Assembly (NCBI GenBank): GCA_019116705.1
Contig: DXBF01000011.1
Location: 1-46,394 of the forward strand
DNA from: Candidatus Gemmiger avistercoris
GTDB lineage: Bacteria > Bacillota > Clostridia > Oscillospirales > Ruminococcaceae
Reading direction: 5' to 3'
Length of the DNA stretch: 46,394 nt
Part shown: positions 1-46,394 of the stretch, piece by piece
Layout of the letters: each line of letters starts with the position of its first letter
Position numbering within the stretch: position 1 is the stretch's first letter
Program-made: the position numbers and the translations under genes
The notes under the pieces: generated by a model
Databases searched by the model: none
What the model saw: the letters and a program-made list of their open reading frames with translations, nothing else
What the model was told of the DNA's origin: nothing

Positions 1-83
1 GGTGCTTCGTCATATTGATCATATCCTTTACAGCTTTCTGTTTCTCGCACCGGAGGATGGAGTGTTACTGCCATGTGGTACAT
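1..83 (-). CDS. Possible partial phage tail-end protein, cut by the window edge
   Basis: On the minus strand a reading frame runs open from ATG codons at 83 or 74 to the left edge. The same frame is also open back to the TAA at 135-137, so this could equally be the continuation of the interrupted gene to its right rather than a separate gene. The AAAAGG before the ATG at 83 is too close to be a good ribosome binding site; it sits about 11 nt before the ATG at 74. The encoded residues (MYHMAVTLHPPVRET...) match no family I recognise. The local sequence is AT-rich like its neighbour. Confidence 0.25.
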   Translation of the reverse strand, partial: MYHMAVTLHPPVRETESCKGYDQYDEA

Positions 84-134
84 AACCTTTTCTAAGCCTA
101 TATACCACTGTTCGAGGTAGACATAATCAGAATG

Positions 135-476
135 TTAATTTGTGTAATAGCAAACAACATCAACAAAAAGATTACCTAATGCGTCATTATTTCCCTCAGC
201 GTAGCGTACATTAAATTTTAGAATTCCAGTTGATGGATCATAAATAATATTTTCTATGTAAAGGTTTGACCAGGACGTACTCGTTCCCATATAAAAACGC
301 GTCATTTGAACAGCAAAATTCGCTGTGGTCAATTTTTTATATTCTGGAACGGCTTTGCAATCTACGCTTTGAGGCCATGTTGTCCCTATCCCATACACAC
401 TAATATTAAGACTCTTTATTATTGCTCTGTGAAAAACAGGCTTTCTATTTCAAGTTGTTTTTGGTGCAGTTGCCAT
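135..476 (-). pseudogene. Small tail-end gene interrupted by a nonsense codon at codon 9
   Basis: An ATG at 476 overlaps the stop of the preceding tail gene (TGATG) and has a very good ribosome binding site (GGAGGTGGAGTG). It reads MATAPKTT and then meets an in-frame TGA at 450-452. After that stop the same frame stays open for about 104 codons to TAA at 135-137, giving a plausible globular protein (...NISVYGIGTTWPQSVD... to ...VVCYYTN). Only the downstream part, from a GTG at 398 (87 aa), could be read as an intact ORF, and that start has no convincing ribosome binding site. I therefore read it as one tail-end gene broken by a point nonsense mutation (or a sequencing error). Function unknown. 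Its position after the baseplate protein and its AT-rich sequence suggest an exchangeable accessory gene. Confidence 0.5.
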
Positions 477-1540
477 CACTCCACCTCCGTCCTTATGATC
501 CAGTTCACAACGATTTCGGCAGCCGGTTTTTCTTTTACAATGACGCGAACTTTTCCTCCGTCCTGGCTGCGGGTTACGCCCGCATTAACGATGGCCAGCA
601 CCTCATCGAGAATCTCATCGGCGGCCGCAACGCCCGTTGGGTCATACCCGCAGCCGGTCAGGAACTCGCTGGCGGCCATGACAGTCGGCGCGCCGGGAGT
701 CACCGCCGTAAGCGTTACCTCCTGGGCCAGTGTGTACCCGGCGGCCTTCTCCTCGCTGGTCGAGGCCACCCAGCCGTCCAGTGTGAACTTGCCGGTGTAC
801 TTGGCAGCTACAGCATTGGCGTGGGTCTGTGCCGTATTGTCCGCGTAGTCGTACACGTCGGTGCCCTTGTTGTGGGTGTCGTACACCGCCTTCATCATCC
901 ACGCCGTGTCGCCCTCCACCGCCGCGATGGCGGCCTGCAGGGCGGCGATCTGCGCCTCGGCTTCTTCCTGGTGCTCGGCGATGGCCGTGGTCAGCTGCGC
1001 GAAGTAGGGCGCGGTGTCCAGGCTGCCGATGGTCTGCGCCACGACGCCGCAGCGCTCGGTGTCCAGCCGGGTGTCGGTGATGCTGGACTGCGTGATGGTG
1101 CTGCTGTTGGCCGCCACCGCGATGTCGGCCAGGCCCAACTCCCAGATGGTGGCGTCCCGCGTCAGGGCGGGGCGCTGCGGGGAGGAGGACGGCGTGCCTT
1201 TGAGGATGTACAGCTCGATGCTGCGCACCGCCAGGCTCAGGTCCAGCCGCCCCACCACCGTGTCGATGCGAGGCAACGTGCCGGCCGCTTCCAGCGTCAG
1301 CGTGCGGGTCTCAGTCTCGATGCCCATCGCCCCGCGGATGTGGAAGATGCCGGGGGTGATCTGCACCTGCAGGCCGGTCCCGGCCACCACCTGCAGGGCG
1401 TTGGTGGGCTTGTAGAAAATACCATCGGAGAAGTAGGCCGCAAAGACGGAGCGCAGAAACTCACTGTCCACCGCGCGGTCGTACAACGGCAGGCCCTGCT
1501 CGTCGTAAGTTACCTGCGACGTAAACGGATAAGATTGCAT
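476..1540 (-). CDS. Phage baseplate / tail-fibre structural protein
   Basis: 354 aa. The N-terminus (MQSYPFTSQVTYDEQGLPLYDR) leads into a beta-rich region, then an alanine/glutamate-rich helical stretch near residues 195-215 and a C-terminal domain. That architecture is typical of upper-baseplate or receptor-binding proteins that follow Gp37-like tail proteins in Firmicute siphoviruses. The start follows the stop of the preceding gene directly (TAAATG), and its own stop overlaps the next start (TGATG), so translation is coupled. No catalytic motif is visible. It could carry the host-binding function or only scaffold the fibre; order and composition, not a specific motif, support the call. Confidence 0.65.
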   Translation of the reverse strand: MQSYPFTSQVTYDEQGLPLYDRAVDSEFLRSVFAAYFSDGIFYKPTNALQVVAGTGLQVQITPGIFHIRGAMGIETETRTLTLEAAGTLPRIDTVVGRLDLSLAVRSIELYILKGTPSSSPQRPALTRDATIWELGLADIAVAANSSTITQSSITDTRLDTERCGVVAQTIGSLDTAPYFAQLTTAIAEHQEEAEAQIAALQAAIAAVEGDTAWMMKAVYDTHNKGTDVYDYADNTAQTHANAVAAKYTGKFTLDGWVASTSEEKAAGYTLAQEVTLTAVTPGAPTVMAASEFLTGCGYDPTGVAAADEILDEVLAIVNAGVTRSQDGGKVRVIVKEKPAAEIVVNWIIRTEVE

Positions 1541-2584
1541 TTAGTAGATCAGCCTCGCTTTCTGGATGTCGGTCAGCTTCTTGTCGCCCAGCTCGATCTC
1601 TACCGTGTGGTTATTCTGCTTGAACACCTCTCGCACGGTGACGATGCGGGCCTGCATGGCAAGGCCGATGTCCTCCACGATCACGTCCACCTTGTCGCCC
1701 AGGTCCCAGTCTTGCAGGTAGGCAAACCCGCTGGACGCCGCCTGGATGTCCACGTTCTTGATGATCTGGTAGTTCAGCAACTCGTCAAGGCCCTTCTGCT
1801 GCAGCCCGGCCAGGTACTCCGCCTCGGTCTGCTTTTCGGGGTCCCATCGCTCGCCACTGGCGTCCACAAACAGCACGTGCTTATACCCGCCGCCCGACAG
1901 GTCGGCGTAGGCCAGCTTGCGGTTTTCCTCCTGGTCCTGCCCGGCCACGATGGCGTAGTTCTTGTAGTTGGATCGGTCGCTGGAAACGTTCGCCTTGGTC
2001 AAATTACCGAAGCCATCGCTGAAGGTGACAAACGGGTTAGTGGTCTGCTCCTGTGTGCGATCCAGCCCCTGCCAGACCTCGGCCGTGATTGTGTTGGCAT
2101 CGTAGTCATACCGGCAACGCAGGCTGTGCTGGACGGTCTGCAGCTTGGTGTAGGCCACATCAGCCAGCTGGCCGCCGGTCTCCTGCCAGGAGGTCTCTTC
2201 GGCCTGCTCCGCCGGGGCGTCGGCCACCGTCAGCAGCGGGATATCGTCCTTGTATTGGCGCAGCATGGTCACCACCGTGGCCGGGATGCTGCCGCTGGCA
2301 TAATAGGTGGGGTAGACCACCTTGTCGTTGAGAATTGCCTCAAGGAAATACCCGGAAAGCTGCACGAACCGGCCCTTTACGTTCTCGGTCAGTTCCACCT
2401 TCTGAATGATACCCGTTTCGGGCCTGTCCTCGCTGTACAGGTAGGTCATGGCCGGGTCATATCTGGCCGCGGCGATCTGCACCGAAAACTGCCCAATCTT
2501 GTAGTATTCCCGGGTCCATTGCAGGTTAAAGTTGGGCAGGTAGTCGATGGGCTGGAAGCTGGAATCAAGCGCCAAAAGTTCCAT
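1541..2584 (-). CDS. Siphovirus Gp37-like (ReqiPepy6-type) tail protein
   Basis: About 347 aa. The opening (MELLALDSSFQPIDYL...NFNLQWTREY) and the later LGDKVDVIVEDIG and TVEIELGDKK stretches fit the family of tail proteins named after Rhodococcus phage ReqiPepy6 Gp37. These sit immediately after Dit and play the tail-associated hub role at the tail tip. I prefer the ATG at 2584 over the GTG at 2590, because the GGGGGT upstream lies about 6 nt from the ATG but runs into the GTG. It overlaps or abuts the Dit stop. Signs of transfer or damage are not seen. Confidence 0.8.
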   Translation of the reverse strand: MELLALDSSFQPIDYLPNFNLQWTREYYKIGQFSVQIAAARYDPAMTYLYSEDRPETGIIQKVELTENVKGRFVQLSGYFLEAILNDKVVYPTYYASGSIPATVVTMLRQYKDDIPLLTVADAPAEQAEETSWQETGGQLADVAYTKLQTVQHSLRCRYDYDANTITAEVWQGLDRTQEQTTNPFVTFSDGFGNLTKANVSSDRSNYKNYAIVAGQDQEENRKLAYADLSGGGYKHVLFVDASGERWDPEKQTEAEYLAGLQQKGLDELLNYQIIKNVDIQAASSGFAYLQDWDLGDKVDVIVEDIGLAMQARIVTVREVFKQNNHTVEIELGDKKLTDIQKARLIY

Positions 2585-2586
2585 CG

Positions 2587-3447
2587 TCACACCCCCAAAT
2601 ACTGTTTGTTGTAGCGCAGGACCACGTGCAGGTTGTTGTCGCCGTAGTCGGCCTCATACCGCACGGTGTTGGTGCCAGGGGTCATCTGCAGAGCCGTGAA
2701 TTTGCTGCCGCGGTCGGTCTTGTTGAGCACGTTGACCCCGTTTTTGGTGATGCGGATGCTGCGGGGGTTGGTGGTGATGGTCACCGTGTCCCCCTTGACC
2801 AGTTCATCGATCAGACGGACATAAGCGTTGTCCTTGATGATCTTGGGGTTGGTGACGGCGTCGTCCGCTGTCAGGATGATGGTGGGGTAAGCAGGCACGT
2901 CGCCGTCGTACTCGAAGATGACCGACCGGGTGAAGTTCGCCACGTCCACCAGCACGCCATAGGTGGGGTGGTCCATGTAGGGGAAGCCCCACCGCGGCGT
3001 GATGGCGGCGATGTCCTGGCCGAAGTCGTCCACGCTTTGCCAGTAGGGGTTGGCGGCGAGGAAGTAGGCGGACCAGGTCTGGGGAATGTTGACCTTCTGG
3101 TTGGGCACCTTGTGGGCCGTCAGTTCGGCGGAGAGCCAGTGGGTGGTGCCCATGTAGGTCAGATAGACCTTATAGGTGTGCTTGGGATTGAAGAAAGACT
3201 TGGCCTGTGCGCGGAACACAGGATTTTGAGCGACGGCCAAGGAGGTTGCATCCAACTGCAAATCGCGGGATTTGACATGCTTGCCGGTAACGGTCACGCC
3301 GTCGTCTGTGGCGTTGTCCTCGGTAAACAGTTCATAGACCGGGGCGTCCGCCCCATTGATGGCGGTGAGCAGCCAGTCCTTGCCGTCGGCCAGCAGTTCC
3401 ACCCCATCGTCCCGGACGATCCGGGCCACTACCACTCTGTCGATCAT
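2587..3447 (-). CDS. Distal tail protein (Dit-like, phage tail family)
   Basis: 286 aa. It lies directly after the tape measure gene, with an ATGA overlap, which is where Dit is found in siphoviruses. Dit forms the ring joining the tail tube to the baseplate. The sequence has the usual layout: a N-terminal beta domain with YKVYLTYMGTTHWLSAELTA and the W/Y-rich FLAANPYWQS segment near residue 135, then a C-terminal galectin-like beta region ending with a TMTPGTNTVRYEADYGD-like motif (here QMTPGTNTVRYEADYGD). That ending is characteristic of Sipho_tail proteins. Confidence is high on family and position. Confidence 0.85.
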   Translation of the reverse strand: MIDRVVVARIVRDDGVELLADGKDWLLTAINGADAPVYELFTEDNATDDGVTVTGKHVKSRDLQLDATSLAVAQNPVFRAQAKSFFNPKHTYKVYLTYMGTTHWLSAELTAHKVPNQKVNIPQTWSAYFLAANPYWQSVDDFGQDIAAITPRWGFPYMDHPTYGVLVDVANFTRSVIFEYDGDVPAYPTIILTADDAVTNPKIIKDNAYVRLIDELVKGDTVTITTNPRSIRITKNGVNVLNKTDRGSKFTALQMTPGTNTVRYEADYGDNNLHVVLRYNKQYLGV

Positions 3448-5462
3448 CGGCCACCTGCCAATCCATAGGTTTGCTGTACCCGGACAGCCCGGGCAAATTC
3501 GTCGGGGGTCTGTACCGGCTGGTTGAAGATAAAGGTCTGCTGGGGGCTGCCGCCCACCGCCCCGCCGGGGCCCGCAAACGCAGGCTGCCAGCGGGCGGCG
3601 TCAAAGGCCAGAGAGGGACCGGGCAGCGGGGCGGCCACCATGTCGGTGGCCTGCTGCATGGCACTGCGCAGCGGCGCCAGGTTGCGGCTGATGCCCTCGG
3701 CGATGCCCGCCGGGATGAACCGCCCTACCTGGTCACGCATGACCTTGGAGGGGGATGCGATCCCCAGGAACTCCTTGGCCGCATTGAGGGCCGCGGACGC
3801 TGCCGATTTTGCAGCGTCTATAATGACGCCCACACCGCTGGCGATGCCGTTTGCAATACCCTGGATGATGTTGCCGCCGATGCTCAGCCAGTCATAGGAG
3901 AGGAAGGCATCCACGATCCCCGAAATGATCTGCGGGATCGCGGCGATCACCTGGGGGATCGCCTGGATCAGACCAGCGACCAACTGCCCGATGAGGCTGA
4001 TGCCGGTCTGCAGGATCTGTGGAAGCTGCTGCAGGATACCGGCCGCAAATTGCAGGATCACCTGGAACGCGGTGGTCACGATCTGGGGCAGGTTGCTGAC
4101 GACGCCCTGCACCACCTGCAGGACCATCTGGACACCTGCCTGCAAAAGCTGCGGCAACGCCGAAAGAACAGAGGTATAAAACTGTGTCATAAGGGTTCCG
4201 GCCGTCGTCAGCAGGGATGGAAGGCTTTGCACGACCCCGTTCACGAGGGTCGAAACGATCTGCATACCTGCCGTGAGCAACTGCACACAGGCCGCTATGA
4301 TCGAGGTCCCAAACTGACCTATCATGTTACCTGCCTGGGCCAGCAGCGCAGGCAGCCCCTGCACGGCCCCGGCGACCAGTTGCTGCACCATCTGAACTCC
4401 GCTTTGCAGCAACACCGGCAGCTGTGTGGTCACCGCCGTCTGGAAAGAGGTCAGCATAGTACGGGCGGCTGCCATCATCTGCGGCCCGGCCTGGCCCAGG
4501 GCCGCCATAGCCTGCGGCAGCAAGGTGGCAAGCCCTGCCGCCAGCTGCGGCCCCAGGGTCTGCACGAAGGTCACCAGCGCCCCGGGCAGGGCGGACAGAA
4601 TGTTGCCCACCGCCGGGAGAAGGTTGCCGATCAGGAAGGTGGTCACGGTCTGGGCCAGGCCATTCAGCGCCGGCTGGATGTCCCGTCCCAGGGTCAGGTC
4701 GGCCAGCACGTTGCTGGCGGCTGCCTTCATGGAGGCAAAGGACCCGGACAGGGTGGTGGCTGCTTCCTGAGCGGTGGTGCCGGTGATGCCCAGGTCGTCC
4801 TGGATCACGCCGATGGCGTCGATGATGGAACTGAATGGAACGTCCTTGACGGTCTCAGCCGTGACCTGGATGGAATCCCCCAGAACGCCGCTGTCGTTGA
4901 TGAGCCGGGCCATTTCCGCCTGGGTGCCGCCGTAGCCGAGCTTCAAGTTGTCCAACATGGTGTAGTTGTCCTTCGCAAAGCCCTGATAGGCATACTGGAT
5001 GGCAGACATATCGGTGCCCATCTTGTTGGCATTGTCGGACATCTGCACGATGGCCTTATCGGCATAACTGGCCGCAGCCTCGGTGTCGCCGCCCAGCCCC
5101 TGCAGCAGGGTGGCCGAGAAACTGGTCACCTGCTCCATGTAGCTGTTGGCCGATACGCCGGCCGTGCGGTAGGCGTTGTCGGCTGCCGCAATGACCCGGT
5201 CGGCGCTGCCCTTGAACAGCGTTTCGACACCGCCGATGCTCTGCTCGAGCGCGGCGCCCTCGGTCAGGGCCTTGCCCAGCGCCGCGCCGATACCGGCGGC
5301 GGTAATAACGCCCTTGATGGAGCCGGCCAGCTTCTGCCCCCAGCTTTGCCCGACGCTGGCCGCGTCCCCGCCCAGGGCTTCGGCCAGGTTGCCCTTGATG
5401 CCCTGGGCCGAGGGCATGATCTGCACATAGGCTTTCGCCAGGGTGGTGCCGTTTTCAGCCAC
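3444..5462 (-). CDS. Tail tape measure protein
   Basis: 672 aa, GTG start at 5462 with AGGAGG 8 nt upstream. It is alanine/glycine/glutamine-rich and mostly helical. Between roughly residues 330 and 545 it shows a run of hydrophobic segments, most separated by a Leu-Pro or Ile-Pro step every 18-20 residues. The C-terminus contains EFLGIASPSKVMRDQVG, a segment recurrent in Firmicute tape measure proteins. The protein sets tail length and is ejected with the DNA; by the usual ratio of about 0.15 nm per residue the tail would be near 100 nm (inference). It follows the tail chaperone pair, as expected. Confidence 0.9.
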   Translation of the reverse strand: MAENGTTLAKAYVQIMPSAQGIKGNLAEALGGDAASVGQSWGQKLAGSIKGVITAAGIGAALGKALTEGAALEQSIGGVETLFKGSADRVIAAADNAYRTAGVSANSYMEQVTSFSATLLQGLGGDTEAAASYADKAIVQMSDNANKMGTDMSAIQYAYQGFAKDNYTMLDNLKLGYGGTQAEMARLINDSGVLGDSIQVTAETVKDVPFSSIIDAIGVIQDDLGITGTTAQEAATTLSGSFASMKAAASNVLADLTLGRDIQPALNGLAQTVTTFLIGNLLPAVGNILSALPGALVTFVQTLGPQLAAGLATLLPQAMAALGQAGPQMMAAARTMLTSFQTAVTTQLPVLLQSGVQMVQQLVAGAVQGLPALLAQAGNMIGQFGTSIIAACVQLLTAGMQIVSTLVNGVVQSLPSLLTTAGTLMTQFYTSVLSALPQLLQAGVQMVLQVVQGVVSNLPQIVTTAFQVILQFAAGILQQLPQILQTGISLIGQLVAGLIQAIPQVIAAIPQIISGIVDAFLSYDWLSIGGNIIQGIANGIASGVGVIIDAAKSAASAALNAAKEFLGIASPSKVMRDQVGRFIPAGIAEGISRNLAPLRSAMQQATDMVAAPLPGPSLAFDAARWQPAFAGPGGAVGGSPQQTFIFNQPVQTPDEFARAVRVQQTYGLAGGR

Positions 5463-5850
5463 GGGGGACCCCTCCTTTCACAAATTCGCTGCGGGCCGCC
5501 CAGAACGCCTCCGGCGTATCGTAGGCCTGCAGGTCGTTTTTCTTTTCCTGGACCGGGGCGGTCAGCGCCTGCAGTATGCTGACGGGCCGGTTGCGGCCGG
5601 CCTGGGCGTCCTTGCTCTGCATCCACACCAGCAGCGCCAGGTCGTCGGCGATCCTGGCTTGCAGCTGCAGGGGCAGGGGGACCGCAGCCCCCGAAAGCCG
5701 CGTCATGACCCGGGAGCCCAGGGGCAGACCGGCGGCCAGGGTGGCCGCTTGCCGCGCGCCCAGGCTGCGCCAGTCCAGCAGGCGGTAGGTCTCGGCAAAA
5801 TCGCAGACCAGGTCCCCCTCGCCGTCCGCCAGTACCCGGGCCAGGAACAT
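5455..5850 (-). CDS. Tail assembly chaperone, frameshift-extension part (gpT-like, DUF5361-like)
   Basis: 131 aa if started at the ATG at 5850, which overlaps the stop of the upstream chaperone gene (TGATG). That ATG has only a weak upstream GGAA. A -1 shift on the A AAA AAC heptamer at 5859-5853 would instead join it to the upstream protein, giving a fusion of about 222 aa (gpG-T type). Such fusions bind tape measure protein and recruit tail tube subunits during assembly. The sequence is helical, with LDWRSLGARQAATLAAGLP, and ends ...AFWAARSEFVKGGVPRG just before the tape measure gene. I judge the fused product the more likely functional form. Confidence 0.75.
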   Translation of the reverse strand: MFLARVLADGEGDLVCDFAETYRLLDWRSLGARQAATLAAGLPLGSRVMTRLSGAAVPLPLQLQARIADDLALLVWMQSKDAQAGRNRPVSILQALTAPVQEKKNDLQAYDTPEAFWAARSEFVKGGVPRG

Positions 5851-6122
5851 CAGTTTTTTCCGGCGTCCCCGCAGGCGTCGAAAATCTCCCCGATAGCTTC
5901 GGCTACCGCCTTGACGGGTACATTGCCCGCCGGGGTGCGCAGGTGATCGTACAGCGCGCGGCGCTGGTCCTTGCCCAGCAGCAGGCGGCAAACGCGGGAG
6001 ATCTGCAGGGGGTCGTTCTCGTTGAGGTCTGCCAGGGCGTCCAGCAGTTCCATGTTGTCGAGGTTTTCCTCGGGGATGGAGAAGGAAAAGCCGCTCTGGG
6101 TGGTTCCCGTTTTTGCTGCCAT
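5850..6122 (-). CDS. Tail assembly chaperone (gpG-like)
   Basis: 90 aa, ATG at 6122 with AAGGAGG located inside the 3' end of the tail tube gene. It is a small acidic protein (SIPEENLDNMELLDALADL...) placed between the major tail protein and the tape measure gene, the invariant location of the gpG-type chaperone. It ends GDAGKN-stop, where the last codons GGA AAA AAC TGA carry a canonical slippery heptamer in the correct register. The standalone protein would be the major product and the frameshifted fusion the minor one. Confidence 0.8.
   Translation of the reverse strand: MAAKTGTTQSGFSFSIPEENLDNMELLDALADLNENDPLQISRVCRLLLGKDQRRALYDHLRTPAGNVPVKAVAEAIGEIFDACGDAGKN
5853..5859 (-). promoter_or_regulatory. 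Programmed -1 ribosomal frameshift site (A AAA AAC)
   Basis: Minus-strand AAAAAAC lies as X XXY YYZ in the zero frame (GGA AAA AAC), directly before the UGA stop. Slippage by -1 reads CTG ATG TTC and enters the downstream chaperone frame with no stop in between. Such shifts in this pair of tail genes are conserved among long-tailed phages. Confidence 0.75.
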
Positions 6123-6697
6123 CAGACTGCCTCCTTCTTGACGATGTACTCATGGTGGGTGCTGCCGGTATCATCGGCGGTGGCCACCAGGGTCACGTCG
6201 TAGCCCACCGGCTCGGAATCGTTGTAGACGATGTCATCCATCTCGGAGATGCTGGCCGAGGGGATGACGATGCGCTTGAAATCGCCGCCTTTCAGGGTCA
6301 TTTCGATCACATAGGCGGCAGGGCCGGGGTCCTCGGCGGTGACGTCGACGGTAATGCCGGTGTCAAGAGTCCCGGCCACATGGCTGTCGCCGTAGACCAT
6401 CTTGAGCACATCGACGTTTTTCGCCTCGATGAGCTTGAACTGGAAGGTGTCGGGCTTCTCGGTCTGGGTGCTCAGCACGACATCGCCGCCCCAGGCCTTG
6501 GTCTGCTCGCTCTCGGGGCTGTTCGAGTTGGTGACGCCGTCCTCCGAGACGTAGCCCAGGCACTTGAAGGCTGCGTTCAGTTCGGTCTTGGCGTCGGTGG
6601 GCAGCGTAGAGCCCACCGGGGCGCGGAAGATGGCGCCGGTGATTTTGGGCTTGCCCGCGGTCACGTTGGACGCTTTGTTTTTGCTGGCAGTTGCCAT
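6122..6697 (-). CDS. Major tail (tube) protein
   Basis: 191 aa from the ATG at 6697 (MATASKNKASN...). An upstream in-frame ATG at 6706 exists, but AAGGA lies 8 nt before 6697 and abuts 6706, so 6697 is preferred. The protein (ITGAIFRAPVGSTLPTDA ... FKCLGYVSEDGV ... STQTEKPDTFQFKLIEA) matches the tail tube family of Firmicute siphoviruses (phi13/TP901-1-like). It polymerises around the tape measure. It sits between the tail completion genes and the tail chaperones. Confidence 0.85.
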   Translation of the reverse strand: MATASKNKASNVTAGKPKITGAIFRAPVGSTLPTDAKTELNAAFKCLGYVSEDGVTNSNSPESEQTKAWGGDVVLSTQTEKPDTFQFKLIEAKNVDVLKMVYGDSHVAGTLDTGITVDVTAEDPGPAAYVIEMTLKGGDFKRIVIPSASISEMDDIVYNDSEPVGYDVTLVATADDTGSTHHEYIVKKEAV

Positions 6698-6714
6698 TTC
6701 GTTCATCCTTTCTG

Positions 6715-7062
6715 TCAGTAGTGGGTCACATCGTACACCGCCTGGTAGCGGTAGCGCTTGGTGGCCGTATCGGTGAAGTTGTAGTCGCTGTTGAGCCGGG
6801 AGGAAACGATTTCGTCCAGTTCGTCCAGCCCATCCATGGCGGCCTTGACCTGCTCGTTGAGTTCCATGGCTGCCAGCAGGGTGGGGCCGTAGGACTGCAC
6901 GGCGAACTGGGACGTGCAGAGGTGGTCCGCCCGGCTGGAGGAGGTCTTTTCCAGCACGACGAACTGCGCCGCCCGGTCTGTACCGGCGGGGACTTCCATC
7001 CCCACCGGCACTTCCAGCGCAGCGGCCAGGTGTTCCAGCACGATCTGCTCGATCATTTTCAT
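6715..7062 (-). CDS. Tail completion / tail terminator-like protein
   Basis: 115 aa (MKMIEQIVLEHLAAAL...). It starts at 7062 with AGGAG 4 nt upstream; an alternative ATG at 7056 has a 10-nt spacing. It has the length, helical N-terminus and C-terminal YRYQAVYDVTHY beta strand of tail-terminator proteins, and lies immediately before the major tail protein as such genes do. It overlaps the preceding gene by 4 nt. The role, capping the tail tube for head joining, is inferred from size and position. Confidence 0.6.
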   Translation of the reverse strand: MKMIEQIVLEHLAAALEVPVGMEVPAGTDRAAQFVVLEKTSSSRADHLCTSQFAVQSYGPTLLAAMELNEQVKAAMDGLDELDEIVSSRLNSDYNFTDTATKRYRYQAVYDVTHY

Positions 7063-7388
7063 TTTCTCCTTTGGTAAGAGGACACCCAGGTTTTCTTCCC
7101 GTTCCTCCCTGTGCGCCAGTAGCCTTGCACGACTTTTCCTGTGCGGGCGCTATTTCCCATGGTTTTCAACATGGTATTGTTTTGCAGGTTATCGGCGATC
7201 GCTTGCGGGTCGTCGGTATAGACGCGGTACACAACGCGGGTCGGGGCTGTGAAGGATTCGATGTTATAGCCTCTTCCCAGTTCGGATTTTTTCTTCCGTG
7301 CTTGCCGCTCGCATTCGGCAGCGAGGTCTTTTGACTTCAACAGCGCTCGAACCCCGGCAGAGTTCAGCACCACCCGCACCTTAGCCAT
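7059..7388 (-). CDS. HK97 gp10-family head-tail / neck protein
   Basis: 109 aa, basic. It begins MAKVRVVLNSAGVRALLKSK and contains CERQARKKKSELGRGYNIESF and a C-terminal GYWRTGRNGKKTWVSSYQRRK-like segment. That N-terminal 'Sxxvr.llks' helix followed by a conserved tRVVYRVYTDDPQA strand is typical of HK97 gp10-type proteins in Firmicute phages. It overlaps its downstream neighbour by 4 nt and its upstream neighbour by 8 nt, in the connector cluster. Confidence 0.65.
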   Translation of the reverse strand: MAKVRVVLNSAGVRALLKSKDLAAECERQARKKKSELGRGYNIESFTAPTRVVYRVYTDDPQAIADNLQNNTMLKTMGNSARTGKVVQGYWRTGRNGKKTWVSSYQRRK

Positions 7389-7713
7389 ACCGTTCCACCT
7401 TCACTTTCTTGTTCCAGGCCAGAGGGATCAGGTCCTCGATGCCCTGGGTCACGCCGCCGTAGGTGCGGAACTTCTGGCCGAAAAACTCGACCGTGACCTC
7501 GTCCCAGTTGTGCGTGTCCCCCTTGGGGATGCCCAGCGTGTAGGCAATGTGCTTGCCGTACAGCTGCAGGTCGTTGACGATGTCCTCGGCGGTGGGTTCC
7601 CCCACCAGCACGCCGGGCACCTCTACCGGCACTTCCTCGTAAACCGGGGCGTGCAGGGCGTCGGTGCCGGTCTGCCGCTTTTCGTAGAGCAGCACAGTGA
7701 TGCCATGAATCAT
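7381..7713 (-). CDS. Minor capsid / head-tail connector protein
   Basis: 110 aa from the ATG at 7713, which overlaps the previous stop (ATGA). It contains VYEEVPVEVPGVLVGEPTAEDIVND and TLGIPKGDTHNWDEVTVEFFGQKFRTYGG, a pattern I associate with the head-closure (stopper-like) proteins that follow Gp19/Gp15/Gp42-type connectors. The role is inferred mainly from order: capsid, adaptor, this gene, gp10-like, tail terminator. Confidence 0.6.
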   Translation of the reverse strand: MIHGITVLLYEKRQTGTDALHAPVYEEVPVEVPGVLVGEPTAEDIVNDLQLYGKHIAYTLGIPKGDTHNWDEVTVEFFGQKFRTYGGVTQGIEDLIPLAWNKKVKVERYG

Positions 7714-8093
7714 ACCGTCAGGTCCTCCACAGGGCTGCGGGCGCCGATCTTGTCGCCGACGCCCAGCAGCTTCTTTTCCAGTTTGGAGAGGTAGAGTTCG
7801 CCCACCGAGCCGCCGGACATCGTCCAGGTCTGGGAGTAGCCCAGCGCCGAGGCCGACCCCTGGGAGGCACCCATGGGGAAGGTCACGGCGTTCTGGGCGG
7901 CCCCCGGTCCGGCGTCCAGCTGGCGGCGCACCATCCGGCAGGAGACCAGCTGCTTGCGCTCCGTTTCGGCGTCCTGGTTGTAGGCGTCGATGACGACGCC
8001 CGCCTCGTCCAGCAGCTCGTCGCACAGCGTCTTTTCGTCGTCGCTCAGCGGGCGAAAGCCGGCTTCGACGTCCTCTACCGTTGCATAGCGCAT
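7710..8093 (-). CDS. Gp19/Gp15/Gp42-family head-tail adaptor
   Basis: 127 aa with a GAGGTGA ribosome binding site. It opens MRYATVEDVEAGFRPLSDDE, followed by a helix-rich LLDEAGVVIDAY segment and QNAVTFPMGASQGSASALGYSQTWTM. The 'Gyvtq.vG..S.Sf.m'-like centre is the signature of the phage Gp19/Gp15/Gp42 adaptor family. These proteins bind the portal vertex and begin the neck. It lies after the capsid gene and a small accessory gene. Confidence 0.75.
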   Translation of the reverse strand: MRYATVEDVEAGFRPLSDDEKTLCDELLDEAGVVIDAYNQDAETERKQLVSCRMVRRQLDAGPGAAQNAVTFPMGASQGSASALGYSQTWTMSGGSVGELYLSKLEKKLLGVGDKIGARSPVEDLTV

Positions 8094-8102
8094 GCCGTCA
8101 CC

Positions 8103-8357
8103 TCATTTCTTGGCGGGTGTGCTCCGCTTGGCGGCAGGCTTCTTCGCCGCCGGGCGGGGCGTTTTGGCCGCGGGTTTGGCCGCAGGCGCCTGCGCCTTGG
8201 GCGGCGCTGCCGCGGTTTGTTCCGCCGGGGCGTCCCCGCCGGGCGGCTCGGCGGGCGCATCTGCCACGCGGGTGTGGCCCGCCGCCAGGTATTCCGCCTC
8301 CCGCTCCGGGGCAACAGCCATGCGCGTCCCGGTCAGGCTGTTGATAAACTCGACCAT
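8103..8357 (-). CDS. Small capsid-associated protein with Ala/Pro/Lys-rich tail
   Basis: 84 aa. The first 30 residues (MVEFINSLTGTRMAVAPERE...YLAAGHTRVA) form a compact domain seen in short genes after phage capsid genes. The rest is low-complexity alanine, proline and lysine, with repeated PAAKxPA-like units ending KRSTPAKK, resembling a histone H1 tail. The tail is probably disordered and could contact DNA or the capsid surface; that is inference. GGGGG lies about 10 nt before the ATG. Confidence 0.6.
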   Translation of the reverse strand: MVEFINSLTGTRMAVAPEREAEYLAAGHTRVADAPAEPPGGDAPAEQTAAAPPKAQAPAAKPAAKTPRPAAKKPAAKRSTPAKK

Positions 8358-8360
8358 GGC

Positions 8361-9248
8361 TTATGCACCCCCAGTCTTCGCCTTGCCCGTCAGCTTGTTG
8401 AACACCGTGGTATCGCAGCGGAAGCCGACCTCGATCTCGGCGCGCACGGCGAACATGTTCTGCTCGAACAGGTTGATGGTGCTCCCGCCGTCGGTCAGGG
8501 TCGCCTGGTCGGAGATGGCAATCTGTACGCCCTCCACGGTACCGTACACGGCCTGGGTCCAGTCACCGGCGAAGCCCACCACTGCGTCGGCGGCGGAGGT
8601 CTCGGCGATGTAGGCGCCCTTGGACTGCCGCACCGGCGCGCCCAGGATCATGGGCACCGCGCCCTCGGCCACCGAATTGATGAACAGCGGGCGCTTGTTG
8701 CTGTCCACGGCGGTCAGCAGGATGGCCTTGCCCTGGGGCGACAGCACAAACCCGTTGAGGATGCCGTCGTGGTCGGCGATGTCGGCGTCGGCCGCCACCA
8801 GGCCGCCGTAGGCGTCGGTGAGGATGCTCTGGGCCGTGCAGTTCTTGAGGGTGTCGAAGTTGGAACCGGGGACGTCCACGGCGCCGAATACGGTGGCGTC
8901 GAACTTCTTGGCCAACGCGCCGGGCAGGCGCTGGATCATGGCGTCGTACAGCGCCGGCACGTCGCGCCGGAACTGGTTGGAGAAGGGGACGATGACCGCC
9001 AGCGTGTAGGCGGCCATCTGTTTGGTGGCCAGCGTACCGCGCTTGACGGGCTTTTTCTCGGTCTCGCCGACCCAGCCCGCCTCGGGGTCTCCGGTGATGA
9101 CCGGGATGGTCACGCCCAGGCCGGGCAGCTGGATCTGCCGGGCCAGCGCCATGACGGCGGAGGATTCCTGGGTCTTCTGCAGGATCTCGCTGGACACAGC
9201 GCCGGGCAGCTGGATGGTAGTGGTACGGTTGATGTCGATGGATGCCAT
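8361..9248 (-). CDS. Major capsid protein (HK97 fold)
   Basis: 295 aa, ATG at 9248 with AAAGGAGAGAC upstream. The pattern SSEILQKTQESSAVMALARQ, then VTIPVITGDPEAGWVGETEK and KQMAAYTLAVIVPFSNQFRR, is that of HK97-type capsid proteins: the E-loop precursor, then the spine helix and P-domain. The C-terminal DQATLTDGGSTINLFEQNMF is also typical. Length suits a capsid protein without a fused delta domain, consistent with the separate scaffold gene upstream. Confidence 0.92.
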   Translation of the reverse strand: MASIDINRTTTIQLPGAVSSEILQKTQESSAVMALARQIQLPGLGVTIPVITGDPEAGWVGETEKKPVKRGTLATKQMAAYTLAVIVPFSNQFRRDVPALYDAMIQRLPGALAKKFDATVFGAVDVPGSNFDTLKNCTAQSILTDAYGGLVAADADIADHDGILNGFVLSPQGKAILLTAVDSNKRPLFINSVAEGAVPMILGAPVRQSKGAYIAETSAADAVVGFAGDWTQAVYGTVEGVQIAISDQATLTDGGSTINLFEQNMFAVRAEIEVGFRCDTTVFNKLTGKAKTGGA

Positions 9249-9260
9249 ATAGTCTCTCCT

Positions 9261-9794
9261 TTACTTGAACTGTTCGTTGAACCACGCGGCGAACTGGTCG
9301 CGGGTCGAGCCGGTCAGGGTCTTGGCGGGGTCTCCGCCGTCTTTCACAGCGGGGTAGCCCTGCTCTTTGGCGAAGGCGCCGGGGTCGCTTTTCTTGTACG
9401 ATGCGACATAGTCGTCAAAACCCAGCAGGGTGCCGTCGTCCTGCAGCGGCAGTTTCTTGGCATTGAGGTCAGCCAGAAATGCCTTTTTTGCGCTGTCGCT
9501 GGTAAATTTCAGGCTGGACGCTGCGCTGGTGGCAGCATACCCAGCTTTCATCTCGGCGACCTGCTGCTCGGCCTGCTGGCGGGCCTGGTCAGCCTTCGTT
9601 TTCCACTCGGGGTCGTAGCCTTCCAGCTTCTTGTTGGCGTCGGCCAGCTGGGTCCGGGCGGCGTCCCGCTCGGCTTTCAGCGTGTCGATGCTCTGCTTGT
9701 GGGTGCCGATGTCATCGCTGTGCAGGTCCATGAGCTGCTGCAGCTGTTCCTCGGTAATACCAGGAATGATGGCCTTGACGTCCTCACGTTTCAT
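9261..9794 (-). CDS. Capsid scaffold protein (GP20 family)
   Basis: 177 aa from the ATG at 9794, which has AAAGGA 6 nt upstream; longer upstream frame lacks such a site. It starts MKREDVKAIIPGITEEQLQQ and has a long coiled coil (KAERDAARTQLADANKKLEG...) followed by the conserved FTSDSAKKAFLADLNAKKLP. This is the phage minor structural protein GP20 signature. It guides procapsid assembly just before the capsid gene. The gene appears to begin a new transcript because a strong terminator precedes it. Confidence 0.88.
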   Translation of the reverse strand: MKREDVKAIIPGITEEQLQQLMDLHSDDIGTHKQSIDTLKAERDAARTQLADANKKLEGYDPEWKTKADQARQQAEQQVAEMKAGYAATSAASSLKFTSDSAKKAFLADLNAKKLPLQDDGTLLGFDDYVASYKKSDPGAFAKEQGYPAVKDGGDPAKTLTGSTRDQFAAWFNEQFK

Positions 9795-9923
9795 ATTCGG
9801 TCCTTTCCGCCCTTCACTTTTTTCGGGGTCGCTCCCACGGGCTGTGCAGTTTTGCGCCTTGCCGGGCAAATTTGAGTATAAAAAGCGCCCGTCCGCCCCT
9901 CATGCAGGGCAAACAGGCATGAA

Positions 9924-9954
9924 AAAAGCACGGTGCAGTTTGCATCGTGCTTTT
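9924..9954 (-). terminator. Rho-independent terminator between the minor-head pair and scaffold
   Basis: Perfect 9-bp arms AAAAGCACG / CGTGCTTTT (9924-9932 and 9946-9954) continue inward with four more pairs after one mismatch. On the minus strand the stem is followed by six T. It closes the transcript ending at 9960. The flanking A and T runs would allow weak function on + as well. Confidence 0.75.
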
Positions 9955-9959
9955 GGTGT

Positions 9960-10148
9960 TTAGTTGTTGGATGCGGGCAGTTCGCCCAAGTGCTCCAGAA
10001 TATCCTGGATGCAACGGGCTTTGAATTCATTCGGCGGTAGTTCTCCGTCGAACAGTTCTGCCTCCTCGTCGTAAGCCGGATCGGGAGGATGTGCTTGCAA
10101 GAAGGCTTTCATCTCAGAGATTTCTTCCGGCGTAAAAGTTCGCGCCAT
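9960..10148 (-). CDS. Small acidic protein, candidate immunity partner of the MuF-JAB protein
   Basis: 62 aa. ATG at 10148 with AAGGAGG 9 nt upstream, lying inside the 3' end of the MuF gene (35-nt overlap), so the two are translated together. It is rich in Glu and Asp (TPEEISEMKAFLQ, PAYDEEAELFDGELPPNEF), a common composition for immunity proteins. A strong terminator follows. MuF proteins with toxin-like C-termini are known to be followed by short immunity genes; assignment here rests on position, size and charge, and the family is not recognised. Confidence 0.6.
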   Translation of the reverse strand: MARTFTPEEISEMKAFLQAHPPDPAYDEEAELFDGELPPNEFKARCIQDILEHLGELPASNN

Positions 10149-11382
10149 ACTGTTTCGCCTCCTTCAAAAGCTTCTGCATAATATCATTGATATCCTGCGG
10201 ATTCTGGAAAGATGCAAGTCGTATCTCTGCATCTTGGAATAGGTCGAGAATCCCGTCCCTGTCAAAATGCGATGTTTTTTCTATCGCGTATACAGTCCCA
10301 TCGTTGCCCACCGCTGTCAACATCTGCATGTTTTCCCGGGTGGCAAAACCCCGGATGTCATTCGGCGAGAAGGTCATCCCGCTGGGGTGGGTGTGCGCCG
10401 CTATGTAGGGCACGTCCTGATCCGGGATACGCACCCGCCCCGGTCGATCGCCAAAAATGGTGTCGCCCAGCGGTTGCATATCCGATCCATAACAGCGGGC
10501 CGCCTCGGTCCCCACCGGGCGGCCCGCGGCTTCCTGCAGCAGTTCCCGGTGTGCTTGAGCTAACCCCTGCTGGCCTGCCTCGTCCAGCGTGCGGCAGGCA
10601 AAGGGCTGCACGGCTTGGAGGGACTGCTCTGTGATGGGCAGATAGCCGCCCCTTATCTCGTCCAGTATACCACGCACCGCCCGTTCCCGCAACCGCCGCG
10701 CCGCATAGGCCGCGCGTTTCTGCGCGTTGATCTTGCCCTTGTCCCGGGCGTACTGTGCCCGGCGCATGGCGTTGATGTCGCCGCCCGCGGCGTAGTATTG
10801 CTTGAGATACTTGTCCGGGTCATACCCGGCCACGTTGGTGTTGCTGTCAAAGCGTATGGCATACTCGCAGTCGCAGTGTGCGTGGATGTGCTGGGCGTGG
10901 CCGCCTTTGAGCGCCTTCCTGCTGGCAGGCTGCCAGCCGTTGCTTGCCAGCGTGAGGCAAAAGGCGCAGGTGTCTCCATGGGGCACCCAGGCCCACTCGG
11001 CTCCGTCGCGGATGGCGTTTTGCAGCGTGGTGTCGGCCCCGGCCCGCTTGACCAGGCGGCTGACGCCGCTCTGCAGCAGGGGCGGGCTCTGCCGGGTGCC
11101 GGTGACCATGCTGGCGGTCTCGCTGTAGCTGGCGGGGGCGGCGGGTTCCGCCGGGGGAACTTCCGCGCCGGAGGCTTCGGCCACCGCGTCGTACATCTGG
11201 CAGGCCAGTTCGGCGCTGCCCTCGCCATATTTCTGCACCAGGGCGTAGGCGTATTCGATGAGGGCCTGGGTGTCCGCCGTGCCGTTCCGGGCGATGTAGG
11301 CGGCCATCTCGGTGCCCGCCCGCTCGTTCAGGCGGGACAGCCGGGTCACATACTCAACCCAGGTTTTCTCCGTTATTTTCAT
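10114..11382 (-). CDS. Phage minor head protein (MuF/minor capsid type) with JAB/JAMM-like C-terminal domain
   Basis: 422 aa from the ATG at 11382 (GAGG 6 nt upstream; a TTG at 11394 is less likely). Residues 130-175 carry the minor-head signature with GDTCAFC and HIHAHCDCEY (Cys139, Cys142, Cys170, Cys172, probable metal site). After a helical linker the C-terminal 130 residues have E293, H330-T-H332-P and S339-P-N-D342. This matches the Glu...HxHP...SxxD order of JAMM metallo-isopeptidases, though with six rather than seven residues between His332 and Ser339. The protein enters the capsid at the portal. The extra domain may be a peptidase or toxin delivered with DNA (inference). Confidence 0.75.
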   Translation of the reverse strand: MKITEKTWVEYVTRLSRLNERAGTEMAAYIARNGTADTQALIEYAYALVQKYGEGSAELACQMYDAVAEASGAEVPPAEPAAPASYSETASMVTGTRQSPPLLQSGVSRLVKRAGADTTLQNAIRDGAEWAWVPHGDTCAFCLTLASNGWQPASRKALKGGHAQHIHAHCDCEYAIRFDSNTNVAGYDPDKYLKQYYAAGGDINAMRRAQYARDKGKINAQKRAAYAARRLRERAVRGILDEIRGGYLPITEQSLQAVQPFACRTLDEAGQQGLAQAHRELLQEAAGRPVGTEAARCYGSDMQPLGDTIFGDRPGRVRIPDQDVPYIAAHTHPSGMTFSPNDIRGFATRENMQMLTAVGNDGTVYAIEKTSHFDRDGILDLFQDAEIRLASFQNPQDINDIMQKLLKEAKQYGANFYAGRNL

Positions 11383-12763
11383 TTTCCACCTCAACGAGCA
11401 GCTGCTGCCCGCGCACCCGCTGTTCCTGGGCCTTGATGCGGCGGATGTCCGCCTGGTTGAAGCCGATCATTTCGAGGAAGGTGTCGGTGCTGGCGAACTC
11501 CTTCCGGGCCGAGGCAATCTTGATGGCGGCGTCCGCCGTCACCGCCACACTGGGCATGGCCGGGTTTTTGAAGTGCGGCATAACGTCGCGTTCTTCGTCG
11601 CTCAGCTGGTCCAGCGGCACGTTGCGGACGATGGCCTGTGCCATTTGGGCGATGGTGCGCAGCGCGTCTCCGTTGCTGGTGTTGAGCTGCTGGGCCATCA
11701 GCACCAGTGTCTGGCTTTGCGCCAGGATGGCGTCGCTGCTGGTGGGGTTGGCGTCGTTGATGATGCCGACGTCGGTGATGGTCAGCCCGGTGGCCGCGCT
11801 GAACTGGGTGGCGGTCATGCGCATTTTGTCCACGTGCGGCTGCAGGCTGCCCTGCGCCAGCTGGCCAAACTGCGGGTTTTCGCCGGTCTCTGGGTTGGTG
11901 GTCGAGGCCAGGATCGCGCCGACGTACTGCTTGAATTTGTTGGATACGACCGCGTCGTACTGGTCGTCGGTCAGCCCCAGCAGGTACTTTTGCGGCGTTG
12001 TGTCGAACTCCAGCGCGATGGTGGCGTTGGCGATGATGCGGATGTAGTCGTCGATCAGCGCCCGCACCGCCTTTTTAAGCCGCGAGCGCCCGAACGGTTT
12101 GCCCGACGTGGCGTTCCAGATCATCGGCTCCATCAGCGGGCGGCCCATGCGGTGCGCATGTCGCTCAGCGGTCCATACGCCGTTTTGCGCGGTCAGCACA
12201 AGGACGGCGTCGTCGGTGTACAGGTTGACGATGTGCGGCCGCCAGGTGCCCTTGAATTTCTCGTCCGGCACAGTGTCGATGATGGCCAGCCCGCAGTCGA
12301 TGCGGCCTTTTTCGCCGTTCCACAGCGCCGCCGAGGTGGCGGGTGAATGGAAGCGGATGCGGCAGCGCAGCGCCGGGTCGGCCGAGAGCGTGGCAAACAC
12401 GCAGCCGTATTTGAGTTCTTCGCGGCAGGCTTTGGCGTACTCGGCCAGCAGGCGGTTGCCGGCCACCAGCTGCGTCATCGTCTCGGCCGCTGCGCCGCTG
12501 CCCACAAAGCCGTCGAACATACTGCGGTCGGCCAGGGCGTCGACGGCCTTTTGCCCCCAGTTGCAGCCGATCTCCATACCGCGCAGCCCGTTCGGCAGCG
12601 CAATGCCGAGGTTGACGTCGTTCAGCGTCACATGGCCTTCATAGTACTTGTTTTTGACCGTGTTGCCGCTCTGGTGGTAGTTGTACACGCCGGCCAGGTC
12701 TTGCAGCTGCTGGCGTTCCGTCTCGGTCAGGCCCTCGACCGCGCCAAAGTTCAAAGTGGTCAT
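11354..12763 (-). CDS. Portal protein (SPP1 Gp6-like)
   Basis: 469 aa from the ATG at 12763, chosen for AAAGGAGAAAAC just upstream. Recognised by size, position after terminase, and segments such as YYEGHVTLNDVNLGIALPNG near the start, KKAVRALIDDYIRIIANATIALEFDTTPQ in the wing/stem region and TGLTITDVGIINDANPTSSDAI in the crown. This last motif (LG..n..NP.SadAi) is conserved in portals. The portal forms the dodecameric DNA gate. It overlaps the minor head gene by 29 nt. Confidence 0.85.
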   Translation of the reverse strand: MTTLNFGAVEGLTETERQQLQDLAGVYNYHQSGNTVKNKYYEGHVTLNDVNLGIALPNGLRGMEIGCNWGQKAVDALADRSMFDGFVGSGAAAETMTQLVAGNRLLAEYAKACREELKYGCVFATLSADPALRCRIRFHSPATSAALWNGEKGRIDCGLAIIDTVPDEKFKGTWRPHIVNLYTDDAVLVLTAQNGVWTAERHAHRMGRPLMEPMIWNATSGKPFGRSRLKKAVRALIDDYIRIIANATIALEFDTTPQKYLLGLTDDQYDAVVSNKFKQYVGAILASTTNPETGENPQFGQLAQGSLQPHVDKMRMTATQFSAATGLTITDVGIINDANPTSSDAILAQSQTLVLMAQQLNTSNGDALRTIAQMAQAIVRNVPLDQLSDEERDVMPHFKNPAMPSVAVTADAAIKIASARKEFASTDTFLEMIGFNQADIRRIKAQEQRVRGQQLLVEVENENNGENLG

Positions 12764-12773
12764 GTTTTCTCCT

Positions 12774-14213
12774 TTACCCGATGCGCATTTTTCTGGTGGG
12801 GTCCCTGCGGCTGGTCTTGGCGCCCCACAGTGCCAGCGCGCAGGCTTCGATGGGCAGGCTGTTGTCACCGCCAAAGCCAAAGCCGCCGCCAATGGGTCGT
12901 TTTGTGGCCGTGACGGCGCTCTCCCGCAGGGCCTGCTGCTGGCGGTACCAGGTCAGGCCGCCCTCGTTGATGGTGTTGATCAGCAGGCCGGCCGCCGCCA
13001 CCACGTCCCGCGCCGACGGGCGCACTACCGCGGTTTTGACCCTCCATACGTCGCGGATGCGGTCCACCAGCACGTCGGCGCCGCCGCGCCCGTCGATGAC
13101 AACGCAGCTCGCCTTGCCGTATCGTGCGTTGAGCCAATCGGCCAGCCAGGCGATTCCACGCCCGCCGGGCTGCAGCTCGATCAGCGAGATACGCGCCGGC
13201 CCGTCTTTGGGCAGCACCGCGCCGCACAGGCAGACCGCGCTGCCGTCGGCGGCGAACTTGACGCCGTAGGCGGTCTTGCCGTCCGGCTTCTGCTCGTCGC
13301 TGACGCAGCGGTCCCATGCGTCCTCTATGAGGATGTACTCGGCGTGTTCGGTCGGTTTCGGGCTCCACCAGCCCAGGCGCTCCCGCGCGAAGGAATCCGG
13401 CGCCATCTGCTCGGCTTCTCCCTCGATGGTGGACAGCAGCATACGCCGCCCCAGGGCGGGGTTTGTTTTCGCCCATCGCTTTGGATCTTTCACGTCGCCG
13501 ATCTCCTGCACTGAGTACTCAAACCATGCGATGCGCCGGGAACTTTTTTGCAGCGCGCGTTCGCGGAAATTTCGGAACACCGTGCCGGTCACATCCGGGC
13601 CTGGCGGCGTACCGATGTAGATGGTCTGCGGGTTCCGGCTGGCCGAGATCGCCGGCAGGAACGATTCCTGTGCAGTCTCGTCCAGTTCCTGGGCTTCGTC
13701 GAAGATCAGCAGGTCGCCGTGCTGGCCGCGACCACCGTTGCGCGTGCGGGCCAGAAATTTAATACGCGCCCCGCTTTTGAGGATGATCTCCTCGCGGCCG
13801 AGCGCGTTTCGGATGTCTTTCACGTAAGGCTTGAGTTTGGGGTGCTCGAAGATGTCCCGCATTTCGCTGAAGGTCTCTGTCGAAGTCTTTTGCAGGTGCG
13901 AGGTGTAGACGACATTCTCGTTGAGCAGCACCATACCGGCTATTGCGCGGCCCTGCAGCACCAGCGTCTTGCCGTTTTGGCGCGGCACGCTGCCGCCGCA
14001 GGACGACGCGGCCCAGCGGCCGGCGGCGTCGCGGCCCATCCAGTCGCACAGCACACCGCTTTGCCATGGGTCCAGGATCAGGCCAACGACGGCCAGCAGC
14101 GCTTCTGCGTCCGGGCCGTCGGATGTCTTATAACGCGGTGCGATCCGGGCGGACGGCTCCTGGCTTCCCATCAGCTTTGCGCTGCAAGAGGATTTCGCCG
14201 ATCTCGTCGCCAT
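12774..14213 (-). CDS. Terminase large subunit
   Basis: 479 aa from the ATG at 14213 (GGAGGG 11 nt upstream). The upstream gene is overlapped by 86 nt; an ATG at 14171 would shorten the overlap but has no ribosome binding site. ATPase motifs: Walker A SVPRQNGKT (about residues 75-83) and Walker B DLLIFDEAQE (167-176). C-terminal RNase H-like nuclease acidic residues are seen in FAADGSAV (Asp323) and VVIDGRGGAD (Asp374). It translocates DNA into procapsids and cuts concatemers. Together with the HNH gene upstream it suggests cos-type packaging. Confidence 0.92.
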   Translation of the reverse strand: MATRSAKSSCSAKLMGSQEPSARIAPRYKTSDGPDAEALLAVVGLILDPWQSGVLCDWMGRDAAGRWAASSCGGSVPRQNGKTLVLQGRAIAGMVLLNENVVYTSHLQKTSTETFSEMRDIFEHPKLKPYVKDIRNALGREEIILKSGARIKFLARTRNGGRGQHGDLLIFDEAQELDETAQESFLPAISASRNPQTIYIGTPPGPDVTGTVFRNFRERALQKSSRRIAWFEYSVQEIGDVKDPKRWAKTNPALGRRMLLSTIEGEAEQMAPDSFARERLGWWSPKPTEHAEYILIEDAWDRCVSDEQKPDGKTAYGVKFAADGSAVCLCGAVLPKDGPARISLIELQPGGRGIAWLADWLNARYGKASCVVIDGRGGADVLVDRIRDVWRVKTAVVRPSARDVVAAAGLLINTINEGGLTWYRQQQALRESAVTATKRPIGGGFGFGGDNSLPIEACALALWGAKTSRRDPTRKMRIG

Positions 14214-14391
14214 GGTGTTCTGCACCCTCCAGTTCTTCGATCTCGCGCACCGTCTCCCGGTACTGCTTGGCAAGCTGCGGCAGGGCGCGTGCATCTTCGC
14301 ATTTGTCGATGCTTTCGGCCAGCACGGCAGCAAGGTTTTTCAGCTTTTGCCGCCGGGTGCCCCTGGCGTTGACCGTTTTCATTTTCGCCAT
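14128..14391 (-). CDS. Putative small terminase subunit
   Basis: 87 aa with AAAGGG 7 nt before the ATG at 14391. It is helical and charged (KLKNLAAVLAESIDKCEDARALPQLAKQYRETVREIEELE), with predicted coiled coil and no Walker motif. It sits between HNH and large terminase, where small terminases occur, and overlaps the latter. It does not show the P27 or Xtm-like HTH signature, so the assignment rests mostly on position. Confidence 0.5.
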   Translation of the reverse strand: MAKMKTVNARGTRRQKLKNLAAVLAESIDKCEDARALPQLAKQYRETVREIEELEGAEHHGDEIGEILLQRKADGKPGAVRPDRTAL

Positions 14392-14458
14392 AGCTGCACC
14401 CTTTCAAAAAATCCCTGTGTGTAAATCGGCGCTGACGGCGCCGAGGTGGTCGCCCGTC

Positions 14459-14486
14459 CCCCGGGGGAGGGGGCCTCCCCCCGGGG
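14459..14486. repeat. GC-rich inverted repeat between HNH and small terminase (possible cos element)
   Basis: An almost perfect hairpin: CCCCGGGGGAGG (14459-14470) faces CCTCCCCCCGGGG (14474-14486) around a 3-nt loop. It has no T-tract, so a terminator is unlikely. Cos sites of HNH-bearing siphoviruses often lie close to this spot, but no overhang can be defined from sequence alone. Confidence 0.4.
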
Positions 14487-14825
14487 TCACCAGCGGCCGT
14501 CTCGAATAAAATGATTTTTTACCGACACCACCGGGGCATCCCCTGTATGATTGCTTTTCTGCGCGTTGCACCAGTAGTGCGCCGGCTGCAGATTGCTCCA
14601 GTCCTCGGCGGCGGCCCGGGGGGAGTCATAGCCGAACTCGCGCCATCTGGACACCGGCCGGATCTCGTCTATGACAAAGGACAGCGGGTGTTGTGCGTCC
14701 GATGGTTCGTCGTAATGGATAGGGCCCAGCCGCCCCTGGCATATCCCGCAGGGGCAACCCATGGCCCGGAACCGGGCGCGGTACTTGCGGCGCAGGGCGC
14801 CGTTGGCATAGCGTGGATTTCCCAT
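14487..14825 (-). CDS. HNH endonuclease
   Basis: 112 aa from the ATG at 14825 (GTGAGG 6 nt upstream; a GTG at 14837 is the longer alternative). It has a zinc-binding CGICQG near the N-terminus, the HPLSFVIDEIRPVSRW segment and NLQPAHYWCNAQKSNH at the end, the three parts of a phage HNH nuclease. The position normally held by the first His reads VIDEI (Asp-Glu), a variant I have seen in this phage group rather than clear damage. HNH proteins next to terminase stimulate cos cleavage in HK97-like phages. Confidence 0.85.
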   Translation of the reverse strand: MGNPRYANGALRRKYRARFRAMGCPCGICQGRLGPIHYDEPSDAQHPLSFVIDEIRPVSRWREFGYDSPRAAAEDWSNLQPAHYWCNAQKSNHTGDAPVVSVKNHFIRDGRW

Positions 14826-15113
14826 GGTAAACCTCACCCCGGGGCGGGTGCCGGGAAACGGCCCGCCGGGGGTATCTCAAAAAATAGCCGCCCGGCAGCG
14901 CAGGGCCACAAGCTCTGCTGTCAAAGATGATTGATCCCTGTCCCGCCTGCCGGGCGGGCTTGCAAAACGCCTGCCCTGCCTCTTGCGGCCGGGGCGGGGC
15001 ATGACAAAGCCCCCGGCGGGTGCCGAGGGCTCCTGTACATATCGCTGCACACAGGCGTCCGACTTTCACGGATGGGAGCTGCCCAGTATGCGATCGACGC
15101 GAATCGGTCACAC

Positions 15114-15273
15114 GCACCTTGCCCGACACACAGAGGCAGGTGCTCAACTTGGTGTGCCCAAGTGGTGCCGTACGCGGGCCTTGCTCCCGCGCTTCGCTTG
15201 TGGCGTTGCGCCCTTCCGCCTGCGGACAGGTGGCGGTGGCTGTACGGCTTATAGGGCCGGCATCTCAGCCGGC
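15114..15273 (-). ncRNA. Candidate structured RNA upstream of the packaging genes
   Basis: Minus-strand folding by eye gives a stem GCCGTAC/GTACGGC (15242-15248 with 15167-15173) closing a multibranch loop. The loop contains three hairpins: 15174-15190, 15202-15212 and 15216-15236. The element is flanked by GCCGGC/GCCGGC (15256-15273), a 6-bp hairpin at 15147-15163, and GCACC/GGTGC with inner GCC/GGC (15114-15143). A further hairpin at 15008-15031 may end it, although its T-tract is poor. No tRNA fold is seen. The strand is a guess because stems are symmetric; minus is the direction of transcription. Confidence 0.45.
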
Positions 15274-15323
15274 GGGTGGCGCCCATATACGGGACGACGC
15301 GCGTGCGCTGGGGCCATGCCCCT

Positions 15324-15359
15324 GGAGGTTATCACGCATCAAATCCGCAGGAGGTTATC
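15324..15359. repeat. Two direct GGAGGTTATC repeats, 26 bp apart
   Basis: GGAGGTTATC occurs at 15324-15333 and 15350-15359, just downstream of the sigma-like regulator gene and upstream of the late module. Spacing of 26 bp is two and a half helical turns. They may be protein-binding sites for late-gene activation; this is inference. Confidence 0.35.
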
Positions 15360-15377
15360 TTGCGTTCTTTGATGTTA

Positions 15378-15821
15378 CTATTTTACCTCATCCAAAGGTA
15401 CACTGGCGGACACTATTTTGAGGTTTTCTATGGCTTTTCTCTGAATCTCCTTGACCCAGCTCTCGGATATATACAGCCGGTTGGCTGTTTTCCACACCGG
15501 CAGCCCGTCAATATACCGGGCCTGCAGTACCTCCTGTTGCAGGGAATCGGGCAGTTCGGTGATGGCCGCCTCAATGTCCCGCCGGGTCCGTTCCGATTCT
15601 TCCACCTGATCCCGCAGGGTCTGCTGGTATCGGTCCAGCAGTTCGACACCCCGCTCGATGGCATTTCCGTCCCCGCTGCCCCCACCCACTACGGGGCGCA
15701 GGGCCTGTGATGTGGATTCCATTCGGGCACGCACGGCGCGGATCTGGTCCCGCAGGCGGTCCTCGGCACGCAGGGCCTGGCGGTACCGCCGCAGCCAGCA
15801 GACTTTTTCCTCATAGGTCAT
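15378..15821 (-). CDS. DUF1492 / ArpU-like late transcription regulator
   Basis: 147 aa. A long coiled coil (RAEDRLRDQIRAVRARMES..., then LLDRYQQTLRDQVEESERTRRDIEA) is followed by a sigma-70 region-4-like helix-turn-helix, LQARYIDGLPVWKTANRLYI and SESWVKEIQRKAIENL (about residues 99-134). Proteins of this type end the early operon of Firmicute phages and switch on the late operon. The ATG at 15821 lies 5 nt after the previous stop. Confidence 0.75.
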   Translation of the reverse strand: MTYEEKVCWLRRYRQALRAEDRLRDQIRAVRARMESTSQALRPVVGGGSGDGNAIERGVELLDRYQQTLRDQVEESERTRRDIEAAITELPDSLQQEVLQARYIDGLPVWKTANRLYISESWVKEIQRKAIENLKIVSASVPLDEVK

Positions 15822-15825
15822 ATAT

Positions 15826-16068
15826 TCAAGAGCCCCCGTATTTTTTTCTGCGGCAGGTGTGCCCGCGATAGGTCGTCCAGAATCCTTGATTTGTCTGCCT
15901 GTCCTCGGTGGCCCACAGCCAGATGGTTTTCAGCGGATTTCGATAAATCTTTCCCATTGTGATCCGCTCGTTAATCCTGGCCTGGTAGAAATCCACAGCC
16001 GCAATTCCGAACTCTTTTTTCAGTGTCTCGATAGTCAATGGCGAAGGAATCTTCAAATATTCTTTCAT
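15826..16068 (-). CDS. Hypothetical early phage protein
   Basis: 80 aa, ATG at 16068 overlapping the previous stop (ATGA) and preceded by AAAAGGGGG. It has an N-terminal helix-rich section (IPSPLTIETLKKEFGIAAVDFYQARINERI) and a basic C-terminus with a single CRRKKYGGS end. I do not recognise a family. Its tight coupling to neighbours supports a real gene. Confidence 0.6.
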   Translation of the reverse strand: MKEYLKIPSPLTIETLKKEFGIAAVDFYQARINERITMGKIYRNPLKTIWLWATEDRQTNQGFWTTYRGHTCRRKKYGGS

Positions 16069-16286
16069 GATGTAGTCCCCCTTTTCCCCGTCGCAGCCAC
16101 GATCCGGCTGACCTTGCGCAGCACGGCGCAGCCGTCCCGACGGCAGTTGTGCTCAAAACCGCAGCCGACGCAGGCTCCCGGCCGTTCCTCCGTCACCAGC
16201 CGGTGCAGCTGCGCCGTCAGGCCCGGCGGAGGGCTGTCGTAGGGCACGCAACGTGCATTTTCATTGTCATAGGTCAAATTCTTCAT
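16065..16286 (-). CDS. Hypothetical Cys-rich small protein (zinc-ribbon-like)
   Basis: 73 aa. The centre holds CVGCGFEHNCRRDGCAVL, four cysteines spaced as in a small zinc-binding loop. An AAGGG lies about 10 nt before the ATG, inside the 3' end of the upstream gene (20-nt overlap). Function is unknown; such mini zinc proteins are common in phage early operons. Confidence 0.6.
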   Translation of the reverse strand: MKNLTYDNENARCVPYDSPPPGLTAQLHRLVTEERPGACVGCGFEHNCRRDGCAVLRKVSRIVAATGKRGTTS

Positions 16287-16578
16287 TTTGCTCTATCCCT
16301 TCTGTCGCTTCGTCGGTGATCCCGGAAAGCGTGTCGATCTCTCGGCCCAGATCCACCATGCTCGTACTGCAACGCATGACCGCATCTGTCACCTTTTCCA
16401 CGATCTTTTGCGCAATGACGGCGCACCGCAGGCCGAACAGGTGCAAACTGGGCCATCCGTCGGTCCTGATGTCGGTGTAGCTTCCATGCTGCAGGCGCTG
16501 GTATTCCGCCAGCCGGTTAGCCTCGTTGCGCTGCGCGCCCAGGCTCATCAGCACCTTGATGTACTTTTTTCTGGTCAT
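16267..16578 (-). CDS. Hypothetical early phage protein
   Basis: 103 aa from the ATG at 16578 (MTRKKYIKVLMSLGAQRNEANRLAEYQ...). The ribosome binding site is weak (GGATG). The N-terminus is basic and helical; the middle contains GLRCAVIAQKIVEKVTDAVMRCSTSMVDLGREIDTL, predicted helical, and the end is acidic. No family is recognised. Start choice is based on protein-like composition starting at this ATG and the close spacing to the upstream stop at 16583. Confidence 0.6.
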   Translation of the reverse strand: MTRKKYIKVLMSLGAQRNEANRLAEYQRLQHGSYTDIRTDGWPSLHLFGLRCAVIAQKIVEKVTDAVMRCSTSMVDLGREIDTLSGITDEATEGIEQNEEFDL

Positions 16579-16582
16579 GGCT

Positions 16583-16864
16583 TCACATCCGATCCAGCCC
16601 ACGGGCGACGAACTGCCCATAGCTGATGCCCAGGGCCTTGGCCTCCCGCACACACTGTTCAATGCTCTTGTAGGGCTGCGACTTGGCCCGGGGACGGGAG
16701 GCCCGCCGGGCGGTATCCTGCACATAGGGGGAGCGGTGGGCCTCCAGCTTTTGCTTCTCCTGCTCCTTGCGGCATACCTCGCACAGCACCCGCTGCTGTG
16801 GTACGTTCTCCATGATCCTGCCACATCGGCACAGCTTGGTCACAATCTTGGTTGTCGATTTCAT
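16583..16864 (-). CDS. Hypothetical zinc-finger-type phage protein
   Basis: 93 aa from the ATG at 16864, chosen because AAAGGAG lies 7 nt upstream. An N-terminal ribbon CRCGRIMENVPQQRVLCEVC (four Cys in two pairs) is followed by a basic helix EQEKQKLEAHRSPYVQ. The C-terminal helix SIEQCVREAKALGISYGQFV resembles the short 'R.A...G.SYG.y.a' motif found in small phage proteins of unknown role. Confidence 0.65.
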   Translation of the reverse strand: MKSTTKIVTKLCRCGRIMENVPQQRVLCEVCRKEQEKQKLEAHRSPYVQDTARRASRPRAKSQPYKSIEQCVREAKALGISYGQFVARGLDRM

Positions 16865-16913
16865 CGTTTTCTCCTTTCGTTTTTCAGAAGGTGACGGGGA
16901 CATCGCCATCGGT

Positions 16914-18026
16914 TCAAACATGGTGCTCCTCTCCTTCATCGGCCGCCTGTCCGGCCAGCGCCTGCAGGGCTCCGGCCAGGGCGGCGCGCAGCTTTCCGGC
17001 TTCCTCGGCGCGGCCGGCGGCTGTCAGAGCATCCACCAGGTCCATCATGGCCCCCGCCGCGCCCTGCAGCTGCTCAAACAGCAGGGCAAAGCGGATGCTC
17101 TCCTCACTGGCGTTCAACTGCAGCTTGCGGGCGGTCTCCTCGGCCTGGGCGCGGGCTTCCGCGGCCTCCTGGCGTGCCGCCTCCAGGTCTGCGCGGTCCC
17201 TTTCTTCCTGGTCCCGCCGGGCAGCTTCCCGCTCTTCTGCAAGTTTTTTCTCCGCGGCCTGGGCTGCCTCCGCCTTTGCCTTCTTGATTTTTTCCTGGGC
17301 TTCCGCCCTGATCTTGCGGACCTTTTCTTCTGCCTCCCGGTCTGTGGACTGCCGGTATTCCCGCATGCGGCATTCCAGGGCGTCCTGCTGGTCGGCAGCC
17401 ACCTTGTGCATCTGCCGGTCCATTTCCTCCAGGTGATCCTGTTGTAGGCGGCGGCTCTGTTCCGCCAGTTCCTTCCGATGCTCGGCGGCCACTTCGGCCC
17501 TGGCCTGCTCCAGCGCTTGGGCTCGCAGTGCCTCCATGTCTACTTCATAGCTCTCTGCCTCGGCGGCGGGCCGGGCAGTGTCCTGAATCATGCTCAACTG
17601 CTCACTCAGCCCGTTGCGCTCCTCCACCAGCTTTTTCAGCTCGGCCACCGTGATGTTGGCCAGGTCCTGCCCGGCCACCTCCCGCTGATCCGCCGGGGCC
17701 ATGCGCCCCAGCAGGGCCAGCTTTGTCACGCCGGCGGCCGCGTTTTCCTCCACCAGCCGGGCGGGAACATTCTCAACCACCGATATGTAGTTGTAGGCCT
17801 GCCGCTGGCGGATACCCACGGCCTGCTCGGTGTACTCGCCAAAGCTGGCAAAGCCCAGGTGCCGGTACCCGCCGGTGTCCCGCATCTGCTTGAGCTTGCG
17901 CCCCAGCGCCAGCAGGCTGTCGGCGGCTGCCTGTGCCGTGGCCATGATCTCGCAGTGCAGGCTCATGGCCTGCGCCTGCTCGGGCGTCCCGTCCGGGATC
18001 AAGGTCAGCTGTTTCATCTCTTCCAT
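16914..18026 (-). CDS. DUF3102-like coiled-coil phage protein
   Basis: 370 aa from the ATG at 18026 (AAGGAGG, 9 nt). The first 110 residues (SLLALGRKLKQMRDTGGYRHL, FGEYTEQAVGIRQRQAYNYI) resemble the DUF3102 domain, with a GFASFGEY motif and an HTH-like helix pair. Residues about 175-310 form a long charged coiled coil rich in Ala, Glu, Gln and Arg. The C-terminus is again helical. Proteins of this sort occur in phage and mobile element replication regions and may bind DNA; the exact role is unknown. Confidence 0.65.
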   Translation of the reverse strand: MEEMKQLTLIPDGTPEQAQAMSLHCEIMATAQAAADSLLALGRKLKQMRDTGGYRHLGFASFGEYTEQAVGIRQRQAYNYISVVENVPARLVEENAAAGVTKLALLGRMAPADQREVAGQDLANITVAELKKLVEERNGLSEQLSMIQDTARPAAEAESYEVDMEALRAQALEQARAEVAAEHRKELAEQSRRLQQDHLEEMDRQMHKVAADQQDALECRMREYRQSTDREAEEKVRKIRAEAQEKIKKAKAEAAQAAEKKLAEEREAARRDQEERDRADLEAARQEAAEARAQAEETARKLQLNASEESIRFALLFEQLQGAAGAMMDLVDALTAAGRAEEAGKLRAALAGALQALAGQAADEGEEHHV

Positions 18027-18040
18027 GGTCTCGCGCCTCC

Positions 18041-19810
18041 TTATGCCGCGTGCCCGGCTTTGGCCCGGGCTTCTTTTTTGGGTTTCTTGTCCATCGGCAG
18101 CGTCCACTTGGCCAGCACTTCCCGCTGCCAGGCGTCCACAAAGTCCTCTACCGCCTGCGGGATTTTCCGCACCCGCCCGCCGACGTACTCGTTTTTGTAG
18201 CCGTGGTTTTGCAGCACCCTCTTTTGGGCCACGTCAACCTGCAAGGTATACCAGCTGCGCTCCGGCCGGCGTTCGTGCCGGATGAAGAAGATGCACCGCC
18301 CCGCACAGTGCGCGTCGCCGTAGCCACCCACGCAGTGGTGCAGCACCTTGCCCTCTTCCACCAGCTCGCGGATGCTCTCCGCCGGGCGGATGCAGATGCC
18401 GTCATGCGCCCAGCACAGCCCCCGCAGGCGGTCGGTCATGCGGGCAAAGGCTGCCTCTTTTCTCTTGTCCTTTTCGTACTTCAGCGCGGCCGCCGCCCGG
18501 TCGTGGGCGGCCAGCAGGTTCTTGGGCCAGCGCAGGGCCGCGTCGGCGTCCAGGTCCACGCCCAGCTTTGCCTGCATGTCCCAGTAGTCGTGCAAAAAAG
18601 ACCAACTTTTTTTCTGCTTTTGCAGGTAGCGGATGCCCTTTTGCAGCCCGCCGGGCAGCGCCTTGCACTGTGCCATCATCTCCAGCAGGCAGTATTCGTC
18701 GCACCAGTTGCACAGTGCGGCGCATTCTTCCATGCTCAGGCCCTGCGCCGCGCCGTTGCGTATGTATACCGTTTTTGCCGTATCGTTGCACTGCGCGCCC
18801 AGGCATTCCCGCAGCTGCTGGCGCGTCAGCCCCAGCATGGCGCTGGGCCGGCGCTGCTTCCACTGCACCCAGGCCAGCTTCGGCACTTTGTATCGGGCGG
18901 CGCTGCTGTACCAGTCTTCTACGGCACACTCTTTTTTTATCCATCCGCCCAGCAGCGCGCCGCAACCGGCAGTGACCAGCACCTCGGCATTGCGGTGCTT
19001 GCGGTACAGCGCCAGGTAGGCCAGCGGCGCAAAGGTCTGCAGTTCGTATGTCTCGCGCATCCACTGCCACAGCTTGCTGTTTTCCAGCCAGGTGCCGGCC
19101 AGCTTCGGCGGGCGGCGGGTGTAGAAGTAGGGCGTCGCCAGCTTGTCACCGTTGTACTGGCGCGGTTCCCAGCCGCTCAGCCGCTCAAAGCAGTGCCCGT
19201 ACCGGCGCACCGTTTTTGCCCACACCCGCACACCGCGCTCTTCCGCCAGCCAGGCGCGCATCGGCAGCACGGTGCGGTCTTTGCGCCAGGCAAGCCCGTC
19301 GGGCACGATCCGTTCCTCGGCGATCCACTGCACCAGCAGCAGGGCTTCGCCCAGTACATACGGCACGGTGGGGATCAGCTGCTCACACACGCCCTGGCGC
19401 ATATACTCGCTGTGGCGCAGGGCGCCTTTTGCCCCGCACCAGGGGCACGCGATCCCGTCTCCTTCTTCCCGCACCTCTACGCTTTCTTTTGTGGTGTCGT
19501 GCAGCATGATCTTGCGCTTTTTGTACGGCACCCAGGCGCTATGGCAGGGGCGTTCTTCCGGTTCCTTGTCGCCCATCCAGTTTACAACGCCGGCCTGCTG
19601 GCAGGCGCTGCACCACAGCACCGCCGGCGGGTCGTCGGTGCACCGCGCATCCCGGTCGGCAAGCCCCTGCGCTTCGCCGTTGCTGATCCGCTTAAACGCC
19701 AGTACCGTGTTTTTGGCAAAGCCGTCCTTTTGGCGCGCCATCTGTTCAAACAGGTCGTCCGGCGGCTGGATCTTGTCCAGCGCGGCCTCCACCTCTTTGT
19801 TCGTCATCAT
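18041..19810 (-). CDS. PcfJ-domain protein
   Basis: 589 aa. The C-terminal third carries the PcfJ signature: CIRPAESIRELVEEGKVLHH and CVGGYGDAHCAGRCIFFIRH (about residues 480-525). Cys-pair motifs CSACQQ (about 67) and CPWCG (about 122) suggest zinc ribbons in the N-terminal part. PcfJ was named from the enterococcal conjugative plasmid pCF10; its biochemical function is not known. It sits directly after a PcfK-like gene, the usual partner. AAGGGGG precedes the start. Confidence 0.85.
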   Translation of the reverse strand: MMTNKEVEAALDKIQPPDDLFEQMARQKDGFAKNTVLAFKRISNGEAQGLADRDARCTDDPPAVLWCSACQQAGVVNWMGDKEPEERPCHSAWVPYKKRKIMLHDTTKESVEVREEGDGIACPWCGAKGALRHSEYMRQGVCEQLIPTVPYVLGEALLLVQWIAEERIVPDGLAWRKDRTVLPMRAWLAEERGVRVWAKTVRRYGHCFERLSGWEPRQYNGDKLATPYFYTRRPPKLAGTWLENSKLWQWMRETYELQTFAPLAYLALYRKHRNAEVLVTAGCGALLGGWIKKECAVEDWYSSAARYKVPKLAWVQWKQRRPSAMLGLTRQQLRECLGAQCNDTAKTVYIRNGAAQGLSMEECAALCNWCDEYCLLEMMAQCKALPGGLQKGIRYLQKQKKSWSFLHDYWDMQAKLGVDLDADAALRWPKNLLAAHDRAAAALKYEKDKRKEAAFARMTDRLRGLCWAHDGICIRPAESIRELVEEGKVLHHCVGGYGDAHCAGRCIFFIRHERRPERSWYTLQVDVAQKRVLQNHGYKNEYVGGRVRKIPQAVEDFVDAWQREVLAKWTLPMDKKPKKEARAKAGHAA

Positions 19811-19823
19811 CCGGCCCGCCCCC

Positions 19824-20177
19824 TTACAAAAAATCCGTCAGGCGGATGACCTTGCGCGCCCGTTTCGCGCTGGCCGCCGGCGCTTCGCCGCGCGGCGGCA
19901 GGCCGTAAAACTCGCGGATGATCCGCTCGGCGTCCGCCGGGCCGCAAAAGCCGACGTTTCCGTCCTTGTGCTTGCCGGCAAAGTCGCGGATCTTCAGCTC
20001 GCACCCGGCAAGGTCCATGCCGGGCTGCGCCAGGTCCTGCTCCACCAGCGGGGCCAGGGCCGGCTCGGCGCGCAGCATATCCTTCAGCTGCTCGCCCACG
20101 CACCACGGGGCAGACCCTTGCTTGTGCTTTTGCTGCTGGTCCTCAATGGCGGCCAGCGCGGTTTGCAATTTTTCCAT
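19824..20177 (-). CDS. PcfK-like protein
   Basis: 117 aa from the ATG at 20177, for which AGGAG lies 8 nt upstream; a GTG at 20186 would leave no room for a ribosome binding site. MEKLQTALAAIEDQQQKHKQ leads to VGEQLKDMLRAEP, CELKIRDFAGKHK and ADAERIIREFYGLP, the PcfK pattern. It is encoded directly before PcfJ, and the pair is found in plasmids and phages of Firmicutes. The C-terminus is basic (AKRARKVIRLTDFL). Confidence 0.8.
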   Translation of the reverse strand: MEKLQTALAAIEDQQQKHKQGSAPWCVGEQLKDMLRAEPALAPLVEQDLAQPGMDLAGCELKIRDFAGKHKDGNVGFCGPADAERIIREFYGLPPRGEAPAASAKRARKVIRLTDFL

Positions 20178-20182
20178 GTCAG

Positions 20183-20431
20183 TCACTCCTGTATGTACTC
20201 GGTGAAGCGCCAGCCGTTTGGGCGGGCAAAGCGCTCGATGAACAGCCGGCGGCGGTAGATGTAGTCCCGCTGGAGTTTGCGCACAGCGGCGCTCTTGACC
20301 TCTACCGCCTCGACCGTGCCGTTTTGGTAGGTGATGAAAAAATCCGGGGTGTAGTGCTGCTGCATGTAGCGGAAATTCTGGATGTTGGCCTGGGCGTTCG
20401 TCTCCTGCATAATCTGTTGGACTGTTTTCAT
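20183..20431 (-). CDS. Short DUF1064-like PD-(D/E)xK protein (duplicate copy)
   Basis: 82 aa. From residue 26 on (HYTPDFFITYQNG... to FTEYIQE) it is nearly identical to the C-terminal 57 residues of the larger DUF1064 gene at 23109-23570. The motif PDFF...VEVK is a PD-(D/E)xK nuclease core. The N-terminal 25 residues are unrelated and lack the start of the family domain, so this may be a truncated duplicate or a minimal active form. Its ATG overlaps the stop of the basic peptide gene (ATGA). Confidence 0.65.
   Translation of the reverse strand: MKTVQQIMQETNAQANIQNFRYMQQHYTPDFFITYQNGTVEAVEVKSAAVRKLQRDYIYRRRLFIERFARPNGWRFTEYIQE
20187..20352 (-). repeat. DUF1064 3' duplication, copy A (partner 23113-23278)
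   Basis: About 165 bp of roughly 85 percent nucleotide identity by eye to 23113-23278, in direct orientation, including the shared downstream ribosome binding site. The two copies bracket the helicase-methyltransferase gene, so recombination between them would remove it. Confidence 0.7.
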
Positions 20432-20568
20432 GACTTCCTGGCCTTCTTTCTTTGGGCCGGTTTCCGCCGGGCCTTGGTGCGGTCCTTGCCGGGCTTGGCG
20501 TGGGCGGCGGTCATGGTTTTCATGCGGCGGTAGGCCCCGCCGTCGTGGCGGCGTTTTGAGCAGTTCAA
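20428..20568 (-). CDS. Very basic 46-residue peptide, TTG start
   Basis: TTG at 20568 overlaps the helicase stop (ACTTGA), with GAGGGGG about 7-8 nt before it. The product reads NCSKRRHDGGAYRRMKTM... and ends KPAQRKKARKS; about a third of residues are Lys or Arg. An internal ATG (MKTMTAAHAKPG...) is an alternative start. Its stop overlaps the next ATG (ATGA). A nucleic-acid-binding role is plausible from charge alone. Confidence 0.5.
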   Translation of the reverse strand: MNCSKRRHDGGAYRRMKTMTAAHAKPGKDRTKARRKPAQRKKARKS

Positions 20569-23102
20569 GTCGCCACCCCCTCTACCAGGTCAAACAGCGT
20601 CGGCACGTCGCGCGCGTCCTCAGCTTCTTGTAGGTAGCCCAGGCCGTCGCGGAAATAGTCGCTGTTGAGCTCGATGCCCGCGCCGCGCCGGTCCATCTTG
20701 ACGGCCATGTACGGCACCGTCATGAGCCCGCCGAACGGGTCCAGGATCAGGTCGCCCGGATTGCTCCACCGCGTGATGGCCCGCTCGACCACATCCAGCT
20801 GCAGGGGGCAGATGTGCAGCTCCCGCTTTTTCAGCCGCTGGCTGGTGTTGAGGGTACGCATGCGGTTGATGTCGTCCCACACGCTGTCCGTCCAGCTTCC
20901 CGGTGCGCAGACCATGAAGGTGGCGGGCAGACGGCCGTCGGCGTCCAGCTGCTTGGCCAGTGCCACATGATCTTCATAGCTGTAGACGTTCTGGCGGCTG
21001 TACCGGCGGTAGAGGTCCTGCAGCTTGCTCACCGGCGCGGCCTGCAACTCGGCCTTGGTCACCAGCCGGTCACCGCTGGACCGCCAGAATCCATGCGCAT
21101 CGATCTGCCACTGGGCGCGGGTGTAGGCGTCCTTGCTCTTTTTTACCGGCACATCGGCGTAGGCTTTGCTGGTGTCGGTGGGCAGCTTGCGGAACAGCAG
21201 CAGGTATTCTTCACACCCGACGCCCATCTTGCTGCCGTCCTTGCACTGCTCGGTCCAGCCGAGGCGGTAGGTCTGGTTGTTCTCCCGCACCACGTCGGTG
21301 ACGATGGTGACCATGCCGAAAAAGACGAACCCATGCTTGCGGAAATGGGCGATGGTATCGGCGTGGAATGGTTCGACGCTAGGCATGCCCAGGCCGGTGG
21401 CGTTTCCGAACAGGATGCGGTCCTTGACGTGGATGGCTGCCACCCGTCCCGGCCGCAGCACGCGCAGCAGATTGGGCGTCAGGTACTCCATCTGCTGGAA
21501 AAAAGCGTCGTCGTCCGGGTTGTGCCCGAAATCGTTGTAGCTGGGGCTGTACTCATAGTGATTGCCGAAGGGGATGCTGGTCAGGATCATGTCCACGCTG
21601 TTGTCGGGCCAGTTCTTCAGTTCTTCTACACAATCGTTGTTGATGGCACGGTAGTGCTCGCCGGTAACTTCCACTCTCTCCACTCCTATCGTTCGTTTCA
21701 GGCTTTCCATGGCGGCGGTGCCCAGGCCATATTCCCGGATGATCCCGGCCATGGTTTCGGTCAGCTCCTCGTACTGCTTCCACTTCTGCTTGAGCACCCG
21801 GAGGATCTCCTCCTCGCTGTCCATGTAGATGATGTCAATGACGACCGGCCGGGTCTGCAAGAAGCGGTAGATGCGGTGGATGGCCTGAATGAAGTCATTG
21901 AACTCATAGTCGATGCCCAGGAAGATGGCCCGGTGGCAATACCGCTGGAAGTTGCAGCCGGAGCCGGACAGGCTCTTCTTGGTGGCGAACAGCCGCGTCT
22001 CGCCGTAGGCGAATGCCTCGACACGTCGCTCGCGTTCTTCCAGGTCCATGGTTCCATGGATGTCCACGCACTCCGGCAGGGCGGCGGTCAGGGCGTGGCG
22101 CTCGGCTTCCAGGTCGTGCCAGATCACGAAATGCTCATCCGCCGGGGCTTCGTCGATGATGCGCTTTGCCTCAGCCACCCGGGCGGCGATGCTCTCGCGT
22201 TTTTCGCGCGCAGCGTCCCGCAGCCCGAAGGCGGCGTCCCGCATGAGCTTCATCTGGCCGTTGGGCTCGCTGCCGGCGTCGGCCAGGTCGGTCTGCAGGC
22301 GGTGGTAGCGTACTTCCAGCGGCGGCAGGCTGTAGCCCTCGTCGCTGTAGCCAAGGTCAGAGGGCTTTTGCAAAAACAGCCCCCAGCTGGCGCACCAGAT
22401 CCAGAATCCGCGTTCCCGGCCGGGGTAGAGGGTCAGGTTGTTGGCCTTGGTGCTGTCCCGCTTGAACCAGCGGGTCAGCGCCTGGCCGGTGTCCATGATC
22501 TCCAGGAACCCGGCGTAGTGGATGAGCTCCTTGTAGCGGTTGGGGCTGGGCGTGGCCGTGTTGACCAGCTTGTAGCGCACGCTCTTGAACTTGTCCAGGA
22601 ACACCTGGTAGGTCTTGCTGCCAAAGCTGCGCAGCGTGGCGGCCTCGTCCAACGTCACGCCGGCAAACCGCCGGGGGTCGATGTCTCCGTCGCGCACCCG
22701 TTCATAGTTGGTGATGACGACCGGCACGCGGGCCTTGATGGCGTCGGCCTCCGCCTGGGTCTTGACGTAGACGGGCGGCTGCTGGTGCAGGATGTGGGTG
22801 GCGTCGTCGTAAAACTCCCGCCGCACGTTGAGCGGGGCCACGATAATCACCTGCCCGCCGGTTCGCTCGGCCACGATCCGCGCCCATTCCAACTGCATGA
22901 CGGTCTTGCCCAGGCCGAACGCCGCGAACAGGGCACGGCGGCCGCCGCGCAGCGCCCACAGCACGCTGTCGCGCTGGTGGGGCTTCAGGGCGGAGGATAG
23001 CTGATCGGGCTGTACATCCAACCCTACTAGCGGGGCGACGTCGATTTTTCGTTCCAAAAACTGCGCGTAGGTCAGCGCCAGTGGTTTTGTTTCGGTTTCC
23101 AT
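20565..23102 (-). CDS. SF2 helicase fused to a DNA adenine/cytosine-N4 methyltransferase
   Basis: 845 aa, AGGAG upstream inside the preceding gene's end. Residues 1-450 are an SF2/SNF2-like helicase: Walker A FGLGKT (62-67), LDEAA box (151-155), motif VI QAIHRIYRF (406-414). Residues 480-845 are an amino-methyltransferase in permuted order: catalytic TSIPFGN (508-514), then DPFGG (788-792) and GIEL (809-812) for AdoMet binding. The usual catalytic tetrad is (N/D/S)PP(Y/F); here it is SIPF. The fusion probably unwinds and modifies phage DNA, or protects it from restriction. It lies in the replication module between two DUF1064 copies. Confidence 0.85.
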   Translation of the reverse strand: METETKPLALTYAQFLERKIDVAPLVGLDVQPDQLSSALKPHQRDSVLWALRGGRRALFAAFGLGKTVMQLEWARIVAERTGGQVIIVAPLNVRREFYDDATHILHQQPPVYVKTQAEADAIKARVPVVITNYERVRDGDIDPRRFAGVTLDEAATLRSFGSKTYQVFLDKFKSVRYKLVNTATPSPNRYKELIHYAGFLEIMDTGQALTRWFKRDSTKANNLTLYPGRERGFWIWCASWGLFLQKPSDLGYSDEGYSLPPLEVRYHRLQTDLADAGSEPNGQMKLMRDAAFGLRDAAREKRESIAARVAEAKRIIDEAPADEHFVIWHDLEAERHALTAALPECVDIHGTMDLEERERRVEAFAYGETRLFATKKSLSGSGCNFQRYCHRAIFLGIDYEFNDFIQAIHRIYRFLQTRPVVIDIIYMDSEEEILRVLKQKWKQYEELTETMAGIIREYGLGTAAMESLKRTIGVERVEVTGEHYRAINNDCVEELKNWPDNSVDMILTSIPFGNHYEYSPSYNDFGHNPDDDAFFQQMEYLTPNLLRVLRPGRVAAIHVKDRILFGNATGLGMPSVEPFHADTIAHFRKHGFVFFGMVTIVTDVVRENNQTYRLGWTEQCKDGSKMGVGCEEYLLLFRKLPTDTSKAYADVPVKKSKDAYTRAQWQIDAHGFWRSSGDRLVTKAELQAAPVSKLQDLYRRYSRQNVYSYEDHVALAKQLDADGRLPATFMVCAPGSWTDSVWDDINRMRTLNTSQRLKKRELHICPLQLDVVERAITRWSNPGDLILDPFGGLMTVPYMAVKMDRRGAGIELNSDYFRDGLGYLQEAEDARDVPTLFDLVEGVAT

Positions 23103-23108
23103 ATTCGC

Positions 23109-23570
23109 TTACTCCTGTATGTACTCTGTGAATTTCCACCCGTTGGGCCGGGCGTAGCGCTCGATGAACAGCCGGCGGCGGTAGATGTAATCCCGCTGCA
23201 GTTTGCGCACGGCGGCGCTTTTGACCTCGACCACCTCCACCACGCCGTTTTGGTAGGTTATGAAAAAATCCGGCGTATAGTGGGCGGCGGGCAGCCGCAG
23301 ACCGCAGTAGGTATCCGCCGGGTAGAGTAGAAACTGCTTGTGCAGTTCTACCTGCGCCACCAACCCGGCCATGATCTTGGGCCACAGTTCGGCGGCGTAG
23401 TAGCGCTGCTCCAGTTCGCTGTCGGCTTCCGGCAGCAGCGGGCCCCGCCGGGCGGCGCTTGTCTGCAAATGCCGTGCCTTTTGGGCAGTATCCCGCCGGG
23501 ACAGTGCTGCCCGTATTTGCTTTTGCGCCGCCGGCCCCAGGCGGGCCAGGTCTTTTTCGGTAAGCCCCAT
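23109..23570 (-). CDS. DUF1064 (PD-(D/E)xK nuclease-like) protein
   Basis: 153 aa. The core HYTPDFFITYQNGVVEVVEV followed by KSAAVRKLQRDYIYRRRLF is the DUF1064 signature: PDFF then ExK as in Holliday-junction-type and restriction-like nucleases. The N-terminus (LARLGPAAQKQIRAALSRR) is helical. Its last codons encode both TEYIQE and the AGGAG ribosome binding site of the helicase. A shorter copy lies on the far side of the helicase gene. Confidence 0.75.
   Translation of the reverse strand: MGLTEKDLARLGPAAQKQIRAALSRRDTAQKARHLQTSAARRGPLLPEADSELEQRYYAAELWPKIMAGLVAQVELHKQFLLYPADTYCGLRLPAAHYTPDFFITYQNGVVEVVEVKSAAVRKLQRDYIYRRRLFIERYARPNGWKFTEYIQE
23113..23278 (-). repeat. DUF1064 3' duplication, copy B (partner 20187-20352)
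   Basis: Second copy of the direct repeat described for 20187-20352; this one is part of the full-length DUF1064 gene and is the likely parent copy. Confidence 0.7.
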
Positions 23571-23572
23571 GG

Positions 23573-23944
23573 TCAGATGCTGCGGGACTGCTCTACCTTT
23601 TCAGCCCGGACGATACTCACCACGCCTTTTTTCAGGCTGAATTTTGCCACTACGTTCTCGGCCACTTTGATGCTGGTGCCACTGTAGATCTGCTCCTCCC
23701 GGATCATCCGCGCAACCTCGCGCAGCAGATTCTGGACTTCGTCCCCTACATCCGGGAAGATTTCCTGTAAAACACGGCGCTCCTCCATCTGGCCGCGCAC
23801 CGTTTTGCCCTGGATACAGGTACATTCCTGCGTGGCCCGCTGGTCTGCATCCTCCTGTGTTGCCGCCGGGCTGGAAAGGTGGCGGCTCTGGCCGCAGCAC
23901 TTGCAAATTCCAAGGTTGAACATGTTGAAGGTCGTTTCACTCAT
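23573..23944 (-). CDS. Hypothetical early phage protein with Cys cluster
   Basis: 123 aa from the ATG at 23944 (AGGAGG, 8 nt). The N-terminus has ICKCCGQ and later CTCIQGK, four or five cysteines suited to a zinc site. A helical middle (VGDEVQNLLREVARMIREEQ) and a beta C-terminus (TSIKVAENVVAKFSLKKGVV) follow. This architecture recurs in phage replication operons, but I know no function. Confidence 0.6.
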   Translation of the reverse strand: MSETTFNMFNLGICKCCGQSRHLSSPAATQEDADQRATQECTCIQGKTVRGQMEERRVLQEIFPDVGDEVQNLLREVARMIREEQIYSGTSIKVAENVVAKFSLKKGVVSIVRAEKVEQSRSI

Positions 23945-24245
23945 CGCGGCTTCCTCCTGCCATGGCAATTTGAGTTTCCCGCAGTTTCCGCCAACTCTGC
24001 GGTGGACAGCTTACGCCTACCTCGTTTTCCGCCCGGACAGGATCAGCGCTGCATACCGGGCACGGATACTCATCAGTATGTACTCCATCCTTAGGGTCTC
24101 CTTTCGTTTCGATTTTCAGCATCAACGTGGGGTCTTCCTGTTCCTCGGCCATCCTGGCAGCGTTGCGCATGCCAACGTCCCGGCCGCTCAGCCAGGTGGC
24201 CCACAGCCCCAGGGCTGCCACGGCCGCCATCACAATGTACTCCAT
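23937..24245 (-). CDS. Small membrane-anchored protein with C-terminal Cys motif
   Basis: 102 aa, AAGGAGG before the ATG at 24245. One predicted transmembrane segment at residues 2-20 (EYIVMAAVAALGLWATWL) and a soluble tail with PCPVCSAD and a later Cys. The tail would face the cytoplasm or outside depending on orientation. It overlaps the next gene by 8 nt. No family recognised. Confidence 0.6.
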   Translation of the reverse strand: MEYIVMAAVAALGLWATWLSGRDVGMRNAARMAEEQEDPTLMLKIETKGDPKDGVHTDEYPCPVCSADPVRAENEVGVSCPPQSWRKLRETQIAMAGGSRDE

Positions 24246-24249
24246 TGGG

Positions 24250-25080
24250 TCATCCTCCTTTTCGTCGTCGCAATTTCAGGCTGATGGACCAGCCCAGAAA
24301 ATCGTTGTAGTTGGCGCTTGCTTCGTTCAGCTCCCAGCCGGGGTACCGTCGGGCCCAGTATTCCGGGCTGTGCAGCAGAGCGCTGTCTGTGGCCAGACGT
24401 TCCACCTGCCGCCGGGTGTAGCGGCCATCCCGGGGCGGGGGCATCACGGGGTTACGAATGCCCCGACTTCGATAATAGCGGTGCTTGCGGTTGGGATGCT
24501 TCATCATGTAGTTGGCCAGGGCTTCCAGACTGCCTTTGTCCAGTTGCAGGCGGTCGGCGTTGGCGCGGCCCAGGCGAACCCCCTTTCGATGCCAGCAAGC
24601 CTCTATCTCATCACGGGCAAGCCCGCAGCGCAGCAGTACATGGAAGTGGGGGACCACTGCTTTCTGGCCGGCATCCGGGTCGGCTTCCTGCCATTCCATT
24701 ACGGCCAGACATTCGGGCTTGTCCAGCCCTGCGGCGCGGCATCGGTCCCGGATGTGCCTCATAAAATTGCGGAAATCCCGCCAGGCTTGTTCCGGTGTTT
24801 CCGGCCGCAGATCGGCGGCATAGGTCAGCGTGGTGTGGGTGTCGGTGCGGTCAAAGTTGCTGACGGCCAGCCTGTGGAACCATTTCCGCGCCATTTTGGC
24901 GTTGTGGTTGGCCTGTGCCTTGGGTGTGCCGCGGAACGGCGGGGCCTGGGCGTGCTGGCGGTCCAGCGCCCGGCTGCGCGGGTCCCGCGTAGGCAGCGGG
25001 TAGATCTCGACTTCCTGGTACTGCGCCGCCCGGGCGGACCTGCCGCACAGGTAGCGCCGTTCGCGCTGGTAAGCTCTCAT
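24250..25080 (-). CDS. HUH rolling-circle-type replication initiator (Rep, ORF2/G2P-like)
   Basis: 276 aa from the ATG at 25080 (GAGGGAGTT upstream). Motif 1 HTTLTY (82-87), HUH motif PHFHVLL with His145 and His147, and a candidate nicking Tyr191 in LEALANYMMKHP are in the right order and spacing for a single-Tyr HUH endonuclease. Such proteins nick an origin and covalently hold the 5' end during rolling-circle replication. In a tailed prophage it could start theta-to-rolling-circle replication or derive from a plasmid. Its leader is opposed by a candidate antisense RNA (25310-25379). Confidence 0.75.
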   Translation of the reverse strand: MRAYQRERRYLCGRSARAAQYQEVEIYPLPTRDPRSRALDRQHAQAPPFRGTPKAQANHNAKMARKWFHRLAVSNFDRTDTHTTLTYAADLRPETPEQAWRDFRNFMRHIRDRCRAAGLDKPECLAVMEWQEADPDAGQKAVVPHFHVLLRCGLARDEIEACWHRKGVRLGRANADRLQLDKGSLEALANYMMKHPNRKHRYYRSRGIRNPVMPPPRDGRYTRRQVERLATDSALLHSPEYWARRYPGWELNEASANYNDFLGWSISLKLRRRKGG

Positions 25081-25251
25081 AACTCCCTCTTTTGGTGAAA
25101 AAAACAATGGGGGCTACGCAGGGGACAACGCCGGGCGGGCCGGGCGGGCGGCAGGGGTGGCAGCGTGGGCGTGGCCCGCCCTCGTTTTCCCCTGTACCCC
25201 TTTCCCCGGCAGGGCACCGTCGTTCTTTTATTACCCTATACAAGCCCATAT

Positions 25252-25269
25252 AGCGGCCGGGCGGCCGCT
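25252..25269. repeat. Palindrome AGCGGCC/GGCCGCT in the rep leader
   Basis: A 7-bp perfect inverted repeat with a 4-nt loop lies 5 bp before the -35 of the antisense RNA promoter. It could be an operator, an element of a nicking origin for the HUH protein, or chance in GC-rich sequence. Farther left, 25131-25150 carries tandem CGGGCGGGC units. Confidence 0.4.
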
Positions 25270-25274
25270 GCGTC

Positions 25275-25303
25275 TTGACAGGCTCCAGCGCGTGGTCTAT
25301 AAT
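25275..25303 (+). promoter_or_regulatory. Consensus promoter of the antisense RNA
   Basis: TTGACA (25275-25280), a 17-bp spacer and TATAAT (25298-25303): a perfect match to the vegetative sigma consensus, on the strand opposite to all surrounding genes. Expected start near 25310. Confidence 0.8.
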
Positions 25304-25309
25304 GATGTT

Positions 25310-25379
25310 GCGAACTTTTTTGCAAGCCACGCGCTTGCCAACGGCTGGCCCCGTAGCGGGGGCCGGCCTTATTTTTTTG
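25310..25379 (+). ncRNA. Candidate antisense small RNA opposite the rep leader
   Basis: About 70 nt from the expected start to the T-run. It contains a hairpin GCAAGC/GCTTGC (22-27 and 33-38 within 25300-25340) and then a strong terminator hairpin. No ORF with a ribosome binding site is present. It is fully complementary to the mRNA leader between the ASCH gene and rep, the arrangement of counter-transcribed RNAs that limit Rep synthesis in rolling-circle plasmids. That role is inference; the promoter-hairpin-terminator unit is seen directly. Confidence 0.65.
25343..25378 (+). terminator. Rho-independent terminator of the antisense RNA
   Basis: GGCTGGCCCC (25343-25352) pairs with GGGGCCGGCC (25359-25368) with one G-U pair, followed by TTATTTTTTT. 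The T-run coincides with the last Lys codons and stop of the ASCH gene on the other strand. Confidence 0.8.
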
Positions 25380-25740
25380 CCAGGGCGGCGTTTACGGCCG
25401 CCGGGTCCAGGGCGCGCCAGCTTTGCGGCGCGCAGCCGACGCCAAACGCGGTAAGCGGCAGCGGCTGCGGGAAGGTCACCGGCTCGGCGCTGGTCAGGCA
25501 GGCGCGGGCGCAGACCTCTTGCAGGTCTATGCCGCGCACCGGGTGCACGGCCCGGCAGCGGACCATGCCCAGCACCATGCCGCAGCCGCCGGCGCTGCGC
25601 GTTTCATACAGCAGCACCCGCAGGTCCGGCATGGCGGTCTGCGCCGCCTTGGGGGCCGTCTTGCGGATTTCCAGCGTTTTCTTGCCGGCCAGCATCAGCG
25701 CGGTGTAAGGCCGGCGCAGGCTCAACAATAGGTAGGTCAT
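25369..25740 (-). CDS. ASCH-domain protein
   Basis: 123 aa, ATG at 25740 with AGAGGA 9 nt upstream. The opening LLLSLRRPYTALMLAGKKTL and EIRKTAPK, then VLLYETRSAGGCGMVLGMV, is the ASCH fold (PUA-like, RNA-binding or modified-base-binding). Phage ASCH proteins may act on nucleosides or on RNA; the target is unknown. The upstream gene overlaps it by 137 nt. It ends exactly at the terminator of the antisense RNA. Confidence 0.75.
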   Translation of the reverse strand: MTYLLLSLRRPYTALMLAGKKTLEIRKTAPKAAQTAMPDLRVLLYETRSAGGCGMVLGMVRCRAVHPVRGIDLQEVCARACLTSAEPVTFPQPLPLTAFGVGCAPQSWRALDPAAVNAALAKK

Positions 25741-26065
25741 CGGGGGTGTCCTCTCTCTCGGCGTATTCCTCGGCCAGCATGCGCAGCACCGCCGGGTGCA
25801 GCAGGCTCAGCTCAAACCGCACGCGGTCCAGGTCGCTGATGGGCGGCGTCAGCGCGCCGCCGTCCAGCGAGTGGTGCAGGTAGCGCAGGTACAGCCGCTT
25901 GATGATCGGGTGGTTGACGTTAAGGAAGTAGTACGGCGGCCGCGTGGTCTTATGCAGCGCGGCGTAGTGCTCGGCTTCGCGCTGGCGGTCACGCCAAACC
26001 AGCGGGGCCAGCTGCTCGATCAGCGCGCGGCGGTCCGCCGGGGCGGTGGTGGTCGGCTTTGGCAT
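25604..26065 (-). CDS. Hypothetical early phage protein, long overlap with the ASCH gene
   Basis: 153 aa from the ATG at 26065 (GAGGTGA, 5 nt). Residues 1-105 look like a genuine helical protein (ALIEQLAPLVWRDRQREAEH, YYFLNVNHPIIKRLYLRYLH, VRFELSLLHPAVLRMLAEEY). The last 45 or so are low-complexity Gly/Ala/Asp/Arg that only reflect the ASCH gene in another frame. A natural stop near 25745 may have been lost. No family known. Confidence 0.55.
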   Translation of the reverse strand: MPKPTTTAPADRRALIEQLAPLVWRDRQREAEHYAALHKTTRPPYYFLNVNHPIIKRLYLRYLHHSLDGGALTPPISDLDRVRFELSLLHPAVLRMLAEEYAEREDTPDDLPIVEPAPALHRADAGRQENAGNPQDGPQGGADRHAGPAGAAV

Positions 26066-26070
26066 GACGA

Positions 26071-26259
26071 TCACCTCAATTTCTCGGCCCGCAGCATGCC
26101 GGACTCTGCGGCGTCGATGGTCATGCCGATGGCCTGCAGCTTTTTGTGCCGCGGTATGGCCGTGTTGCGCATGATCTCGACGATCGATTCATAGGCGAGT
26201 TGGTAGCGCTCGGGCTTTTTGTATTCAAATGCAACGCGGATCTTCTGCGGTGTCAGCAT
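26071..26259 (-). CDS. Hypothetical small early protein
   Basis: 62 aa (MLTPQKIRVAFEYKKPERYQ...), GGAGG 9 nt before the ATG at 26259. Mostly helical and basic, with ESIVEIMRNTAIPRHKKLQA and DAAESGMLRAEKLR. It overlaps the membrane protein gene upstream by 35 nt. Unknown function. Confidence 0.6.
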   Translation of the reverse strand: MLTPQKIRVAFEYKKPERYQLAYESIVEIMRNTAIPRHKKLQAIGMTIDAAESGMLRAEKLR

Positions 26260-26443
26260 GGCGCGGCGCCTCCAGTTTGTAGTAGATGCCCAGCAGGGCG
26301 TTTTCGGCCAGGATGGCCAGCAGCACCGCCGGGATGTTGAGCGCGGCCACGGCCGCCAGCAGGTACAGCGCCAGCAGCACGGCGGCGAACTGGATGCCGG
26401 CGCGGGCCAGGCGGCGGGCGTGGTTATGCTTGCGGGGGTTCAT
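26225..26443 (-). CDS. Small membrane protein
   Basis: 72 aa with TGGAGG before the ATG at 26443. A basic N-terminus (MNPRKHNHARRLARAG) precedes two closely spaced hydrophobic stretches, about residues 17-34 and 36-53, so it is probably an inner-membrane protein with cytoplasmic N-terminus. It overlaps both neighbours. No family recognised. Confidence 0.6.
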   Translation of the reverse strand: MNPRKHNHARRLARAGIQFAAVLLALYLLAAVAALNIPAVLLAILAENALLGIYYKLEAPRHADTAEDPRCI

Positions 26444-26612
26444 GGTCTACCTCCAGTTCATCTATGGCCGCCATGGCGTCCTTTATATACTCGATCTCTT
26501 TTTTGTTGTATTCCGCCGATTCTTTGCTTTTCAAAATGTACATCATTTGGTTGCAGTGCTCGGCATAGACGGCAAGCGCCATCTTTATGGTGACTTTTTG
26601 GGTATGTGTCAT
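26424..26612 (-). CDS. Hypothetical small early protein
   Basis: 62 aa (MTHTQKVTIKMALAVYAEHC...), AAAGGA 9 nt before the ATG at 26612, which overlaps the upstream stop (ATGA). Helical, with a Lys/Glu-rich SKESAEYNKKEIEYIKDAMA. Unknown function. Confidence 0.6.
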   Translation of the reverse strand: MTHTQKVTIKMALAVYAEHCNQMMYILKSKESAEYNKKEIEYIKDAMAAIDELEVDHEPPQA

Positions 26613-26773
26613 GGTGTCGCGTCCTTTCCCTGGCTTTCGGCCAGCGCTGCCTTAAAAAGTTCCACCAGGTACGGCGCCACAGCTTGGATTCCCTCGGCCG
26701 TCAGCATGGGGGCGCTTACGGCCGATTCGCCGGGCGTCTGCACGCCGGTGATGGTGAGTGTTCGTTGCGGCAT
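26609..26773 (-). CDS. 54-residue hypothetical early protein
   Basis: ATG at 26773 with GGAG 7 nt upstream. The product begins MPQRTLTITGVQTPGESAVS and ends LFKAALAESQGKDATP. It is coupled by ATGA to the next gene. The beta-hairpin-like start and the C-terminal amphipathic helix (PYLVELFKAALAES) suggest a real mini-protein. No family known. Confidence 0.6.
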   Translation of the reverse strand: MPQRTLTITGVQTPGESAVSAPMLTAEGIQAVAPYLVELFKAALAESQGKDATP

Positions 26774-26784
26774 GGGGTGCTCCT

Positions 26785-27240
26785 TTAGTGTTTGAATTCG
26801 TTGAGATGCTTGTCCAATTCATCCGCAAGTTCTCTGGCTGCTTCGAGCTCACGGCGCAGCGCTTTCGCTTTTTCCAGCGTTTCATCGAGGCCCTCGGTTT
26901 TCACCTCGATGGTGACCTCGCCGGCCGGATCGCCTTTGACATGGCGTTGGGTCTCTCGGTTTTGGTCGCTGCGGTCTTTGCAGATTTCACAGGCGATCTC
27001 CAGGAAGCCGGCCACCATGCGGTCTTTGGTCGTGAGCTTCCAGTTCGCGATCCCGTTTTCGGTTTTCATTTCCCCGTAGATTTTGGCGAACTCGTTGCCG
27101 AACCTCTCAGCCATGCCGAAGACCACATGTTTCAAGTCTTCCAGCAGTTCTTTTTCGTCGGTGTCGATCTCGAACTTGTAGGTGTAGGGCGGGATGTCGT
27201 ACCGGGCGCCCTCTTTGATGTTCTCTGTCCACATAAACAT
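26785..27240 (-). CDS. Hypothetical early phage protein with C-terminal coiled coil
   Basis: 151 aa from the ATG at 27240 (AAAAGGAG, 8 nt). Residues 1-85 are mixed (YTYKFEIDTDEKELLEDLKH, FAKIYGEMKTENGIANWKL), then CEICKD, and residues 108-151 are a coiled coil (LEKAKALRRELEAARELADE). It is the first large gene of the early operon after the cro-like gene. Function unknown. Confidence 0.65.
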   Translation of the reverse strand: MFMWTENIKEGARYDIPPYTYKFEIDTDEKELLEDLKHVVFGMAERFGNEFAKIYGEMKTENGIANWKLTTKDRMVAGFLEIACEICKDRSDQNRETQRHVKGDPAGEVTIEVKTEGLDETLEKAKALRRELEAARELADELDKHLNEFKH

Positions 27241-27322
27241 GGTGTTTTCTCCTTTTCGGTACGTACTTGGGTTTCCCGTCCTGTGCCGTTGTGGTAAACT
27301 TAGGCAAAGGACGGTGATTTTT

Positions 27323-27688
27323 ATGGATCGCAAATCCTCTTGCGAACGAATCGTATTGACCAAAAGCGAAAAGCGGCTGTTGCGCTATATCAGCAACCAC
27401 CCGCACACAAAGTGCGAGCCGAAAACCATTCGCCCTCTGTATGAGATGGGGCTGGTGCGCCCCGATACGGAAGGGAAAGACGCTTTCAACGCGCCAATCT
27501 CCAAAGATACCTACTGCGTATCGGAACTGTACCTGATCTACCAGGCGTACCAGACTGAGCAGCGCTTTTGGTTGATGCTTAGGTCTCTTTGGCTCCCGAT
27601 CGTGGTCAGTATCATCACCAACCTGTCAACAGACGGTATACAATGGTTGTGGCCGCTGATAAGACAATGGTTAGCCAGTTTTCTTTGA
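27323..27688 (+). CDS. Winged-helix-like protein with C-terminal membrane segment
   Basis: 121 aa on +, opposing the early operon. ATG at 27323 with AAAGGA about 11 nt upstream. Residues 1-70 (IVLTKSEKRLLRYISNHPH...YEMGLVRPDTEG) look like a small DNA-binding winged helix. The last 35 residues are hydrophobic (WLPIVVSIITNL..., ending LIRQWLASFL) and may insert in the membrane. It converges on the 28-residue peptide gene and overlaps it antisense by about 74 nt. Function unknown. Confidence 0.6.
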   Translation: MDRKSSCERIVLTKSEKRLLRYISNHPHTKCEPKTIRPLYEMGLVRPDTEGKDAFNAPISKDTYCVSELYLIYQAYQTEQRFWLMLRSLWLPIVVSIITNLSTDGIQWLWPLIRQWLASFL

Positions 27689-27701
27689 AGAAGTCGCGCA
27701 T
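27615..27701 (-). CDS. 28-residue membrane peptide
   Basis: ATG at 27701 preceded by AAAGGAGGTGA, an ideal ribosome binding site 5-6 nt away. The peptide MRDFFKENWLTIVLSAATTI plus VYRLLTGW has a charged N-terminus and one hydrophobic segment of about 16 residues. It lies in the early operon just after the cro-like gene. Its mRNA would be complementary to the 3' end of the + gene. Possibilities are a small phage membrane effector or a type I toxin-like peptide; neither is shown. Confidence 0.5.
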   Translation of the reverse strand: MRDFFKENWLTIVLSAATTIVYRLLTGW

Positions 27702-27794
27702 CCCTTTCACCTCCTTTGCAGTACGGACTATGGGAAGGGTCAGGTGGTAGACTGGTGGTACTGTGGCAGGCCGCAGCGCCGCGCAATTCGCACA

Positions 27795-27811
27795 TGTCAC
27801 TTATCGTGACA
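27795..27811. promoter_or_regulatory. Repressor operator, site 1
   Basis: TGTCAC TTATC GTGACA, a perfect 6-bp inverted repeat with a 5-bp centre, 3 bp beyond the cro-like gene's stop. Same family as the three sites near 28.0-28.1 kb. Confidence 0.65.
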
Positions 27812-27813
27812 TT

Positions 27814-28011
27814 TTACTCGAAAAAAATTTCCCCTACGCTCCGACCGTAATGCTCCGCGATTCTCCTTTTGGTTTCGTCTCTCGGGATTCTGGCACCGTT
27901 TTCGTACATTGCCAATGCGGAAACACTCACGCCAATCGCTTTCGCAACGGCTTCTCTGCTTTCGTTCCCCCGCAAGGCAACAAGTCTCTTTGCGATTTTT
28001 TCGGAATCCAT
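27814..28011 (-). CDS. Cro-like HTH regulator
   Basis: 65 aa from the ATG at 28011. Helix-turn-helix SREAVAKAIGVSVSALAMYE followed by NGARIPRDETKRRIAEHYGR, an XRE-family fold. It is the first gene of the leftward early operon, divergent from the LexA-like repressor, the standard place for Cro. GGAG lies a rather long 14 nt from this ATG; a GTG at 28026 would overlap the GGAG, so it is less likely. Expected to bind the same operators as the repressor and favour lytic growth. Confidence 0.8.
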   Translation of the reverse strand: MDSEKIAKRLVALRGNESREAVAKAIGVSVSALAMYENGARIPRDETKRRIAEHYGRSVGEIFFE

Positions 28012-28037
28012 TATTGTATATGTCACTCCTTTCTAGT

Positions 28038-28054
28038 TGTCACGTTTCGTGACC
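28038..28054. promoter_or_regulatory. Repressor operator, site 2
   Basis: TGTCAC GTTTC GTGACC, lying just downstream of the expected start of the leftward early promoter, so binding would block elongation or initiation. Confidence 0.7.
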
Positions 28055-28062
28055 GTGCCTAT

Positions 28063-28091
28063 AGTATACTCCGCCATTTATTTCTTGTCAA
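28063..28091 (-). promoter_or_regulatory. Leftward early promoter (PR-like)
   Basis: Minus-strand TTGACA (28091-28086), 17-bp spacer, TATACT (28068-28063). Drives the cro-like gene and early operon; overlapped by operator 3 and followed by operator 2. Confidence 0.8.
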
Positions 28092-28105
28092 CACGTTTTG
28101 TGACA
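28089..28105. promoter_or_regulatory. Repressor operator, site 3
   Basis: CAACAC GTTTT GTGACA, an imperfect copy overlapping the -35 of the leftward early promoter. Confidence 0.6.
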
Positions 28106-28115
28106 TTTTTTTCTG

Positions 28116-28148
28116 TTGACTTTATCACGATTTGTGATAAAGTATAAT
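28116..28148 (+). promoter_or_regulatory. Repressor (cI-like) promoter with embedded operator
   Basis: TTGACT at 28116-28121 and TATAAT at 28143-28148 are 21 bp apart; TAAAGT at 28138 would give a normal 16-bp spacing. Operator 4 lies between them, suggesting autoregulation. Confidence 0.55.
28123..28139. promoter_or_regulatory. Repressor operator, site 4
   Basis: TATCAC GATTT GTGATA, a perfect inverted repeat inside the repressor promoter. Confidence 0.65.
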
Positions 28149-28172
28149 TAAAGTTTACTTGGAGGTGATTTT

Positions 28173-28814
28173 TTGGCTGACTTCGCATCCGTCATTAGAC
28201 GATTACGAATTGAGCGAGGTATAACTCAAGAACAGCTTGCTTCTATGCTTAAAATATCTCGCAGCACTATAGGTATGTATGAAACCGGCAGCCGCGAGCC
28301 TGATTTTGAAACGTGCGAAGCCATTGCGGATATATTCAATGTAGATATGGATTATCTTCTTGGCCGTTCCAATGTAGAGCGTAAGGAGCCTGTAGCCCCT
28401 GCTCAATCTGTCCCGCCGGGTTTCTCTCCGATGCCTGATATGGACACTGTCCCGCTCGTCGGCCGCATCGCCTGCGGCGAGCCCATCACCGCCGAGGAAA
28501 ACCTGGAAGGCTATGTCTCCGTCCCTTCTGCCTGGCGCGCCACCTTTACGCTGGAGTGCGAGGGCGACAGCATGGAGCCGACGATCCACGACGGCGACCT
28601 GGTGGCCATCCGCAAGGACGTGCGCATAGAAAATGGCCAGATCGCCGCCGTGCGCATCGGTGACGAAGCCACCTTGAAACATCTGTATCTGCATGACGAC
28701 TATATCGAGCTGCGGCCGGAAAACCCGACCTACGCGTCTATCATCCGCCGCAAAGAAGAAATGAACGATGTTTCAATCGAAGGCAAAGCCGTCGGCCTGT
28801 GCCGCGGTTTGTAA
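28173..28814 (+). CDS. LexA-like prophage repressor (HTH plus S24 peptidase)
   Basis: 213 aa with a TTG start at 28173 after GGAGGTGA. The N-terminal XRE helix-turn-helix (ITQEQLASMLKISRSTIGMY) is followed by a linker and an S24 peptidase domain: cleavage region GRIACGEP (about 98-105), nucleophile Ser133 in GDSMEP, and Lys169 in DEATLKHL. It should hold lysogeny by binding the 17-bp operators and self-cleave when RecA filaments form after DNA damage. The cleavage pair appears to be Ala-Cys or Cys-Gly rather than Ala-Gly. Confidence 0.9.
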   Translation: MADFASVIRRLRIERGITQEQLASMLKISRSTIGMYETGSREPDFETCEAIADIFNVDMDYLLGRSNVERKEPVAPAQSVPPGFSPMPDMDTVPLVGRIACGEPITAEENLEGYVSVPSAWRATFTLECEGDSMEPTIHDGDLVAIRKDVRIENGQIAAVRIGDEATLKHLYLHDDYIELRPENPTYASIIRRKEEMNDVSIEGKAVGLCRGL

Positions 28815-28840
28815 AAAGTATTTTTCAAAGGGTGTTCTAC

Positions 28841-29524
28841 GTGAAAAAATATCTGAAAAACACATCCGGCATAGCTTCAAAGGTTATATGGTCTCTGTCG
28901 GCTGTTTGCGGGCTTCTCAGCTTTTTCTATTACCTTTCTACGGGCAACTCCTTTTTTCTTTCTCTTTTCTCTTCTGTTGTTGTTCTTTTTCTTTCGATGT
29001 TTGCGATTTCCTTTGTTGTTGGCGCTATCTCCGGGGTAGTCGAATCTGTTTTGCATCCCCAAAATGAGCACACCACCCCAAAGAACCCCGATTCCACAAA
29101 AGAAACTTCTTCGTTTACGGAAGAAGTTTTTGAGGTCGTCGGCACTTACTACTATTTGGAGAATATCGGCAAGCTGGCCACCAGAAATCCAGACTGGAGA
29201 AAGCAAGGCAAGACGCTGGCCGCGCAGGGTCATGCAGGCCGCCGGGTATATCGGTACAAGTACATCAACAAGCCCGTGAAATTGATTCAAGAAAACAAGA
29301 ACCCCCACGACCACAACGCTGTTATGGTGCAGATCGCAGGCGAAAAGGTCGGATATATCAGCGCTGACGAAGCTGTTCATGTTCGAACTATTCTAAATAA
29401 GCACTCTGTAAAATTCATTTCCGCTTTTATCGGCGGTGGAGACTATAAAGAGGTCTTTTCAGACGGTACATTCCAAAAATATGAGGATGACCCCTTTATC
29501 AATGTAAAAATAGGGTATCGTTAA
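28841..29524 (+). CDS. Membrane-anchored HIRAN-domain protein
   Basis: 227 aa from a GTG at 28841 (AAGGG upstream). Two transmembrane segments at about residues 13-33 and 37-63, then a linker rich in Thr/Ser/Pro, then a HIRAN-like domain with EVVGTYYYLENIGKL, KLIQENKNPHDHNAVMVQIA and GEKVGYISADEA. HIRAN domains bind DNA ends or single-stranded DNA, usually as part of helicases. Here one is tethered to the membrane and co-transcribed with the repressor, so it is likely made by the lysogen. A defence or superinfection-exclusion role is possible (inference). Confidence 0.75.
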   Translation: MKKYLKNTSGIASKVIWSLSAVCGLLSFFYYLSTGNSFFLSLFSSVVVLFLSMFAISFVVGAISGVVESVLHPQNEHTTPKNPDSTKETSSFTEEVFEVVGTYYYLENIGKLATRNPDWRKQGKTLAAQGHAGRRVYRYKYINKPVKLIQENKNPHDHNAVMVQIAGEKVGYISADEAVHVRTILNKHSVKFISAFIGGGDYKEVFSDGTFQKYEDDPFINVKIGYR

Positions 29525-29560
29525 AACCCGCATTTGCGGTTATTTTTAGGAGGTATCATT

Positions 29561-29827
29561 ATGGGCTTTATGGAAAACTGGAAACAGGAATCTACGTATT
29601 CTACCGCTTCTGGCCAGAACTACCACTACGTGGTTCTTCAGGTCACCTTGAAAGAAAAGTTCCTCGGCACCGGCTCCGGCAACCTGGCTGAACTGGAAAA
29701 CGTTATCAACCAGCAGGCAGCCAAGGGTTACCGCCTGCACACCATCGACACCACCAGCGGCGGCAGCAAAGGCTTCGGCGGCGGCGACCGCATCCAGGCC
29801 ACTATGGTTTTTGAAAAAATCCAGTAA
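29561..29827 (+). CDS. DUF4177-like small protein
   Basis: 88 aa from the ATG at 29561 (AGGAGG, 7 nt). The core YHYVVLQVTLKEKFLG, then LENVINQQAAKGYRLHTIDT and IQATMVFEK, matches the DUF4177 pattern, in which a beta-hairpin is followed by an 'Ln..g..Gw.lv' helix. It follows the HIRAN gene and ends just before the hairpin terminator. Probably expressed in the lysogen; function unknown. Confidence 0.7.
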   Translation: MGFMENWKQESTYSTASGQNYHYVVLQVTLKEKFLGTGSGNLAELENVINQQAAKGYRLHTIDTTSGGSKGFGGGDRIQATMVFEKIQ

Positions 29828-29838
29828 TTTGCAAAGCA

Positions 29839-29900
29839 AAGAGCCCCGCCGGGCGCACCATTTTGCCGACGTCAGCAAAATGGTCCCCGCCGGGGCTCTT
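29839..29900. terminator. Large inverted repeat terminator between the lysogeny operon and integrase
   Basis: AAGAGCCCCG (29839-29848) pairs with CGGGGCTCTT (29891-29900), and ACCATTTTGC (29857-29866) with GCAAAATGGT (29875-29884). The outer strand is T-rich on minus (CTTTGCTTTGC) and weakly so on plus. It insulates the integrase from read-through. Confidence 0.65.
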
Positions 29901-29917
29901 GTATAGGGGGTATGCTT

Positions 29918-31615
29918 ATGTATAACGCAGCCGCGCCGGTTCTGCCGATTGCTTTCGGGTATTGCCGCAAGTCTACTACCGGCCAGCGCGAAGAGAGCAT
30001 CGAAGCGCAGCAGCGCGCCATCGTGGCTTACGCGGCCACCTGCGGGTTTGACCTTGTAAAAATCTACAAAGACCACGGCAACAGCGGCCGCAACGGCGAA
30101 CGCCCACAGTTTTCGCAGATGGTGGCCGATGCCATCGCCGGCGGCGCGCAGGTCATTATCGTGCACAAGCTGGACCGCTTTTTCCGCAACGCCGAGCGGC
30201 AAACGCTGGTAGAAGCGCAGTTGCGCCGGCATGGCGTTCGGGTTCTTTCGGCCACCGAGCATTTCGACGACAGCCCGCAAGGGCAGTTCATGCGCAACAT
30301 CACCAAGGCGATCAACCAATGGTACAGCGCCAACCTAGCCCAGGAAGTTATGAAGGGCCTGCGCGAGAACGCCATGGGCGCCCGCAACACCGGCGGGCCG
30401 CCGCCGCTTGGGTATGCAGTGGACAAAGCCACCGGCAAGTTTGTGATCGAGCCGCGGGAAGCCGAAGCCGTGCGGATCATCTTCCGCATGTACCTGCAGG
30501 ACGCCGGGTACGCCGCGATTATCGACGCGCTCAACCGCGGCGGATATACGACCCGCCGGGGGCAGCCGTTCGGCAAAAACAGCATCTACGAGATCCTGCG
30601 CAATGAGAAATACACCGGGGTCTACGTCTGGAACCGGCTTGCGCCGGCCGACCCTGACGGGCATGTCAGCCGGCGGCGGCTGAAACCCCGCTCGGAGTGG
30701 GTCTATATTGAAAACGGCATGCCGCGCATTATAGATCCGGAGGATTTCCGCCGGGTGCAGGAAGAACTGGAAAAGCGCCGCCACAAAAGCGGCCGGGCGC
30801 GCGCAAAGGCATTTTACCTGCTGTCGGGGCTTGTGTACTGCGGCGGCTGCGGCGGTACGATGGGCGGAGAAATGCGCCGCTACAAAAGCCACGGCGAAAC
30901 GCCGGTGGAGTACCGGTATTATGCCTGCACCACAAAAAAGCGGCTGCACGCCGCCGGGGACCATGTGCGGGCGGTGCCTGCCGACAAGCTGGAAAACGCC
31001 GTCGTCGAGTATTTGCAGCGCATCGTGCTGAACCCGGCCACGATGGAAGCGCTGTGCGCGGCCGTACTGGCCAGCATGCAGCAGGACGGCAGCCCCGCCG
31101 AAAAGGCTGCCGAGCACCGCAAGCAGGCGGCTGCCCTGCAGCGCAAGATCGACCGCCTGTACACGGCCATTGAAAACGGCCTGGACGGCCCGGACACGAT
31201 CCGGCGCATCAAAGAGATGCAGGCCCAGCGCGCCGAGCTGCTGGCCGAAGCCGAAGCCCTGGACCGTGAGACCGGCAGCACCGCCGCCACGGTGGACCAG
31301 CTTTGCCGGGTGTGGGGCAGCATACGCCTGGACGGCCTGCCGCCAGAGCAGCTGCGCGCACTGATCCGCGAGTTGGTGGAAAAGGTCATCGTCTACGACG
31401 ACGGCCCCAACGCGCACCGGGTGCGCGTCGTGATCAACCCGGCGCGGGTAAAGGCCGGAGAGCAACCGCCGGGCCTTGTGTCCGCGCCACTTGGCGAGCT
31501 GGGCAGCCTTTTGGGTAGAGCCGTGGACGGTCTACCCCTGCCAGGAAGAACCGCGTATCTGAAAAGGTACGCGGTTTTTTCTTTTGTGCCGGATCATTTT
31601 TTACATGATTTTTAA
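29918..31615 (+). CDS. Large serine integrase
   Basis: 565 aa from the ATG at 29918 (GGGGG 7 nt upstream; ATG at 29912 too close). Resolvase domain with nucleophile Ser19 in GYCRKST and VHKLDRFFRNAE; recombinase domain (GGPPPLGYAVDKATGKFVIE...); zinc ribbon YCGGCGG...YYACTTKK; then a coiled coil. It catalyses phage integration and, with a directionality factor, excision. The last 25 or so residues read through a perfect terminator hairpin (31549-31580), which suggests the C-terminus was changed at the attachment junction. Confidence 0.92.
   Translation: MYNAAAPVLPIAFGYCRKSTTGQREESIEAQQRAIVAYAATCGFDLVKIYKDHGNSGRNGERPQFSQMVADAIAGGAQVIIVHKLDRFFRNAERQTLVEAQLRRHGVRVLSATEHFDDSPQGQFMRNITKAINQWYSANLAQEVMKGLRENAMGARNTGGPPPLGYAVDKATGKFVIEPREAEAVRIIFRMYLQDAGYAAIIDALNRGGYTTRRGQPFGKNSIYEILRNEKYTGVYVWNRLAPADPDGHVSRRRLKPRSEWVYIENGMPRIIDPEDFRRVQEELEKRRHKSGRARAKAFYLLSGLVYCGGCGGTMGGEMRRYKSHGETPVEYRYYACTTKKRLHAAGDHVRAVPADKLENAVVEYLQRIVLNPATMEALCAAVLASMQQDGSPAEKAAEHRKQAAALQRKIDRLYTAIENGLDGPDTIRRIKEMQAQRAELLAEAEALDRETGSTAATVDQLCRVWGSIRLDGLPPEQLRALIRELVEKVIVYDDGPNAHRVRVVINPARVKAGEQPPGLVSAPLGELGSLLGRAVDGLPLPGRTAYLKRYAVFSFVPDHFLHDF
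31513..31537. repeat. Imperfect inverted repeat near the prophage right end (possible att element)
   Basis: GGGTAGA...TCTACCC arms with inner CCG/CGG around TGGA. Serine integrase sites are imperfect inverted repeats, so the right attachment site may be here or in the next 130 nt. The left site is outside the window and the core cannot be compared. Confidence 0.25.
31549..31580 (+). terminator. Terminator inside the integrase 3' end
   Basis: AACCGCGTA (31549-31557) pairs with TACGCGGTT (31568-31576) and is followed by further T (to 31580, then CTTTT). It lies before the integrase stop codon at 31613-31615, so translation passes through it. Confidence 0.75.
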
Positions 31616-31642
31616 ATTTTATGCCTATACTGCCTTCGATTG

Positions 31643-31651
31643 TGTTATAAT
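31643..31651 (+). promoter_or_regulatory. Extended -10 promoter of the nahK-like gene
   Basis: TGTTATAAT (TG at 31643, TATAAT at 31646-31651) without a clear -35. AAAGGAGG follows before the ATG at 31680. Confidence 0.55.
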
Positions 31652-31679
31652 GTCGTACAGATAAAGGAGGAGTACCATC

Positions 31680-32756
31680 ATGCAGGAATGTTTACAGGCG
31701 TGGGATTGGCAGGGGACGCCGGCCGATCCGGTTCCGTACGGAGAAGGGCACATCAACCAAACATATCTCGTCCGGGTCGATACGCCCGGCGCCCCGAAGC
31801 GATACATTTTGCAGAAGATCAATACAGACACCTTCCGTGACCCGGATCTCTTGATGGAGAACATCTGCGGCGTTACGGAGTATTTGCGCGCTATGATCCT
31901 GCGCAACGGCGGCGACCCGGCCAGAGAAACGCTGCACGTGTGCCCGACCCGGGAGGGGAAGGCGTATTACCGCGCCTCTGACGGGGGATGCTGGCGTGTC
32001 TATGATTTTGTTGAGGATACGGTTTGCCTGCAATCGGTCAGAAACGCCGAAGATTTTTGCGAGAGTGCGAGGGCCTTCGGAAACTTCCAGCGCCGGTTGG
32101 CCCGGTATCCGGTTGAAAAACTGCATGAAACGATTCCCCGTTTTCATGACACACCCAAAAGATTGGCGGATTTCGAGAGCGCCGTGCGGCGCGACCCCTT
32201 TGGCCGCGCGGAAGCGGTGCGCCGGGAGATCGAATTTGTCTGTGCGCGCCGGGACGACTGCCGCTATATGACCGACCTGCTGGCGGCCGGCAAGCTGCCG
32301 CTTCGCGTTACGCACAACGATACCAAACTGAACAACGTACTGCTGGACAGTGCGACCGGGAAGGGGATTTGTGTGATCGACCTCGATACAGTGATGCCCG
32401 GCCTTGTCGCCAACGATTTCGGGGACTCTATCCGTTTTGGGGCCAACGACTGCGCGGAAGACGAGCCGGACACCAGCAAAGTGCATTTCAGCCTGCCGCT
32501 GTACGAAGCCTATACCCACAGTTTCCTGCAGGTGGTGGGAGAAGCCTTGACGCCGCTTGAGCGGGAAACGCTTCCGTGGGGAGCGCGCTTGATGACGCTG
32601 GAGTGCGGGATGCGGTTCCTGGCCGATTATCTGGAAGGAGATCACTATTTCCACATCCAGCGCCCGGCGCAGAACCTTGACCGCGCCAGAACCCAGTTCA
32701 AGCTGGTGGCCGATATGGAGGATAACTGGTCTGATCTGCTGCGCGCCGTTCAATAA
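31680..32756 (+). CDS. nahK: N-acetylhexosamine 1-kinase (NahK-like)
   Basis: 358 aa, the length of Bifidobacterium longum NahK, and strikingly similar along its whole length: PYGEGHINQTYLV (19-31), RYILQKINTDTF, WRVYDFVEDTV, LRVTHNDTKLNN (208-219, catalytic loop with Asp214), IDLDT (233-237, Mg binding), DFGDSIRFGA (246-255) and MTLECGMRFLADYLEGDHYF-like C-terminus. The enzyme phosphorylates GlcNAc or GalNAc at C1 with ATP, feeding lacto-N-biose/galacto-N-biose salvage from mucin or milk glycans. No phosphorylase gene is nearby. It is the first host gene after the prophage. Confidence 0.85.
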   Translation: MQECLQAWDWQGTPADPVPYGEGHINQTYLVRVDTPGAPKRYILQKINTDTFRDPDLLMENICGVTEYLRAMILRNGGDPARETLHVCPTREGKAYYRASDGGCWRVYDFVEDTVCLQSVRNAEDFCESARAFGNFQRRLARYPVEKLHETIPRFHDTPKRLADFESAVRRDPFGRAEAVRREIEFVCARRDDCRYMTDLLAAGKLPLRVTHNDTKLNNVLLDSATGKGICVIDLDTVMPGLVANDFGDSIRFGANDCAEDEPDTSKVHFSLPLYEAYTHSFLQVVGEALTPLERETLPWGARLMTLECGMRFLADYLEGDHYFHIQRPAQNLDRARTQFKLVADMEDNWSDLLRAVQ

Positions 32757-32809
32757 GAACTGCGTGGCAGGAAAGGTTTGTTTTGCCGAAAATTCACCGT
32801 CCCATCCTA

Positions 32810-32837
32810 TTGCATTTTCTCTGCGCCGTGCTATAAT
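32810..32837 (+). promoter_or_regulatory. Promoter of the MATE gene
   Basis: TTGCAT (32810-32815), 16-bp spacer ending TGC, TATAAT (32832-32837). Confidence 0.65.
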
Positions 32838-32886
32838 ACCAGACGCGGTGGCAAAACCGTGAGTGAATCATAGGGGATGGGGAATC

Positions 32887-34287
32887 ATGACAAAGGATTT
32901 GACAAGCGGAACTCCGCTCAAAGTGATCCTGCTGTTTACGCTGCCGCTGGTGCTGGGGAACTTGTTCCAGCAGTTCTACGCCTTGGCAGATACCATCATT
33001 GTAGGGCGCTACTGCGGCGTCAGCGCCCTGGCGTCGGTAGGGTCAACCAGTTCGGTAAACTATCTGATTTTGGGATTCGTGATCGGGGTCTGCAACGGGT
33101 TTGCGATCCCGATCGCGCAGTTGTTCGGCGCGCGGGACTATTCTGCGATGCGGCGTCATGTGGCGAATGCGGGCTGGCTGTGCCTGGCTGGCAGTGTGAT
33201 CCTTACGGTGCTGACAGTTTCACTGACGCGGCCTATGCTGATTCTGATGCAAACGCCTGCCGACATTCTGGATGGCGCTGTCACTTATATTGGCTGGATC
33301 TTTGCGGGCATCCCGTTTATTTTCCTGTACAATATGGTGGCGGGCATTATGCGCGCATTGGGGGACAGCAAAACGCCCCTCTATTTCCTGATCCTGACCA
33401 GCGTGCTGAACGTAGGGCTGGACCTGCTGTTCGTTGTGCCCTTCCAGATGGGCGTGTTCGGCGCGGCGCTTGCCACGGATCTCTCTCAGGCGCTTTCCGG
33501 GGTGATCAGCTTCCTCTATCTGTGCCGCAATTTTGAAGTCCTTTCCATAAAAGGCGAGGAGGCGCGGCTGGATCGGAAAGCCTGCCTTCGCCTGACCGGT
33601 ATCGGATTGCCCATGGGCCTGCAGTGCAGCATTACGGCGATCGGCAGCGTGATCATGCAGTGGGCGGTCAATGTGCTGGGGAGCACGGCGGTAGCGGCTG
33701 TCACGGCTGCCAGCAAGACGGCCAACCTGCTCACGGTGCCGTTGGAGAGCGTTGGAACTGCGATGGCGACCTATGCCGGGCAGAATCTGGGGGCCGCGCG
33801 CATGGACCGTGTGCGCAAGGGCGTGCGCAGTGCGTTGCTGATCGCCTGCGTGTATGCACTTGTCTCGCTTGTGCTGCTCCATTTTGGGGATGTGACGGTC
33901 ATGGGCCTGTTCCTGGATACCGGCAGTGAGCGGGAGATCGTCCGTATGGGGCAGGAGTACCTGTTCTGGAACAGCGTTTTCTTCATTCCGCTGGGGGCGC
34001 TGATCGTCTGGCGGTATACGATCCAGGGGCTTGGCTATTCCACGCTGGCGATGCTGGCGGGCGTGGCGGAAATGGCGGCCCGCACGCTGGTGGCAATTTT
34101 GCTGGTGCCGTTGCTGGGATACTTCGGTGCGGAGCTGGCCAATCCGGCGGCCTGGATCGCTGCCTGCCTGTTCCTGTATCCGGCCTACAAATGGACCTGC
34201 CGCCAGCTGGATAACCGCCTCCTGGCGGCCCGGCTGCACTGCAGGAATCAGGAAGAAGTCCGTGCGTCACAGGAAATTTCGGGCTGA
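32887..34287 (+). CDS. MATE-family multidrug/sodium antiporter
   Basis: 466 aa from the ATG at 32887 (GGGGAATC upstream; the ATG at 32863 lacks a site). Twelve hydrophobic segments in two similar halves, with the family's start LTSGTPLKVILLFTLPLVLG and NLFQQFYALADTIIVGRYCG, where the QxFYaxaDtiiVG pattern is diagnostic. Exports cationic drugs or metabolites in exchange for Na+ or H+. Substrate cannot be told. It has its own promoter between nahK and lysA. Confidence 0.88.
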   Translation: MTKDLTSGTPLKVILLFTLPLVLGNLFQQFYALADTIIVGRYCGVSALASVGSTSSVNYLILGFVIGVCNGFAIPIAQLFGARDYSAMRRHVANAGWLCLAGSVILTVLTVSLTRPMLILMQTPADILDGAVTYIGWIFAGIPFIFLYNMVAGIMRALGDSKTPLYFLILTSVLNVGLDLLFVVPFQMGVFGAALATDLSQALSGVISFLYLCRNFEVLSIKGEEARLDRKACLRLTGIGLPMGLQCSITAIGSVIMQWAVNVLGSTAVAAVTAASKTANLLTVPLESVGTAMATYAGQNLGAARMDRVRKGVRSALLIACVYALVSLVLLHFGDVTVMGLFLDTGSEREIVRMGQEYLFWNSVFFIPLGALIVWRYTIQGLGYSTLAMLAGVAEMAARTLVAILLVPLLGYFGAELANPAAWIAACLFLYPAYKWTCRQLDNRLLAARLHCRNQEEVRASQEISG

Positions 34288-34311
34288 CGGCAGCAGGAAA
34301 ACCGAGGCTGC

Positions 34312-34340
34312 TTGCACCCGGGGGAAAATCCGTCTATAAT
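34312..34340 (+). promoter_or_regulatory. Promoter of lysA
   Basis: TTGCAC (34312-34317), 17-bp spacer, TATAAT (34335-34340). The spacer's last 8 bp and the -10 are identical to those of the rnjA promoter. The leader is short, so no lysine riboswitch. Confidence 0.75.
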
Positions 34341-34387
34341 ATAAGGGAATCCCGTATACAGCAAAAAGCAGGAAAGGAACACGAGTT

Positions 34388-35662
34388 ATGCCGCAGAAAC
34401 TGCCGTTTGTTACGCTGGCGCAGGCGCAGGCGATTATGTCCGACGTGCCGACGCCCTTCCATCTGTACGATGAAAAAGGGATCCGCGAGAACGCGCGCCG
34501 CGTGAATGAAGCGTTTGCCTGGAACAAGGGCTTTAAAGAGTATTTTGCCGTCAAGGCAACGCCCAACCCGTACATCCTCAAGATCTTGCAGGAAGAAGGG
34601 TGTGGCGTGGACTGCTCCAGCTACACGGAACTTCTGATGAGCGAGGCTTGCGGTTTCCGCGGCAGCGACATCATGTTCTCTTCCAACGACACGCCGGTCC
34701 GGGACATGCAGAAAGCCTATGAACTGGGCGCTTACATCAACCTCGACGACCTGACGCATGTGGAGTTCCTGCAGTCGGTGGCGGGGGTGCCCAAAACCGT
34801 CTGCTGCCGTTACAATCCGGGAGGCGTGTTCGACCTCGGCAACGGGATTATGGACAATCCCGGCGATGCCAAATACGGCATGAGCGAGGATCAGATGGCA
34901 GAAGCCTATACCCGCCTGATGAAACTGGGGGCGGAGGAATTCGGGATCCACGCCTTCCTGGCCAGCAATACCGTTACCGACGAATACTACCCCAAACTGG
35001 CCGGCATCCTGTTCCGGTTGGCGGTGCGGCTCCATGAGCGCACCGGCGCCAGAATCAAATTCATCAATCTGTCGGGCGGCGTGGGGATCGCCTACCGCCC
35101 GGACCAGAGAAGCAATGACATCGCCCGCATCGGGGAAGGCGTGCGCAAACAGTTCGAGGAGATCCTGGTCCCGGCGGGTATGGGGGATGTGGCCCTTTTC
35201 ACCGAGATGGGGCGCTATATGCTGGCGCCTTACGGCGGGCTGCTGACGACAGCGATCCATGAAAAGCACATCTACAAGGAATACATTGGTGTGGATGCCT
35301 GCGCTGCGAACCTGATGCGTCCGGCCATGTACGGTGCGTACCATCATATTACGGTTCTGGGCAAGGAAAACGCGCCCTGCGACCACAAATACGACGTGAC
35401 GGGCGGCCTGTGTGAGAACAATGACAAGTTCGCCATCGACCGCATGCTGCCGGAGATCGAAAAGGGGGATGTCCTGTTCATCCATGACGCGGGGGCGCAT
35501 GGGTTCTCCATGGGGTACAATTACAACGGCAAGCTGCGCAGTGCGGAAGTGCTGCTGCGGGAAGATGGTTCGCACCAGCTGATCCGTCGTGCCGAGACCC
35601 CGGCCGACTATTTTGCAACCTTTGATTTTACGCCCTTTTTTAAGGGAATGGATTTGACCTGA
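34388..35662 (+). CDS. lysA: Diaminopimelate decarboxylase
   Basis: 424 aa. A fold-type III PLP enzyme: Lys56 in YFAVKATPNP forms the Schiff base, followed by GVDCSSYTEL, LSGGVGIAY for phosphate binding, and the C-terminal GGLCENNDKFA with the Cys-Glu pair of the decarboxylase active site, HDAGAHGFSMGYNYNG. It converts meso-diaminopimelate to lysine. The motif spelling is that of the longer bacterial subgroup in which a few members act on related substrates, so other decarboxylase activity is a minor alternative. Confidence 0.88.
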   Translation: MPQKLPFVTLAQAQAIMSDVPTPFHLYDEKGIRENARRVNEAFAWNKGFKEYFAVKATPNPYILKILQEEGCGVDCSSYTELLMSEACGFRGSDIMFSSNDTPVRDMQKAYELGAYINLDDLTHVEFLQSVAGVPKTVCCRYNPGGVFDLGNGIMDNPGDAKYGMSEDQMAEAYTRLMKLGAEEFGIHAFLASNTVTDEYYPKLAGILFRLAVRLHERTGARIKFINLSGGVGIAYRPDQRSNDIARIGEGVRKQFEEILVPAGMGDVALFTEMGRYMLAPYGGLLTTAIHEKHIYKEYIGVDACAANLMRPAMYGAYHHITVLGKENAPCDHKYDVTGGLCENNDKFAIDRMLPEIEKGDVLFIHDAGAHGFSMGYNYNGKLRSAEVLLREDGSHQLIRRAETPADYFATFDFTPFFKGMDLT

Positions 35663-35670
35663 ACGAGAAA

Positions 35671-35706
35671 GACGGCTCCCGGCGGTTTCTGCCGGGAGCC
35701 GTCTTT
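35671..35706. terminator. Bidirectional terminator between lysA and mnmA
   Basis: GACGGCTCCCGGC (35671-35683) pairs perfectly with GCCGGGAGCCGTC (35691-35703); T-tracts occur on both sides (TTTATTA on plus, TTTCTCG on minus). Convergent lysA and mnmA share it. Confidence 0.9.
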
Positions 35707-35720
35707 ATTATGTGGCGTTT

Positions 35721-36767
35721 TCAGAGCGCTTCGTCGATCACACCGCCGCCGCAGACCAGGCCGTCTTTGTAAAAGACTGCGCTCTGGCCCGGGGCAGGGG
35801 CCCGCACGGGTTGGGGGAACGTTACATATCCACAGCCGTCATAGCGGCAGGGCGCAGGTCTGGCGGCGCTGCGGATCTTTACCAGGTAATCCCCGGCGGC
35901 CAGCGGCCCGCCGTCGGGCGTAGCCATCCGGGTCAGGCGGATCTGCGTGTTGTATTCCTGGCCGGTCTCAGCCAGCTGGATATTGCCGTCGGGCAGAATG
36001 GCTTTCACAAACAGGGGGCGCCCTGCGGCGATGCCTAGGCCTTTGCGCTGGCCCACCGTGTAGTGGTCCACGCCGGCGTGCGGGCCCAGGTCGCTTCCGT
36101 CCGGGGCCAGGAAGCGGCCGGACTTCGGGGTAAAACCACGGGCGCGGATGAAGGCGGAATAGTCGCCGTCCGGAATAAAGCAGATCTCCATGGAATCGGG
36201 GGCGTCGGCACAAGCCAGGTGCAGATCCCGGGCCATCTCGCGGATCGTGTCCTTCTCAAATTCGCCCAGAGGCAGTACCAGCTTGCGCAGGATATCTTGC
36301 GGCAGCCGGTACAGCATATAGCTTTGATCCCGCGCGGCGCTGGCGGGAACCGCCACGCGGTGGATGCCGTCGGCGCCTACGTCGATGCGGGCGTAATGGC
36401 CGGAAGCAATGTAGGCGCAGCCCTGTTCGTCTGCCTTGTCGGCCAGCAGCCGGAACTTGACCAGCGGGTTGCACATGATGCAGGGGTTGGGAGTACGCCC
36501 GGCGCAGTAGCTTTCGCAAAAGGGCTGCACCACATGCGTTTCAAATGCCTGCTCGGCATCCAGAACATGCAGCGGGATGTGCAGGGCCTCTGCGGATTCC
36601 CGGGCTGCGGCTACAGCGCCCTCGTGCGCCGGGGAAAAGCGGATCACCGCGCCCTGCACAGCGAACCCCTGCTCCTGCAGGATGTGTACAGCAACGCTGG
36701 AATCAACGCCGCCGCTCATGCCGATCAGGACCTTGTCCTGCTTCTCAAATGTATTGAAACCGTTCAT
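35721..36767 (-). CDS. mnmA: tRNA 2-thiouridylase MnmA
   Basis: 348 aa, AAAAGGAGG before the ATG. PP-loop GMSGGVDSSVA (16-26), first catalytic cysteine in NPCIMCNPLVKF (about 95-106), second in MEICFIPDGDY (about 192-203), and a C-terminal barrel ending VCGGGVIDEAL. It thiolates U34 of Lys, Glu and Gln tRNAs using a sulfur relay protein and ATP. It lies 12 nt after rnhA, co-transcribed. Confidence 0.93.
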   Translation of the reverse strand: MNGFNTFEKQDKVLIGMSGGVDSSVAVHILQEQGFAVQGAVIRFSPAHEGAVAAARESAEALHIPLHVLDAEQAFETHVVQPFCESYCAGRTPNPCIMCNPLVKFRLLADKADEQGCAYIASGHYARIDVGADGIHRVAVPASAARDQSYMLYRLPQDILRKLVLPLGEFEKDTIREMARDLHLACADAPDSMEICFIPDGDYSAFIRARGFTPKSGRFLAPDGSDLGPHAGVDHYTVGQRKGLGIAAGRPLFVKAILPDGNIQLAETGQEYNTQIRLTRMATPDGGPLAAGDYLVKIRSAARPAPCRYDGCGYVTFPQPVRAPAPGQSAVFYKDGLVCGGGVIDEAL

Positions 36768-36779
36768 GCGGGCCTCCTT

Positions 36780-37241
36780 TTATGCCTGACGGCCGCCGTA
36801 CTTTTTGCTTTGTTCCACAGCCATACTGTCGCACCGCTCATTTTCGGGGTGTCCGGCATGGCCTTTCAGCCAGTGGTAGGTGATGCGGTGCTTCTCGCTT
36901 TCCGCCAGCAGCGGCGCCCAAAGATCGGCGTTCAGCGCGGGGGAGCGGTCGGCCTTTTTCCAGCCGCGTGCACGCCAGCCTCGGGCCCAACCTTTTTCCA
37001 GCGCGTTGATCACATACTGGCTGTCGCTGTACAGGTCAATGGCGCAGGGCTCTTTGAGCTGGCGCAGGGCTTCCAGCAGAGCGGTCATCTCCATGCGGTT
37101 GTTGGTGGTTTGAGCTTCGCCGCCGGAGAGTTCTTTCTCAAACACTTTATCCCGCGCGCGGTAGCGCAGGATGGCGCCCCAGCCGCCGGGACCGGGGTTG
37201 CCGCTGCAGGCGCCGTCGGTATAGATCTCGATTTGTTTCAT
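36780..37241 (-). CDS. rnhA: Ribonuclease HI
   Basis: 153 aa from the ATG at 37241 (CAGGAG, 8 nt). [20 protein letters not shown] carries the first Asp; [13 protein letters not shown] the Glu; [12 protein letters not shown] the second Asp; and [11 protein letters not shown] the terminal Asp site: the DEDD metal centre. Length is that of E. coli RNase HI. It removes RNA from RNA-DNA hybrids. Confidence 0.95.
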
Positions 37242-37281
37242 TATAAATCTCCTGTAAAGGGCAAGAATGACTGTACTAGGC

Positions 37282-37310
37282 ATTATACCTGCTTTGCGGG
37301 GATCTGGCAA
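37282..37310 (-). promoter_or_regulatory. Promoter of rnhA-mnmA
   Basis: Minus-strand TTGCCA (37310-37305), 17-bp spacer, TATAAT (37287-37282). Its -35 lies 2 bp from that of the divergent rnjA promoter. Confidence 0.75.
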
Positions 37311-37312
37311 GT

Positions 37313-37341
37313 TTGACAATCAGGGGGAATCCGTCTATAAT
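37313..37341 (+). promoter_or_regulatory. Promoter of rnjA
   Basis: Perfect TTGACA (37313-37318), 17-bp spacer, perfect TATAAT (37336-37341). A leader of about 185 nt follows. Confidence 0.85.
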
Positions 37342-37347
37342 AAGTAT

Positions 37348-37531
37348 AACTGCCATTATGCGTGATTTTGACAGGGCCCGGCCGCGCCTTTTCAGGCGGA
37401 CTCAACGCGCCCAACCCGGGGAAAGACCGTGTTCTTGCGACCCGGAACCCGGTAAGAGGTACATAAGACAGGGAAGAGTGTATACGGCAGGTATACAGGA
37501 ACGCCTGTAGAGAAAAGTTTGGAGGTATTCG
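37348..37531 (+). other. Long 5' leader of rnjA
   Basis: No gene here. It contains small hairpins, e.g. TACAGG/CCTGTA at 37494-37509 close to the GGAGG, and a GTATAC repeat (37480-37495). Such a leader could be a site of RNase J autoregulation; only its length and the hairpins are seen. Confidence 0.4.
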
Positions 37532-39490
37532 ATGGAAGAAAACAAACCGAAACGCAAAGCGACGAAAAACCAGCCTGCGGAACGTACTGCGGCTGCACGC
37601 CGTGCGCCGCGCGGAGAGAAAAATGCGCAGGAGGAGACCCGCAAGCCCCGCCGCCGGATGGCGCGGCAGCCCGGAGCGGAAAGCGGCGCCGGTGGGAATG
37701 CGCAGAACGCAGCGCCCCGCCCGAGGCATGCCCGCGGTCAGGCGGGGCAGAACGGTGCGGCGGCATCCCGCCCGCCGCGCCGCGGCCGCAAGGCGCAGCC
37801 TTCCCGCAATTATGAAATGCAGCCGGCGATCCCGATGCACATCTGCCCGCTGGGGGGCCTCGGCGAAGTGGGAAAGAATATCACGCTGTATGAGTGCCAG
37901 GGGGATATGATCCTGGTAGACTGCGGTCTCGTTTTCCCGGATGCCGATATGTTCGGCGTCGATCTGGTGATCCCGGATTTTACCTACGTGCTGGAAAATA
38001 AAGACCGCATCAAGGGCCTGTTTATCACGCATGGGCATGAGGATCATATTGGCAGCCTGCCTTACCTGCTCAAGAAATTCAACGTGCCGATCTATGCGGC
38101 CCGGTTGACGATCGGGCTGATCAAAAACAAGCTGGAGGAGCACGGTCTGGCGTCCAGCGCCATCTTCCATGAGATCCGCCCCCGTCAGAAGGTCCAATTG
38201 GGCTGCTTCACGGTGGAGCCGATCCATGTGAACCATTCGATCCCGGACGCGCTGGCCTTTGCGATCGAATGCCCCGCGGGTATCGTTCTTCACACCGGCG
38301 ACTTCAAGGTGGATTATACACCGCTCTCCGGCGATGCGGTAACAGACCTGTCCACCATTGCCGAGTATGGGCGCAAGGGCGTGCTCGCGCTGCTGTCGGA
38401 TTCTACCAATGCCGAACGTCCCGGGTTTACGGCTACCGAACAGACGGTGGCGGAAGGGGTGCGCCGGCTGTTTGTGCGCGCCAGGAACCGCCGCATCATT
38501 GTGGCGACCTTCGCCTCCAACATCTACCGTGTGCAGCAGATCATTGACCTGGCGATCGAATCCGGGCGCAAGGTGGCGGTCAGCGGCCGCAGCATGGTCT
38601 CCAATACCGAGATGGCGCGGGAACTGGGCTACCTGCACGCGCCGGACAATGTGCTCATCGATATTGACGAGATCAACAAGTATCCGCCGGAAAAGGTCGT
38701 GCTCATCACGACGGGCAGCCAGGGCGAACCGTTGTCGGCGCTGTCCCGCATGGCACAGGCCAGCCACCGTCAGGTCAAGGTGGGGCCCAATGACTTCATC
38801 ATCATCTCGGCCCGGCCCATTCCCGGCAATGAAAAGACCGTGACCAAGGTGGTCAACGGCCTGCTCAGCCTCGGTGCGGAAGTCATCTACGAAAACATGT
38901 ACGACACCCATGTTTCGGGCCACGCCTGCCAGGAAGAACAGAAGCTGATCCTCACGCTGGCGCACCCGCAGTTCTTCCTGCCGGTGCACGGCGAGTTCAA
39001 ACAGCTCAAGCGCCATGCCGAGACGGCGGAGCATTTGGGCTATATCCCGAAGCAGAACATCTATATTGCCGAGAACGGGCAGAATATCCGCATCTCGGCG
39101 GACGGCATGACTGTGGAGAACACGGTGACGGCGGGCGCCGTCATGGTGGACGGATACGGCGTCGGGGACGTGGGCAACGTTGTCCTGCGTGACCGGCACC
39201 ATCTGTCGGAGGACGGCATCATTGTGGTGACGGCGGCTATCGACAGCGCCAACGGGCAGGTCCTCTCCGGGCCGGACATCGTGAGCCGCGGCTTTGTCTA
39301 TGTCAAGGAAAGTGAAGAACTGATGGATGGCCTGCGCACGCAGGTGGAAATGGCGCTGGACCGCAGCTTGAGCGACAACCTGCACGATTGGGCCAGCGTG
39401 AAAGCGCGGGTCCGGGAGTCGCTGTCGAGTTATATTTACCGGCGGACCAAGCGCAGCCCGATGATTTTGCCGATCCTGCTGGAAGTCTGA
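37532..39490 (+). CDS. rnjA: Ribonuclease J
   Basis: 652 aa, GGAGG 7-8 nt before the ATG. A beta-CASP metallo-beta-lactamase RNase with HICPLGGLGEVGKN (about 105-118), ITHGHEDHIGSLPYL with the metal ligands (about 165-179), and the later HVNHSIPDA, LSDSTNAERPG and ASHRQVK motifs. It acts as 5'-3' exonuclease and endonuclease in mRNA decay and rRNA maturation. The first 95 or so residues are a basic, low-complexity extension (Lys/Arg/Ala/Pro) absent from the Bacillus enzyme of about 555 aa and probably disordered. Confidence 0.93.
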   Translation: MEENKPKRKATKNQPAERTAAARRAPRGEKNAQEETRKPRRRMARQPGAESGAGGNAQNAAPRPRHARGQAGQNGAAASRPPRRGRKAQPSRNYEMQPAIPMHICPLGGLGEVGKNITLYECQGDMILVDCGLVFPDADMFGVDLVIPDFTYVLENKDRIKGLFITHGHEDHIGSLPYLLKKFNVPIYAARLTIGLIKNKLEEHGLASSAIFHEIRPRQKVQLGCFTVEPIHVNHSIPDALAFAIECPAGIVLHTGDFKVDYTPLSGDAVTDLSTIAEYGRKGVLALLSDSTNAERPGFTATEQTVAEGVRRLFVRARNRRIIVATFASNIYRVQQIIDLAIESGRKVAVSGRSMVSNTEMARELGYLHAPDNVLIDIDEINKYPPEKVVLITTGSQGEPLSALSRMAQASHRQVKVGPNDFIIISARPIPGNEKTVTKVVNGLLSLGAEVIYENMYDTHVSGHACQEEQKLILTLAHPQFFLPVHGEFKQLKRHAETAEHLGYIPKQNIYIAENGQNIRISADGMTVENTVTAGAVMVDGYGVGDVGNVVLRDRHHLSEDGIIVVTAAIDSANGQVLSGPDIVSRGFVYVKESEELMDGLRTQVEMALDRSLSDNLHDWASVKARVRESLSSYIYRRTKRSPMILPILLEV

Positions 39491-39526
39491 AATCTGCCTG
39501 TCCGGCGGGAATGTGGGGACTGAACC

Positions 39527-41500
39527 ATGAAACACAAGGATGGTCTGGATGCAGCAGCCGTACTGTTGCTGTTGCTGGTTGCGGTCATCGCCATGGTCGT
39601 GCCGGTAGCGCTGATCTCGCCCCAGTGGCTGATCGTGCCGCTGGTTCTGGTCGTGGTGGCATTCTGCGTGCTGTGGTATGGGCGGCGCAAACTGCGTTCC
39701 CATGTGGCGGCGCAGCTGTGCAGCACCGACTTTGAAAACAGCCGGGTCCAGTACAGTCTGGCGGGGCTGCCGATCCCCACGATGCTGGTTGCCGACGGGA
39801 GGATCGTATGGTATAATACCATCTTCCGGGAAAAAGTCCTGGCAGGCAGCGATGTGGTCACGCGCCCGGTGGAACGGGTGTTCCCGGACCTGAACCTCGC
39901 TGTCTGTTCCCGCCCGCACGGACAGGACCTGACGGTGGGGCAGCGGCGGTTCACCGCTTATTCGGGGGCCGCCAAGGGAAGCCGCGGCTCCAGCATCGTG
40001 TACCTGATCGACGATACTTTCTATAAGGATACGTTGGATGAGTACAATGAGAGCCGTCCGGCGTGCCTGATCATCGTCATCGACAGTTATGACGAACTGT
40101 TCGACGATATGAAAGACAGTGAACAGGCCAAGGAACTGGAAGCGATCAACAGCCTGCTGGAGCAGTACATCGCCCGCAGTACGGGATTCCTGCGCCGTGT
40201 TTCCAACAGCCGCTACATTGCAGTGGTAGAGGAACGGGACGTGCGCTGGATGATGGAGGAGCGGTTTACGATTCTGGAAAAGGTGCGGGCGCTCCATCCG
40301 GGCGGCCTGACGACCCTTTCCATCGGCGTAGGCCATGGCGGCAAGACGCTGCAGGAATGCCACCAGATGGCGCGGGAAAGCATCGACATTGCGCTGGGCC
40401 GCGGCGGCGATCAGGCGGCGGTCAAGACGGTGGATGGCTTTGAATTCTACGGCGGTATTTCCCATGGCGTGGAAAAACGCAGTCATGTGCGCAGCCGCAT
40501 TATCTGCAATGCCCTGTGCGACCTGATCAAAAAGAGCGACAGCGTGATCGTGATGGGCCACCGCATGAGTGATCTGGATGCCGTGGGCTCCGCTGTGGGG
40601 GCGCTGCGTATTTGCAAGATGTGCGGGGTGCCTGCCGTCATTGCCATCAACAGCGACGCGACGCTGGCGGGCCCGCTGCTGAAGTCGTTTCTGGATGCGG
40701 GCTGCGGCCATGATTTCATCGCGCCGGACCAGACGCTGGACGTCATCACCCCGAACACACTGCTGATCGTGGTGGATACCTACCAGAAGCGGTTGCTGGA
40801 AAGCCAGAAGATCTATGAAAAATGCAAGCGCGTCGTGGTCATTGACCACCACCGCATGGCGGTGGGGCATATCGACCGCCCGCTCCTTTTGTACCACGAA
40901 CCCTATGCCTCCAGCGCCAGCGAACTGATCTGTGAACTGCTGCAGTTCATGCCGAAGGAAAATAACATCACGCCGCTGGAAGCCCAGGCGCTGTTGGCAG
41001 GCATCATGTTGGATACGCGCAGCTTTGCCCTGCATGTGGGCGTGCGCACCTTTGAAGCGGCGGCCTGGCTGCGCAGCCGCGGCGCCCAGACGGCGGAGAC
41101 CAAGCTGCTGTTCAATACGTCCAAAGAGGAGTACGAGGCGCGGGCTCACATCGTGGAAAGCGCCTATATCTATAAAGGATGCGCGATCGCGCTGTCCGGC
41201 GAACTGGAAGCCGGTATGAACGTGGTGCTGCCGATGGCTGCCAACGATCTGCTCACGATCAATGGCGTAGATGCAAGCTTCGTGGCAGTCGCCAAAAACG
41301 GCGGCGTCAATATTTCGGCCCGCAGCATGGGCGCGTTGAATGTACAGGTGATCCTGGAACCGTTGGGCGGCGGCGGCCATCTGATGATGGCGGGCGCGCA
41401 GATGCAAAACTGTACGCTGAAAGACGCCGAACAGCAGATCCGGGAACAGATCGATATCTACCGTGCCTCGCAGTCGCACAATGCGGCGCTGGCCCGGTAA
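39527..41500 (+). CDS. gdpP: Cyclic-di-AMP phosphodiesterase GdpP
   Basis: 657 aa. Two N-terminal membrane segments (about 8-30 and 32-50), a PAS-like domain, a degenerate GGDEF domain, then DHH and DHHA1. Visible motifs: VMGHRMSDLDAVGSAVGAL (about 340-358), VVVIDHHRMAVGH (about 438-450), and near the C-terminus EPLGGGGHLMMAGAQ. It hydrolyses c-di-AMP to pApA at the membrane. It is followed 27 nt later by rplI, the conserved Firmicute order gdpP-rplI-dnaB. Confidence 0.93.
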   Translation: MKHKDGLDAAAVLLLLLVAVIAMVVPVALISPQWLIVPLVLVVVAFCVLWYGRRKLRSHVAAQLCSTDFENSRVQYSLAGLPIPTMLVADGRIVWYNTIFREKVLAGSDVVTRPVERVFPDLNLAVCSRPHGQDLTVGQRRFTAYSGAAKGSRGSSIVYLIDDTFYKDTLDEYNESRPACLIIVIDSYDELFDDMKDSEQAKELEAINSLLEQYIARSTGFLRRVSNSRYIAVVEERDVRWMMEERFTILEKVRALHPGGLTTLSIGVGHGGKTLQECHQMARESIDIALGRGGDQAAVKTVDGFEFYGGISHGVEKRSHVRSRIICNALCDLIKKSDSVIVMGHRMSDLDAVGSAVGALRICKMCGVPAVIAINSDATLAGPLLKSFLDAGCGHDFIAPDQTLDVITPNTLLIVVDTYQKRLLESQKIYEKCKRVVVIDHHRMAVGHIDRPLLLYHEPYASSASELICELLQFMPKENNITPLEAQALLAGIMLDTRSFALHVGVRTFEAAAWLRSRGAQTAETKLLFNTSKEEYEARAHIVESAYIYKGCAIALSGELEAGMNVVLPMAANDLLTINGVDASFVAVAKNGGVNISARSMGALNVQVILEPLGGGGHLMMAGAQMQNCTLKDAEQQIREQIDIYRASQSHNAALAR

Positions 41501-41527
41501 TTGCAGATATTTAGGGAGGAAACGAAG

Positions 41528-41974
41528 ATGAAGATCATTCTGAAACAGGATGTCAAAACGATCGGCAAGAAGGACGAGATCCACGAGGTCTCGGACGGGT
41601 ATGCCCGCAACTTCCTGCTGCCCCGCGGTCTGGCGGCCCCTGCCGACGCAGCGGCCTTGAACCAGGCCCGCACGAAGAGCGAGGCCAAGGCTCATCATGA
41701 GGCGGAAGCCCGTGCTGCGGCCCAGGAACTGGCAGCCAGGATCGCCGGGCAGACGGTCAGTGCGAAAATCAAAGGCGGCGCTTCCGGCAAGCTGTACGGC
41801 AAAGTGACCGGCAAGGAAGTGGCGGAACTGCTGAGCAAATTGACCGGGACTGAAATCGACAAGAAAAAGGTGGAACTTCCTTCTGCCATCAAGGAATTTG
41901 GCACCTACGACGCCACCGTGCGTCTGTATGCGGGGATTTCGGTGTCCTTTAAAGTGAAAGTGGAAGAACTGTAA
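41528..41974 (+). CDS. rplI: Ribosomal protein L9
   Basis: 148 aa from the ATG at 41528 (GGGAGG). MKIILKQDVKTIGKKDEIHE, then SDGYARNFLLPRGLA, is the L9 N-terminal rRNA-binding domain; a long Ala-rich helix and the C-terminal domain follow (SGKLYGKVTGKEVAE). Typical length. Confidence 0.96.
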   Translation: MKIILKQDVKTIGKKDEIHEVSDGYARNFLLPRGLAAPADAAALNQARTKSEAKAHHEAEARAAAQELAARIAGQTVSAKIKGGASGKLYGKVTGKEVAELLSKLTGTEIDKKKVELPSAIKEFGTYDATVRLYAGISVSFKVKVEEL

Positions 41975-42021
41975 AGCCAATATGCTTTGCACCGAAAAAA
42001 GAGGAAGGGAGGGCGTCCGAT

Positions 42022-43416
42022 ATGCCGCGCAATGAAGAACTGAGTCTTTCCAGCCTGGGCATTCAGATGCCCTACAATATGCAGGCTGAGCAGAGCGTTC
42101 TGGGAGCGGCGCTGATGGATGAAACGATCCTGAACCGCCTGATCACAGATATGGAACCGGCGATGTTCTACTCGGATCAGAACCGCGCTGTCTATGAAAC
42201 GATGCGCGCGCTGTATACCGAAAGCGAAGCCGTTGATGTGATCACACTGGTCAACGCTCTTGCCGCCGGCGGTACGTTCGCCAGCGCCGACGACGCCAAG
42301 ATCTACATCACGCATATCGCGGAAACGGTGCCTGCCATTTCCAACGTCGATTCCTACTTTAAGATCGTCAAGGAAAAGTACCAGGCACGCCGTTTGATCG
42401 AGGCGGCCCGCAGTATCTTGAACGAGACCAACAGCGGGGAGGATGCCGACCTGCTGCTGGAATCGGCTGAACAGAAAATCTACGAGATCCGCAGCGGTCA
42501 GGACAAGTCTGGCGTCAAGACGATCCGGGAGTCCATCCTGGAAGTGATCGATACGATGCAGAAGCTCAGCGGCGCGGACCGCGACAAGTTTGCAGGCATC
42601 CCCACAGGCTTCACCTATCTGGATACGGTCCTGACCGGGTTGGGGCGTTCCGACCTGATCATTCTGGCCGCCCGCCCCGGTATGGGCAAGACGAGCTTTG
42701 CGCTGAACATTGCAACCAATGTGGCCCGCCAGCAGAAAGTCCCGACCATTATTTTCAGTCTGGAAATGACCTGCGAACAGTTGACGGACCGCATCCTGTC
42801 CAGCACGGCCAATATCGACAGTCAGGCGTTCCGCACGGGCCGCCTCAACAATTCGGACTGGAACGACTTTGCGCAGGCGACCTCGCTGCTGTATAATGCG
42901 CCGATCTACATGGACGACACTTCCGGCATCTCGGTGCCGGAGATGAAAGCCAAGATCCGCACGATCAATCAAGACCCTAAAAAGGAAAAAATCGGTCTTG
43001 TCATCATCGACTACCTGCAGCTGATGCAGAGCGCCAAACGTACCGAAAGCCGCGTGCAGGAGATCAGCGACATCACCCGGAATCTGAAGATCATGGCCAA
43101 GGAACTCAATGTCCCGGTCATTGCGCTGTCCCAGCTTTCCCGTGCGGCGGAAAAATCCACAGGGCGCTCGGACCACCGGCCGCAGCTTTCCGACTTGCGA
43201 GACTCCGGCTCTATCGAGCAGGATGCCGACGTGGTGCTGTTCCTTTACCGTGCGGCGTACTACAACTCCCAAAACGGGGAAGATAACCAGGCCAACGAAA
43301 ATGAAGCGGAATGCATTGTGGCTAAAAACCGCCATGGCGAAACCAGCGTTGTGCGTCTGGGCTGGGACGGCGCGCATACGCGCTTCAGCAATTTGGATGT
43401 GACCCATGAATTCTGA
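42022..43416 (+). CDS. dnaB: Replicative DNA helicase DnaB
   Basis: 464 aa. N-terminal domain PYNMQAEQSVLGAALMDETI, linker, and RecA-like motor: Walker A ARPGMGKTSFAL (about 216-227), Walker B VIIDYLQLMQ, and SQLSRAAEKSTGRSDHRPQL then LRDSGSIEQDADVVLFLYR. It unwinds DNA at the chromosomal fork as a hexamer. Its last 11 nt overlap tilS. Confidence 0.96.
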   Translation: MPRNEELSLSSLGIQMPYNMQAEQSVLGAALMDETILNRLITDMEPAMFYSDQNRAVYETMRALYTESEAVDVITLVNALAAGGTFASADDAKIYITHIAETVPAISNVDSYFKIVKEKYQARRLIEAARSILNETNSGEDADLLLESAEQKIYEIRSGQDKSGVKTIRESILEVIDTMQKLSGADRDKFAGIPTGFTYLDTVLTGLGRSDLIILAARPGMGKTSFALNIATNVARQQKVPTIIFSLEMTCEQLTDRILSSTANIDSQAFRTGRLNNSDWNDFAQATSLLYNAPIYMDDTSGISVPEMKAKIRTINQDPKKEKIGLVIIDYLQLMQSAKRTESRVQEISDITRNLKIMAKELNVPVIALSQLSRAAEKSTGRSDHRPQLSDLRDSGSIEQDADVVLFLYRAAYYNSQNGEDNQANENEAECIVAKNRHGETSVVRLGWDGAHTRFSNLDVTHEF

Positions 43417-44797
43417 TCCTGAAAAACTGGTGCAACGCATCGAGGAGGCCTTGCTGGCCTATTGCCGTCAGCAAGGGCTGTTCAAATCGGGCGACAGAGT
43501 CATTGCAGCCTGCTCCGGAGGGGCAGACTCTATGGCTTTGTTGCTTTTTTTGCTTCGCCGCCGCCGCGATCTGAAAATCGAAGTGCTGGCGACCCATGTG
43601 AACCATGGTATCCGCGGCCTGCAGGCCCAGGCAGATGCGAACTTTGTGCGGGCGTTCTGTTCCAGCCAGGGGGTAGAACTGTTCGTATATGACGCTGTGC
43701 GTGAGGGCGTGCAGATCCCGGAAAATCCCAGTGAAGAATGGGCGCGCGGGCTTCGGTACGGGTGGTTCGACCGGCTGGCGGCCCAGGAGGAGGCTTCCAT
43801 CGCTACAGCACATACGCTTTCGGACCAGGCGGAGACTGTGCTGTTCCGCATGGCCCGCGGAACAGGCCTCCACGGCTTGGCGGGGATCCCGCCGCGCCGC
43901 GGTTACTATGTGCGCCCCTTCCTGTGCCTGACACGGGCAGATACAGAAGCATACTGCACGGCGCTTGGGCAAAACTATGTGCAGGACGAGACCAATGCAG
44001 AGGACCACTATGTGCGGAACCGCATCCGCCACGAGGCGATCCCGGCGCTGCAGTATGCGAACCCCGCTGCCGAAACGGCCATCGCCCGGCTGTGCAGCCA
44101 GATGCGCAAGCTGGACCGGTGGCTGGCGGGGGAGGCGGCCGCACTGCTGCAATCGGCGGCCGTGGAAGGCGGCTATGAAGTGGCGGCTCTGCGCCGGGCG
44201 GAAGGGCCGGTACTGGACGCGGCGCTGCACACCCTGGTAAGCCCGGTGCGCGATGCTGAGGAAAAATACATCACGCTGCTTCGTTTTCTGCTGCAGCGCG
44301 GAGAAGGCGCTTTGCAGCTGACGCCGGAGGTGACCTATAAAGTCAAGGACGGCCTGCTGCTCTGCCAGACGCCGGAGGGGGTCCGCCCGCCGCCTGCACC
44401 GCCGCAGCCCTTTTCGGAAGGCCGGTTTTTCCTGCCGGGTGGTTATTTTGTTGAATTTCAGCGTGTAAAGTATGAAGATTTTCTAAAAAATCAACCAATT
44501 TTCAAAAAAGACTTAAACTGTTGCGCGGATTGTGCTAAAATACAGGGGAATCTAGTATTGCGTACCCGGCAGCCGGGGGATTTTTTCCGTCCGGCAGGCC
44601 GTCATGTCCGCAAAACATTGAAAAAGTACTATAATGAATTGAGCGTTCCGCAGGAAGACCGCCCGTTGCTTCCGCTGCTGGCCGACGGCAGCGAGGTGCT
44701 CTGGCTTTGGGGCAGCGGGTTTGCGGAAGGACTTGCCCCCGATCCCTACACGCTGGAAGTGCTCGTGGTACGGACGGAAAAAACTGAGGAGGCATGA
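43406..44797 (+). CDS. tilS: tRNA(Ile)-lysidine synthase TilS
   Basis: 463 aa. PP-loop ACSGGADSMALLLFLL (35-50), THVNHGIRG (about 63-71), ATAHTLSDQAETVLFRMARG (about 133-152) and a C-terminal substrate-binding domain ending with RTRQPGDFFRPAGRHVRKTL. It attaches lysine to C34 of tRNA-Ile(CAU) with ATP so it reads AUA. Start overlaps dnaB by 11 nt. Confidence 0.95.
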   Translation: MNSDPEKLVQRIEEALLAYCRQQGLFKSGDRVIAACSGGADSMALLLFLLRRRRDLKIEVLATHVNHGIRGLQAQADANFVRAFCSSQGVELFVYDAVREGVQIPENPSEEWARGLRYGWFDRLAAQEEASIATAHTLSDQAETVLFRMARGTGLHGLAGIPPRRGYYVRPFLCLTRADTEAYCTALGQNYVQDETNAEDHYVRNRIRHEAIPALQYANPAAETAIARLCSQMRKLDRWLAGEAAALLQSAAVEGGYEVAALRRAEGPVLDAALHTLVSPVRDAEEKYITLLRFLLQRGEGALQLTPEVTYKVKDGLLLCQTPEGVRPPPAPPQPFSEGRFFLPGGYFVEFQRVKYEDFLKNQPIFKKDLNCCADCAKIQGNLVLRTRQPGDFFRPAGRHVRKTLKKYYNELSVPQEDRPLLPLLADGSEVLWLWGSGFAEGLAPDPYTLEVLVVRTEKTEEA

Positions 44798-44801
44798 ATC
44801 T

Positions 44802-45353
44802 ATGCAGGGCATGGATCAGGATATTGACCACATTTTGGTATCAGAGGAGCAGCTGCGGCAGAAGGTAGCCGAACTGGGCGCGCAGATCAGCCGGGACTAT
44901 GAGGGGTGTGACCTTTTGATGGTTTCCATACTGAAAGGCGGCGCCGTTTTTATGGCGGACCTGATGCGGACTGTGACGATCCCCTGCGCGATTGACTTTA
45001 TGGTGGTGTCCAGTTACGGCGGCGCCAATACGGAATCCACCGGGCTTGTCAAGATCGTCAAGGATCTGGACGCGGACCTGTCCGGCAAGGATGTACTGAT
45101 CGTGGAGGATATTCTGGATACCGGGATCACCCTTTCCAACCTGCTGCCTATGTTGCGGCTCCGCAACCCCAACAGCGTCAGGCTGTGTACGATCCTCAGC
45201 AAACCCAGCCGGCGCAAGGCGGACATCGAACCGGACTATCTCGGGTTTGAGGTCCCCGATGAATTTGTGGTGGGGTATGGTCTTGATTTTGATGAGAAAT
45301 ATCGCAACCTGCCCTATGTGGGGGTTCTGAAACCCGAAATCTATACCAGATAA
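44802..45353 (+). CDS. hpt: Hypoxanthine(-guanine) phosphoribosyltransferase
   Basis: 183 aa from the ATG at 44802 (GAGGAGG, 9 nt). DHILVSEEQLRQKVAELGAQ, LLMVSILKGGAVFMADL, then the PRPP loop VLIVEDILDTGITLS (about 98-112) and DFDEKYRNLPYVGVLKPEIY. Salvages hypoxanthine and guanine. The tilS-hpt-ftsH order is conserved in Firmicutes. Confidence 0.95.
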   Translation: MQGMDQDIDHILVSEEQLRQKVAELGAQISRDYEGCDLLMVSILKGGAVFMADLMRTVTIPCAIDFMVVSSYGGANTESTGLVKIVKDLDADLSGKDVLIVEDILDTGITLSNLLPMLRLRNPNSVRLCTILSKPSRRKADIEPDYLGFEVPDEFVVGYGLDFDEKYRNLPYVGVLKPEIYTR

Positions 45354-45413
45354 GCGGCCGGTTCGGGCGGCCAAAATCATCCGGCGGAAACGCCGTCTTT
45401 AGGAGTTGATTTC

Positions 45414-46394
45414 TTGCAGCATAAACCTCGCTTCAGTGGTATTCTTGTGGTGGCCGTTTTGATGGTCCTGGTACTGTTTTTTGTGTCCATGTCGCCGCTG
45501 CTGGCGGCTTCGGCCTCGAACCACATTAACTACTCGGAGATCTACTATTACTTTGAAAACCATCAGGTGACCGCGTACCGTCTGGATCGCGGCACCGATG
45601 AGTTGGAACTCTGGCTCAAAGAGGGAGCGATCCCGCTGCCGGAAGCAACGGTCCAGCTGGACGGGCAGGAAGGCGGCGGGCTGCTGAACAGTCTGACGTC
45701 TTCGGATGAAGACGCACTTCCCTCCAACGGCGGCACCGTGTATGTCGTCTATCAGCTGCCTTACGGCATAGACTTTAACACCGGCAAGATCTCCGAACTG
45801 GTGGATGAGTACAACAAATTGAACCCGGACGCCCCGATGATCTTTGACTACGTGGCGCCCAGAAGCACGATCCCCTGGATGGAGATCATCTTCTATGTCG
45901 TTATGCTGGGCAGCCTGGGGCTGCTGTTCATGTCGATGTACCGCGGCGGCGCTGGCGGCGGCATTATGAATGTCGGACGCGCCAAAGTGAAAGACCAGCA
46001 GGAAAACCAGCGCAAAGCCACCTTTGCCGATGTGGCGGGCGCGGACGAAGAAAAGGCAGAACTGCAGGAAGTCGTAGAATTCCTGAAAGCGCCCGGAAAA
46101 TTTAATTCACTGGGCGCGCGTATTCCCCATGGCGTGCTGCTGGTGGGCCCTCCGGGCACCGGCAAAACGCTGCTGGCCCGCGCCTGTGCGGGCGAGGCGG
46201 GCGTTCCGTTTTATGCGATCTCCGGCTCTGACTTCGTGGAGATGTACGTCGGCGTGGGTGCATCCCGCGTGCGCGACCTCTTTGAAAAGGCAAAAAAGAC
46301 GATGCCTTCCATCGTGTTCATCGACGAGATCGACGCAGTCGGCCGCCAGCGCGGCGCCGGCCTGGGCGGCGGCCACGACGAGCGGGAGCAGACC
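45414..46394 (+). CDS. ftsH: ATP-dependent zinc metalloprotease FtsH (N-terminal part)
   Basis: 327 codons to the right edge; the gene continues outside. TTG start at 45414 with AGGAG 8 nt upstream. Membrane segment about residues 8-26, periplasmic domain ([17 protein letters not shown]...), second membrane segment about 159-180, then the AAA+ domain: Walker A GPPGTGKT (about 245-252), pore loop [17 protein letters not shown], Walker [16 protein letters not shown]. The protease domain is not in the window. It degrades misfolded membrane and some regulatory proteins. Confidence 0.95.

What the first reader, a model, noticed from the sequence alone, without database searches (positions are those of the whole stretch)
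25252..25380. Plasmid-like antisense RNA unit opposite the HUH rep leader
On the plus strand, opposite to every nearby gene, lie a perfect TTGACA-17-TATAAT promoter, a 70-nt region with one hairpin, and a strong terminator with a T-run. The predicted RNA is fully complementary to the mRNA between the ASCH gene and rep. Rolling-circle plasmids limit Rep with such counter-transcribed RNAs; I know of no well-described case in an HUH-bearing siphoprophage. A 9-bp inverted match between the promoter spacer and the RNA (25287-25295 and 25327-25335) and a palindrome at 25252-25269 add possible control or nicking sites.
Basis: partly seen in the sequence, partly recalled or inferred. Interest (0 to 1): 0.8.

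Follow-up and report, generated by a model that had tools for sequence, protein, structure and literature searches.

The report
Antisense RNA unit at phage origin
Beside the spot where many phages of Gemmiger-like and related bacteria probably nick their DNA to start copying it, a strong promoter points against the phage genes and should make a short RNA; the arrangement, with a paired-arm DNA feature of unknown purpose, recurs in very different phages and may help control when they replicate.

Summary
At 25275-25303 (+) lies a perfect TTGACA-17-TATAAT; a terminator at 25343-25377 would end a ~68-nt RNA antisense to the early operon between the ASCH gene and an HUH Rep (PF23343, phrog_3584). 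It is not a one-off. In 130 Rep clusters found by protein only, strong promoters stand upstream of rep on the antisense strand in 45, on the sense strand in 12 (28 vs 2 at higher stringency). In a search by DNA pattern alone, terminator plus inverted repeat occur in 14 of 23 non-redundant Rep-linked matches and 1 of 84 others. Where that motif is found, the unit keeps its distance from it (median 37 nt) but not from rep. I read it as an origin-linked, lambda-OOP-like antisense unit that restrains early transcription at origin and rep (0.5); an RNA-polymerase-primed single-strand origin is the main rival (0.25). Many relatives lack it. No experiment was seen.

The parts
25275..25303 (+). sigma-70-type promoter of the antisense RNA (TTGACA-17-TATAAT)
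   Evidence: similar promoters upstream of related reps
25310..25377 (+). predicted antisense RNA, about 68 nt; start and end inferred from promoter and terminator
   Evidence: no transcript data
25343..25377 (+). intrinsic terminator (stem 25343-25368 and T-run)
   Evidence: across 30 units stem mismatches on this strand are GT 15, AC 2, other 1
25287..25295 (+). arm 1 of the inverted repeat, in the promoter spacer
25327..25335 (+). arm 2 of the inverted repeat, in the RNA's 5' half
25252..25269 (.). perfect 8-bp palindrome with GG loop: hairpin beside the nick-like motif
25228..25247 (-). nick-site-like motif; rep-strand reading GGGCTTG^TATAGGGTAATAA, cut predicted between 25241 and 25240
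   Evidence: conserved; cut position inferred from the recalled CTTG^ATA site of phiX174/pC194-type initiators, not tested
24250..25080 (-). HUH replication initiator (rep)
   Evidence: PF23343 1.4e-8; phrog_3584 1.1e-51, phrog_3419 1.3e-6; H145, H147 and Y191 invariant in 15 relatives
25369..25740 (-). ASCH-domain gene upstream of rep in the operon
   Evidence: PF04266 1.5e-4, just above the curated cut-off
28063..28091 (-). probable early-operon promoter TTGACA-17-TATACT, from which rep would be read (inferred)
   Evidence: lies between an HTH gene (27814-28026 -) and an S24/HTH repressor gene (28173-28814 +)

Best explanation
It is an origin-linked antisense RNA unit of a tailed phage that probably replicates by rolling circle. 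Shown by comparison: promoter, terminator and inverted repeat recur together, opposite to the operon, upstream of the Rep gene and often at a set distance from a nick-like motif. Inferred: in the prophage the promoter is on and makes a ~68-nt RNA against the early operon. RNA polymerases leaving it, and the RNA pairing with the operon mRNA between the upstream gene and rep, restrain leaky early transcription through the origin into rep; after induction the strong early promoter overruns this. This is the logic of phage lambda's pO/OOP facing pR at its origin, and of plasmid counter-transcribed RNAs. The inverted repeat is inferred to form a hairpin when the rep-coding strand is single (displaced DNA, or less likely mRNA), with the promoter's start, and mostly its -10, in the loop; its job is unknown.
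For: Antisense strong promoter (>=10.5) upstream of rep in 45/130 protein-found clusters (the window is one) vs 12/130 on the sense strand; >=11.5: 28 vs 2; closer Rep group 27/64 vs 1/64; shuffles 53/2960 at >=10.5 (148 clusters). Search by DNA alone: terminator and repeat in 14/23 Rep-linked vs 1/84 unlinked non-redundant matches, p 9e-11. Terminator stems favour G-T over A-C on the antisense strand, 13 vs 3 and 15 vs 2: they act in an antisense RNA. Distance to TACRAG median 37 nt (sd 14) in the 25 of 45 that have it, against 73-413 nt (sd 91) from -35 to rep in the same 25. No sense promoter >=8.5 within 600 nt upstream of this rep, so it is probably read from 28063. Lambda precedent: PMC3985674 (abstract and passages).
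Against: No transcript data. 62 of 130 clusters have no antisense promoter >=9.5, 20 of them with TACRAGNCC; the distant Rep group is weak (18/66 vs 11/66 sense); 20 of the 45 promoter-bearing clusters have no TACRAG within 90 nt, several of them with a variant motif. With strand-neutral detection only 26 of 58 promoter-selected units have a terminator and 30 of 58 the repeat, against 57 and 42 of 290 random positions and 3 and 2 of 12 sense promoters. In lambda, loss of pO lowers replication, raised OOP RNA has little effect, and OOP does not change O-P mRNA stability (PMC3985674), so a simple brake by the RNA is not what the nearest precedent shows. The reading does not explain the repeat or the fixed distance to the nick motif.
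Confidence: 0.5

Rival explanations
1. RNA-polymerase-primed single-strand origin (sso): when the rep-coding strand is displaced, the inverted repeat and neighbouring hairpins fold, RNA polymerase starts on it and the RNA primes the complementary strand. The same sequence fires as a promoter in duplex DNA, and the terminator limits that.
For: Strand, direction and place fit: the RNA is complementary to the strand that a nick at CTTG^TATA would displace, just 5' of the nick (inferred). The repeat is conserved in pairing though not in sequence, and its mismatches are unlike an RNA stem on either strand. The displaced strand of the window folds with the repeat and the nick hairpin (z -2.1). RNAP-primed sso elements are described for rolling-circle plasmids and discussed for ICEBs1 (PMC4595007, PMC5703833, passages).
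Against: Near-consensus duplex promoter hexamers and a terminator constrained in the RNA are not needed for an sso; in most units the -10 lies in the single-stranded loop, not in a stem; a tailed phage can use primase (recalled).
Confidence: 0.25
2. Plasmid-type counter-transcribed RNA acting on the rep leader only (translation block or leader attenuation as in pMV158, pT181, pSK41).
For: Short antisense RNA with strong promoter and terminator upstream of rep; pSK41 RNAI acts about 100 nt upstream of the translation start (PMC5703833 passages).
Against: Distance to rep varies from 73 to 413 nt and reaches 491-495 nt with a gene between in L076 and L051; no intrinsic terminator found in the sense leader; no second partner for the freed arm above noise among 861 window pairs.
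Confidence: 0.12
3. The inverted repeat is a pair of half-sites for a dimeric repressor of the antisense promoter.
For: Symmetric arms flank the -10 and start; a mismatch pattern without wobble bias fits duplex DNA.
Against: Arm spacing runs from 22 to 54 bp in 35 units with no helical phasing (Rayleigh p about 0.44).
Confidence: 0.08
4. Chance promoter and terminator with no function.
For: Many relatives lack them.
Confidence: 0.03

Closest known systems
Lambda OOP RNA and promoter pO
   Same: Short terminated antisense RNA from a promoter facing the early operon, between an upstream gene and the replication initiator, near the origin (PMC3985674 passages; layout partly recalled).
   Different: Lambda's initiator is the iteron-binding O; OOP is antisense to cII and is reported not to change O-P mRNA stability. 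Here the initiator is an HUH Rep, the unit lies at a set distance from a nick-like motif and carries a repeat through the promoter; no Rfam match.
Counter-transcribed RNAs of plasmids (pT181, pMV158, pSK41, pC194/pUB110)
   Same: Antisense RNA opposite the region upstream of rep, strong promoter, short length (PMC5703833 passages).
   Different: Tied to the nick motif rather than to the rep start; sometimes a gene away from rep; in the window, in a phage with a large terminase.
RNAP-dependent single-strand origins (ssoA, ssoU, ICEBs1 sso1)
   Same: Strand, orientation and nearness to the nick site (inferred); structure kept while sequence drifts.
   Different: Near-consensus duplex promoter and a terminator; smaller stem, with the -10 mostly in the loop.

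Membership tests
Plasmid counter-transcribed rep RNA | Promoter on the strand opposite rep, RNA complementary to mRNA upstream of rep | tested here: met
   45/130 vs 12/130
Plasmid counter-transcribed rep RNA | Intrinsic terminator acting in the antisense RNA | tested here: met
   wobble asymmetry; but detected in only 26 of 58 units
Plasmid counter-transcribed rep RNA | Target at, or structurally coupled to, the rep start | tested here: not met
   73-413 nt, gene between in L076 and L051; no long-range partner above noise within 280 nt
Plasmid counter-transcribed rep RNA | RNA lowers Rep level | not testable with these tools
   needs reporters or RNA data
Lambda OOP | Terminated antisense RNA facing the early operon beside initiator gene and origin | tested here: met
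   on sequence; the early promoter at 28063 and the origin are inferred
Lambda OOP | Sequence or Rfam family relationship | tested here: inconclusive
   no Rfam match at gathering score; whether Rfam holds an OOP family was not checked, and no direct comparison with lambda was made
Lambda OOP | RNase III-dependent loss of the upstream gene's mRNA | not testable with these tools
   experiment
RNAP-dependent sso | On the displaced strand near and 5' of the nick, RNA complementary to that strand | tested here: inconclusive
   fits if the inferred nick strand is right
RNAP-dependent sso | Single-strand fold that rebuilds a double-stranded promoter | tested here: inconclusive
   repeat pairs the spacer but mostly leaves the -10 in the loop
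RNAP-dependent sso | Orientation-dependent second-strand synthesis | not testable with these tools
   experiment
HUH rolling-circle initiator (REP_ORF2-G2P) | Family profile, HxH motif, invariant Tyr | tested here: met
   that Y191 is the catalytic Tyr is inferred

The most novel reading that the evidence does not exclude
A two-state origin module: in duplex DNA it fires an antisense RNA that restrains the operon at the origin; in the displaced strand the same promoter folds, through the conserved repeat, into a hairpin that either primes the second strand or silences the promoter while replication runs. The state of the DNA would thus switch the RNA.
Probability: 0.25. Interest if true: 0.87.

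Novelty: new variant of a known kind. Interest (0 to 1): 0.68.

Why it matters
Relatives of this Rep turn up in 84 of 396 genomes of the same family and 92 of 394 of the order, and how a rolling-circle initiator is kept quiet in a prophage is, as far as I know, open. A recurrent antisense unit with conserved pairing, set at a fixed distance from a nick-like motif, gives a defined, testable control point, joins plasmid copy control and lambda's OOP logic in one place, and points to probable nick sites in unstudied phages.

Tried and rejected
Chance: disfavoured. Rfam or other known RNA family: none. The small hairpin in the RNA (25322-25338) as key structure: by eye it is shared only by the near-identical L036 among the six other aligned relatives. 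pT181-like attenuator (freed arm pairing downstream): no partner above noise, no sense terminator. DNA-looping operator: no phasing. Strand of the repeat by wobble: first sets were small or biased (GT 6, AC 3; + strand more stable in 28 units, - strand in 19, p 0.20; repeat GT 11, AC 7, terminator GT 34, AC 4, the latter from a finder that allowed G-T), then redone with strand-neutral detection. The composite scores include the repeat, so they are not used as evidence for it; by that score >=20, 30 of 102 clusters have a unit on the antisense strand and 3 on the sense strand (L058, L101, L111). One search looked at 80 of the pattern loci; at all 150 held. One search did not pick up the nick-site hairpin, so it is blind to short hairpins. 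Plasmid relatives: one record, without the unit. Papers: nine searches; from the listings, and passages of PMC12197685 (a review of phage small RNAs, no 'rolling') and PMC9641780, I found no antisense RNA described in HUH-Rep tailed phages, in this open-access library only.

Full report
What is there. The + strand carries TTGACA-17-TATAAT at 25275-25303 and a terminator at 25343-25377, opposite to the genes I could name between about 20.6 and 28.0 kb. The stretch of the predicted RNA, 25310-25377, folds better than all 200 shuffles. A perfect promoter of this form occurs twice in the window and in none of 100 shuffles. The neighbouring gene is an HUH initiator: PF23343, phrog_3584 and phrog_3419, with H145, H147 and Y191 invariant among 15 diverse relatives. 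A large terminase in the window marks a tailed phage. Of the eight closest named relatives six are from Gemmiger MAGs.

Is it conserved? Rep relatives were collected by protein or profile search (60 further places through; phage records). Of 348 loci then held, 242 Rep ORFs were found, 229 with enough upstream DNA, 148 clusters at 80% identity; 130 of these are from protein searches alone, the window among them. A strong promoter (score >=10.5 of 12.5) lies within about 500 nt upstream on the antisense strand in 45 of 130 and on the sense strand in 12 of 130; at >=11.5 in 28 and 2. In the closer Rep group (HMM bits >=200) it is 27 of 64 against 1 of 64; in the distant group only 18 of 66 against 11 of 66. 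Shuffles reach 10.5 in 53 of 2960.

A test without Rep in the query. 40 matches lie upstream of a Rep and on the opposite strand; no locus with a Rep has its match elsewhere. After removal of near-copies (107 left), terminator-like structures are in 19 of 23 Rep-linked and 6 of 84 other matches, the inverted repeat in 16 of 23 and 13 of 84, both in 14 of 23 and 1 of 84 (Fisher 9e-11). The one exception, L274, starts 146 nt from a contig end.

The nick-like motif. On the rep strand the motif of the close relatives reads GGGCTYGTATRGGGTAATAA or nearly so, beside a hairpin; several distant Reps have TAATACTTTNATCAAG, which is CTTGATNAAAGTATTA on the rep strand. I recall CTTG^ATA as the cut site of phiX174 and pC194-type initiators; no call tested cutting. 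TACRAG lies within 90 nt upstream of -35 in 25 of 45 promoter-bearing clusters (random windows 280 of 2600), at 13-78 nt, median 37 (sd 14). The -35 to rep distance in these 25 is 73-413 nt (sd 91), in a search limited to about 500 nt. In L076 (same as L292) and L051 a homologous gene (33% identity over 135 aa) stands between unit and rep; the L051 unit, 495 nt from rep, has almost the arms and terminator of the L014 unit, 168 nt from rep. The unit therefore goes with the nick motif rather than with rep.

The inverted repeat. In 58 units chosen by promoter alone (44 protein-found, 14 pattern-found), the spacer pairs better with its own downstream segment than with those of other units (-13.8 vs -9.3 kcal/mol, p 2.7e-7; own in the best 5% in 20 of 58); in the 44 alone -13.4 vs -9.0, p 4e-6, with terminator and repeat in 22 each. 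A scan of 861 window pairs over 280 nt found two structures above the noise (strongest positive z 3.0): the repeat (z -5.2; +2..17 with +50..65 from the -35) and the terminator (z -4.9). It missed the short nick-site hairpin. Examples of the repeat reach 12-16 bp with unlike sequences (L076, L014, L028). Arm 1 is not transcribed into the RNA, so the pairing can exist only in the operon mRNA or in single-stranded DNA.

Which strand? An RNA stem keeps G-U. Terminator stems, detected without favouring wobble, show GT 15, AC 2, other 1 on the antisense strand (30 units): they act in the antisense RNA. The repeat (35 of 77 units) shows GT 7, AC 5, other 10; both RNA readings differ from the terminator pattern (sense p 3e-4, antisense p 1.5e-3). 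The counts are small, and the test assumes equal tolerance of mismatches. It leans to a DNA-level hairpin, as for the nick-site hairpin (GT 1, AC 4, other 16).

Against. 62 of 130 clusters lack an antisense promoter >=9.5, 20 of them with TACRAGNCC. Of nine named phage genomes read, six have a unit at composite >=20 (L078, L079, L081, L351, L352, L353), while both Faecalibacterium phages (L080, L084) and Butyrivibrio phage Arawn (L349) do not; nor does the one plasmid (L354). Of five unnamed phage records, L083 has one, L350 and L355 score 18, and L082 and L356 have too little upstream DNA. No transcript has been seen.

How it probably works. The early promoter at 28063 would read leftwards through ASCH and the origin into rep; no good sense promoter was found nearer. 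The antisense promoter faces it. In lambda the same geometry (pO against pR at the origin) is proposed to tune the transcription that reaches the origin; there loss of pO lowers replication, and OOP was at first thought to be a primer (PMC3985674, abstract and passages). I therefore favour a restraint on early transcription at the origin and rep (0.5), and keep an RNA-polymerase-primed single-strand origin (0.25), which explains the repeat and the fixed distance better but the terminator worse. sso facts are from PMC4595007 and PMC5703833 (passages).

Noticed in passing
window 25121-25205; also L007, L013, L080: Between nick motif and rep a second shared element (GGGGACAACGCCGGG ... CCTCGTTTTCCCC on +) could form a long hairpin on the rep strand; seen by eye, also with Reps at about 25-30% identity.
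   Followed up: no
L012, L013; partly L080: Origins without the antisense unit have a longer palindrome containing CAAGCCC...GGGCTTG, perhaps a second origin type (by eye).
   Followed up: no
window 20183-20431 and 23109-23570 (-): Two proteins share a nearly identical C-terminal 57 residues (HYTPDFFITYQNG...FTEYIQE) and flank a helicase-methyltransferase gene, suggesting a partial duplication.
   Followed up: no
window 37313-37341 (+) and 37282-37310 (-): A second perfect promoter lies back to back with a near-perfect one.
   Followed up: no
L055, L056, L057, L065, L307, L309, L311, L325, L329, L333: Rep homologues with one in-frame stop (TAA, TAG or TGA): decayed copies or stop reassignment.
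   Followed up: no
L058, L101, L111: In these the promoter-repeat-terminator composite scores >=20 on the sense strand instead.
   Followed up: no
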